The notes below the pieces were generated by a model, which was not told the origin of the DNA, ran no database searches, and worked only from the letters and a program-made list of their open reading frames with translations. From Bacteroidaceae bacterium (GTDB taxonomy: Bacteria > Bacteroidota > Bacteroidia > Bacteroidales > Bacteroidaceae): DNA of 40,405 nt. This document shows positions 1 to 40,405 of the stretch, piece after piece (position 1 is the first letter of the stretch; each line of letters opens with the position of its first letter). Made by a program: the position numbers and the translations under genes. Location: contig JAFTYI010000022.1 in assembly GCA_017464815.1 (NCBI GenBank), forward strand, positions 1-40,405. The letters are read 5' to 3'.

Positions 1-275
1 GGGGCTAATGGGGATTCAGGGGGGGGGATGGAGGGGAAGGGGTCGCGATGGGAATCGCGGGGCGGGACTTTTGCACAGGACGGGGGAAGGGGTTTTATCT
101 GACGGGGGAGGATGGTTTTGCAGGTAGGGGAGAAAATTCTCAGGTAAGAGAAGAAAAAAAGGAGAAGCAAGGATTCTTTTGGAGGGAGAGGAAGAGGTAA
201 AGAGAACGAGGCAAAATGACTATATGAAAGGACACATAGCTTAATTAAGCATAAATCTATTTATTTTTACGACAT
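1..275. other. G-rich noncoding stretch upstream of ansA
   Basis: No convincing gene. From 1 to about 200 the + strand is strongly purine-rich, with many GGG/GGGG runs and a run of nine G at 19-27. Two + frames stay open from the edge, ending at TGA 100-102 and near 127, but they read as Gly-rich low complexity without recognisable protein. A short perfect stem (CGCGAT, loop GGGA, ATCGCG) lies near 46-61. From about 230 the sequence turns AT-rich into the ansA promoter. It could be a G-quadruplex-prone intergenic region or the tail of an upstream element. Confidence 0.5.
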
Positions 276-309
276 TTTGCTCATTATGCTGTAATTTTTC
301 GTATCTTTG
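276..309 (+). promoter_or_regulatory. Promoter of ansA (Bacteroidota type)
   Basis: TTTG at 276-279 and TATCTTTG at 302-309 are separated by 22 bases and match the Bacteroidota -33/-7 consensus (TTTG, then TAnnTTTG). Transcription would start near 315, leaving a leader of about 35 bases with the purine-rich AAAAGGAGAAG before ATG 352. Confidence 0.7.
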
Positions 310-351
310 CGGCCTCATTTGAAAAGGAGAAGAAAAAAAAGAGCATAGTAA

Positions 352-1401
352 ATGAAGCAAAAAAACGATATACCGGCTGTAATGTTAATCTATACTGGAG
401 GAACTATCGGAATGATAGAGAATCCGGAAACTGGGGCTTTGGAAAGCTTCAATTTTGAGCATTTGCAGAATCACGTACCGGAATTGAAACGCTTCAACTA
501 TCACATCGCAACATATCAATTCACACCCACGATTGACTCATCAGACATGGAGCCTGCCCTATGGGCAAAATTGGTGCATATCATCAATGACAACTACGAC
601 CGGTTTGACGGTTTCGTTATCCTCCATGGCACTGACACAATGGCTTACACGGCTTCTGCCTTGAGTTTCATGTTGGAAAACCTCAGCAAACCGGTGGTGC
701 TGACAGGCAGCCAATTACCCATCGGGACCCTACGCACTGACGGCAAGGAAAATCTGATTACGGCCATTGAGATTGCTGCGGCCAAACATCCCGACGGACG
801 ACCTATTGTACCAGAAGTAACCATTTTTTTCGAAAACTGTCTACTGAGAGGGAACCGCACAACCAAAAGCAATGCGGAGGGATTCAATGCATTCAACTCG
901 TTCAATTACCCGACATTGGCTCATGCCGGCATACACATCAATTATGCCCTTGACCATATCCGCCAACCTAACCCTGAACGTCCGTTGAAGCCACATTTCT
1001 TGTTTGACACCAACGTGATTATCCTCTCGCTATTCCCAGGCATACAGGAAGCCATCATTGACAGCGTGTTACACGTGCCAGGGTTAAAAGCCGTGGTAAT
1101 GAGGACATTCGGCTCGGGAAATGCGCCGCAAAAGGAGTGGCTGATAAGAAAATTAAAAGAGGCGACCGAACGGGGGCTCGTGATTGTAAACATCAGCCAA
1201 TGCATGTCGGGAGCCGTTGAAATGGGACGCTACGAAACAGGCATCCATCTTGCAGCCGCAGGAGTTATCAGCGGATATGACAGCACGGTGGAGTCGGCCG
1301 TCACCAAACTGATGTTCCTTTTAGGACATGGGCTTTCACCTGAGGAAATCAGAATGCAGATGAACCAATGCTTTGCTGGAGAAATCACAACCAACAGATA
1401 A
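352..1401 (+). CDS. ansA: Type I (cytosolic) L-asparaginase
   Basis: Hydrolyses L-asparagine to aspartate and ammonia in the cytoplasm. The 349-residue length fits type I asparaginases, and no signal peptide is present, unlike periplasmic type II enzymes. The N-terminal catalytic motif is TGGTIGM, with T18 as the expected nucleophile. The second catalytic motif HGTDTMAYTAS starts at H92, where T94 and D95 are the usual threonine/aspartate pair. Other family blocks seen are LTGSQLP and the RTDGKEN segment. The start ATG at 352 follows a purine-rich ribosome site and its own promoter. The gene stands alone on + and meets the DUF4293 gene head-on across a hairpin. Family assignment is secure; the preferred substrate (Asn rather than Gln) is inferred from the family. 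Confidence 0.95.
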   Translation: MKQKNDIPAVMLIYTGGTIGMIENPETGALESFNFEHLQNHVPELKRFNYHIATYQFTPTIDSSDMEPALWAKLVHIINDNYDRFDGFVILHGTDTMAYTASALSFMLENLSKPVVLTGSQLPIGTLRTDGKENLITAIEIAAAKHPDGRPIVPEVTIFFENCLLRGNRTTKSNAEGFNAFNSFNYPTLAHAGIHINYALDHIRQPNPERPLKPHFLFDTNVIILSLFPGIQEAIIDSVLHVPGLKAVVMRTFGSGNAPQKEWLIRKLKEATERGLVIVNISQCMSGAVEMGRYETGIHLAAAGVISGYDSTVESAVTKLMFLLGHGLSPEEIRMQMNQCFAGEITTNR

Positions 1402-1433
1402 GGAGAGCATTCATCATCCGTATCACCTAAAAA

Positions 1434-1480
1434 AAGGAAAGGGATTGTTGCTGAACACACCAGCACAATCCCTTTTCTTT
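1434..1480. terminator. Bidirectional terminator between ansA and the DUF4293 gene
   Basis: AAAGGGATTGTTGCTG (1438-1453) pairs with CAGCACAATCCCTTT (1461-1475) with one bulged T. It is flanked by A-rich sequence on the left and TTTTCTTT on the right. It lies between convergent genes and can serve both strands. Confidence 0.8.
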
Positions 1481-1523
1481 AATCATCCAATCTACGAGGA
1501 GAGAAGTACTCGTCTACCCTTTT

Positions 1524-2003
1524 TTAATCACGAAGGCGAAAAGACGATGCTCCCAAAATAACCGACGCCTCCTTCTTTCGAATGGCCAAGAAAGCCATAA
1601 ACAGGAGAATCAAGACTACAACAGGAGCCGCCAAAGCCCACAAAGTGATATCAGACAAAAGGACATCCAAACGACTCTTATAGCAAAAGTAGAATGCCGC
1701 ATAGGTCGACAAAAAACCTACCGTCACCAACATTGTATAAATCGTCATGCGCTTCTGTAAATCGTAGTTTTGGAAAAACGCCAAAAACAGGGTGAACAAC
1801 GACAACAATGAGATGCCTATTGCCAACACCATCAAAGCCCAAGGAGCATTGCTGACGACTTCGCCAGTAGCACTATCGGACAGACTCCAACAGGTCAACT
1901 CGTAAGAAGAGGCACTATCGCGCACAACAAAACTCGCCAAGCGGCTCTGTGAGACAATTGCCATCAGCACGGCTGACACCAACAGATACAAGCGTTGAGC
2001 CAT
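1524..2003 (-). CDS. DUF4293 family four-helix membrane protein
   Basis: 159-residue integral membrane protein. Four hydrophobic segments are visible: near residues 3-25 (LYLLVSAVLMAIVSQ), 53-75 (ALMVLAIGISLLSLFTLFLA), 85-107 (IYTMLVTVGFLSTYAAFYF) and 120-142 (WALAAPVVVLILLFMAFLA). Cytoplasmic basic residues follow the last one (RKKE). This matches the Bacteroidota DUF4293 family, commonly found next to the omega-subunit gene, as here (9 bases downstream of rpoZ). Biochemical function is unknown. It is probably co-transcribed with bamD and rpoZ and ends at the hairpin shared with ansA. Confidence 0.8.
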   Translation of the reverse strand: MAQRLYLLVSAVLMAIVSQSRLASFVVRDSASSYELTCWSLSDSATGEVVSNAPWALMVLAIGISLLSLFTLFLAFFQNYDLQKRMTIYTMLVTVGFLSTYAAFYFCYKSRLDVLLSDITLWALAAPVVVLILLFMAFLAIRKKEASVILGASSFRLRD

Positions 2004-2012
2004 ACAATCGGA

Positions 2013-2363
2013 TTAGAAATTGATGTTTGCCTGCATTTTCTCCTTTTCCTTTGCGGGATTACGGAAGTAAACCTTGTGCTCGGCATATTCCTGAGCCGCA
2101 ATCAAAGAGGGTTTGGGCAACTTTTCATAGAAACGAGAGATTTCAATCTGTTCGCGATTCTCAAACACCTCTTCCAAGCTGTCGTTATATGAAGCAAACT
2201 CGGAGAGTTTCTTTGAAAGCTCACCTTTGAGATCCGCTGAAATCTGGTTGGCACGCTTGCCAATGATGGCAACAGTTTCGTAGATATTGCCTGTGTCTTC
2301 GCACAAATCCATCAAATTACGGGTAACGGTATTCGAGGGGGCATTTGTCTTTTTGTAATCCAT
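2013..2363 (-). CDS. rpoZ: RNA polymerase omega subunit, Bacteroidota type
   Basis: 116-residue small subunit that helps assemble RNA polymerase by binding beta-prime. The core NIYETVAIIGKRANQIS (about residues 27-43) is the omega signature: it resembles the conserved RRARQL/KRANQI helix of RpoZ, with E. coli-like arrangement but diverged flanks. The C-terminal part (EEVFENREQ... FYEKLPKPSLIAAQEYAEHKVYFRNP) is typical of Bacteroidota omega-like proteins. It lies 52 bases downstream of bamD and 9 bases upstream of the DUF4293 gene, the common order in this phylum, suggesting a bamD-rpoZ-DUF4293 operon. Confidence is high for the family and moderate that it is a stoichiometric polymerase subunit. 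Confidence 0.85.
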   Translation of the reverse strand: MDYKKTNAPSNTVTRNLMDLCEDTGNIYETVAIIGKRANQISADLKGELSKKLSEFASYNDSLEEVFENREQIEISRFYEKLPKPSLIAAQEYAEHKVYFRNPAKEKEKMQANINF

Positions 2364-2415
2364 ATATTTTTTCTTTTTTAGATAATTGATAATTCTATGT
2401 TTTCAATCGCTATTT

Positions 2416-3273
2416 TTATTCTTCATCGACGTTTCCGTTCGATTCTTTATTGATTTTCTTCAGCATCTGGTCAGCCTCTTCCATGTATTCGCTTTCAGGA
2501 TAATCATTCTTGAATGCGTAATATTCGTCCTGTGCATCGCGCATACGTTCGTGTTTCTTTTCATCCACACTCTGCATAGCCATCTGATACTTGGCTCGCA
2601 GAATCAATATGGCAAACTCCTCACGTTGGAGGCAATAAGGATAGTCTTTGAGGGCATTTTGTGCCGTGATGACACACGATTCGTAGTTGTTTGCGTTCGC
2701 TTGTGCAGAAGTCGACGAGAAGTTGAAATTTCCCGTATAAGGCCCCAAGTTATAGTACAGCTTGGCTGTTTCATACTCTTTCTGTGCCAAATTGTTTTGC
2801 AAATCGTACAGCATATTGTGAACGATTTCGTTCTTCTTGCTCTGAGGATAATACTCCAAGAAGAGCTGCAACTCCTTGATGGCCTTCACCGTGGCCGTCT
2901 GATCCAAACGTGGCTCAGGCACCGACATGTACAAGGTCTTACCCGTGTAGTAGCGTGCCTCTTCGGCGTACACTCCCCTTGGATAGTTGTTGTAGTAGGT
3001 CGTGAAATAGTGCGAAGCCGTTTCGTAGTCCTCCATGCCATAGTAGCACATGCCGACCATGAAGAGCGTCTCCTCGGCCTTATCCGTTCCCTTCATGATG
3101 GAGATAAGCTCGTCCAAAATGACGGCAGCTTTTGAATACTTTCCTGACATGTAGTACTCCTTTGCCGCCTCATACTTATACTCGTAATCGGTACTTTTCA
3201 ATATCTTATTGTAGGTGTTGCACGAAGTCAACATCCACAACAATCCGAAACAAATTCCTATATATTTCTTCAT
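2416..3273 (-). CDS. bamD: BamD, outer membrane assembly lipoprotein
   Basis: Lipoprotein of the BAM complex that inserts beta-barrel proteins into the outer membrane. The start chosen is ATG at 3273 (285 residues), giving MKKYIGICFGLLWMLTSC: a signal peptide with lipobox ending LTSC. The longer in-frame start at 3324 would put the signal inside the protein, and the gene's own promoter at 3294-3324 overlaps that extension. TPR-like helices follow: YEAAKEYYMSGKYSKAAVILDEL, EETLFMVGMCYYGMEDYETASHYFTTYYNNYPRG, and later YYAFKNDYPESEYMEEADQML. This matches YfiO/BamD. It heads the bamD-rpoZ-DUF4293 group. It is essential in most Gram-negative bacteria (family knowledge). Confidence 0.9.
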   Translation of the reverse strand: MKKYIGICFGLLWMLTSCNTYNKILKSTDYEYKYEAAKEYYMSGKYSKAAVILDELISIMKGTDKAEETLFMVGMCYYGMEDYETASHYFTTYYNNYPRGVYAEEARYYTGKTLYMSVPEPRLDQTATVKAIKELQLFLEYYPQSKKNEIVHNMLYDLQNNLAQKEYETAKLYYNLGPYTGNFNFSSTSAQANANNYESCVITAQNALKDYPYCLQREEFAILILRAKYQMAMQSVDEKKHERMRDAQDEYYAFKNDYPESEYMEEADQMLKKINKESNGNVDEE

Positions 3274-3293
3274 CACACTTTCAAAATAGCGTG

Positions 3294-3324
3294 CAAATTT
3301 ACGGATATTCAGTGAATTAAGCAA
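3294..3324 (-). promoter_or_regulatory. Promoter of bamD
   Basis: On the - strand TTG (3322-3324) lies 20 bases from TAAATTTG (3294-3301), a full match to TAnnTTTG. Transcription would start near 3288, about 15 bases before ATG 3273, which fixes the short start of bamD. Confidence 0.7.
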
Positions 3325-3339
3325 TCAAATTGATATTTT

Positions 3340-3762
3340 TTAATATTCCGCTTCGTATTTCTCGAAGGAAAACGTCGTGGCATCCAAGGTGCGACACGAT
3401 AGTTTCTTGTTTGCTTGGTACCTCTGTTTCAACTTGGTATACTTCTTCTGCAACTTGCTTTTCTTTTCAGAGAAAAACACCGTACACGTGCGATTCGGCA
3501 GGTTTTCAGCATTCTCGAGATAGCCTTTCAGCTGATAACTATACAAGCTGCGTCCTTCCAGAAAGCCTTTCTTGACCAAGCCTATGCCTTGAATCTCTTG
3601 AATCTCAGTAAAGTGCATAATAGAGTCGCCAAATGCCGTTGCTACTCCAAAGATGTAGACTGTTTGTGTATCCGCCGACTTGTCTCCCTTAGCCCAAAGT
3701 GTCTCCGAGCCGAGAAACAGGGCGCATACAAAGATTGCAAATTGTATAAAAAACTTTTTCAT
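3340..3762 (-). CDS. Small secreted protein, unknown function
   Basis: 140 residues. The N-terminus MKKFFIQFAIFVCALFLGSETLWA is a clear Sec signal peptide, with cleavage expected after LWA, so the mature protein of about 116 residues is periplasmic or exported. No lipobox is visible. The mature part (TQTVYIFGVATAFGDSIMHFTEIQEIQG) is followed by a Lys-rich middle (SEKKSKLQKKYTKLKQRYQANKK) that could form a short amphipathic helix, and two Cys (in NRTCTV and LSCRT) that could pair. I recognise no family. It lies 38 bases downstream of the sigma factor gene on the same strand, so it may be partly co-transcribed with it. Confidence 0.75.
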   Translation of the reverse strand: MKKFFIQFAIFVCALFLGSETLWAKGDKSADTQTVYIFGVATAFGDSIMHFTEIQEIQGIGLVKKGFLEGRSLYSYQLKGYLENAENLPNRTCTVFFSEKKSKLQKKYTKLKQRYQANKKLSCRTLDATTFSFEKYEAEY

Positions 3763-3800
3763 TCACCTATATTTTATTTCATACTTACCTACGTTCACAA

Positions 3801-4664
3801 CTATGTCCCCAAGAATGGCTTCAGCAACTTGTTATATTCGCCCAACCTCAGTTTCTTCAGCGTCTTTTCCTTTATCTGCCTCACCCTCTCGCGACTCAAG
3901 TTCAACCTGACGCCTATCTCCTCAAGTGTTTTCTCTGACTGGCCAATGCCATAAAACATGCTGAGGATGGCTCTTTCCCTTTCGGGCAGACAAGCCAACG
4001 TGCGATGCACTTCGGTTCGCAGGGATTCCTTATCGAAGACGCCATCGTCCACCGGCGCTCCCTCATCGGGCAAGACATCCAACATCGAATTCTCTTCGCC
4101 CTCGTAAAAAGGAGCCTCCAGGCTCATGTGGCGTCCCGACACTTTCAGGAGTTCCTCCACCTGCTCGGTTTCCATATCCAAAAGTTCGGCCAACTCAGCC
4201 ACCGACGGATTCCGCTCATTCTTCTGCTCAAACTTGGAGAAGGCGCGGTTTATCCGATTCAGACTACCCACCTGATTCAATGGCAAACGGACAATCCGCG
4301 ACTGCTCGGCCAAGGCCTGCAGAATGGATTGCCGAATCCACCACACGGCGTAGCTGATGAACTTGAATCCGCGTGTCTCATCAAATTTCTCTGCGGCCTT
4401 TATCAACCCGACGTTTCCCTCATTGATGAGGTCGGGCAGACTCAGTCCTTGGTTCTGATACTGCTTGGCCACAGACACGACGAAGCGCAGATTTGCCCTT
4501 GTCAACCGCTCCAACGCGCGCCGATCGCCCTTGCGGATGCGTTGTGCCAACTCTGCTTCCTCTTCCACCGTGATCATCTCTTCGCGCCCAATCTCCTGCA
4601 GGTATTTCTCCAGTGCGGCGCTTTCACGGTTGGTTATGCTTTTGAAAATTTTCAGTTGTCTCAT
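3801..4664 (-). CDS. rpoD: Primary RNA polymerase sigma factor (short Bacteroidota form)
   Basis: 287-residue sigma-70 factor. It begins directly with region 1.2 ([32 protein letters not shown]), with no acidic region 1.1 or large insert, as in the Bacteroidota primary sigma. Region 2 is complete: [17 protein letters not shown] (2.1), [20 protein letters not shown] (2.2), and [20 protein letters not shown] (2.3-2.4, melting and -7 recognition). Regions 3 and 4 follow, ending in the helix-turn-helix [19 protein letters not shown] (4.2). This is the factor expected to read the TAnnTTTG promoters found across the window. A -7 box at 4688-4695 lies just upstream of its ATG. Confidence 0.93.
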
Positions 4665-4687
4665 GCATAGACAACAAATTTTCTGTG

Positions 4688-4695
4688 CAAAAGTA
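4688..4695 (-). promoter_or_regulatory. -7 box of the sigma factor gene
   Basis: On the - strand TACTTTTG matches TAnnTTTG exactly, 23 bases upstream of ATG 4664. No good -33 TTTG is visible at the usual distance. Confidence 0.5.
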
Positions 4696-4797
4696 CTATT
4701 TTATATTGGATTTATCTCGAATTTCACCTTTTTTATCATGCAAAAAGCTCATAATTGTCGAAAACGGACAAAATATGCATCATGCACAAAATGGTGT

Positions 4798-5562
4798 TCA
4801 CACCTCAATCAGTGCACCATCGTAGGCGAGATGCACGCCGGAGGGCAATGTCTTCTCCACCTCGGCATGAAGGCCAATCTGGTGACTCATGTGGATGAAC
4901 CACGTCTGCTTGGCGCCCACGCGACCGGCCATCTGCAAGGCGTCGGCAAGGCTCTGATGAGTGTCGTGCGCCTCGTGGCGTAGGGCGTTCACTATCAAGC
5001 AGTCAAGCCCTTGCAAGAGATCCCACTCTTCGTCGGGAAGTGTCTTGAGGTCGGTGATATAAGCCAACCGTCCGATGCGATAGCCAAGGATGGGGAGCCG
5101 GCCGTGCATCACCCGCAGGGGCACAACCTCTATACCTTTTATATATATAGGCACGTGCGGAGCAATTTCGTCCACGGTGATGCGAGGGATGCCCGGATAG
5201 GGATTGGGACGGAAGCAATAGGGGATGCGTGTGCGGATGTCGTTCACCGTCAGTGCATCGCCGTAGAGGGATATGTCGCCAAAGGCACAATAGGGACGCA
5301 GGTCGTCCACTCCACCCACGTGGTCGTAGTGTTCGTGAGTGAGAAGGACGGCATCGATGGGCCGGAAGTCGTCGTAGCGAATCATCTGCTCGCGGAAGTC
5401 GGGGCCACAATCAATCAAGAGGCGCACGCCATCGACCTCCACCATGGCTGAAGCGCGCAAGCGCCGGTCACGAGGGTCGGCCGAGGTGCAGACGGCGCAC
5501 CGACATCCGATTTGTGGCACTCCTGTGGAGGTGCCGCTTCCGAGTATGGTCACTTTCATCAT
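4798..5562 (-). CDS. PhnP-like MBL-fold metallohydrolase
   Basis: 254-residue metallo-beta-lactamase-fold enzyme, cytosolic. The N-terminus GSGTSTGVPQIGCRCAVC carries Cys20, Cys22 and Cys25, the zinc-binding cysteine cluster of the PhnP subgroup. The metal motif HEHYDH runs H76-H81 (LTHEHYDHVGG). Further ligands are probably the His in VMHGRLP, the Asp in YITDLK and the His in FIHMSHQIG. The end SGVHLAYDGALIEV resembles the PhnP terminus. PhnP hydrolyses cyclic phosphates, but no phn genes are nearby, so the substrate here is unknown; Bacteroidota usually annotate these simply as MBL-fold hydrolases. It follows murB by 33 bases on the same strand, suggesting co-transcription. Either of two adjacent ATGs (5562, 5559) could start it. 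Confidence 0.85.
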   Translation of the reverse strand: MMKVTILGSGTSTGVPQIGCRCAVCTSADPRDRRLRASAMVEVDGVRLLIDCGPDFREQMIRYDDFRPIDAVLLTHEHYDHVGGVDDLRPYCAFGDISLYGDALTVNDIRTRIPYCFRPNPYPGIPRITVDEIAPHVPIYIKGIEVVPLRVMHGRLPILGYRIGRLAYITDLKTLPDEEWDLLQGLDCLIVNALRHEAHDTHQSLADALQMAGRVGAKQTWFIHMSHQIGLHAEVEKTLPSGVHLAYDGALIEV

Positions 5563-5595
5563 ACCTTAATAATATAATTGCTTAAACCCCAAAAA

Positions 5596-6621
5596 TCAAC
5601 TTATAATATTCACTTCGGGATAAATCTCCACTCCGAACTTCTCCCTCACGTCGTGGCGGACGGCTTCGCTCAAGTCCATCACTTCGCGCCCGGTGGCTCC
5701 TCCCAAGTTGACGAGCACCAAGGCCTGTTTGTCGTGTACGGCCGCGCGCCCAAGGGAGCGTCCCTTCCATCCGCATTGCTCAATCATCCATCCGGCGGGG
5801 ATTTTCACGCGTTCATCGTCCACTTCATAGAATGGCACTTGGGGATAATCCTCGCGAATGCGCTCCATCACCTGGCGAGAGACGACGGGATTCATGAAGA
5901 AACTGCCCGCATTGCCCACCACCTGAGGGTCGGGCAATTTGCTTTCGCGAATGTTGATGACGGCTTGGCGGACATTTTCGAGGGAGACCTCGCCACCCAT
6001 GTGCTCAAGCTCGGCGCGAATGTTGCCATAATCCAAGTGAAAGAGGGGCTTCTTCTGCAAGCGGTAGGTCACGTGAGTAATCACGAACCTCTTCCCCAAC
6101 GGTCCTTTGAAGGCGCTCTGACGATAGGCGTAGCCACACTCCTTGACGCTGAACACGTAAGGTTGGCCCAAGGTTGTCTCAACCGTCTCCACCTCCACAA
6201 TCAGGTCCTTCACCTCCACACCATAAGCACCGATGTTTTGCACGGCGCTGGCTCCCACTTCGCCGGGGATAAGGGAGAGGTTCTCCATGCCTCCCCACCC
6301 TTGACTGACGGTGTAGGCCACCAGCTCGTCCCACACTACGCCGGCACCTACGCGCAAGTGGAGACAGGTGTCGTCCTCATGCACCACTTGCCACCCTTTG
6401 ATGGCCGAATGCATGACGACTCCCTTGTAGTAGTCAGAGGCGAACAACAGGTTGCAGCCCCCTCCGATGTGAATCCAAGGGAGCTTTGCCCACTCAGTTT
6501 TCATGAACATGAGCAACGTGCGCAACTCGCTCACCGAGGCGTACTCCACCCAATGGGCCGCCTTCACGTCCATACCAAACGTATGGAGGGATTTCAATGA
6601 ATAGTCAGTGCAATGTTTCAC
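5596..6621 (-). CDS. murB: UDP-N-acetylmuramate dehydrogenase (MurB)
   Basis: FAD/NADPH enzyme that reduces UDP-GlcNAc-enolpyruvate to UDP-MurNAc in cytosolic peptidoglycan synthesis. 341 residues. The FAD domain starts with NTFG-like [10 protein letters not shown] and [10 protein letters not shown] (about residues 51-60). The [20 protein letters not shown] block (118-137) is diagnostic. Expected catalytic residues are R167 in [10 protein letters not shown]240 in [10 protein letters not shown] and E336 in EIYPEVNII. The length and the extra C-terminal insert fit type I MurB. The ATG at 6621 is the natural start. It is followed by the MBL hydrolase gene and preceded, across 82 bases with CCTTAAA repeats, by the DUF4348-like gene on the same strand. 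Confidence 0.95.
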
Positions 6622-6676
6622 TTTATGAATTATTAATTATGAATTCTAGATTATGAATCATGAATGTCATGCGACA

Positions 6677-6703
6677 CCTTAAACCTTAAACCTTAAACCT
6701 TAA
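6677..6703. repeat. Heptamer tandem repeat CCTTAAA
   Basis: Three full CCTTAAA units (6677-6697) plus CCTTAA, directly after the stop codon of the DUF4348-like gene. The preceding AT-rich stretch has the near-repeats ATTATGAATT / TTATGAATCATGAATG. It may be slippage-prone; no function is assigned. Confidence 0.8.
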
Positions 6704-7561
6704 TCAATTACTCATGTCCTCAAACCTCGTGAGCATCCATTCGCCATCGATGCGACGGAAGTAGGAGGTGGTGCTGAAGTTTCCTCCCAAACTCTTGCAG
6801 GTGAGAATTTTCCTTTTCGGCCGGCGCGAGGGCTTCACGCCATAATCGACGTTCACCAACAGGTGCTCGGGCAACATCGGGCGGAAGGCAAACCATTGCT
6901 CCATGTCGATGTTGGCCTCCAGGATGTTGAAGTCGTCCTCGGGGTCAAGGGTGACGAACGTCATGGGGTCGTTCACGTGGAGGCTCTGAAAGAGGCTATC
7001 GGCCACAAAGCGGTGATAGAAGGTGAAGAAGTCGCGATGCTTGTAGGAGGCCATCTCCGCCTCGTGCATCTTGAGGAGGCGCCAACATCCGCCAATCTTC
7101 TCGAAGAGGAAGGTGCGCACCTGACCCGCCTTCACGTCCACACACTCCACATGAGCCTTCCTCATGGCGGTGTCGCGCTCGGCTTCCATCTCAGCATCAC
7201 GTTCGAAGAGGGTGTAGTAGATGTCCGTCAACCCCAGCAGGTTCAAGGAGGCCCACTCCTGCTCGCCGACCAAGGTCTCCTGCCCTTTGCGAAGACAGGG
7301 AAGGGGGAAGTCGATGCGATGTTTCTGCATCATCGTGTCGGCACAGAATTCATGGAGAAACTCCTCGAAAATTCCGTCCTCACCTGAAAAAACTTTTTCC
7401 TCAACGGGGGAGAAAAAAAGTGAGTCCGAATCCACCTCGGCCAACGTGTCGGCCACGGGCACCACGGAGAATGCAGGAGGAGCGGATGCCTCCGGCTTCT
7501 GCCTCACACAAGCGGCGCAACAGAGCAACACCGCCACACTTATTCCCCAAAGAAACTTCAT
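6704..7561 (-). CDS. DUF4348-like lipoprotein
   Basis: 285 residues from ATG 7561, which gives MKFLWGISVAVLLCCAAC: a lipoprotein signal with lipobox CAAC. The in-frame start at 7600 adds 13 residues before the signal and is less likely. After a low-complexity linker rich in Ala/Pro/Ser/Asp comes IFEEFLHEFCADTMMQKHRIDFPLP, then two repeated-looking regions with FFTFYHRFVADSLFQSLHVNDPMTFV. This pattern, repeated FxxFxxxFxxDxxFQ plus a DPMTFV-like strand, resembles the Bacteroidota DUF4348 family; I am fairly but not fully sure. It is probably anchored to a membrane facing the periplasm. Function unknown. A -7 box far upstream (7757-7764) implies a leader of nearly 200 bases holding 22-bp tandem repeats. 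Confidence 0.75.
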   Translation of the reverse strand: MKFLWGISVAVLLCCAACVRQKPEASAPPAFSVVPVADTLAEVDSDSLFFSPVEEKVFSGEDGIFEEFLHEFCADTMMQKHRIDFPLPCLRKGQETLVGEQEWASLNLLGLTDIYYTLFERDAEMEAERDTAMRKAHVECVDVKAGQVRTFLFEKIGGCWRLLKMHEAEMASYKHRDFFTFYHRFVADSLFQSLHVNDPMTFVTLDPEDDFNILEANIDMEQWFAFRPMLPEHLLVNVDYGVKPSRRPKRKILTCKSLGGNFSTTSYFRRIDGEWMLTRFEDMSN

Positions 7562-7610
7562 TTTTCCCATGACTTCAATCACAATACTGACGCACACCAA
7601 ATGTGAACAT

Positions 7611-7676
7611 ACCTTAACCCAAGGATGAGCCTACCTTAACCCAAGGCTAAGCCAACCTTACCCCAAGGGTGGGCTT
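7611..7676. repeat. 22-bp tandem repeat, three copies
   Basis: Three units at 7611-7632, 7633-7654 and 7655-7676. Each starts ACCTTAACCCAAGG (ACCTTACCCCAAGG in the third) and continues with a variable half (ATGAGCCT, CTAAGCCA, GTGGGCTT). They lie in the probable 5' leader of the DUF4348-like gene. Each unit contains CCTTAaCCCAAGG-type dyad symmetry (CCTT..AAGG). Confidence 0.85.
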
Positions 7677-7756
7677 GCCTCATCCATAGGGCGGAAAAGG
7701 GGCGCTTCACGACGGTGATTTGTCCATACAAAACACTATAGTTCCAAATTTATCCG

Positions 7757-7764
7757 CAAAAGTA
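7757..7764 (-). promoter_or_regulatory. -7 box, probable promoter of the DUF4348-like gene
   Basis: On the - strand TACTTTTG matches TAnnTTTG. It is about 195 bases upstream of ATG 7561, so the transcript would carry the 22-bp repeats in its leader. No clear -33 is seen. Confidence 0.45.
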
Positions 7765-7787
7765 ACGCTTTTTTCGGTTTTAATGGT

Positions 7788-7795
7788 TAACTTTG
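7788..7795 (+). promoter_or_regulatory. -7 box, probable promoter of pheS
   Basis: TAACTTTG matches TAnnTTTG, 38 bases upstream of the pheS ATG. It is divergent from the - strand box at 7757-7764, about 24 bases away, making a compact back-to-back promoter region. Confidence 0.55.
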
Positions 7796-7833
7796 CGGCG
7801 TTTTTGCAAAATTGAACAAACAATTATCCGTAT

Positions 7834-8871
7834 ATGATACAAAAAATAGAGCAATTACTTGCCGAAATCGAAAATTTGCAAGCCGGCAATGCCGAAGAGC
7901 TGGAGGCTTTGCGCATCAAATACCTGAGTAAGAAGGGAGCCATCAACGACCTGATGGCCGACTTCCGCAACGTGCCCGCCGAGCAAAAGAAAGAGGTGGG
8001 CATGAAGCTGAACGAGCTGAAGACCAAGGCTCAGGAGCGCATCAACACACTGAAGGAAACCTTTGCCAACCAGGACAATGGCACCAACGAGCTTGACCTC
8101 ACCCGCACGGCTTACCCCATCGGATTGGGCACACGCCACCCGCTCTCCATCGTGAGAAACGAAATCATCGACATCTTCGCCCGCCTCGGATTCAGCATCG
8201 CCGAAGGACCTGAGGTGGAGGACGACCTGCACGTGTTCACCAAGCTGAACTTTGCCGCCGACCATCCCGCACGCGACATGCAGGACACCTTCTTCATCGA
8301 GCAAAACGCTGAGGACGTGACGAAGAACGTCATCCTGCGTACCCACACGAGCAGTGTGCAGGTGCGTGGTATGGAGAGCATCCCCGAGCCTCCCATCCGC
8401 ATCCTCTGCCCCGGCCGCGTATACAGAAACGAAGCTATCAGCTACCGCGCCCACTGCTTCTTTCACCAGATTGAGGGACTCTACATCGACAAGAACGTGT
8501 CGTTCACCGACCTGAAGCAGGTGCTCCTGCTCTTTGCCAAGGAGATGTTCGGCAACGAGACGAAGATTCGCCTGCGCCCCTCATACTTCCCCTTCACCGA
8601 GCCTTCGGCCGAGATGGACATCAGTTGCAACATCTGTGGCGGAAAGGGTTGCGCCTTCTGCAAACACACCGGTTGGGTGGAAATCCTCGGTTGCGGCATG
8701 GTCGACCCCAACGTATTGGAAGCCAGCGGCATCGACAGTAAGGTCTATAGCGGCTACGCCTTCGGACTTGGCGTCGAGCGCATCACCAACCTGAAATATC
8801 AGGTGAAGGACCTCCGCATGTTCTCAGAAAACGACATCCGCTTCCTGAAGGAGTTTGAGTCGGCCAACTGA
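7834..8871 (+). CDS. pheS: Phenylalanyl-tRNA synthetase alpha subunit
   Basis: Class II synthetase subunit that charges tRNA-Phe together with PheT (not in this window). 345 residues. The N-terminal coiled-coil arm (residues 1-90) begins MIQKIEQLLAEIENLQAG. Motif 1 lies around HPLSIVRNEIIDIFARLGF, followed by EGPEVEDDLHVFTKLNF and HPARDMQDTFF. Motif 2 lies around RVYRNEAISYRAHCFFHQIEGLYID, and motif 3 is GYAFGLGVERI near the C-terminus. A Cys-rich insert CNICGGKGCAFCKHTG (about residues 266-281) looks like a zinc knuckle; this insert occurs in Bacteroidota PheS (family recollection). Its own promoter lies upstream. It is followed by an inverted repeat and then nth. Confidence 0.96.
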   Translation: MIQKIEQLLAEIENLQAGNAEELEALRIKYLSKKGAINDLMADFRNVPAEQKKEVGMKLNELKTKAQERINTLKETFANQDNGTNELDLTRTAYPIGLGTRHPLSIVRNEIIDIFARLGFSIAEGPEVEDDLHVFTKLNFAADHPARDMQDTFFIEQNAEDVTKNVILRTHTSSVQVRGMESIPEPPIRILCPGRVYRNEAISYRAHCFFHQIEGLYIDKNVSFTDLKQVLLLFAKEMFGNETKIRLRPSYFPFTEPSAEMDISCNICGGKGCAFCKHTGWVEILGCGMVDPNVLEASGIDSKVYSGYAFGLGVERITNLKYQVKDLRMFSENDIRFLKEFESAN

Positions 8872-8879
8872 TAAACATT

Positions 8880-8961
8880 AGGCACGGATTACACGGATTA
8901 CACGGAAAAACCGCCTTAGTTATGACAAGGTAAAACCGTGTAATCCATGCAATCCGTGCCT
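8880..8961. repeat. Inverted repeat element (REP/MITE-like), copy 1
   Basis: The left arm (8880-8905, starting AGGCACGGATTACACGG) is complementary to the right arm (8936-8961, ending AATCCGTGCCT) at 24 of 26 positions, with a 30-base centre. The left arm contains the 9-mer CACGGATTA repeated in tandem. The same motif recurs at 11062-11142. As RNA it would form a long hairpin between pheS and nth. Confidence 0.85.
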
Positions 8962-8976
8962 AAAGCATAATCCCCT

Positions 8977-9651
8977 ATGAAGAAGCAAGAACTCTATGAC
9001 CAAGTGACCGCCTACTTCCAACAGGCAATGCCCGTGGCCGAGACGGAGCTGAACTACGAGACCCCCTTCCAACTCTTGGTAGCCGTCATCCTCTCCGCCC
9101 AATGCACCGACAAGCGGGTCAACATGGTCACCCCTGCCCTCTTCCACGACTACCCCACCCCCGAGGCATTAGCGACCAGCACACCCGAGGTCATCTTTGA
9201 ATACGTGCGTAGCGTCTCCTACCCCAACAACAAGGCCAAGCACCTGGTGGGGATGGCACAGATGCTGATGCAGGAGTTCAATGGCGAAGTGCCTGACAAT
9301 CTGAACGATTTGGTAAAGCTCCCCGGTGTCGGACGCAAGACAGCCAACGTGATGCAAGCCGTCGTGTGGGGACGCGACGCCATGCCCGTGGACACCCACG
9401 TCTTCCGCGTGAGCCACCGCATCGGCCTCGTCACCGACAAACACACCACCCCCTTGGCCGTAGAGAAAGAACTGGTGAAACATTTCCCCCAAGGCATCAT
9501 CGCCACCGCCCACCATTGGCTCATCCTTCATGGTCGCTACACCTGCACCGCCTTGCGCCCAAAATGCGAATCATGCGGTCTCCGATTGCTATGTAAACAT
9601 TACAAAAAGACAAACGCCATAAGCAAGATGGAGCAAAAAGCATCCAAATAG
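8977..9651 (+). CDS. nth: Endonuclease III (bifunctional DNA glycosylase/AP lyase)
   Basis: Removes oxidised pyrimidines from DNA and cleaves the abasic site in base excision repair. 224 residues, close to the usual 210-220. The helix-hairpin-helix LPGVGRKTANVMQAV carries the catalytic Lys (K121), and PVDTHVFRVSHRIG carries the catalytic Asp (D139). The C-terminal [4Fe-4S] cluster ligands C190, C197, C200 and C206 follow the classical Cx6Cx2Cx5C spacing. All key residues are intact. ATG 8977 starts 15 bases after the inverted repeat; no independent promoter is obvious, so transcription may run on from pheS. Confidence 0.96.
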   Translation: MKKQELYDQVTAYFQQAMPVAETELNYETPFQLLVAVILSAQCTDKRVNMVTPALFHDYPTPEALATSTPEVIFEYVRSVSYPNNKAKHLVGMAQMLMQEFNGEVPDNLNDLVKLPGVGRKTANVMQAVVWGRDAMPVDTHVFRVSHRIGLVTDKHTTPLAVEKELVKHFPQGIIATAHHWLILHGRYTCTALRPKCESCGLRLLCKHYKKTNAISKMEQKASK

Positions 9652-9682
9652 GAGGCAAAAATTGACAATTTGGCGGATTTTC

Positions 9683-9714
9683 TTTCGCCTTTCAAAAAGA
9701 ATAAGCTACCTTTG
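9683..9714 (+). promoter_or_regulatory. Promoter of pgk
   Basis: TTTC (9683-9686), 20-base spacer, TACCTTTG (9707-9714), a full -7 match. The leader to ATG 9779 is about 60 bases and AT-rich near the start codon. Confidence 0.65.
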
Positions 9715-9778
9715 CCAAGGTTTTAAGACAAGACATTTATACGTAAAACAACATCATAATTAAAAATTAAAAACAATT

Positions 9779-11029
9779 ATGCAGACAATTGACAATTTCA
9801 ACTTTGCCGGTAAGAAGGCAATCGTGCGCGTTGACTTCAACGTGCCCCTGGACGAAAATGGTAAAATCACCGACGACACCCGCATCCGCGGTGCGTTGCC
9901 TACTCTGAAGAAGATTTTGGCCGACGGTGGTAGTGTCATCATCATGTCACACATGGGTAAGCCCAAAGGCAAAGTGAATGCAAAATATTCGTTGAGCCAG
10001 ATTGTTGACGCCGTGTCTGAGAAGTTGGGCGTAGCCGTTAAGTTTGCCCCCGATTGCGCCAAGGCCGCTGACGCAGCCGCTGCTTTGCAACCCGGTGAAG
10101 CCCTGTTGCTTGAGAACCTCCGCTTCTATGGCGAAGAAGAGGGCAAGCCCGTAGGCATCGACAAGGAAGATCCCGCTTACGAAGAGGCCAAGAAGGCCAT
10201 GAAGGCCAGCCAGAAGGAGTTTGCCAAGACATTGGCCAGCTATGCCGACTGCTACGTGAACGATGCCTTCGGTACCGCTCACCGCAAGCACGCTTCAACC
10301 GCCGTTATCGCCGACTACTTCGATGCCGACCACAAGATGCTCGGCTACCTGATGGAGAAGGAAGTAACCGCCGTTGACAACATCCTGAGCAACATCAAGC
10401 GCCCCTTCACCGCCATCATGGGTGGTTCAAAGGTTTCAACCAAGATTGGTATCATCGAAAACCTGATGGACAAGGTGGACAACCTCATCCTCTGCGGTGG
10501 TATGACCTACACCTTCGCCAAGGCTATGGGTGGTGAAGTCGGCCAGTCAATCTGCGAAAACGACAAGCTCGACCTCGCTCTCAGCATCATGGAGCAGGCA
10601 AAGGCCAAGGGCGTGAACCTCGTATTGGGTACTGACTGCGTTGCCGGTGACGACTTCAAGAATGATTGCAACACTCAGATTTGCCCTGCCGGTGCTATCC
10701 CCGCAGGTTTCGAAGGTCTCGATGCAGGTCCCGAAAGCCGCAAGGCATTTGCCGCCGCTATCGAACCCGCCAAGACAATCCTTTGGAACGGTCCTGCCGG
10801 TGTATTCGAAATGGACAACTTCACCGCCGGTAGCCGAGCTATTGCCGACGCCATTGCCAAGGCAACTGCCAACGGAGCCTTCTCACTCATCGGTGGTGGC
10901 GACTCTGTAGCTTGCATCAACAAGTTCGGCATGGCCGACCAGGTATCCTACATCTCAACCGGTGGTGGTGCTCTGCTCGAAGCCATCGAAGGCAAGGTTC
11001 TCCCGGGTATCGCAGCTATCAAGGGATAA
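9779..11029 (+). CDS. pgk: Phosphoglycerate kinase
   Basis: Glycolytic enzyme that transfers phosphate from 1,3-bisphosphoglycerate to ADP, cytosolic. 416 residues, the usual length. The N-terminal domain has [21 protein letters not shown] and the substrate-binding SHMGKPKG. The hinge region has [10 protein letters not shown]. The C-terminal nucleotide domain has [13 protein letters not shown] and [13 protein letters not shown], ending [19 protein letters not shown]. The open leader and strong -7 box, with very regular GC-ending codons, suggest high expression. An inverted repeat follows 32 bases after the stop. Confidence 0.97.
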
Positions 11030-11061
11030 TATACACTCCTTGACATAGTATAACACATCAT

Positions 11062-11142
11062 AGGCGCGGATTACGCGGACATCACGGACATACTTTTTCA
11101 CACCAATGAAAAAAATCCGTGCAATCCGTGTAATCCGCGCCT
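11062..11142. repeat. Inverted repeat element (REP/MITE-like), copy 2
   Basis: The left arm (11062-11088, starting AGGCGCGGATTACGCGG) pairs with the right arm (11116-11142, ending AATCCGCGCCT) at 23 of 27 positions. It is clearly related to the element at 8880-8961 (shared CGGATTAC and TGCAATCCGTG words). It lies between pgk and wzi and may act as pgk terminator. Its right arm is open in the wzi frame and creates a false N-terminal extension. Confidence 0.85.
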
Positions 11143-11146
11143 TAAT

Positions 11147-11180
11147 TTTGTGCATATTTGGCCACTTATTCGTATCTTTG
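11147..11180 (+). promoter_or_regulatory. Promoter of the wzi group
   Basis: TTTG (11147-11150), 22-base spacer, TATCTTTG (11173-11180). The start site would be near 11186, which excludes the upstream in-frame ATG at 11106 and favours ATG 11208, preceded by AGAGAAGG. Confidence 0.7.
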
Positions 11181-11207
11181 CACACTATTATGAACAAGAG
11201 AAGGAAA

Positions 11208-12761
11208 ATGAAACATCTGTTAAGCCTTGCCGCCATGCTTCTGTGTAGCATGAGCACCTTCGGCCAACAACTGCACAAAGGCATCACCTACAACGTTGAA
11301 AGCAGCGTTGCATGGAGTAATGGGGACGACTTTGCCCCCTTTTGGTTCACCGCCAACCGTCATGGACTTTTCTCCACCGATGCCAGCAGTGGTTACTTGA
11401 AAGCCGGACTTTTCCGCTCAACCAATCAAGATAACGACCGCCAATGGCGACACGGCTATGGCCTTGAGTTAGCCGCGGCATACAACCACACCTCGACCTT
11501 CATCGTGCAACAAGCCTACTACGACATCGCCTGGAAAGGCATGCAACTTAGCATCGGTAGCAAAGAGCGCCCTTCAGCCTTGAAGAATCCCCTGCTCAGT
11601 AGCGGTGGCCTCATCTTCGGCACCAACGCACGCCCCGTGCCTCAAGTGCGCTTCGAACTGCCCGAATACATCACCATCCCCGGCACAGCCAACTGGCTGC
11701 ATATCAAAGGTTTCCTCGGATATGGCATGTACACCGATAACAATTGGCAACGCGACTTCGTAGCCCCCCAACAACGCTATACCTTGGACGCCCTACACCA
11801 CGTAAAAGCCGGCTACCTGAAGATAGGAAACGAAGAGAAGTTCCCCCTCTACTTTGAAGGCGCCCTTGAGATGGCCACCCAATTTGGCGGACACGCCTAT
11901 AACGTCACATGGTACGACCGTAAAGGCGAAGGCGGAGGAGTCAAAAGGAACGATTTCAAGATGGGAAGCGGCATCAAGGACTTCTTCGAAGCCCTCATCC
12001 CCATGGGAGGCGACGCCACCGATGGCGAGACATCCGACGGTGAAAGCTATGCCAACGCCTCGGGCAACCACATCGGAAGCTGGCACTTCTCGCTCACCTA
12101 CGACCCGGGAGACTGGAAAGTGCGTGCCTACTACGAACACATGTTCGAAGACCACTCCATGATGTTCTTCGAATACGGTTGGGAAGACGGATTGGCAGGT
12201 CTCGAAGTGACCCTCCCCAAGAACCCCTTCGTACACACCTTCCTTTATGAATTCATGAACAGCAAAGACCAGTCGGGCGCCGTCTACCACGACCACACCC
12301 CTGAAATCCCCGACCAAATCAGTGCCATCGACGACTACTACAACCACCTGCTTTACACCGGATGGCAACATTGGGGCATGAGCATGGGCTCGCCCTTCTT
12401 GCTTTCACCCATTTACAACCAAAGCAATCATCCCAACTTCTATCATAACATTACGGGAAGTCTCAAGTTCCACTACAACCGCGTGCAATCCCACCACTTC
12501 GGCATTTGCGGTTCGCCAACTGATGGACTTGACTATCGCCTGCTGGTATCGCATAGCAAACATTGGGGAAGCTATGCCCTGCCACTCATCGACACCGAAG
12601 AGCAGACATCAGCCTTGTTAGAGGTCTCCTACGCCCCCACCCGGTGGGACGGATGGCAAGTGAAGGCGTCAGCCGCATACGACCACGGCAACACCCTCAT
12701 CGGCAACACCTTCGGCGGCATGCTCACCGTAAGCAAGCATGGCATACTCACCCACAAATGA
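11208..12761 (+). CDS. wzi: Wzi-family capsule assembly outer membrane protein
   Basis: Beta-barrel outer membrane protein of the Wzi type, which in Enterobacteria helps attach capsule to the cell surface. From ATG 11208 it has 517 residues and starts MKHLLSLAAMLLCSMSTFGQ, a signal peptide cleaved after Gly/Gln of the FGQ region. Family-like features include the APFWFTANRHGLFS motif near the mature N-terminus, SLSIGSKE-like strand patterns, many alternating aromatic strands, HFGICGSPTDGLDYRLLVSHSKHWGSY, and a terminal VSYAPTRWDGWQV. The reading frame runs up to 11106 through the inverted repeat, but promoter and ribosome site support 11208. It is followed 29 bases later by a lipocalin-like lipoprotein and then the initiating sugar transferase. 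Confidence 0.88.
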   Translation: MKHLLSLAAMLLCSMSTFGQQLHKGITYNVESSVAWSNGDDFAPFWFTANRHGLFSTDASSGYLKAGLFRSTNQDNDRQWRHGYGLELAAAYNHTSTFIVQQAYYDIAWKGMQLSIGSKERPSALKNPLLSSGGLIFGTNARPVPQVRFELPEYITIPGTANWLHIKGFLGYGMYTDNNWQRDFVAPQQRYTLDALHHVKAGYLKIGNEEKFPLYFEGALEMATQFGGHAYNVTWYDRKGEGGGVKRNDFKMGSGIKDFFEALIPMGGDATDGETSDGESYANASGNHIGSWHFSLTYDPGDWKVRAYYEHMFEDHSMMFFEYGWEDGLAGLEVTLPKNPFVHTFLYEFMNSKDQSGAVYHDHTPEIPDQISAIDDYYNHLLYTGWQHWGMSMGSPFLLSPIYNQSNHPNFYHNITGSLKFHYNRVQSHHFGICGSPTDGLDYRLLVSHSKHWGSYALPLIDTEEQTSALLEVSYAPTRWDGWQVKASAAYDHGNTLIGNTFGGMLTVSKHGILTHK

Positions 12762-12790
12762 CACCAACAGTTACGAACACCCATTTAGCA

Positions 12791-13234
12791 ATGAAAAAGA
12801 TTCTATACAGCATCCTTGCCGCATGTGCATTTGCATGCACCACTTCGTGCGGCGACTTCGACATCAATGGCGACCTCGACGGCATGTGGCACCTGCGCAC
12901 CGTGGAGACATTGGCCGACAATTCCATCGAGAATGTCAAGGAACAGTGTGTCTACTACTCTGTCCAACAGAGCCTCATCACCGTAAAGCGCCTGTACAAG
13001 CAAAACAGTGAAGAAAAATACAAGCAGCACATTGGCCGTTTCATCCATGCGGGAGATTCATTGATTCTGCACAACTTCCGTGTGTTTCAAGACGAATCGG
13101 TGATTGCCACCAACGAAAGTTTGCGTTCTTTCTACCTCGATGCCACCACCTCGCGCTATGCAGTCAAGAAGCTGAATGCCGATGAAATGGTGCTTCGTTC
13201 AAACCTGCGCGAACTCACCTTCAAGAAATTCTAA
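12791..13234 (+). CDS. Lipocalin-like lipoprotein
   Basis: 147 residues from ATG 12791. MKKILYSILAACAFACTTSC is a lipoprotein signal with lipobox TTSC. The mature part GDLDGMWHLRTVETLADNS opens like a lipocalin-type small beta-barrel (G.W.L), followed by alternating strands (QQSLITVKRLY, HIGRFIHAGDSLILHNFRVF) and ending ADEMVLRSNLRELTFKKF. This is the Bacteroidota lipocalin-like domain family often placed beside Wzi and sugar transferases. Ligand unknown. The much longer in-frame start at 12563 overlaps wzi and lacks a signal, so it was rejected. An envelope role linked to polysaccharide is inferred from position only. Confidence 0.8.
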   Translation: MKKILYSILAACAFACTTSCGDFDINGDLDGMWHLRTVETLADNSIENVKEQCVYYSVQQSLITVKRLYKQNSEEKYKQHIGRFIHAGDSLILHNFRVFQDESVIATNESLRSFYLDATTSRYAVKKLNADEMVLRSNLRELTFKKF

Positions 13235-13317
13235 AAAAAGAACCTTTTTTATATAATAAAAACAAAGAAACGGAGTTATTAGAGTATAACAAGCTTCCAA
13301 CAGATAAGACAACAACT

Positions 13318-13926
13318 ATGTATAAAGATGCTATGTCGCCTTTGGCGCGTTGTGTAAAGCGTTTGATTGATATTCTCGCATCATTCTTTGGAATGGTGCT
13401 CCTCTCCCCATTCTATTTAGCCATCTGGTTGGCCATCAAGATTGAAGATGGCGGCAAGCCCATCTTCTCCCAAGAGCGCATGGGTTACAAGGGCAAGCGT
13501 TTCACCATCTACAAGTTCCGCTCCATGATTGTAGAGTCCGAAGACAATGGTGTGCCCCAGCTCTGCCAGGAGAAGGACGACCGTCTGACTCGCGTGGGCC
13601 GTTTCCTGCGCGACCATCATTTGGACGAGCTTCCCCAGCTTTGGAACATCTTCACGGGCGACATGTCACTCGTAGGCCCCCGCCCCGAACGCCCCTACTT
13701 TGCCGAAAAGATTATGGAGCAGAACTCCGACTACCAGTACGTCTACCTGATGCGCCCGGGAATCTTCTCTCCCGCCACCCTCTACAACGGTTACACCGAC
13801 ACGATGGAAAAGATGCTCGAACGCCTCCGCATGGACCTCGAGTACCTCACCCACCGCTCCATCGGTTACGACTTCAAGATTATCTTCCTGACCGTTGCTT
13901 CCATTGTGACGGGGAAGAAGTTTTAA
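13318..13926 (+). CDS. Initiating sugar-phosphate transferase (polyprenyl-P GT)
   Basis: Transfers a sugar-1-phosphate from a nucleotide sugar to undecaprenyl phosphate, starting the repeat unit at the cytoplasmic face. 202 residues. It has one membrane helix (about 20-42, LASFFGMVLLSPFYLAIWLAI), then the catalytic domain: PIFSQERMGYKGKRFTIYKFRSM, LTRVGRFLRDHHLDELPQLWN and GDMSLVGPRPERPYF, the family signature with the Asp-Glu pair in LDELPQ. It is the short form, without the four extra N-terminal helices of WcaJ/WbaP. Exact sugar unknown. It is the last + gene of the wzi group and converges on the flippase gene, so the initiating step is transcribed apart from the rest of the polysaccharide genes. 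Confidence 0.93.
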   Translation: MYKDAMSPLARCVKRLIDILASFFGMVLLSPFYLAIWLAIKIEDGGKPIFSQERMGYKGKRFTIYKFRSMIVESEDNGVPQLCQEKDDRLTRVGRFLRDHHLDELPQLWNIFTGDMSLVGPRPERPYFAEKIMEQNSDYQYVYLMRPGIFSPATLYNGYTDTMEKMLERLRMDLEYLTHRSIGYDFKIIFLTVASIVTGKKF

Positions 13927-13927
13927 G

Positions 13928-13979
13928 GAAAAGAGGACAACAGCTTCTAAAATACCTAATTTTAGTTCATCCTCTTTTC
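13928..13979. terminator. Nested hairpin between convergent transferase and flippase genes
   Basis: Outer stem GAAAAGAGGA (13928-13937) with TCCTCTTTTC (13970-13979); inner stem CTAAAAT (13947-13953) with ATTTTAG (13959-13965). It overlaps the last codons of the - strand flippase gene. Likely a two-way terminator. Confidence 0.6.
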
Positions 13980-15499
13980 ATCTTAGAGACAATGGAGGAT
14001 AACAATTCTTTCATCTTTTCTTTTTCCCATGCAGTCAAACAAAGAACGTAGGATAATATCCCTAAAACGATGGTACTTGATATTGTACTGACAAATAGCT
14101 TCACCCAATTATTTTGGCATAAAGCGGCCATATTGGCAGAAACAGCAAAAGCAACCAATATAATTGACACACACGGCAAAACATGTCTAAATATGAATCC
14201 CTTAACAGGAAAGTCTGCATCTTTTCGTGCAATATAAGTCCTTATAAACAACCCCACTATTTCTTCTATTATAATACTATATATAATGTAAACATAAGAA
14301 AATCCGCATTTAAACAAAATGTACGCTACAGGTATCGGCAATATGTGCATCGTACCTATAATCAAATGTTGCCTTTTGATACGTCCCACACTCTCCAATG
14401 CTATCTGTAATCCTATTGAGAGTTGTCCAATGAGCGTAATAATCAGGAATCCACGACAAAACTCCAATGCGCCATAAGGAATTTCGGCCAACCATACATC
14501 CAATACTAAGGGCATGTTAATGTACAATGGAATAATCACCAACGAAAGCATTAAAGATGTCAAGCGAGAAGTAGAATTAGCCAACTTTATCATTTTCAGA
14601 TGTTCCCCTGCCCCCTCACATTTCACGATATGTGGACGCATGGGACGCACTGCAGAATTAGCAAAGAATAACAAGAAGGAGTTCACCTGCTGGGCCACTC
14701 CATATCCTGCATTTATCAACAACCCGAAAAATTTGTTCAATAAAATGGCTGCTCCTTGGTAACGAGCCAGAGAACATCCGACCCCAATAAGATTCCATCC
14801 GGCAAAACTCATCATGTTCTTTATCAATTGGTAGTCTCGTACCCTATGCCACACATAATTGGTTTCTTCATACTGCTTACGGCTATAGAAACGTTTTCCG
14901 AGAAACGCTATCAAGCTTGCACACATTATCAAGACTGAATAGGTAATCAAGCGTTCACCATTAATATTCAGCACAACCACGGCTGCCCCCAACTTGCACA
15001 CAGCCTCTAAAACATTGATACCTGCTATCACAAAGATATCCTCATGTGCATTAATCGTAGCTTCATAAGGGACAGAAAGCACTGTACATACAACCCCTGC
15101 AATCATACATAATAGAACCACAACAGCCTCATTTTGTAAATCTCGCGGGATATCCAGCCAATAGTGAATAGCAGGAAGCCCTACCCCCAACAATAAAATC
15201 CCTAAGAACAATGCAACAACAGCATGAATCACCGTACTATTATAAAAAATTTCCTTTACCTGCACTTTATCATCAGCCCCTAACGAGAAAGAGAGGTAAC
15301 GCTGAGTTGCATTAGCCATAGCCACATTTACAAAGGAAAGCATCAGTACCATACTTGTCAATAATGTGTAGACAGCATAATCCCGTTGCCCCAAGGCTTC
15401 AAGCACAAATCGTGTCCCCAACAAAGTAACCAACATGGTTACAACCATATTGGCATACAGAGCCACTGTATTATATGCAATCCGATGCGCTTTGTCCAT
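13967..15499 (-). CDS. wzx: Polysaccharide flippase (Wzx-like, MATE/MOP superfamily)
   Basis: 510-residue polytopic inner membrane protein with about 12-14 hydrophobic helices (for example VALYANMVVTMLVTLLG, VVALFLGILLLGVGLPA and FVVIFLSVILVAF-like stretches near the end). It starts MDKAHRIAYNTVALYANMVVTM and has the pattern GVAQQVNSFLLFFANSAVRPMRPHIVKCEGAG typical of O-antigen translocases. Expected role: flipping lipid-linked repeat units across the inner membrane. It lies 7 bases downstream of the pyruvyl transferase gene, so the two are surely co-transcribed. This is the last gene of its - strand run; the C-terminus overlaps a hairpin. The gene is noticeably AT-richer than the neighbouring sugar transferase gene. 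Confidence 0.88.
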   Translation of the reverse strand: MDKAHRIAYNTVALYANMVVTMLVTLLGTRFVLEALGQRDYAVYTLLTSMVLMLSFVNVAMANATQRYLSFSLGADDKVQVKEIFYNSTVIHAVVALFLGILLLGVGLPAIHYWLDIPRDLQNEAVVVLLCMIAGVVCTVLSVPYEATINAHEDIFVIAGINVLEAVCKLGAAVVVLNINGERLITYSVLIMCASLIAFLGKRFYSRKQYEETNYVWHRVRDYQLIKNMMSFAGWNLIGVGCSLARYQGAAILLNKFFGLLINAGYGVAQQVNSFLLFFANSAVRPMRPHIVKCEGAGEHLKMIKLANSTSRLTSLMLSLVIIPLYINMPLVLDVWLAEIPYGALEFCRGFLIITLIGQLSIGLQIALESVGRIKRQHLIIGTMHILPIPVAYILFKCGFSYVYIIYSIIIEEIVGLFIRTYIARKDADFPVKGFIFRHVLPCVSIILVAFAVSANMAALCQNNWVKLFVSTISSTIVLGILSYVLCLTAWEKEKMKELLSSIVSKMKRG

Positions 15500-15506
15500 A
15501 AACAGG

Positions 15507-16757
15507 TCACTTCATATCTTTTTCCAAAAATGCTGTGAATGCGGCAAAACCATTATTGGCTATTTCACGAGCACGTTCCCCATTCTTCTCATCAGCTGTT
15601 ATCCGATGAGTCATTTCCATTACCCGGTTTATAAACTGTTCCATTCGGGTTTCGTCAAGGGGAGAACCATCAAAGAGCTCCAATATATTGATGTCTTCCA
15701 ATCCCAACATATCTGTTACACCTTTCATCTTATGCTCGTAACACAGCGAGATGAATGGACAGTCCTGATTGATAGAAAAAATAACCGAATGATAACGGGC
15801 ACCTATCAGGAACTTTGCTTTAGATATAATGTTTTGCTGAATATTGGACCCATATTGTTCTTCAAGTACTACCACACGCTCAGGACAATCCGACTCTTCA
15901 CGGATACGGCTGAACAATTTGTAACCATCCGGCAACGCTACAACATAACCGTAATGCACCGTTTGAGGCAACATGGCAATCTTCAAGTTGGGATACTCCT
16001 TCAGCAAACGGTTTGCCAACCTCACCCAAAATCCGCGAATCTCATCAAAGGTATATTGCTTAAAGTCGTGATGCCATGCCAATGAATTAGGGACTAACAC
16101 CAAATAATCATCAGTGCCTATCTGATTGGTAAACGATTCAGGTGCCATCTCGGGTGTATAATGTAAAAAGGCCGAGTCAATTGTAGGGACATAAGGAACC
16201 TTCAATTCTTTCGCCAACAACTGCGACTTGGCATCGCGCAAGGACAGAAAGCTGAAATAATGCAATAATTCCAAACTTTGTTTCTTGAACCGACGATTGA
16301 GCCACGTCCGCACAGGGAAAGGTCCTATAGAGCGTGCGAAATACAATATCTTCTTTTTTTTCTTTCTTGCCAAATGGAGCAATCCCAAATGAATCCAATT
16401 CTGAAAGCCCCCCAAGTCAATTCCACCAGGAGCGCAAATAACATAATCTGCATCCTGATAATAAGGTAACATTTTCCGTACCGTAGGTGAAGTATACAAC
16501 ATGAATGGAAGCCCCAACATCATCCACAGCTTTATCATTCGATGCGGGGCAAACAAACGATGCTTTGTCGGTATATTTATATACTCTACATTGGGACGCA
16601 CAACACGCATTTCGTCCACCTCAATAGGTAATTTCTCAAAAAACAGGACTTGTATTTTCGCTTCAGGATAAGCCAATGACAGACGATTGACAAAAGCACG
16701 ATGTGCCGACTCGTCGCCTCGGTTATTTATTGGTTGATCTATAATTAAAAATGTCAT
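15507..16757 (-). CDS. Polysaccharide pyruvyl transferase family protein
   Basis: 416 residues, cytosolic, PS_pyruv_trans family (CsaB/WcaK/AmsJ-like). These enzymes move pyruvate from phosphoenolpyruvate onto sugars as a ketal, adding negative charge to the glycan. The N-terminus MTFLIIDQPINNRGDESAHRAF has the conserved N.GDE motif, and the C-terminal part has ISKAKFLIGARYHSVIFSINQDCPFISLCYEHKMKGV, where the ARYHS block is the usual active-site motif (R/H). A middle ICAPGGIDLGGFQNW corresponds to the GGG-like loop. It sits between an FrhB-like gene (24 bases upstream) and the flippase (7 bases downstream), a pairing known from exopolysaccharide clusters. Acceptor sugar unknown. Confidence 0.9.
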   Translation of the reverse strand: MTFLIIDQPINNRGDESAHRAFVNRLSLAYPEAKIQVLFFEKLPIEVDEMRVVRPNVEYINIPTKHRLFAPHRMIKLWMMLGLPFMLYTSPTVRKMLPYYQDADYVICAPGGIDLGGFQNWIHLGLLHLARKKKKKILYFARSIGPFPVRTWLNRRFKKQSLELLHYFSFLSLRDAKSQLLAKELKVPYVPTIDSAFLHYTPEMAPESFTNQIGTDDYLVLVPNSLAWHHDFKQYTFDEIRGFWVRLANRLLKEYPNLKIAMLPQTVHYGYVVALPDGYKLFSRIREESDCPERVVVLEEQYGSNIQQNIISKAKFLIGARYHSVIFSINQDCPFISLCYEHKMKGVTDMLGLEDINILELFDGSPLDETRMEQFINRVMEMTHRITADEKNGERAREIANNGFAAFTAFLEKDMK

Positions 16758-16781
16758 CTTTCTCTTTCATTTTTGTTATTA

Positions 16782-17759
16782 CTACTTTCGCCCCAATATC
16801 TGATCAATCTTATACAAACATCTGCAACCATAAGTATAAAGGAAACAGTGCGCATCGAACAAGAACGATGAAGTTAGAACGGATTTTCTATACAATTTAT
16901 TGTTCAGAACAGATTTTATCATCTTGGCAAACCACAAATGACGCAGATTATAATTCTTCCTCACCACAGTCCCATGCTGGGATTGCAAAAATTCCTTCTC
17001 CGACCTACATTCATAAGAAATCAATCCTTCATCAGCCATTCCATTCAGGATGGAGGCCATTCTCTCGCTCTTCACATGGCAGAATGTCCGTCCCAACTTC
17101 TCCAACGCTGGGGAATCAATGCCCCATGGGTCGGCTAATTTTATATCCGAAGCCGTTTCCCTATCTGCGCGGCAAAAGAAACAACGCGGCATAATAAACA
17201 AATGGGAATGGAAGATGCTCATCCAGACGGAATTGTTATTTGGAATCCTTATTGTCCCTCCATCGTTCAACGTAATACACACTCCCCCCGGCCAACCTTC
17301 ACCACGATAACGGATAGAAGAAACGTCAGACTTTAAGACTCCTACACGTGTCAGCAGATACTCCGTAGCTTCAAACGTCTGTTGGGAAGAACAGGTCAAT
17401 TCTACAATGTATGCCTCTATTCCTTCCTTGTCCAACAACGTTTTAATCGGATTCACTTGACACGGCAAAGCGAAACAAAGAAACGGACTTTTGATTTCCT
17501 CTATATGCTCACGGATGTATGCAAACAGATTGATTTCATGATAAATGCTTCCCGACACAGCATACTCTTCTGCCGAAGCGACAATGCGCGGCATATATTT
17601 CAACTGTTCGCTATCATACTCAAACGATATGGCAGACCTGATTCGTCCCTGGGTAAACAATCTGTTCACCAAAGTACTGCCAATACCTCCAGAAGTTGCT
17701 CTTTGACGAATTTCCGCATCATTTGAATAAGCTAATATTATGTCATTGCACTGTATCAT
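16782..17759 (-). CDS. FrhB-like (coenzyme F420 hydrogenase beta subunit family) protein
   Basis: 325 residues from ATG 17759; a TTG 36 bases upstream is also in frame but less likely. The YSNDAEIRQRATSGGIGSTLVNRL start matches the FrhB/FdhB N-terminal domain, and RCFFCRADRETASDIKLADPWG matches the FrhB C-terminal signature (Cys pair, then D.K..DPWG). The usual N-terminal ferredoxin-like CxxC cluster is missing, so this is a trimmed form. Bacteroidota do not make F420 in general; relatives occur in polysaccharide clusters next to pyruvyl transferases, where the role is unclear (possibly flavin-dependent redox or sugar modification). It heads the three-gene run with pyruvyl transferase and flippase. 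Confidence 0.85.
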   Translation of the reverse strand: MIQCNDIILAYSNDAEIRQRATSGGIGSTLVNRLFTQGRIRSAISFEYDSEQLKYMPRIVASAEEYAVSGSIYHEINLFAYIREHIEEIKSPFLCFALPCQVNPIKTLLDKEGIEAYIVELTCSSQQTFEATEYLLTRVGVLKSDVSSIRYRGEGWPGGVCITLNDGGTIRIPNNNSVWMSIFHSHLFIMPRCFFCRADRETASDIKLADPWGIDSPALEKLGRTFCHVKSERMASILNGMADEGLISYECRSEKEFLQSQHGTVVRKNYNLRHLWFAKMIKSVLNNKLYRKSVLTSSFLFDAHCFLYTYGCRCLYKIDQILGRK

Positions 17760-17792
17760 AACCTCATGCTCGCATATTCCATATTTATGCGG

Positions 17793-17800
17793 CAAAAATA
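17793..17800 (-). promoter_or_regulatory. -7 box of the FrhB-pyruvyl transferase-flippase operon
   Basis: On the - strand TATTTTTG matches TAnnTTTG, 33 bases upstream of ATG 17759, inside a 123-base gap after the LRR gene. No good -33 at the standard distance. Confidence 0.45.
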
Positions 17801-17882
17801 ATCAAAAATTTCCAAAAGCCATGTAAGAAGAACTAAACTTTTGAATCAGTGCACACACATTTGGAATAATTCAAGCAAAGCA

Positions 17883-19829
17883 TCACTTAATGACTATCTT
17901 CATCGTCTCTGCACCAACTTTCACAATAGCCACATCATTCACTTGCAAATTGGTATATACAATCGTTTCTTCGCCCACAGAGACCGCATAACCGACTTGC
18001 ATCCCTGCCATATTGTAAACAGAAATAGGAGAACCATTAGGGACACCTTGAATGGTCAACTTACCTTTTTCTGTTTCAACCTTTAATGACGAAACTTTCC
18101 ATACACTTTCTTCCATATTATCTGGTGCATCCCACTCTTTGATAAAAAAGAAATTCAGCCATCCCCTTCTCCTTTTGTATAAATCAGACGTACCCTCGGG
18201 CACATATAATGTGGCATAGTCATAAGCTGTCGTTGTAAAGGTCTCTTCGTCTATAGGGGTTAACAACGGATTGTTTATATATATTTCTTTCAAACTTTGA
18301 CATCCCGCAAATGCATAATTACTAATTCTATCAGGGATGGTGATTGTTTCCAGATTGGCACAATGTTCAAAGGCATAACTGGAGATAGTTGCCCATGCAG
18401 GGATTTGTATAGTCTTTAACGATTGACAATAACTAAAAGCAAATAATCCGATTAATTTGACATTCAAAGGTATATCAATCTTTTCCAACGATGTACAACC
18501 AAGGAAAGTACCGTCTTCTATAGCCTTCAACTTTTCAGGGAGAATAACATTCTTCAATCTAGCACAGTTCCGAAATACGCCACTACCAATACTTGTTAAG
18601 TTGTGGGGTAAATCTATTGTCTCAAAAGCACATCCCTGAAAAACACATTCCTCCAATTTGGCCAATCCCAAAGGTAGGATTATTTGAGTAAGGCTCGAAC
18701 AACCCGAAAAGGCATACTTCCCTAAATAAGCAAGACTTCCCGGAATATGAACATCATTCAACAATGAACAATCTGCAAAAGCATAATCATCTATACGCTC
18801 CAATCCTTCTGGTAATTTTATTTGTGCAAGGCTCGAGCAACCCGAAAAGGCATACTTCCCTAAATAAGTAAGACTTCCCGGAATATGAACATCATTCAAC
18901 AATGAACAATCTGCAAAAGCATAGTCATCTATACGCTCCAATCCTTCTGGTATATCAATCGAACGGATAGACAAACCTCTAAAGGCTTGTTTTCCTATAC
19001 TCTTTATACCTTTTGACAATTTTAATTCTGTCAAATTTACCGCTCCAGAGAATAATGATTCTGGAATATGAGACATTTTTGGAGGTAATGAGACATCATA
19101 CAAACACGTCCAATTATGAAATGCTTTTATAGGCAATGTTTCTACATGATCCAAAAATGAAAGTGCCAATTCACTGGTAAAAGGAGGACAATTATCCGCA
19201 TCCACAAATGTCACATTTTCTCCTAACACAAGCGTATCTACTCCACAACCATAAAAAACATGAGGAGGCATTATGGCATTATCATTAATAATAACCTTAC
19301 TTATGTCACACCTCATGAACGGATTAAATTTCCCTTCCATACCCTCCAGATCCCACGTTTGATAATGATAGGTGACATTAGCTGGAATTTCTATCGAAGA
19401 GATATCAGTGCATGCAAAGGACATATAACCAATGCTCTCCAATGTAGGTGGTAATACTATGGAAGTTACTGAGTATTCCTTATCTACAGAAGAAAGGCGA
19501 TCTCCCATCATCACTCTTATCATGATTTTCCCCGAGAAAAATGCAAAGTTCCCAATTCGTTTGACAACGTAATTCACCCCATTATGATTCACTTCACTTG
19601 GTATTGTTATATCTCCAGCATAATCACTTTTGATTGTCATCGTCCGAGAACTTTCCCCTGGTCCCGGAGTATCAGTACTATCCCTATACGTAACCTCCAC
19701 TGCCTTCTGTTTTTCTGACAAAACATTGTAGTAGATGCCATCGACCTCAAAATCGTAAGCAAGGGCGGTTTTCACAGAACAACACAATAGTATAACCACG
19801 ATAATCAATACATTAACAATCTGTTTCAT
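17883..19829 (-). CDS. Secreted BspA-like leucine-rich repeat protein
   Basis: 648 residues from ATG 19829; the GTG at 19853 is less likely. MKQIVNVLIIVVILLCCSVKTALA is a signal peptide. The body holds many 23-residue LRR_5 (BspA/TpLRR) repeats of the type IPxxLxxIGxxAFxxCxxL, for example LTSIGSGVFRNCARLKNVILP and LKAIEDGTFLGCTSLEKIDIP. Two adjacent 46-residue units (GLERIDDYAFADCSLLNDVHIPG...) are almost identical, matching a 138-bp DNA duplication. The C-terminal 75 residues (VSSLKVETEKGKLTIQGV...ISVYNMAGMQVG...KIVIK) look like the sandwich tail of type IX-type sorting domains. Such proteins bind host matrix or other surfaces. It follows the beta-helix gene by 57 bases, so they may be co-transcribed. 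Confidence 0.88.
   Translation of the reverse strand: MKQIVNVLIIVVILLCCSVKTALAYDFEVDGIYYNVLSEKQKAVEVTYRDSTDTPGPGESSRTMTIKSDYAGDITIPSEVNHNGVNYVVKRIGNFAFFSGKIMIRVMMGDRLSSVDKEYSVTSIVLPPTLESIGYMSFACTDISSIEIPANVTYHYQTWDLEGMEGKFNPFMRCDISKVIINDNAIMPPHVFYGCGVDTLVLGENVTFVDADNCPPFTSELALSFLDHVETLPIKAFHNWTCLYDVSLPPKMSHIPESLFSGAVNLTELKLSKGIKSIGKQAFRGLSIRSIDIPEGLERIDDYAFADCSLLNDVHIPGSLTYLGKYAFSGCSSLAQIKLPEGLERIDDYAFADCSLLNDVHIPGSLAYLGKYAFSGCSSLTQIILPLGLAKLEECVFQGCAFETIDLPHNLTSIGSGVFRNCARLKNVILPEKLKAIEDGTFLGCTSLEKIDIPLNVKLIGLFAFSYCQSLKTIQIPAWATISSYAFEHCANLETITIPDRISNYAFAGCQSLKEIYINNPLLTPIDEETFTTTAYDYATLYVPEGTSDLYKRRRGWLNFFFIKEWDAPDNMEESVWKVSSLKVETEKGKLTIQGVPNGSPISVYNMAGMQVGYAVSVGEETIVYTNLQVNDVAIVKVGAETMKIVIK
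18690..18952. repeat. 138-bp tandem duplication in the LRR gene
   Basis: Copy 1 starts at 18690 and copy 2 at 18828, exactly 138 bp apart (46 codons, two LRR units). Over about 125 bp I count only a handful of differences (for example CGAAC/CGAGC, AGCAAG/AGTAAG, ATAATC/ATAGTC). The frame is kept, so copy number could change by recombination without breaking the protein. Confidence 0.9.
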
Positions 19830-19886
19830 TTCATTATCTGCATTAAAATTCACAACAATTCATCTTAATCTCAAGAATAAAGAACA

Positions 19887-21722
19887 TCACCAATCTCGCG
19901 TATTTGTATATACTGGAAATCTGACCCACTCATTCATATCAACATCCGAGAATCCTGCCATATCTCCTTTCAACAAGGTTCGATAAGCGGGAGTAAAGCA
20001 ACCTTCATTACTATATGTAGCTCTAACAAAGCCATTAAAATCACTACTAATGTAGATATAAACAATTTCATCAATTACTTTGTATTTAATTCCTGTTATC
20101 AATGCCTCATAAGTAGGTTCTCTATGCGGGCAATGCAACTTACTATCAGAATCATAATATGCCAATCTTATTTTTTCCTGTCCGCCTGAGAAATTATTAA
20201 ACTCAACATCTACACAGCCCCATCCCGCATGAGCGGGTATAGTCCCTATTAAATAATACATTGGAGAATCTCCTTGAAAATTCATCCAACACGAAGCATT
20301 GGAGTCCTTTACAATACTCATTCCCGCATTTCCCAATACAGCCCCATTTACCAAATTGCTATCGAGATCCCAAATGATAGAATCTATTATATTGTTCCTA
20401 AATTGAGTCTGACACAAAGGTATATCAAATACTTTACCTAGACAAGGGAAATCATCATCATTTTGGTAAGTAAATTTAAAATAATTACTTTGTATACGTG
20501 CTTTTGAGTTTGTCGGCAAATCAACCTTTATAGCTGTCACACATCCATACATTTTTATATTCTCAAAATAATTATTGTTTATCCAGCTATGAACATCTGA
20601 ATTTTCTGCTTGCATCGTATGTAACCTTAAAGCACATTTTGCACGATAAATATCCACACGATTGACACGCATATTATACACTCCGCCATTGTTATCTCTC
20701 ACATATATTCCTGTTCCATTAAACACAGGGAATCCGGGATTTACCCATTCATTTCCGTTACGAACTAAAGGATACCTCATACCTATTATCACGTCTTCTA
20801 TCACTATATGAGTCAGGCAACGGTCTCCATTTTCATGTTGTTCCTTTTGTTCAATTACATTTTTAGAATCTACAAGAATTGCAGAATGATTGAATTGATC
20901 AGCATTAATTGTGCCAGTAGTCAACGCATGGGCATTGATTCCAATAGTCAAATCCCTCAAAGTAGCCCCTGTAATCACCACAGCATTAGAATTGTGATTA
21001 TGCTGTATTGTTGTTGCAAGTTTATTCACTCCACGAAGCGACATTCCGCGAGTAAGGGTAATCGTACCACTACAATAATAGCTACGACTACCCAATTGGA
21101 CATTTTTGAATACAGTCAAAGCAGTATTCAACGCAGTAGTATCATCTGTTGTTCCATCGCCTAATGCTCCGAACCATTCTGCATATGCCCAATTAACCAA
21201 CCAAGTTCCACTAATGGTAATATTCTGGAAAATTTTGTGCGGAGAAGCAACAATCATTGTCCTATTCCCAATCAATGTCCCATTACTAAGACTTCCTCCT
21301 TGAAAATCCAATGTACAATTCGCTGGGATTGTAATAGTATTATTGTTTAGACAATAGCATCGTCTACCCAATTGAACATTTTTAAATGCAGTCAAAGCAG
21401 TATTCAACGCAGTAGTATCATCTGTTGTTCCATCGCCTAATGCTCCGAACCATTCTGCATATGCCCAATTAATCAACCAAGTTCCACTAATGGTAATATT
21501 CTGGAAAATTTTGTGCGGAGAAGCAACAATCATTGTCCTATTTCCAATCAATGTTCCATTACTAAGACTTCCTCCTTGAAAATCCAATGTACAATTCGCT
21601 GGAATTGTAACACTCTCACCATTTAACGTATAATCACCTTGAATCACATAAATGGTGTCAACTCCATCACTAAAAACATTTTGAGCAAGTGCTCCACCTA
21701 CAGATAATACCTCCCTTTTCAT
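19887..21722 (-). CDS. Phage-like pectate-lyase-fold beta-helix protein with duplicated module
   Basis: 611 residues from ATG 21722; a TTG at 21803 would add 27 residues with a weak hydrophobic stretch, so secretion is uncertain. No standard signal peptide is seen. The module TIPANCTLDFQGGSLSNGTLIG... AEWFGALGDGTTDDTTALNTAL is present twice, offset 92 residues (about 39-119 and 131-211). WFGA.GDG.TDDT is the pectate-lyase superfamily (Pfam PF12708-like) entry motif. A right-handed beta-helix follows (TLTRGMSLRGVNKLATTI, NNYFENIKMYGCVTAIKVD) and then a beta-rich tail. N-terminal modules of this kind are common in Bacteroides phage tail proteins (recollection). Possible roles: surface polysaccharide-binding or degrading protein, or domesticated tail spike. 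No catalytic residues can be assigned. Confidence 0.8.
   Translation of the reverse strand: MKREVLSVGGALAQNVFSDGVDTIYVIQGDYTLNGESVTIPANCTLDFQGGSLSNGTLIGNRTMIVASPHKIFQNITISGTWLINWAYAEWFGALGDGTTDDTTALNTALTAFKNVQLGRRCYCLNNNTITIPANCTLDFQGGSLSNGTLIGNRTMIVASPHKIFQNITISGTWLVNWAYAEWFGALGDGTTDDTTALNTALTVFKNVQLGSRSYYCSGTITLTRGMSLRGVNKLATTIQHNHNSNAVVITGATLRDLTIGINAHALTTGTINADQFNHSAILVDSKNVIEQKEQHENGDRCLTHIVIEDVIIGMRYPLVRNGNEWVNPGFPVFNGTGIYVRDNNGGVYNMRVNRVDIYRAKCALRLHTMQAENSDVHSWINNNYFENIKMYGCVTAIKVDLPTNSKARIQSNYFKFTYQNDDDFPCLGKVFDIPLCQTQFRNNIIDSIIWDLDSNLVNGAVLGNAGMSIVKDSNASCWMNFQGDSPMYYLIGTIPAHAGWGCVDVEFNNFSGGQEKIRLAYYDSDSKLHCPHREPTYEALITGIKYKVIDEIVYIYISSDFNGFVRATYSNEGCFTPAYRTLLKGDMAGFSDVDMNEWVRFPVYTNTRDW
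21091..21610. repeat. 244-bp near-identical repeat, 276-bp spacing, in the beta-helix gene
   Basis: Copies at 21091-21334 and 21367-21610 differ at about seven positions (roughly 97 percent identical). Spacing of 276 bp keeps the reading frame (92 codons). Several differences are silent third positions, showing some purifying selection or gene conversion since duplication. Confidence 0.9.
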
Positions 21723-21765
21723 TGCTATTTGTATTAAGTTACACAATAATAAAAATTTCCGCCCG

Positions 21766-21795
21766 CAATATACGAAGAATCTATGAAACGAACAA
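21766..21795 (-). promoter_or_regulatory. Candidate promoter of the beta-helix / LRR genes
   Basis: On the - strand TTG (21793-21795), 20-base spacer, then TATATTG (21766-21772), a near match to TAnnTTTG. It lies 44 bases upstream of ATG 21722. The rest of the 194-base gap to hipA is AT-rich without other clear features. Confidence 0.45.
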
Positions 21796-21916
21796 CTTAT
21801 CAAATAATTTTCCTACAGAAAGAAACATTATTTAACAAACACACTGATTCCAAACAAGAGGATATAATCCCTATTTGTCAAAATAGAACCCACTATCAAT
21901 AGTCCAACGCCCCATT

Positions 21917-23212
21917 TTACAACAATCTCAATTCCTTCTGAATGCCACGGATAAATGGAACGGGAACACCGGCTTCACTGGCAAAACGCTCCCATTGTGA
22001 TGCCACGTGGACAATTTGTTCTATCATCTGTTCAGCATTGCTGACACCTACATTTCTTGCTACATCCAACAAATCTTTACGATTGAAGCCGTCCTGTTTC
22101 CCATTCAACGACAGCTGATGCCGTGCCGTCCATCGTCCATTGGGTGAATAGGAATAACAAAGGTCGTAAGCCGGTGCAAGGCTCCATTTCCCTTGCCGGT
22201 TCATTAAGAACGAAAAATTCTTGGTGTGGTCATCGTGATTGCACATCACCACATTGAATACCATGCGGCGATAAATCTGCTCCCGCTCGGGCATACCGAA
22301 TTTCATTTTACGGAGAATCTCGAAAATTTGCTCGTAAGAATGACGCTGGTCTCTATCCATATGAGCTAATCCGGCCAATGTCTGCATATGCAACTTCTCC
22401 CCTTTGGCCATGCGGTCAAACCGACGGGTCATAAAGTGGTGCTGTTCCCCGTCAGACAGTAAACGGCATTCTGACATACTGATTCCACACTCCTTTGCCA
22501 TCAGATAATAGGCATATTCTATGTTTCCTATTCCACGTGGATTATCTGACAACTGAGAATGCTCGGAATATGTGCCTCCATCAAACTTCAGCAACCAATA
22601 TCCAAACCCTTCCGGTGCCTCGACTTGCCCTGAACGCACTTCACCAGTTTCATCATTGTAAGCAATGATTGCCTTTGGCTTGGCTCCTCCGGCAGAAGTA
22701 CCCACCTTTAGGATGTCTACGACAGACTTGTCACTCTGCCTTAGTTTATCTTGAAAAACAGCCCGCTCGGCAAAAACAGATTCGGCAAGAGTTGTCAATT
22801 CATGCAGATGCACAACAGAAGACTCATCCAAACCTTCCACATGCCTGCTTGGCTCAAATTCCAACGCTCCCATAGCACGTTTACCGACATAACACAAACG
22901 GTCCAATGGAGTAACGCTCTGCATGGGAAGTCCCTTACTGGCGAACCATTCGTTTATAATTTGGTTACCGAAAGCATCAGGCAAACTATCAGCGACCAAC
23001 CCAGGCAATCCACTGAAGCATTTGTTCCGATTCTGTAGGAACTGTTGTGGTGACTGCCCTTTTGACAAAGGCATGACAAGTGGAGAGACCTCCCATCCAT
23101 TGCGCAAGAATCCCCTATCATATTCAAAGACGGCCGCTTCCTTATCACTATCCCAATACAGAGAACCTAGCAACTGCCCCCAAAGCCTTACATCTACAAT
23201 CAATTCATCCAT
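21917..23212 (-). CDS. hipA: HipA-family serine/threonine kinase toxin
   Basis: 431 residues from ATG 23212. This start overlaps the end of hipB by 8 bases, as usual for translationally coupled hipBA. The N-terminal subdomain (VDVRLWGQLLGSLYWDSDKEAAVFEYDRGFLRNG) is the HipA N1/couple_hipA fold. Kinase features include VGTSAGGAKPKAIIAY (glycine-rich loop region), GYWLLKFDGG, HHFMTRRFDR and the catalytic/metal block NHDDHTKNFSFLMN followed by SLAPAYDLCYSY. In E. coli HipA phosphorylates GltX and causes growth arrest; the target here is unknown. All expected kinase motifs are intact, so the toxin is probably active. It lies within the polysaccharide locus between the HU gene and the beta-helix gene. 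Confidence 0.92.
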   Translation of the reverse strand: MDELIVDVRLWGQLLGSLYWDSDKEAAVFEYDRGFLRNGWEVSPLVMPLSKGQSPQQFLQNRNKCFSGLPGLVADSLPDAFGNQIINEWFASKGLPMQSVTPLDRLCYVGKRAMGALEFEPSRHVEGLDESSVVHLHELTTLAESVFAERAVFQDKLRQSDKSVVDILKVGTSAGGAKPKAIIAYNDETGEVRSGQVEAPEGFGYWLLKFDGGTYSEHSQLSDNPRGIGNIEYAYYLMAKECGISMSECRLLSDGEQHHFMTRRFDRMAKGEKLHMQTLAGLAHMDRDQRHSYEQIFEILRKMKFGMPEREQIYRRMVFNVVMCNHDDHTKNFSFLMNRQGKWSLAPAYDLCYSYSPNGRWTARHQLSLNGKQDGFNRKDLLDVARNVGVSNAEQMIEQIVHVASQWERFASEAGVPVPFIRGIQKELRLL

Positions 23213-23528
23213 ACAGCGAATCCTCCTCTTTTGCAGATTTCCGCACACGCTTCACTTGCCGGCCTTGCAATTTCTTTAATAGAATAGGACTGATTTTGGG
23301 GGCGGGAAAAGCCTCTTCCAGATACTCCAGCATGTCCAACGCACGCATAATCTTTATCAAATTGGCCACTGTGACGGACTTCCCTTTTTCAAGATTGGCG
23401 ACCGTCAGACAGTTTGTGCCGGCTTGACGAGCCAACTCCTCCTGTGTCATATCCATACGGATACGAACAGTTTTCAAACGTTCACCCAATCTACGGATGA
23501 TGGCAAGGTCACTCATTTCTGTCCACAT
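23205..23528 (-). CDS. hipB: HipB-like antitoxin, helix-turn-helix regulator
   Basis: 107 residues. An XRE-type helix-turn-helix spans about 10-70: LGERLKTVRIRMDMTQEELARQAG, then TNCLTVANLEKGKSVTVANLIKIMRALD. The C-terminal tail is basic (KKLQGRQVKRVRKS) and its stop codon overlaps the hipA start, consistent with coupled translation. HipB neutralises HipA by binding and, with it, represses its own operon. The start is ATG 23528 (MWTEM), or four codons on. The promoter and a pair of operator-like repeats lie immediately upstream. Confidence 0.92.
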   Translation of the reverse strand: MWTEMSDLAIIRRLGERLKTVRIRMDMTQEELARQAGTNCLTVANLEKGKSVTVANLIKIMRALDMLEYLEEAFPAPKISPILLKKLQGRQVKRVRKSAKEEDSLYG

Positions 23529-23556
23529 AAGCCAATTCTTTTATGGTAATCCGCTG

Positions 23557-23564
23557 CAAAGATA
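23557..23564 (-). promoter_or_regulatory. -7 box of hipBA
   Basis: On the - strand TATCTTTG, a full match, 29 bases upstream of hipB ATG 23528. The region where -33 would lie is occupied by the first operator-like repeat. Confidence 0.65.
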
Positions 23565-23575
23565 CAAAATAATCT

Positions 23576-23635
23576 CTATATTTTTATAGATTAACCCCAA
23601 AAATCGATGATAAACTATATATTTTTATAGGTTAA
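23576..23635. promoter_or_regulatory. Paired operator-like sites upstream of hipBA
   Basis: TATATTTTTATAGATTAA (23577-23594) and TATATTTTTATAGGTTAA (23618-23635) differ at one base and are 41 bp apart, close to four DNA turns. The first includes the dyad CTATA-N4-TATAG (23576-23589). It lies 12-25 bp upstream of the -7 box, so protein bound here would block sigma. Most likely the HipB/HipAB operators; this is inferred from position. Confidence 0.65.
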
Positions 23636-23697
23636 TCTTATTATTTCTTACATCAAATTCTAAAAATTTTTCGCTTCACTTCTTCATTTCACATTGC

Positions 23698-23760
23698 GAA
23701 ATGTATATTTCACGTCGTGGAATGTACATTCCAAATCGCGAAACGTACATTTCGCGACGT
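23698..23760. repeat. Three 21-bp units with central palindromes
   Basis: Units at 23698-23718, 23719-23739 and 23740-23760. Each starts with a 14-mer dyad: GAAATGTATATTTC, GGAATGTACATTCC (perfect palindrome) and GAAACGTACATTTC. The centres are exactly 21 bp apart (two turns). Linkers ACGTCGT, AAATCGC and GCGACGT are also dyad-like, and the third unit sits in a longer dyad CGCGAAA...TTTCGCG (23737-23756). A partial unit (ATTTCACATTGC) precedes and GAAAT follows. The array ends 26 bp upstream of the HU-gene -33. Confidence 0.85.
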
Positions 23761-23786
23761 GAAATAAAAAAATAAGCAGGTTTTTC

Positions 23787-23817
23787 TTGCTTTCTCTATT
23801 TATTTTTTGTATATTTG
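23787..23817 (+). promoter_or_regulatory. Promoter of the HU/winged-helix gene
   Basis: TTG (23787-23789), 20-base spacer, TATATTTG (23810-23817), a full -7 match. The leader to ATG 23866 is about 43 bases. The 21-bp palindrome array lies directly upstream, a typical place for regulator binding. Confidence 0.7.
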
Positions 23818-23865
23818 CAGTGCATTGCAACACTTTTTCCTACTAACATTTCAGAATCAGCGAAT

Positions 23866-24498
23866 ATGGCAAAGTACATCAAGCAAGAAATCGTAGACCT
23901 GAGAGGCGAAGGGCAGACCAAAGCCTACTACCGCATGAAGACCATCCGCAACATAGGGATGGAAGAGTTTGTTGAAATCATGACCCGCCGGGGCGGACTG
24001 ACGCGTGGCACAGCCATCTCGGCACTGATGCATGCCACAGAGACGCTAGGCGAGCTGATGGGAATGGGTTACACGGTGAGCATCGACGGGCTGGGCACCT
24101 TCAAAGCTACGCTGGGCCTGCGCCGATTCAAGGAGATGGACAGCATAGACGGCGATGACCCCAAGCGCAATGCACAGAGCCTGTGCGTGGACGGGGTGAA
24201 CTTCAAGGCGGACAAGGAGCTAGTGAAGCAGGTGGACAGACACTGCAAGCTGGAGCGAAGCCACACGAGCCGCCTGCGCAAGTCGCCCTACACACGCGAG
24301 GAGCGGTTGGCACGCGCCCTGGCATTCATCGGGGAACAGGGCTTCATGCGCCTGAAGGACTATGTGCAACTGACCGGTCTGTCGCGCTCGACCGCCTGCC
24401 GCGAGCTGCAGGAACTGTGCAAAGACCCAAGCAGCGGCATAGACACCAGCGGACGGGGTGCACACAAGGTGTATGTGAAGAGAGAGGGGGGGGGATAA
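23866..24498 (+). CDS. HU-family DNA-binding protein fused to a winged helix (HU-HIG type)
   Basis: 210 residues from ATG 23866; the upstream in-frame start at 23815 lies on the promoter and is rejected. The HU-like domain (about 1-120, MAKYIKQEIVDLRGEGQTKAYY... GLTRGTAISALMHATETLGELMGMGYTVSIDGLGTFKATLG) has the Bacteroidota HU-HIG pattern, where HU is joined to an extra domain. The extra domain here (about 140-205, EERLARALAFIGEQGFMRLKDYVQLTGLSRSTACRELQEL) is a winged helix with recognition-helix-like SRSTACRELQ. A nucleoid-type or local regulator role is expected. The gene is divergent from hipBA, convergent with the GT4 gene, and ends in a run of nine G (24486-24494) encoding the C-terminal Gly residues. 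Confidence 0.88.
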   Translation: MAKYIKQEIVDLRGEGQTKAYYRMKTIRNIGMEEFVEIMTRRGGLTRGTAISALMHATETLGELMGMGYTVSIDGLGTFKATLGLRRFKEMDSIDGDDPKRNAQSLCVDGVNFKADKELVKQVDRHCKLERSHTSRLRKSPYTREERLARALAFIGEQGFMRLKDYVQLTGLSRSTACRELQELCKDPSSGIDTSGRGAHKVYVKREGGG

Positions 24499-24515
24499 AT
24501 GAATTGAACTGAATA

Positions 24516-24560
24516 AAAAAACAGAGGAGAGTGAAAAGGACTCACTCACCTCTGTTTTTT
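24516..24560. terminator. Bidirectional terminator between HU and GT4 genes
   Basis: AAAAAACAGAGG-A-GAGTG (24516-24533) pairs with CACTC-A-CCTCTGTTTTTT (24543-24560), with one A/A mismatch and a loop of about nine bases. A/T tails on both sides make it functional on both strands. Confidence 0.85.
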
Positions 24561-24567
24561 ATGTAAT

Positions 24568-25629
24568 TTACAATTTAGTCGAAAGTTTCGAGGATAGTAT
24601 CTTGTTGTACATCTCCTTATATATGTTCACCATACGGTCAACAGTGAATTCTTCTGCATATATCTTTCTTGAGTTTTCAGAGAATCGTTGCATCACTTCT
24701 TCGTTGTTCAGTATATAGTTTATTTTTTCTGCAAACTCTACTGCCTGATTCTCGACAACAAATCCGTTCACACCGTTGCGAACTAACTCGCTGACACCAC
24801 CTACATCGGATGCCACAATGGGTTTTCCCAAGCTCATCGCTTCGATAATCACGATGGGCAACCCTTCATAGTTGCTTGGTAAGATAAACAAGTCAGCAAT
24901 GGAATTGTACATGGCTGCATTGGGAATGTTTCCCATGAAGAAAACATTCTCGGGATGATCTTTCACCTCGGTTTGATTGCCAATCCAAACGAATGCATAC
25001 TGGGGCAACATGGAGGCCAATTCAAGGAAGATGGCACTATTCTTTTGTTCTCCAATACGGGCTATGCAAAGGATCGTTTTCTCATATTTCGATGGAATAT
25101 TGAACGTAAGATTCGGCTCGATTTGTGGAACGGGATTCCCGTTGTACACGGTTGTCACCTTATGCTTTATGTTTTCATTCAAGAGATTTTTCTTGTCATA
25201 CTTACTGACAGCCGCAATAAACTTGCAACGCCACTGCATCATCCGCTCGAGCCACAAGAATGCCCGATGCGCCAACCGGATGGAATCAAAGCCATGCACG
25301 GTGTAGACTATTTTACGAGCGGGGAAAGCTATTCGTCCCAACATGCCAGCCTTGGAGGAGTGCAAGTGAATAATGTCCGGCTTGTATTTCCAATAAAGTC
25401 TCCAGAAGTCATACAGTGTACACAAATCACTGAAGGGCGACAGGGCACGTTTCAAATGTTTGCAATGTTCTTGCTTTATATTGGGATTCAACATCATCCA
25501 CATCTTACCATCACCTTCTCCAGAAGCTACTATAATTTCGTGTTCCTCACTGAGATTATTGGCAATGTTGGCCATTACGGCCTGTGCACCTCCCAACTCA
25601 CACAGTGTTATCACTTGAAGTATACGCAT
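24568..25629 (-). CDS. Glycosyltransferase family 4 (GT-B fold)
   Basis: 353 residues from ATG 25629 (MRILQVITLCELGGAQAVMANIANNL, the usual GT4 opening); an ATG at 25683 would add 18 residues. The N-terminal domain has the IIHLHSSKAGMLGRIAF acceptor-side motif and VYTVHGFD. The C-terminal nucleotide-sugar domain has ILCIARIGEQKN, FMGNIPN, FILPSNYEGLPIVIIEAMSLGKPIVASDVGGVSELV, with the E(x7)E motif (EGLPIVIIE). Cytosolic retaining transferase adding one sugar to the lipid-linked repeat unit; donor unknown. It is the last gene of the right half of the polysaccharide operon and has its own -7 box at 25700-25707. Confidence 0.93.
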   Translation of the reverse strand: MRILQVITLCELGGAQAVMANIANNLSEEHEIIVASGEGDGKMWMMLNPNIKQEHCKHLKRALSPFSDLCTLYDFWRLYWKYKPDIIHLHSSKAGMLGRIAFPARKIVYTVHGFDSIRLAHRAFLWLERMMQWRCKFIAAVSKYDKKNLLNENIKHKVTTVYNGNPVPQIEPNLTFNIPSKYEKTILCIARIGEQKNSAIFLELASMLPQYAFVWIGNQTEVKDHPENVFFMGNIPNAAMYNSIADLFILPSNYEGLPIVIIEAMSLGKPIVASDVGGVSELVRNGVNGFVVENQAVEFAEKINYILNNEEVMQRFSENSRKIYAEEFTVDRMVNIYKEMYNKILSSKLSTKL

Positions 25630-25699
25630 ATTATCTTTTATTCCTTGTCTATTTAGTGTTACAGCAAGATGTCCCTGAGCCATATTGCCAAATTCTCTG

Positions 25700-25707
25700 C
25701 AAAGATA
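25700..25707 (-). promoter_or_regulatory. -7 box upstream of the GT4 gene
   Basis: On the - strand TATCTTTG, full match, in the 177-base AT-rich gap between the GT2 and GT4 genes; leader about 65 bases. It would let GT4 be made independently of the long operon. Confidence 0.5.
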
Positions 25708-25806
25708 ATTCTATTTTTAAAAATAATACTCTTTCCAACGTATTAAGTGCATTTTATAGCCTGTTTTTATCAAAAAAGAGAGAAACAACGTACTCTTTGC
25801 ACTTAT

Positions 25807-26586
25807 TCAGGATTTATACCTTATTTTTCGCTTGAAATCTTCTCCGAACAGGTTCAAGAAAGACTTTGCTACGTCAAACACGTATAAAAATGCGTAATAC
25901 ATCTTTGCCTGAAATGCGGAACCACCATTTTTTCGAATCAGCAACATCAGTTCTTCCTTTTTCTTGGGAAGGGGGTCTGAGGTGACTCCTCCAATGCGGT
26001 ACAACGCCAAATCGGCATCGACATACTTGAAGACTGCACCAGCGAGGTAATACCTACATAACAGTTCCAAATCCATCGCATAGCGAAAACGCACGTCAAA
26101 GGCATCATACTTCTGATAAGCCTGCCGTGTTATGAAGGTCGACTGATGTGCTACGTGTATAGTATAAGGTACCTTTGGAAATTTCATGGATGGTATTTCA
26201 CGACATTTGTATTGGGTAATTTCATTCCACAGGATGGTATTTCCCCTAAAGACATCCACACCTTCTTCATAGGCTTCAGCCACTGCCTTCAAAGCTCCAG
26301 GCAACAACACGTCATCGGAATTCAATATTCCTATGACATCGCCAGTGGCAACCTTGATGCCTTTGTTGAATGCATCACTGATTCCTTCATCTTTTTCTGA
26401 AATCAGATAGGAAATGTGCTCACGATAACCATCAATGATACTCAGCGTAGAATCAGTAGAACCACCATCTATGATAATGTATTCCAAATTGGGATAATCT
26501 TGTGAAACCACACTTCTAAGGGTTTCATCCACCGTACGCTCGCTATTATAGGTAATTGTTATTATTGATATTTTTACAGGAATCAT
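25807..26586 (-). CDS. Glycosyltransferase family 2 (GT-A fold)
   Basis: 259 residues. SIITITYNSERTVDETLRSVVSQDYPNLEYIIIDGGSTDST is the classical GT2 nucleotide-binding start, and GVIGILNSDDVLLPGAL contains the metal-binding DD (DXD-like). RQAYQKYDAFDVRFRYAMDLELLCRYY carries the ED-type base region. Cytosolic inverting transferase of the repeat-unit pathway; sugar specificity cannot be read. It starts 12 bases after the upstream GT2 gene ends, within the same transcript. Confidence 0.93.
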   Translation of the reverse strand: MIPVKISIITITYNSERTVDETLRSVVSQDYPNLEYIIIDGGSTDSTLSIIDGYREHISYLISEKDEGISDAFNKGIKVATGDVIGILNSDDVLLPGALKAVAEAYEEGVDVFRGNTILWNEITQYKCREIPSMKFPKVPYTIHVAHQSTFITRQAYQKYDAFDVRFRYAMDLELLCRYYLAGAVFKYVDADLALYRIGGVTSDPLPKKKEELMLLIRKNGGSAFQAKMYYAFLYVFDVAKSFLNLFGEDFKRKIRYKS

Positions 26587-26598
26587 ATTCTATGGAAT

Positions 26599-27504
26599 TT
26601 ATAATGTACCCAATAATACTGCCAGACGAAAATAAAGGTTTGTCGTCCCGTCACCACACGTAAAAGTTGGGTCGGTAAGCAGTTTCCACCACTCCTTCAC
26701 CCCTTTGCGATAGTTGGTAAAAGTCGACAAAATCGACAAATTACGCTCACTCATTTCGGCAGAAAAGCCTCTCTCCAGTTCACATGCCGTACGATAACGA
26801 CGATGCTCTTTTTTCTGAAGTATCCTTTTGACACGACGTGCCCAATCGGTTTTCATCGAAAGACCATTACCCACCACATTATTTCCATGCTGGCGATAAA
26901 GGATGTGTGGCACTTCATCGAAATAGACGAAAGCATCCGTAGCCTTGGCCACATCATACACCCAAACGTCGTGCATACAGATGTACTGGGGCTGGTAACT
27001 CATCAACAATGTGCGAAGTGCCTCATTCATCACGATGGTGTTGCCACCCACAAACTGGTAAATCAGCGACTCTTCAAATGTATGTTTCAAGTGCAGTTGT
27101 GGAGTCGGTAGAGGCTGCAATTGAGTGTCAACCAATTGTGTCTGTCCGAAATACATGCAGCGCTTACCAGCCATATGCTCGGAGTGCAAACATTCAACCG
27201 CGCTTTTCATTTTATCGGTCATCCAATAATCATCCTGATCAGCAAAAGCATAGAAGTCTGCCTTAGGAGAAGTTTGCAGTAAATCGAGGAATGCCTTGGC
27301 TGGGCCTAATGAGGAACCTTGATACCAGTCTAACAGACCTTGCTGCTTGTACTCTTCCAACAAAAGTTGCGTCCCATCCGTCGACCCGTCGTCGCGTACC
27401 CAGAGTTTTATCTGTACACCTTGTTGGGAACAGATGGAGTCAATCTGTTCTGGCAAGAATCTTTTGCCATTATAGGTAGCCATCAATATTGCGACTGTAT
27501 ACAT
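26599..27504 (-). CDS. Glycosyltransferase family 2, rhamnosyltransferase-like
   Basis: 301 residues from ATG 27504 (MYTVAILMATYNGKRFLPEQIDSI). The open frame continues 115 codons upstream, but that part overlaps the polymerase gene and is an artefact. Motifs: VRDDGSTDGTQLLLEEY (nucleotide-binding), FYAFADQDDYWMTDKM (metal DXD-type), and FVGGNTIVMN plus HDVWVYDVA later, which resemble the WbbL/RgpF-like GT2 group. The start overlaps the end of the polymerase gene by 22 bases, implying coupled translation. The donor sugar is unproven; rhamnose is a guess from general similarity. Confidence 0.9.
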   Translation of the reverse strand: MYTVAILMATYNGKRFLPEQIDSICSQQGVQIKLWVRDDGSTDGTQLLLEEYKQQGLLDWYQGSSLGPAKAFLDLLQTSPKADFYAFADQDDYWMTDKMKSAVECLHSEHMAGKRCMYFGQTQLVDTQLQPLPTPQLHLKHTFEESLIYQFVGGNTIVMNEALRTLLMSYQPQYICMHDVWVYDVAKATDAFVYFDEVPHILYRQHGNNVVGNGLSMKTDWARRVKRILQKKEHRRYRTACELERGFSAEMSERNLSILSTFTNYRKGVKEWWKLLTDPTFTCGDGTTNLYFRLAVLLGTL

Positions 27505-28685
27505 CTTTCTTTTCTTTTTAATTTTTCCTCGTAAGAATAGGCAATCAATAACACAAGCATACCCGTTGATGACAGCAACAGCGGATTTGTGCCAGCAATT
27601 GCCAAATAGGCCAAGTAAGCCCAAAACAGAGCGTACGACAGATTGTCGCCTCGATCTTTCCACATGCGTACCAACGGACGGAAGAATGCATACACAATAA
27701 CCAACGAGAAAATACCAAAATATCGAATCAACTCTATATAGGTCCATTCTGTCACGGTTGTCACCCGGAGGAAACCAGATGAATAGAATGCACTGCCAGG
27801 CCCTTGACCGAACAACAGATACTGAGGATGTTCTCGAAACAATTCCCAATAAGAGTAGAGGTGCGCATATTTGATTATGTTGGATGACTCATCCTTCTCC
27901 ATGATTAACATAAACAACAACACAACAAATGCGACGCCAAGAATAAAGATGAGTGGATAAAGGATGTACTTGAAGTAACGAGCATCCTTATACTCACGAT
28001 AGGCGATCATACCAAATAAGAAAAATGGAAGAAGCATGGTACTACGTGTTCCACTGATAACAAATGCGTGAAGCACTATCAACATGGACAAGATGATGCG
28101 CCAATTACGTTTTTCCGGATTGAAAGATACAGAGATAAAAACGGCAAAAATTAAGATAAAACTAACAATAGACTTGTAATACATGGTAAACAGCTCTATT
28201 CCTAAGAAAGAACGCCACGACATCATAATGGTATCGTTACCCATCGTGTTGAAAAAGAAATAGATGGGTCCCTCAGTTGCAGGAACTATGGTAATAATCC
28301 AAAAGAGAGTCACAACCAACAATGAAGCAATTACAACTGGCACACGAGCTAATTGTAGCAAATCATACTCTCTTATCCACAATAACAGGACCATAGGAGT
28401 CAGAGACTTTACTAATGCTATAGTGGCATCCATGTCAAGAATTACATCCTGCACAGTAGCAAACACCCATGCCACTACCACGACAGAAAAAGCTGCAATA
28501 ATGAGGGGCAATTTACTGTAATCGGGACGGAAACAAACGGCATTGTACCCTACCAAAAGAACAAAGAATATGTCTTTCATGTGAAGAATGGCACTCGTCG
28601 GGTCCAACGTCAAGATGAGGATGAAGAGCATGAATAATGCATTCCCCACTGACTTCTTCACAGAGTATAGATTCAATGCCAACAT
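27483..28685 (-). CDS. wzy: O-antigen/capsule polymerase (Wzy-like)
   Basis: 400-residue inner membrane protein with about ten hydrophobic helices (for example ALFMLFILILTLDPTSAIL, PLIIAAFSVVVVAWVFA, VPVVIASLLVVTLFWIITIV, YILYPLIFILGVAFVVLLFMLIM). A periplasmic loop ending in EHPQYLLFGQGPGSAFYSSGF is the Wzy_C-like motif (HN.y.l.GxGPG) of the O-antigen ligase/polymerase family. In this setting polymerisation of flipped repeat units is the likely job; ligase activity cannot be excluded by sequence alone. It is followed by a GT2 gene overlapping its last 22 bases and preceded by wzz (22-base gap). Confidence 0.88.
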   Translation of the reverse strand: MLALNLYSVKKSVGNALFMLFILILTLDPTSAILHMKDIFFVLLVGYNAVCFRPDYSKLPLIIAAFSVVVVAWVFATVQDVILDMDATIALVKSLTPMVLLLWIREYDLLQLARVPVVIASLLVVTLFWIITIVPATEGPIYFFFNTMGNDTIMMSWRSFLGIELFTMYYKSIVSFILIFAVFISVSFNPEKRNWRIILSMLIVLHAFVISGTRSTMLLPFFLFGMIAYREYKDARYFKYILYPLIFILGVAFVVLLFMLIMEKDESSNIIKYAHLYSYWELFREHPQYLLFGQGPGSAFYSSGFLRVTTVTEWTYIELIRYFGIFSLVIVYAFFRPLVRMWKDRGDNLSYALFWAYLAYLAIAGTNPLLLSSTGMLVLLIAYSYEEKLKRKERCIQSQY

Positions 28686-28707
28686 TCTACAGACTAAGGA
28701 AAGAGGA

Positions 28708-29790
28708 TTATTTACCAGTCATCCGTTTATAAAAAATCCATCCCGTGGTGCCCACGCCAGCCAAGAAGACAAAGGCAACCAACATCAGCAACTTCTTGGG
28801 CGAAGAGGCGCGCTCGGGCACCGTGGGCGATTCGAGAACGGTGTAAGCGGGAGTGCTCTCCTGAATCTTTGCCTTCACGAGCTGCAACTGATTGGCCAAC
28901 TGGCTGTATACACTGTAAGCCAACTGCATCTCCTTCTCCAAATCGTCCTTCTTGCTTTGGGCACGCACCGACATCAGGTTCAGGTTGGCGTCGGCAAAGG
29001 CGATGTATGCAGCTTGGGTGCGGGCATATTCGGCCTTCGCCTCCTGATAAAGGTTGTTCATGTACCGATAGTCCTGACGTGCCTTGTTGGTGCGGTATTC
29101 AATGATGAAGTCGTTCAACGCGGCACGCACCGAATCGGCAATGACCGCCGCTATCAGGGGGTCTTGCTCTGTCACCTGCATGCGGATGACGCCGTTTTTC
29201 TTGTCAACATTGCACACGACATGCGCCTGAAGAGCCTCTATCACACCACGCTCCTTGTCTGTCAGGAACATGTAATTGCGCTTGCCGTTCAGCATCGGCA
29301 CAGAGTCTTCTTTCTCGGGACGTATCATCTTCATCAGTTCACCCAATCCCTTCATGGGATACCCCCACCAAGGTATCTTCTGATGTTCCAACAAATAGTC
29401 GTAATAGGTTGTCGAGAGTTCACCATCCATCGTTGTGACGGGTATGTCGAACAGGCGCACCAGATAGTCCTTGGAGTGAACAATCATGGGATAGAGGTCG
29501 GGCACAATGGCATCGTTGTTGCCCATTGCTCCAATGTTGATGCCGGCCATCGAGGCCAACGACGAGAGGCCGCCCATATCCATGCCACTGCCACTCTCGG
29601 GAGCCAAAGCCACCTCCACCGTGTAGCGTTTGGGAATGCTGAAGGCTAAAACCAAGGCCAGTACGACAGCGCCTCCACAGGTCTTATAGAACAATTTGCG
29701 TTCGGCCCACAGGAGCAGGATGAATTCCTTGATTTTCTTCAGGTCGTCCAGAATATCTATGCTGTTATTTTTCTTGCTATTATCTTCCAT
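28708..29790 (-). CDS. wzz: Chain-length determinant protein (Wzz-like)
   Basis: 360 residues. Two membrane helices frame a periplasmic domain: TCGGAVVLALVLAFSIP (about residues 38-54) after a cytosolic start with LKKIKEFILLLWAERKLF, and LLMLVAFVFLAGVGTTGWIFY near the C-terminus just after the Pro-rich VLESPTVPERASSPKK motif typical of Wzz. The periplasmic part has a long helical region (ARQDYRYMNNLYQEAKAEYARTQ... ). It has no C-terminal Walker-type tyrosine kinase, so it is the short co-polymerase form. It controls polymer length together with Wzy and is co-transcribed with the SLBB exporter (29-base gap). Confidence 0.92.
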   Translation of the reverse strand: MEDNSKKNNSIDILDDLKKIKEFILLLWAERKLFYKTCGGAVVLALVLAFSIPKRYTVEVALAPESGSGMDMGGLSSLASMAGINIGAMGNNDAIVPDLYPMIVHSKDYLVRLFDIPVTTMDGELSTTYYDYLLEHQKIPWWGYPMKGLGELMKMIRPEKEDSVPMLNGKRNYMFLTDKERGVIEALQAHVVCNVDKKNGVIRMQVTEQDPLIAAVIADSVRAALNDFIIEYRTNKARQDYRYMNNLYQEAKAEYARTQAAYIAFADANLNLMSVRAQSKKDDLEKEMQLAYSVYSQLANQLQLVKAKIQESTPAYTVLESPTVPERASSPKKLLMLVAFVFLAGVGTTGWIFYKRMTGK

Positions 29791-29819
29791 GTCTCTTTTT
29801 TCTTCTCTTTACCCATTCA

Positions 29820-32378
29820 TTATCTGTTCAGAAGCACCGTAGCGACCATGGTTGCCAACGAAGCCGTAGAGGTTCCGATGCTCAGGATTTCCGTTGTCTT
29901 CAAACCTGTTCTACCCTTCTTCTCAGGCACAATGATTTTACAGCCCGGTTGGATAACTTTTTTTCCTCCACCTTTGATTTTTGCCATTGTGCCATTGGCG
30001 TAGATAACGTACGCGCGCTTCTTCCAAGCCTTTTGAGCATAGCCACCAGCCTGTTGGATGTAGTAGTCAACCTTTTCGCCCTCAACAAAGGTCACGGCAT
30101 TGGGCTGGTTGACAAGGCCCAGAATCTTCACTGTGTTGATATACTGGGGTATCACGATGCGGTCGCCCTCACGCAACACGGGGTCGTGCGTCGAGCCGGG
30201 GTTCTCCAGTGCCTTATCCAACTCTATACCTACGTTATAGTCGGTGCAGAGTTCCATGATTTCAAGGTCGATGGAGTCTTTGATTTCTTCCAAGTCTTTT
30301 CCCAATCCGGTGCGGGCTGCGGCCGGGTCTTCCTCGACATTCAACTTGGCCATGCGCAACTCACGTTTGAGCACATCCAGCTCTTCATCCGTATACTTGC
30401 GCACCAGTCGGGCACCCTTTATGAACGCTTCGTCCGTGACGCCCCCTGCTGCACTGATGAGTTCGCTCAACCGATAGTTCTTCTTAGCCATCACATATTT
30501 GCCGGGATAGAGGATTTCTCCCTCGATGAGTACGTTCTTCTGCTCCTGATAACCAGGATTGCGACGCACATACACTTCATCAAAAGGTTCAAGTAAGAAT
30601 CCGCTCTCGCCACTGACTACAAAGCCGTCGCGCAGAGAGAACTGGAAGGTCTTTGCCACTTCACCCGGCTGGCCGGAAGCGTCCTTGATGCGGCGAGCCA
30701 CCTCCACACGCATGGTCGATGCGGCATCCTTCAATCCTCCCGCCTGCAACACCAGGTCTTCCAGTGTCGAATTGGCTGCATACACGTAGGTTCCCGGATA
30801 ATTCACTTCACCATGAATCGAGAGTTGGCGTTCCTCCTGCACATCCTTCACAGTGGGAATCATCAATACATCTTCGTTACGCAGTGCAATATCGGCTGCT
30901 GTGCCGGCCATAATTCCCTTAACGTCAACAGGCAGAATCTCCAGCGACATGTCCTCGCCTTTGCGGTGCAACACGGCACGGTTGACGAAGGCATCGGGGG
31001 TCACTCCATCAGCTGCTTCAATCAGCTCACGCACGGTGGTGATGCGTCCGTTCATCTGGTACATACCTGTGCGGTAAACGGCTCCCTTCACCTCCACCAT
31101 GTTGGAGAAACGGGGCAGAACGGAGTCGACATTCAACGAGTCGCCATCCAACACGGCGAATGAGCTGAAGTCTACTTCATCAATGTTATAAATCTGATGG
31201 TCGCGACCGCCTTTGCGCACGAGGCGTACACTCTTCGTGTAGGCATCGCCGGCAAAGCCTCCGGCATAGCGAAGCACTGTCTCCACATTCTCGTCGCGCT
31301 TCATTTCGTAGTACATAGGGCGTTTCACCTTTCCTGCCACATTCACCAGGCAGTCATAGGTACCCACCACAATCACGTCATCGTCAATCAAGCGGATGTC
31401 TCCCTTCATCTGGCCATTCAGAATGTAGTCGTAAATATCGAGCGTGGATATCAGTTTGTTGGCACGATAGACCTTCACGGCACGCATGGTACCAATCTCG
31501 TTCATGCCTCCGGCCTGATACAGGGCATGGAAAACGGTGGCAAAGGAAGAGAGCGTGTAGGTTCCGGGATTCTCCACCTCACCCATCACATTCACCTGAA
31601 TGGTGCGAATCTGTCCCAACGTCAGTTTGATGCCCGAAGCGGCACCGCCGCCGGCTACATCCGAATAGATTTTGCTCAACTCGTTCTTCAAGTAGCTATT
31701 TGCCTCTTTCACGGTCATTCCACTCAGGTAGACAGGTCCCAAGCCCTCTATCAAGATGGCGCCGTCCGGTGAAATGGTCTCCTGAATAGTGTTCTGCGAA
31801 GCTCCCCAAATATCGACAATCACCTCGTCACCAGGTCCTATACGGTAATTGGCCGGTGTGGGAATGTTCAAGTTGGGTTCAAAGGAGAGTGACTTGTTCT
31901 TGAAAATCCGATGACCGAATATCTCCTTCTTGCTTTTCTCCTCTGTATCTTCCAACATGTCAGTGCTGTCCTGCATGGCAAAGTCCAACCCCTCCAACAT
32001 CATTTCTTCCTCCGACATCTCGCCCATCATCATGGAAGAGCCTCCCTGGGCTGACGAAACGGGCTTGCCGTTCGCATCCTTCAGCATGTTGTCGCGGGCT
32101 TTCCCCGTCGTAGGCTTGTTGCGGGTACGCACCTTCTTGGCTGCGGTGTTGTCGCCAACCACGCCTTTTCCGCCTTCACCATATTTGGCCTTGATACGGT
32201 TCACCTGATCCATTGTCACTCCTCGCCGCAACAAGTTCTTCACAATGTCAGTCTGAGCCATACCCTTTGACTCTGCTTCCATCACGTAGCTGATTACCTC
32301 CTCATCCGACATGGATTGTGCAAATAAAGTGCCTCCGCACACACACAGCAGCAACAGCATTACTACAAATTTACGCAT
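29820..32378 (-). CDS. Polysaccharide export outer membrane protein with six SLBB domains (Wza-like)
   Basis: 852 residues, far longer than E. coli Wza (379) but normal for Bacteroidota. Signal peptide MRKFVVMLLLLCVCGGTLFAQ. A linker with Ser/Met/Glu-rich sequence precedes the Poly_export domain (ANYRIGPGDEVIVDIWGASQNT...). Six SLBB-like units follow, each with a V.G.v..PG.y core: VNVMGEVENPGTYTL, VNVAGKVKRPMYYEM, VEVKGAVYRTGMYQM, LSIHGEVNYPGTYVY, VLIEGEILYPGKYVM and VKILGLVNQPNAVTF. A C-terminal hydrophobic stretch (STASLATMVATVLL) could anchor it. No lipobox Cys is seen, unlike enterobacterial Wza. It forms the secretion path across the periplasm and outer membrane and is the first gene of the right-half polysaccharide operon. 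Confidence 0.92.
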   Translation of the reverse strand: MRKFVVMLLLLCVCGGTLFAQSMSDEEVISYVMEAESKGMAQTDIVKNLLRRGVTMDQVNRIKAKYGEGGKGVVGDNTAAKKVRTRNKPTTGKARDNMLKDANGKPVSSAQGGSSMMMGEMSEEEMMLEGLDFAMQDSTDMLEDTEEKSKKEIFGHRIFKNKSLSFEPNLNIPTPANYRIGPGDEVIVDIWGASQNTIQETISPDGAILIEGLGPVYLSGMTVKEANSYLKNELSKIYSDVAGGGAASGIKLTLGQIRTIQVNVMGEVENPGTYTLSSFATVFHALYQAGGMNEIGTMRAVKVYRANKLISTLDIYDYILNGQMKGDIRLIDDDVIVVGTYDCLVNVAGKVKRPMYYEMKRDENVETVLRYAGGFAGDAYTKSVRLVRKGGRDHQIYNIDEVDFSSFAVLDGDSLNVDSVLPRFSNMVEVKGAVYRTGMYQMNGRITTVRELIEAADGVTPDAFVNRAVLHRKGEDMSLEILPVDVKGIMAGTAADIALRNEDVLMIPTVKDVQEERQLSIHGEVNYPGTYVYAANSTLEDLVLQAGGLKDAASTMRVEVARRIKDASGQPGEVAKTFQFSLRDGFVVSGESGFLLEPFDEVYVRRNPGYQEQKNVLIEGEILYPGKYVMAKKNYRLSELISAAGGVTDEAFIKGARLVRKYTDEELDVLKRELRMAKLNVEEDPAAARTGLGKDLEEIKDSIDLEIMELCTDYNVGIELDKALENPGSTHDPVLREGDRIVIPQYINTVKILGLVNQPNAVTFVEGEKVDYYIQQAGGYAQKAWKKRAYVIYANGTMAKIKGGGKKVIQPGCKIIVPEKKGRTGLKTTEILSIGTSTASLATMVATVLLNR

Positions 32379-32430
32379 AATCTCTTTTTATCTGTAATTA
32401 CGTTTTATTTTTGACAATATATTCTCTCTC

Positions 32431-32481
32431 GCGTATACGCACTTAGAATAACGTGCAACACGCAAATTTATTGCAAAAGTA
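32431..32481 (-). promoter_or_regulatory. Promoter and leader of the main polysaccharide operon
   Basis: On the - strand TACTTTTG (32474-32481) is a full -7 match about 96 bases upstream of ATG 32378. The leader contains the perfect 10-bp palindrome GCGTATACGC (32431-32440), a possible regulator site. No flanking inverted repeats of an invertible promoter were seen. Confidence 0.5.
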
Positions 32482-32578
32482 CTAATTTTATCCCGTTACA
32501 ACTACAAGAAAAGGAAAAAACTTGTCCAACAGAACAAATAAATACCAGAATCCGTACAGAAAAATGAAGAATAATGAT

Positions 32579-32586
32579 TACTTTTG
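32579..32586 (+). promoter_or_regulatory. -7 box, probable promoter of glnN
   Basis: TACTTTTG, full match to TAnnTTTG, about 94 bases upstream of ATG 32680. A weaker box TAATTTTA lies at 32656-32663. The 300-base gap thus holds divergent promoters for glnN and the polysaccharide operon; I see no gene in it. Confidence 0.45.
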
Positions 32587-32679
32587 GCGCCGAAAACGGT
32601 TGCGAGGCTGAACAAATGCCTTGTCACGCATCCTTTTTTCGGTAAAAAAGACAAGTAATTTTACAACAACGGAAACGAT

Positions 32680-34869
32680 ATGTCAAAATTAAGATTCAGG
32701 GTCATCGAAACGGCATTCCGCAAGAAAGCCATGACGGTGACTCCACCCACACAAAGACCGACTGAGTACTTTGCCAAATACGTATTCAACCGGTCAAAGA
32801 TGCAGAAATACCTCCCACAGGATGTATACGAGAAACTGATTGATGTCATCGACAACGGTGCCCCACTCGACCGCAGCATAGCCGACGAGGTGGCTGCCGG
32901 CATGAAGAGGTGGGCCATCGAGCTGGGTGTCACCCACTACTCACACTGGTTCCAACCCCTGACCGACGGCACAGCCGAAAAACACGATGCCTTTGTGGAG
33001 CACGATGGAAAGGGGGGCATGCTGGAAGAGTTCTCGGGCAAACTGCTTGTGCAACAGGAACCTGACGCATCATCCTTCCCCAATGGTGGCATACGCAACA
33101 CTTTCGAGGCCCGCGGCTATAGTGCCTGGGACCCCTCGTCGCCAGTGTTTGTCGTAGACGACACCCTCTGTATTCCCACCGTATTCATCGCCTACACGGG
33201 CGAAGCACTCGACTACAAGGCTCCGCTTTTGAAGTCGCTGCGGGCAGTGAACCAAGCGGCCACAGCCGTGTGCCACTACTTCAATCCCGAGGTGAAGAAG
33301 GTGTTCACCTATCTGGGTTGGGAACAGGAATATTTCTTGGTTGATGAAGGACTCTATGCCGCCCGCCCCGACCTGTTGCTTACGGGACGCACACTGATGG
33401 GACACGAATCATCGAAGAACCAACAGCTTGAAGACCATTACTTCGGCGCCATCCCTCCCCGCGTGGCAGCCTTCATGACCGACCTCGAGGTGAAGTCGCT
33501 GGAGCTTGGCATCCCTGTGAAGACGCGCCACAACGAGGTGGCTCCCAACCAATTTGAGTTGGCGCCCATCTATGAGGAATGCAATCTGGCCGTCGACCAC
33601 AACATGCTGCTGATGTCGCTCATGCGCAACGTGGCACGCAACCACGGATTCCGCATCCTGCTCCACGAAAAGCCTTTCAAGGGAGTAAACGGTAGCGGAA
33701 AACACAACAACTGGTCATTGGGGACCGACACGGGCATCCTGCTGCACGCCCCGGGTAAAACGCCCGAAGATAATCTGCGCTTCGTCACCTTCGTGGTGAA
33801 CACGCTGATGGCCGTATACCGCCACAACGGTCTGCTGAAGGCAAGCATCATGAGTGCCAACAACGCCCACCGATTGGGGGCCAACGAGGCACCGCCGGCC
33901 ATCATCTCATCCTTCCTCGGAAAGCAACTGAGCGAGGTGCTCGACCGACTGGAGACAAGCAGCAACGACGAACTCATCATCATCGAAGGCCGACGGGGCA
34001 TGAAACTGGACATCCCCCAGATTCCCGAACTGCTCGTCGACAACACCGACCGCAACCGCACCTCCCCCTTTGCCTTCACAGGTAACCGCTTCGAGTTCCG
34101 CGCACCGGGTTCCGAAGGCAACTGTGCCAGTGCCATGATTGCTTTGAACTCGGCCGTAGCCGAACAGTTAGGAGACTTCAAAGCCGAGGTGGACGAACTG
34201 ATACAGAAGGGAGAAGAGAAGATTTCGGCCATCCTCAGCGTACTGCGCCGCCTCATCAAGGAGTGCAAGGCCATCCGCTTCGACGGCAACGGCTACAGCG
34301 ACGAATGGAAAGCCGAAGCTGCCCGCCGCGGACTGGACTGCGAGACAAGCTGTCCGCTCATCTTCGACAACTACCTGAAGCCCGAGTCGGTGGCCATGTT
34401 CGAAAAGACAGGCGTAATGAACCGCAAGGAGCTGGAAGCCCGCAACGAAGTGAAGTGGGAAATCTACACCAAAAAGATTCAAATTGAGGCACGTGTGTTG
34501 GGTGACTTGGCCATGAACCACATCATCCCCGTGGCCACCAAGTATCAGAGCGACCTCATCGACAATGCTTACAAGACGAAAAAACTGTTCCCCGCCGAGA
34601 AGGCTACCGTGCTGTCGGCCAAGAACATCGACCTGATTGAGCAGATTGCCGAGCTGAACAACTTCATCGAGGAGAATGTGGCACGCATGATTGAGGCACG
34701 CAAAGTGGCCAACCGCATCGAAAGCGAACGCGAAAAGGCCATTGCCTACCACGACACGATTGCCCCCATGCTTGAGAGCATCCGCCAACGCATCGACCAA
34801 CTGGAGCTGATTATCGACGACCAGATGTGGCCGCTGCCGAAATACCGCGAACTGTTGTTTATCAGATAA
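32680..34869 (+). CDS. glnN: Glutamine synthetase type III
   Basis: Makes glutamine from glutamate, ammonia and ATP in the cytosol; main ammonia assimilation route in Bacteroides-type bacteria. 729 residues, the expected size for type III (GSI is about 450). Family blocks: TPPTQRPTEYFAKYVFN, VTHYSHWFQPLTDGTAEKHDAF, LGWEQEYFLVD (metal-binding Glu), KTRHNEVAPNQFELAPIYEECNLAVDHN, LLHEKPFKGVNGSGKHNNWSLG (catalytic His/Asn region), NRTSPFAFTGNRFEFRAPGSEGNCA, and the C-terminal extension unique to type III. All are intact. It stands alone on +, divergent from the polysaccharide operon, and ends at a large inverted repeat. Confidence 0.97.
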   Translation: MSKLRFRVIETAFRKKAMTVTPPTQRPTEYFAKYVFNRSKMQKYLPQDVYEKLIDVIDNGAPLDRSIADEVAAGMKRWAIELGVTHYSHWFQPLTDGTAEKHDAFVEHDGKGGMLEEFSGKLLVQQEPDASSFPNGGIRNTFEARGYSAWDPSSPVFVVDDTLCIPTVFIAYTGEALDYKAPLLKSLRAVNQAATAVCHYFNPEVKKVFTYLGWEQEYFLVDEGLYAARPDLLLTGRTLMGHESSKNQQLEDHYFGAIPPRVAAFMTDLEVKSLELGIPVKTRHNEVAPNQFELAPIYEECNLAVDHNMLLMSLMRNVARNHGFRILLHEKPFKGVNGSGKHNNWSLGTDTGILLHAPGKTPEDNLRFVTFVVNTLMAVYRHNGLLKASIMSANNAHRLGANEAPPAIISSFLGKQLSEVLDRLETSSNDELIIIEGRRGMKLDIPQIPELLVDNTDRNRTSPFAFTGNRFEFRAPGSEGNCASAMIALNSAVAEQLGDFKAEVDELIQKGEEKISAILSVLRRLIKECKAIRFDGNGYSDEWKAEAARRGLDCETSCPLIFDNYLKPESVAMFEKTGVMNRKELEARNEVKWEIYTKKIQIEARVLGDLAMNHIIPVATKYQSDLIDNAYKTKKLFPAEKATVLSAKNIDLIEQIAELNNFIEENVARMIEARKVANRIESEREKAIAYHDTIAPMLESIRQRIDQLELIIDDQMWPLPKYRELLFIR

Positions 34870-34879
34870 TAAAACGAAT

Positions 34880-35057
34880 AGAGAGGGTGTCATAATACCG
34901 ACGGTCTCTGTCATTCTGAGCGCAGCGAAGAATCTGTAGACATCAGCTAAAATATAAAGCTCACGTTATCAGATTCTTCGCTGCGCTCAGAATGACAAGA
35001 GACCGTCAGAAAAAAAGCAATAAAAGAGTGTATTTGTATTTTTGACATACCCTCTCT
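34880..35057. repeat. Nested inverted repeat between glnN and the DUF308 gene
   Basis: Outer arms AGAGAGGGTGTCA (34880-34892) and TGACATACCCTCTCT (35043-35057). Inner arms 34900-34936 and 34970-35007, about 36 paired bases: GACGGTCTC and GTCATTCTGAGCGCAGCG on the left, with their complements on the right. The CATTCTGAGCGCAGCGAAGAATC word resembles a dispersed repeat seen in many bacterial genomes (recollection). It probably also terminates the two convergent genes. Confidence 0.85.
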
Positions 35058-35069
35058 TCTTTTTATCCC

Positions 35070-35669
35070 CTATTCTTCCATCGCATTTTCCGGTTCTTTC
35101 TGTTCCACCACAATCTCCAATTCTTTAACATCATCATTCTGCTGACGGAACTTGATGACATTCACCATGTCGGAAAGTCCGTACACCATGCAACCGATTC
35201 CTAAGATGATGAAAGGCACATTGGCCGATTCGATGGGATTGAACAGGATGAAGATGCCCAGCAGCATCACCAACACGGGAGTCACATAGAACCCGGCAGG
35301 CACACGCACCCACTGGCGGGCCATTGTCAGTTGGACAATTTCGCTAAGTCCGGCATAGGAGAGAATGATGCCCAACGCATACATCAGCGACTTTTCAAAA
35401 AACACGGGGCTGACAATCAGGCAAAGGCCAAACAGAATGCTGCCTATGCCCAAGACCTGTGACCATCCGAAGCGCCGTCCTCCATCGGGCGAAGTCTTGC
35501 GGTAATAGTTCAACAGCGAGAGCAATCCCGGTATCAAGAACAAACAGCCTATGGCCATTATCAGATAAGTCACGGCACTCTGTGACCAAAAGACCAACAG
35601 AACACCTATCAACAAGGCGGTGATGCCGCGAAGCATCCCAATCGTAATGCCAGTAGTTTTCTTTTCCAT
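35070..35669 (-). CDS. DUF308 (HdeD-like) membrane protein
   Basis: 199 residues with six hydrophobic helices in three pairs: MLRGITALLIGVLLVFW, AVTYLIMAIGCLFLIPGLLSLL, VLGIGSILFGLCLIVSP, SLMYALGIILSYAGLSEIV, FYVTPVLVMLLGIFILFNP, VPFIILGIGCMVYGLSDMVNVI. This is the DUF308/HdeD layout (short membrane repeats). HdeD is linked to acid resistance in E. coli; no function is proven for Bacteroidota members. The C-terminal tail is charged (EIVVEQKEPENAMEE). It lies 4 bases downstream of a 47-residue membrane-protein gene, almost certainly one transcript. Confidence 0.88.
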   Translation of the reverse strand: MEKKTTGITIGMLRGITALLIGVLLVFWSQSAVTYLIMAIGCLFLIPGLLSLLNYYRKTSPDGGRRFGWSQVLGIGSILFGLCLIVSPVFFEKSLMYALGIILSYAGLSEIVQLTMARQWVRVPAGFYVTPVLVMLLGIFILFNPIESANVPFIILGIGCMVYGLSDMVNVIKFRQQNDDVKELEIVVEQKEPENAMEE

Positions 35670-35673
35670 CTAT

Positions 35674-35817
35674 CTATTTTGTTATACACAACATTTGCAT
35701 CACACTCACCACGGCCAGCCCTTCGTCTTCACCAACCAATATGGCCACGTAAAGCCACCACAGAAGCAACACTATAAGCAGGGCCACGCCCAAGCGAATC
35801 CAGAATTTTCTTTTCAT
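35674..35817 (-). CDS. Small single-helix membrane protein (47 residues)
   Basis: Short frame, 47 residues: MKRKFWIRLGVALLIVLLLW starts it. The N-terminus is basic (KRK, R8), followed by one hydrophobic helix (about residues 9-28, VALLIVLLLWWLYVAILV) and a short acidic segment GEDEG, then VVSVMQMLCITK. This gives a typical N-in membrane topology. The stop TAG (35674-35676) is 4 bases before the DUF308 ATG at 35669, so translation is probably coupled. No family recognised. The clean helix pattern and tight spacing make it a likely real gene and a possible partner of DUF308. Confidence 0.65.
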   Translation of the reverse strand: MKRKFWIRLGVALLIVLLLWWLYVAILVGEDEGLAVVSVMQMLCITK

Positions 35818-35898
35818 TGTTCCATTTGTTATGAGTCCAGACGACCTACTGTTGCCGCCTTTATACCCTCTCCAACAAACGAAACACCCGTTTGGTTC

Positions 35899-37593
35899 TT
35901 AGAATCTGTACCCCACGGTCAGCAACAACTGGCTGCGCTCGGCATCCATCTTGGTGGCGGGCAACAGGCCATCGGCTGACGGATATTGCACCAAGGCGTC
36001 TTCATAACTGAACTGGCTGTCAAAGGGATAGAACTCACTCTTCTGATGGGTGTATTGGAAGGCTGCATCCAAGTAGAGCTGCCCCGTACGGAATCCCATA
36101 CCCAAGGTGAACGTGTTGCGTGCCATCATGTTCTCATATTCGGCATCGGTGCGGGTCGTGTTGGGATAGAGCCACTTGTAAGCGCCCTTCTCAAAAGATG
36201 CCGAGCTGTAGTTATATCCGGCACGCAGGCTGAACTCGGGAACCAACTTGACCTCGGCCCCCACACGGAGGGTGTGTACGCCCTTCAGGTCCTCTGTCAT
36301 CCAATCGTTCTCCTCCTCCATCTCAAAGCCATCGTCGTAGCGCAGTTCGGCCGAAGAGTAATCGGTGTATTCATACTCGGCCCCCAATGCCACACTGGTG
36401 CCGATGGTGTGTCCCATGCTGACATTGAACTTCCACGGAGTGAGCAGTTCGTAATCAAACTGTGCCACATCGGTTTCGCCATAATAGTTGTCCAACGAAG
36501 ATGAGAGCGAAGCCCAATGGCGGTCAGACAATTTATATAAGGTAGGCGTATGCACCGCCAATCCCATGCGGAAAGCCGACTCTTCCAACGGACGGATGAT
36601 GACACCGAACTTGGCATTCACACCCGTTCCCTCGGTCACAAAATCGTTGTTCAGCGTGAACTCCGTGGGCGTGCCATCAAACTCGCCCCATTCACTGTAT
36701 GCCGATGAGCGCTTGTAGTTCACATCATGGAATTCCACCGTCATTCCCAAATAGACACGGTCGTTGATGTTGGTCGACAGGTTCATGTCGAACACATTCA
36801 CCCCACCCGTTTCGCGACTGCGATATTCGGTATCGTAGCCCGGTATACCGATGTAGTGTTTGTACTCATAGAGCGGACTCCCGTTGTCATCCCTAATGGG
36901 GTTGCCACCAGCATCCACCAACGGTTCGTCGCCCTCTTCATAGTCGGGGCCAATCTGGGGACCGATGAGTCCGCCCTGTATGCCCAACACTCCCAACCAC
37001 GACAGGTCGCTCCAGTCATCGCCGTAGTAGTTGCCATCCAACTCATTATATACCTTATAATAATCATTCAGCGGCAATGGATTGTAACGTCCGCTCTCGT
37101 CCCGATTTGTCATCGAGGCAATCTGGTCGCTCAGCGACATGCCCAGCAGATTGCCATACATGGCCATCCGCCGGTTGAAGTTGCGTTGCTTGCGATAGTT
37201 CAGTCCCACGTTCACATAGCGGATGGTCCCTTCATTGCTGAACTTATTGCTGAACACCACGCCCAACTGGTCAAACGACATACGCGAACGGTTTTCCTTT
37301 CCGGTCACACCCTCGAAGTCGCTCTTCACTTGCGTGTCATTCAGGCTGATGGTTCCAGCCACATCGTTGCTGCGGAACAGGCCGATACCGGCCGGATTGC
37401 TACCCATGGTAGAGAGGTCACCACCAAGGGCACTCATGGCCCCACCCATACCCACGAAACGGGCCGTACCGTTCAAGTCGGTATCAATAAGGCGGGCTGC
37501 ATCGTATTGCGTCTGAGCCATAGCCACGCCTCCCGAAAGGAACATGGCCATTATGCCCGTTATCATTCTATTCGTTTTCATCATTGTCTTCAT
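35899..37593 (-). CDS. OmpP1/FadL-family outer membrane transport protein
   Basis: 564 residues. The signal peptide includes MITGIMAMFLSGGVAMA, cleaved before QTQYDAARL. The mature start TARFVGMGGAMSALGGDLSTMGSNPAGIGLFRSND is the FadL/TodX/OmpP1 plug motif (NPAG). The remaining protein is beta-strand-rich with amphipathic aromatic strands and ends SQLLLTVGYRF with a terminal Phe, as in outer membrane barrels. Members carry hydrophobic compounds across the outer membrane; in Bacteroidota they are often annotated hemin receptor-like without proof. Three Met codons near the start (37593, 37584, 37581) are possible. It lies 44 bases downstream of the His/Trp-rich protein gene on the same strand. 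Confidence 0.88.
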   Translation of the reverse strand: MKTMMKTNRMITGIMAMFLSGGVAMAQTQYDAARLIDTDLNGTARFVGMGGAMSALGGDLSTMGSNPAGIGLFRSNDVAGTISLNDTQVKSDFEGVTGKENRSRMSFDQLGVVFSNKFSNEGTIRYVNVGLNYRKQRNFNRRMAMYGNLLGMSLSDQIASMTNRDESGRYNPLPLNDYYKVYNELDGNYYGDDWSDLSWLGVLGIQGGLIGPQIGPDYEEGDEPLVDAGGNPIRDDNGSPLYEYKHYIGIPGYDTEYRSRETGGVNVFDMNLSTNINDRVYLGMTVEFHDVNYKRSSAYSEWGEFDGTPTEFTLNNDFVTEGTGVNAKFGVIIRPLEESAFRMGLAVHTPTLYKLSDRHWASLSSSLDNYYGETDVAQFDYELLTPWKFNVSMGHTIGTSVALGAEYEYTDYSSAELRYDDGFEMEEENDWMTEDLKGVHTLRVGAEVKLVPEFSLRAGYNYSSASFEKGAYKWLYPNTTRTDAEYENMMARNTFTLGMGFRTGQLYLDAAFQYTHQKSEFYPFDSQFSYEDALVQYPSADGLLPATKMDAERSQLLLTVGYRF

Positions 37594-37637
37594 TTACAAA
37601 TTCATGTCTACTGTTCTTTCAATCAAAGACACAAGCA

Positions 37638-39035
37638 TCATCTGCGGCCACCACCCGAACGGCCTCCACCGCCCGAACTGCGGCTACTGCCTCCACCACT
37701 GGAGCTGCGGCTGCTACTACCCGATGAGAACGAGCTGGAGCTGCGCGAACTGCCCGATGATGAGGAACGGGTTGAGTATGAGCTGGAGCTGCGGCTGCTA
37801 CTGCTGCGCGACACATTGCCTGACGAAGTGCTGCGGCTGCTGCTGTTACTGCGTGACACATTGCCCGAAGACGAACTGCGCGACGAAGAACTGCGTACCG
37901 TGCTTTTTGCAGCACTGCTCGACGAAGAGCTGCGGCTGCTACTGCTGCGTGTGTAGGTTCCGGAAGAGCGTTCTGTTGACGAACTTCCACTCCGTCCTAC
38001 CGTATTACGGCTGGCACGTCCGCTTGCCGGAACGGCATTACCGACCGAGTTTCCACGACTGCCACTTGTTGAACGCACGGCATCGTCCGAATCACGTCCG
38101 GCCACCACACGTCCCGAGGTGCGGCCTGATGATGAATTGCCACGCGAAGCCACTGTACCACGGTCGTTGCCACGAGTGGCACGCACACTGTTGTCATCGC
38201 GACGGTCGCCACGCACTGCATTGGGGCGGTCGGCCGTGCGACGACGGTTGTCGTAGTAGAATCCGTCGCGCCATCCGCCACCGATGTGTCCGCCACCTCC
38301 GGCCCAGATGGGACCATGATGATGGTGGTGGTGGTGTCCCCAGTAGGGATAGTGATGATGATGGTGGTGATACCACGGGTCGCCCCATCCCCATCCGAAG
38401 CCGAAGCCACCCCAACCGATGTGCCAGCTCCATCCGTAGTCCCAGTGCCACGGGTCGTAGCGCCAGTTCCACCAGGCAGGATTGCTCCATGTGGGGAAAG
38501 CGTAGGCATAGAAGCCGTCGGTGTAGACATTCCAATCATAAGGCGACCAGCTGTATACCAAGTCCCAGTAGAGCGGACTGCTCACCGGCACAGCCACACG
38601 CGGACTGCGGAAACGAATCAGACGGGTGGCATACTCATATTCATCCTGTGTACCCTCAAATCCGTTCACCCACTCACCGGCAAGCTCATCATCCTCTTCC
38701 TCCTCAACGACATAGGCCACCTCTTCGTCAGCCGGTGTGTATCGGCGGTTATATTCATCCACGTCGCGCTCCACGCCAGCAGCATCGCGCACGGTGGTTG
38801 CGGCAGCCAACTGACGCACCGACACTGTGCTCACGCCCGCTTCCGAAGCCGGAACCCGACGCACCTGCCCACTGGAGGTGACAACGGTCACATCCTTCTC
38901 TTCGTCGGCCACGCGTTCAACCTTCTCTTTCTTCTCTTTCTTAGGAACAAAGTAAAGATCATCGTCAATACTCTGTGCCATGCTCAATTGCGGCAGGGCT
39001 GCCAGCAAAAACGATAATAATACCAATTTCTTCAT
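37638..39035 (-). CDS. Secreted low-complexity protein: acidic, Trp/His-rich, then Ser/Arg-rich
   Basis: 465 residues. Signal peptide MKKLVLLSFLLAALPQLSMAQ. Residues about 20-150 are charged and acidic (VPKKEKKEKVERVADEEKD, EDDELAGEWVNG). Residues about 150-265 are Trp/Tyr/Gly/His-rich (WSNPAWWNWRYDPWHWDYGW) with His6 and His7 tracts encoded at 38352-38369 and 38316-38336. The last 180 residues are almost only Ser, Arg and Gly (TRSSSSRSSSSSSAAKS) with repeated SSSRS units. I recognise no catalytic domain. The His clusters suggest metal binding; the tail may be cell-wall or polyanion-interacting. Inferred only. Its promoter lies at 39139-39168, and it is probably co-transcribed with the OmpP1-like gene. 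Confidence 0.8.
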   Translation of the reverse strand: MKKLVLLSFLLAALPQLSMAQSIDDDLYFVPKKEKKEKVERVADEEKDVTVVTSSGQVRRVPASEAGVSTVSVRQLAAATTVRDAAGVERDVDEYNRRYTPADEEVAYVVEEEEDDELAGEWVNGFEGTQDEYEYATRLIRFRSPRVAVPVSSPLYWDLVYSWSPYDWNVYTDGFYAYAFPTWSNPAWWNWRYDPWHWDYGWSWHIGWGGFGFGWGWGDPWYHHHHHHYPYWGHHHHHHHGPIWAGGGGHIGGGWRDGFYYDNRRRTADRPNAVRGDRRDDNSVRATRGNDRGTVASRGNSSSGRTSGRVVAGRDSDDAVRSTSGSRGNSVGNAVPASGRASRNTVGRSGSSSTERSSGTYTRSSSSRSSSSSSAAKSTVRSSSSRSSSSGNVSRSNSSSRSTSSGNVSRSSSSRSSSSYSTRSSSSGSSRSSSSFSSGSSSRSSSGGGSSRSSGGGGRSGGGRR

Positions 39036-39138
39036 AACGCTATGTCTCCTTTAATTATTAAGGTAAGGGCCTCTCACCTCCCCCACCATTGTTACTATCC
39101 GCAGGCATGCATATGCCCACTTTAACATATCTCTACTG

Positions 39139-39168
39139 CAAATATAGGAAACAATATTCATATCACAA
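39139..39168 (-). promoter_or_regulatory. Promoter of the His/Trp-rich protein gene
   Basis: On the - strand TTG (39166-39168), 19-base spacer, TATATTTG (39139-39146), a full match. Leader about 95 bases. The rest of the 306-base gap to prmA is AT-rich; a weaker + box TACTTTCG (39285-39292) may serve prmA. Confidence 0.65.
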
Positions 39169-39341
39169 GTAGAAAAACTCATTTTTTTCACAAAGTTTTC
39201 CTATTAGTTCACATTTTAACAGTAGTTTTTCGGCTTCTTTTCACATTTTAAGAAATTTAAAGAGGTTTTTCAGCAGAAAAGCAGTACTTTCGCAAATTGA
39301 AAACAGGAGATATTGGAAAAAACATAATTCATAATAAAAAA

Positions 39342-40190
39342 ATGGTCTACATAGAAGTCACCTTCACCCTCACCCCTTGGAGTGAAACCGCCCAAGACGT
39401 GCTCACCGCCCTGGCCGGAGAGATTGGTTTTGAAAGTTTTGTGGAAGAAGAAGCCACATTGAAAGCCTACATCCAACAGAAACTCTACGACGAGTCCGTC
39501 ATCCGCGGCATCATCGCCGACTTTCCCATGCCCGACGTGGCCATTGCCTACACCGCACAAGAACAGGAGGACAAAGACTGGAACGAGGAGTGGGAAAAGA
39601 ACTTCTTCCAGCCCATCATCATCGGCAACCGATGCGTCATCCACAGCACCTTCCACAAGGACACGCCCCAGATGGAATACGACATCCTCATCAATCCACA
39701 GATGTCCTTCGGCACAGGCCACCACGAAACCACCAACCTCATGGTCAGCCGCCTGTTGGAGACTGAGTTGAAGGGACAACGCGTGCTCGACATGGGCTGC
39801 GGCACCTCCATCCTGGCCATCCTGGCCGCCAAGCGCGGAGCATCCGCCATCACTGCCATCGACATCGACGACTGGTGTGTCAGCAACTCGGCCGACAACA
39901 TCCGTCTGAACGCCATCGACAACATCACCGTCCGCCTGGGCGATGCCGACGTGTTGCGCACCGAGCATCCCACCTTCGACCTCATCATTGCCAACATCAA
40001 CCGCAACATCCTCACCGCCGACATGGATGCCTATGCCCAGTGCATGACCAAGGGCAGCCGCATCTTCCTCAGCGGCTTCTATGTGGACGACATCCCCGTC
40101 ATCCGGCAAAGCCTCACAGCCAACGGCCTCACCTTCGTGGAGCACCACGAAAACAATCGCTGGGCCATGGTGGTGGCAGAGAAGAGGTGA
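39342..40190 (+). CDS. prmA: Ribosomal protein L11 methyltransferase
   Basis: Methylates ribosomal protein L11 using S-adenosylmethionine. 282 residues from ATG 39342 (MVYIEVTFTLTPWSETAQDVLTALAGEIGFESF, the PrmA N-terminal L11-binding domain); a TTG 45 bases upstream is also in frame but unlikely. NPQMSFGTGHHETT is the diagnostic PrmA substrate loop, LDMGCGTSILAILAAKRGA is the SAM motif I, followed by AIDIDDWCVSNSADN and LIIANINRNIL (motif IV, NINRN, typically NPPY/NI in this family). Length is normal. It stands alone on + and ends about 80 bases before the transposase hairpin. Confidence 0.95.
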   Translation: MVYIEVTFTLTPWSETAQDVLTALAGEIGFESFVEEEATLKAYIQQKLYDESVIRGIIADFPMPDVAIAYTAQEQEDKDWNEEWEKNFFQPIIIGNRCVIHSTFHKDTPQMEYDILINPQMSFGTGHHETTNLMVSRLLETELKGQRVLDMGCGTSILAILAAKRGASAITAIDIDDWCVSNSADNIRLNAIDNITVRLGDADVLRTEHPTFDLIIANINRNILTADMDAYAQCMTKGSRIFLSGFYVDDIPVIRQSLTANGLTFVEHHENNRWAMVVAEKR

Positions 40191-40267
40191 CATGATGTCA
40201 TAAAACAAAATCCCCGCAACCAATCGAACAGTGGTACAACCATCCGCGATAGCATTTGACCTACAAA

Positions 40268-40302
40268 AAAGATAGCCGTCCCGATATTGGACGGCTATCT
40301 TT
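40268..40302 (-). terminator. Terminator hairpin of the partial transposase gene
   Basis: Perfect 14-bp stem AAAGATAGCCGTCC (40268-40281) / GGACGGCTATCTTT (40289-40302), loop of seven. Read on the - strand it is followed by a run of T, as for an intrinsic terminator. The stop codon TAG (40295-40297) lies inside the stem. A mostly unannotated 77-base stretch precedes it from prmA. Confidence 0.85.
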
Positions 40303-40405
40303 GCACTTGCTTCCATTTGTCGGGAAGCAAATCACGATAATGTTCTAAAGGAGTATTAGGTGGCCATGCGGCACAACGGTCTATAACGTCACAGAAGTAT
40401 TGAAA
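40295..40405 (-). CDS. Probable IS66-family transposase, C-terminal end (partial)
   Basis: The last 36 residues of a gene that runs off the right edge, reading on the - strand: YFCDVIDRCAAWPPNTPLEHY followed by RDLLPDKWKQ, then TAG. The pattern (aromatic-rich helix, P.NTPLE.Y..LLPD.W) resembles the C-terminal domain of Bacteroidota IS66-type transposases, which end near LLPxxW. Assignment rests on a short segment and memory of the family, so confidence is moderate. If right, an insertion element lies just outside the window, with its stop codon inside its own terminator hairpin. Confidence 0.55.
   Translation of the reverse strand, partial: FQYFCDVIDRCAAWPPNTPLEHYRDLLPDKWKQVQR

Follow-up and report, generated by a model that had tools for sequence, protein, structure and literature searches.

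The HU-HIG locus and its palindromic array

The window analysed here is a stretch of 40,405 nucleotides (contig JAFTYI010000022.1) from the draft genome of a Bacteroidaceae bacterium (GCA_017464815.1; 2.63 Mb, 79% complete). In it, a gene for an HU domain fused to a winged helix (HU-HIG) lies between a hipBA pair and a convergent glycosyltransferase gene, and a block of tandem palindromes stands just before it (Table 1). The encoded protein matches the HU-HIG profile PF18291 (44.7 bits, cut-off 26.2) and scores 53.8 bits for TIGR01201 (HU_rel), under the cut-off of 68.6; in a sequence search of solved structures, its matches to HU and IHF proteins are weak (best E 8.8e-05). Its AlphaFold model has a mean pLDDT of 88 and a pTM of 0.55, so the relative placing of the HU part and the winged helix is less sure. 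In this predicted model, an HU-like first half is followed by helices at residues 144-158, 163-170 and 174-186 and strands at 192-195 and 202-205, and the order of helices and strands in the second half is that of a winged helix. The -33 and -7 boxes of the gene were called with what we take to be the promoter consensus of the Bacteroidales. For the HU-HIG family we found no described function in the searchable literature; a 2017 paper by Burroughs and colleagues reportedly deals with HU clades.

Table 1. Positions of the array, the promoter and the HU-HIG gene in the window
Feature	Position	Strand	Remarks
Four-unit 21-bp palindromic array	23686..23765		80 bp, before HU-HIG gene
Core dyad 1, ATTTCACATTGCGAAAT	23686..23702		14/17 positions palindromic
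Core dyad 2, ATTTCACGTCGTGGAAT	23707..23723		14/17 positions palindromic
Core dyad 3, ATTCCAAATCGCGAAAC	23728..23744		6/17 positions palindromic, degenerate
Core dyad 4, ATTTCGCGACGTGAAAT	23749..23765		14/17 positions palindromic
Three 14-bp dyads of the earlier note, junctions between the four units	23698..23753
Promoter of HU-HIG gene, Bacteroidales type	23787..23817	+	-33 TTG at 23787-23789, -7 TATATTTG at 23810-23817
HU-HIG gene, HU domain fused to winged helix	23866..24498	+	210 aa; ATG at 23866; PF18291
Codons 174-186, predicted recognition helix of winged helix	24385..24423	+	residues 174, 175, 178 and 179 covary with array sequence

An earlier note on this DNA had described three 14-bp dyads with centres 21 bp apart, and these are indeed present (23698-23711, 12/14 positions palindromic; 23719-23732, 14/14; 23740-23753, 12/14): a triplet at this spacing with at least 6 of 7 pairs per dyad occurs once in the window and in none of 200 whole-window dinucleotide shuffles. 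The count of three units was mistaken, however, as the block consists of four 21-bp units of which the three dyads are the junctions. The linkers, which the note had singled out as themselves dyad-like, are the cores of these units, and since a palindrome in a tandem repeat always yields a second dyad half a period off, they add no evidence. The array ends 21 bp, rather than the 26 bp first given, before the TTG of the -33 box (23787) and 44 bp before TATATTTG (23810). A strict pattern, GRAAYGTAYRTTYC, occurs at five places in the draft genome (the reversed pattern at none), three of them in the window array and two, 42 bp apart, in a second array on another contig; the window array was itself found again at G000:C23 and G000:C21. 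Two imperfect direct copies with CTATATTTTTATAGATTAA-type sequence lie before hipB (23557-23635) and are possible candidates for HipB operators.

Recurrence, promoter register and covariation

When the upstream regions of same-genus relatives are read directly, they contain arrays of like build and differing sequence. The exact 14-mer is found in 2 of 15 genus genomes; one of these occurrences falls within a long open reading frame resembling that of a penicillin-binding protein, and so counts as chance. Conservation near orthologous genes, on which the earlier note had let its proposal depend, has to be judged separately for sequence, which is not conserved beyond close orthologues, and for architecture, which is: a four-unit block with a 21- or 22-bp period precedes the gene in 57 of 67 upstream regions (66 relatives and the window; 47 at 21 bp and 10 at 22 bp), in a test that covered 450 bp upstream and allowed periods of 18 to 30. 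Shuffled sequences gave a block in 16 of 1,340 cases and windows taken elsewhere in the same loci in 8 of 341, five of these 8 with a 21- or 22-bp period. The relatives belong to assemblies from the gut or rumen whose titles read Bacteroidaceae, Bacteroides, Prevotella, Parabacteroides or other Bacteroidales. Some of the 67 loci had already been in the first genus set (L108-L111, for instance, carry the same genes as L009-L012), and the 67 include close relatives (L120-L122, L125 and L169; L171 and L172) as well as seven cut or short proteins (L166-L168, L170-L173); when only full-length proteins under 80% identity are counted, the block is present in 34 of 38. A lag test for a 20-22-bp signal (p <= 0.01) was positive for 37 of 44 winged-helix HU-HIG genes, 19 of 41 short HU-HIG genes and 1 of 15 ordinary HU genes, in a set that includes duplicate genes (L041 = L088, L050 = L107) and one masked upstream region (L080). 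Many distant HU-HIG genes, but not all, have arrays of 20, 22, 23 or 24 bp.

Scanning 998 kb of the loci at periods of 15-30, with HU promoters and known dispersed arrays included in the count, gave 81 blocks with a 21-bp period and 21 with a 22-bp period; no other period had more than 6. One of the 57 arrays (L155) has a fifth unit next to it that scores at least 0.55, and the flanking units are at background in the other 56 (dyad score 0.64 versus 0.26). Under a fixed threshold, 27 of the 57 arrays have three complete dyads, 16 have four and the remainder fewer or more, so that four good dyads are not shown by that count alone.

Ten of the 67 loci have no block within 450 bp upstream. In six of them (L124, L126, L136, L139, L140, L143) a VapE-like helicase gene lies upstream of the HU gene; in L124, L136 and L139 the VapE-like gene is itself preceded by a 22-bp array, and in L126 by a weakly palindromic one. 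In L146 and L153 the array is about 0.9 kb upstream, with small open frames in between; L152, for which 1 kb of upstream sequence is available, shares its small gene with L153. In L109, whose protein is 76% identical, other DNA takes the place of the array, and the HU-HIG gene is still there. Near two HU-HIG loci there is a weakly palindromic 19-bp direct repeat, CAATTCGTGAAATAAGT (L164:2849, L168:4772).

When flanks were compared by clustering (some are cut by contig ends), the VapE-like helicase gene was also the commonest neighbour, found at 10 of 67 loci (L117, L119, L124, L126, L131, L136, L139, L140, L141, L143) and directly upstream of the HU-HIG gene in nine of the ten; a domain scan of L139 gave it a BT4734-like N-terminal domain. 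The control of a polysaccharide locus that the earlier note had raised lacks support across the family, where the one recurrent glycosyltransferase-like gene cluster lies within 6 kb at 5 of 67 loci, but a link is possible in close orthologues: four of the five are the window and L108, L109 and L111, which are three of its four closest relatives (the other being L110).

The strongest evidence that the array may act on the promoter of the gene behind it is their helical register. A -7 box (TAnnTTTG, at most one mismatch) could be scored at 49 of 56 arrays and was always downstream of the array, in a search that started 60 bp upstream of it; one of the 57 arrays had no candidate promoter, seven of the 56 fell under the score used, and the loci lacking a near array (10) did not enter the count. 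The array ends 19-25 bp from the -7 box in 21 of the 49 loci, 41-47 bp from it in another 21 and at a distance outside both ranges in seven; the two classes differ by one unit. Over 30 non-redundant loci (below 80% protein identity) the phase concentration R is 0.66, compared with a permutation mean of 0.17 and with none of 5,000 permutations as high. Two exceptions were noticed by eye: in L018 and L019 a box resembling TATCTTTAC stands before the array.

Array sequence also follows protein sequence (Mantel r 0.43, 0/500 permutations), mean array similarity being 0.70 above 90% identity and 0.44 below 60%. For this comparison proteins shorter than 195 aa were excluded, leaving 55 and then 38 under 85% identity, and five far arrays were placed by hand (L124, L136, L139, L146, L153). 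With overall identity held constant, four residues predicted to open the recognition helix of the winged helix rank high among 177 columns: R179 is 4th, C178 6th, R174 11th and S175 14th. The mean of seven chosen helix columns was matched by random column sets in 23 of 20,000 draws and by row permutations in 0 of 200, the seven having been picked after the domain-level similarity correlations were known; the remaining three are unremarkable (Q182 rank 42, T176 rank 46, E183 rank 141). On the HU side, columns V10, A53 and A103 outrank the helix columns, and the HU domain correlates with array similarity at least as well as the winged helix (0.41 and 0.34), so that the covariation favours the recognition helix without isolating it.

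Dispersed copies and the BrickBuilt repeats

The earlier note had overlooked that the array belongs privately to its paralogue and that the genome contains dispersed copies matching it. A sequence model, R1, finds the array 14 times in G008, 12 times in G002 and 3 times in the window genome, each total including the HU promoter; it also matches at three or four places in G007 and at one in G009. R1 was built from three arrays that it itself finds, and it is four units long, which favours four-unit matches but not the lack of a fifth unit. Every motif with which a whole genome was searched was also found there at a distance from the HU gene. Dispersed copies match an HU promoter array of their own genome in G000, G002, G003, G005, G008, G169 and, from another family, G288. 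In G003, where the HU array has another sequence, the genome's own motif gives 25 matches (reversed 2; 2-4 in five other genomes), and six of eight places examined are four-unit arrays. The motif of a second paralogue clade recurs in G000, G002, G006 and G008, in G005 with the changed core of that genome's own HU array, and as single matches in G003 and G010. The closed genome G169 contains 12 matches to a third motif and none to the reversed motif, and a same-genus genome has none; in this one closed genome seven places, the HU promoter included, fall within about 1.5 of 3.3 Mb. The motif of G288 gives 43 and 45 matches there (reversed 4 and 5) and is also raised in the related G113 (24 and 35 versus 8 and 4), so the motifs are not strictly private to one genome.

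Among 42 dispersed places in the genus, 40 are exactly 4 x 21 bp and none has a fifth unit, the two dropped being L265 (three dyads, 0.48) and L270 (chance); L223 and L224 have sequence on one side only, and weak R1 matches in G005:C59, G007:C85, G010 and G014 are outside the count. Of 20 further stretches, 18 are four-unit blocks: 7/7 in G288 and 5/6 in G169, all 4 x 22 bp (the sixth in G169 has no clear four-unit block), 2/2 in G000, 2/3 in G005, where one of the three is at a contig end, and 2/2 in G006. Arrays without a matching HU gene were found in G007 and G009, and the sole candidate for the five clade-2 places of G006 is an HU-HIG fragment; these three drafts are 76-81% complete.

Judged by their ends and neighbours, the dispersed arrays do not look like ordinary operators. 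None of 80 dispersed-array ends, some of them near contig ends, has a perfect promoter at a phased distance, and with one mismatch allowed there are 2 such promoters versus 5 in twice as many control windows. Where named, the 20 neighbours scanned are unrelated (SufD, RNase G, TrkH, transposases, phosphoglucomutase, glycosyltransferase). The genes around 29 dispersed arrays are convergent at 10, tandem at 14 and divergent at 5, compared with 8, 25 and 12 background gaps, an orientation bias too weak to build on.

Some arrays call for separate mention. In 4 of 15 genomes (L213, L215, L217, L219) the same phosphoglucomutase-family gene has an array on its 3' side, with unit sequences in G009 and G002 that differ from those in G000 and G007; the conserved position is suggestive only. 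The window itself contains a second four-unit array, with a 22-bp period (7604-7691), in the intergenic region before the gene for the phenylalanyl-tRNA synthetase alpha chain (7834, + strand); no HU-HIG cognate for it was found among the loci read, the best own match being L069 (0.52 versus 0.78 for the array itself). Further four-unit palindromic arrays of 21 or 22 bp away from HU promoters were seen at L142:8263, L147:7322 and L158:1264.

A comparable repeat has been published. BrickBuilt, a 23-nt repeat found between genes at 19 places in Porphyromonas gingivalis ATCC 33277, has been described as a miniature inverted-repeat transposable element (MITE) that has target duplications and, at its ends, short inverted repeats (PMC4596501). 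Its shortest copy, BrickBuilt_14 (84 nt), lies between PGN_0871 (- strand) and PGN_0872 (+ strand), the latter annotated as "DNA-binding protein (PF00216)"; the accessible part of the paper counts five DNA/RNA-binding genes among 38 neighbours and does not tie the array to the HU protein (PMC4596501). PGN_0872 and PG1391 are mentioned, within the literature searched, only in that paper (PMC4596501). BrickBuilt is like the arrays described here in being a dispersed intergenic tandem repeat with one copy directly upstream of a gene for a DNA-binding protein, but its copies range from 1 to 22.8 units, many with leader and tail segments, whereas the Bacteroidales arrays here have four.

With up to 3 mismatches allowed, the BrickBuilt consensus AGAYCATARTATCCTCTCRTRTG has no match in the window genome. 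Across 397 Bacteroidales genomes it has many matches only in G806 (112 and 106) and G793 (12 and 17), with none for the reversed consensus; 11 others have one match, and none of the 149 genomes in the family of G271 has more than one. In G806, a P. gingivalis-like genome, a 4 x 23-bp BrickBuilt array (L362:1376-1467), its fourth unit diverging in the second half, leaves 23 bp to TATATTTG and 91 bp to the ATG (1559) of an HU_rel gene, which scores 171.7 bits for TIGR01201, above the cut-off, and is the sole HU-HIG-profile match in the 80 kb fetched. A dispersed intergenic array with a copy before an HU-type gene is thus found both in the window genus and in this P. gingivalis-like genome, and from their sequences the BrickBuilt repeats of P. 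gingivalis appear to fit the system of four-unit arrays and HU proteins.

Proposed binding by the cognate protein and competing explanations

The earlier note had proposed a phased platform for cooperative binding, possibly serving autoregulation by the HU-winged-helix protein. Its interpretation is, in part, supported: recurrence at 57 of 67 loci, the register and the helix covariation suggest such an autoregulatory platform as the best reading. Widened to the dispersed copies, we consider it probable that each protein cooperatively binds its own array, regulates itself and occupies the dispersed arrays as chromosome sites. The HU-HIG/winged-helix proteins of Bacteroidales would then be architectural proteins that bind DNA sequence-specifically, and each would have a private site in which four palindromes follow in tandem at a spacing of two helical turns (21, 22 or 23 bp; total length about 80-92 bp). 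Four dimers could bind one face of this DNA cooperatively, with the half-sites read by the winged helices and the DNA bent or joined by the HU domains. One copy directly before the protein's own promoter, at a fixed helical phase to the -7 box, would make the gene autoregulated. The same protein would also bind the further copies, which lie in unrelated intergenic regions and lack phased promoters, and there it would most likely organise the chromosome or be titrated. Architecture, recurrence, register, covariation, the build of four units and the dispersed copies are seen in the sequences themselves; from them we infer binding, its cooperativity, autoregulation and its sign, and the architectural role.

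Of the alternatives, the one that survives best, though we think it unlikely, is that the arrays are MITE-like mobile palindromic elements, whose dispersed copies have no host function and one of which was captured by the HU promoter as an operator. Many dispersed copies in G008 and G002 have inverted arms of about 30 bp in common, two G002 copies (L223 and L224) are identical in the stretch compared, L265 and L269 have common flanks, and the published account of BrickBuilt is that of a MITE (PMC4596501). However, only short arms are common to most copies in G003; all 40 copies in the genus have four units and no fifth, though the arrays differ between species; a matching array stands at the HU genes of G000, G002, G003 and G008; and the promoter copies are in register with the promoter. 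An origin in phages was also considered, and the 28 pattern matches in viral contigs included no relative.

Less probable still is a classical regulon, in which the HU-HIG protein would be a transcription factor for the genes beside each dispersed array. The register of the promoter copy and the intergenic position of the dispersed copies are consistent with it, but the lack of a perfect phased promoter at any of the 80 dispersed ends, the 10 of 29 copies between convergent genes and the unrelated named neighbours argue against it. The two remaining alternatives are both very improbable. An unrelated regulator such as HipB could bind the array, as hipB and hipA are divergent and adjoin it, but hipBA was found only at the window and at L109 among the 67 loci, L109 having no array; the repeat pair beside hipB is the better operator candidate, and neither HipA nor HipB is among the 20 scanned neighbours of dispersed arrays. 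The arrays could also be RNA hairpins or terminators, with palindromic units and 10/29 dispersed copies between convergent genes, but at the promoter the -7 box downstream in all 49 scored loci places the array outside that transcript, and a helical register with the promoter is a feature of DNA.

Autoregulated binding to private arrays, our preferred reading, has partial likenesses among known systems. REP/REPIN palindromes have a cognate RAYT transposase. As here, a gene lies beside its own private palindromes, with dispersed copies in the genome, but there the protein is a transposase and here an HU-winged-helix protein with four units in helical phase. MatP/matS, Noc/NBS, SlmA/SBS and ParB/parS are alike in that a specific protein has dispersed sites that are not necessarily operators, but these are short single sites, usually with one system per genome and no four-unit array at the protein's own promoter. 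The P. gingivalis HU protein PG0121 and the 77-bp inverted repeat of the capsule locus likewise join an HU-type protein to a palindromic element near a polysaccharide locus; PG0121, however, is similar to E. coli HU and was assayed with DNA structures, and there is one inverted repeat and no phased array (PMC3969353). The statement of the earlier note that no described system has this layout was nearly right: for the pairing of an HU-HIG protein with its array and for the four-unit build, whose logic resembles that of site-specific chromosome proteins or REP/RAYT pairs, we found no described counterpart, whereas the dispersed part had been published as BrickBuilt (PMC4596501). For this pairing the literature was searched through titles and the openings of abstracts, mostly outside subscription journals, along with parts of PMC5771137 and PMC3969353.

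If the cognate proteins do bind, a rule may follow for a large protein family, namely that four palindromes two turns apart upstream of the gene are the proposed binding site, and a published but unexplained repeat family, BrickBuilt, may be explained. The pairs also suggest a rapid co-change of protein and dispersed sites, and may offer naturally orthogonal DNA-binding pairs. A more speculative extension, to be held tentatively, is that a Bacteroidales genome has several to a dozen orthogonal chromatin systems, in which every HU-HIG paralogue would load its private array, 80-92 bp long or about one superhelical turn, with exactly four dimers. The resulting particle, small and nucleosome-like, would mark the paralogue's own promoter together with a set of addresses on the chromosome, and recognition would diverge between paralogues so that addresses stay unshared. 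As a minor observation, several contigs (L223, L224, L214, L215, L216) end a few to a few hundred bases from an array, and the arrays or their surroundings may break assemblies.
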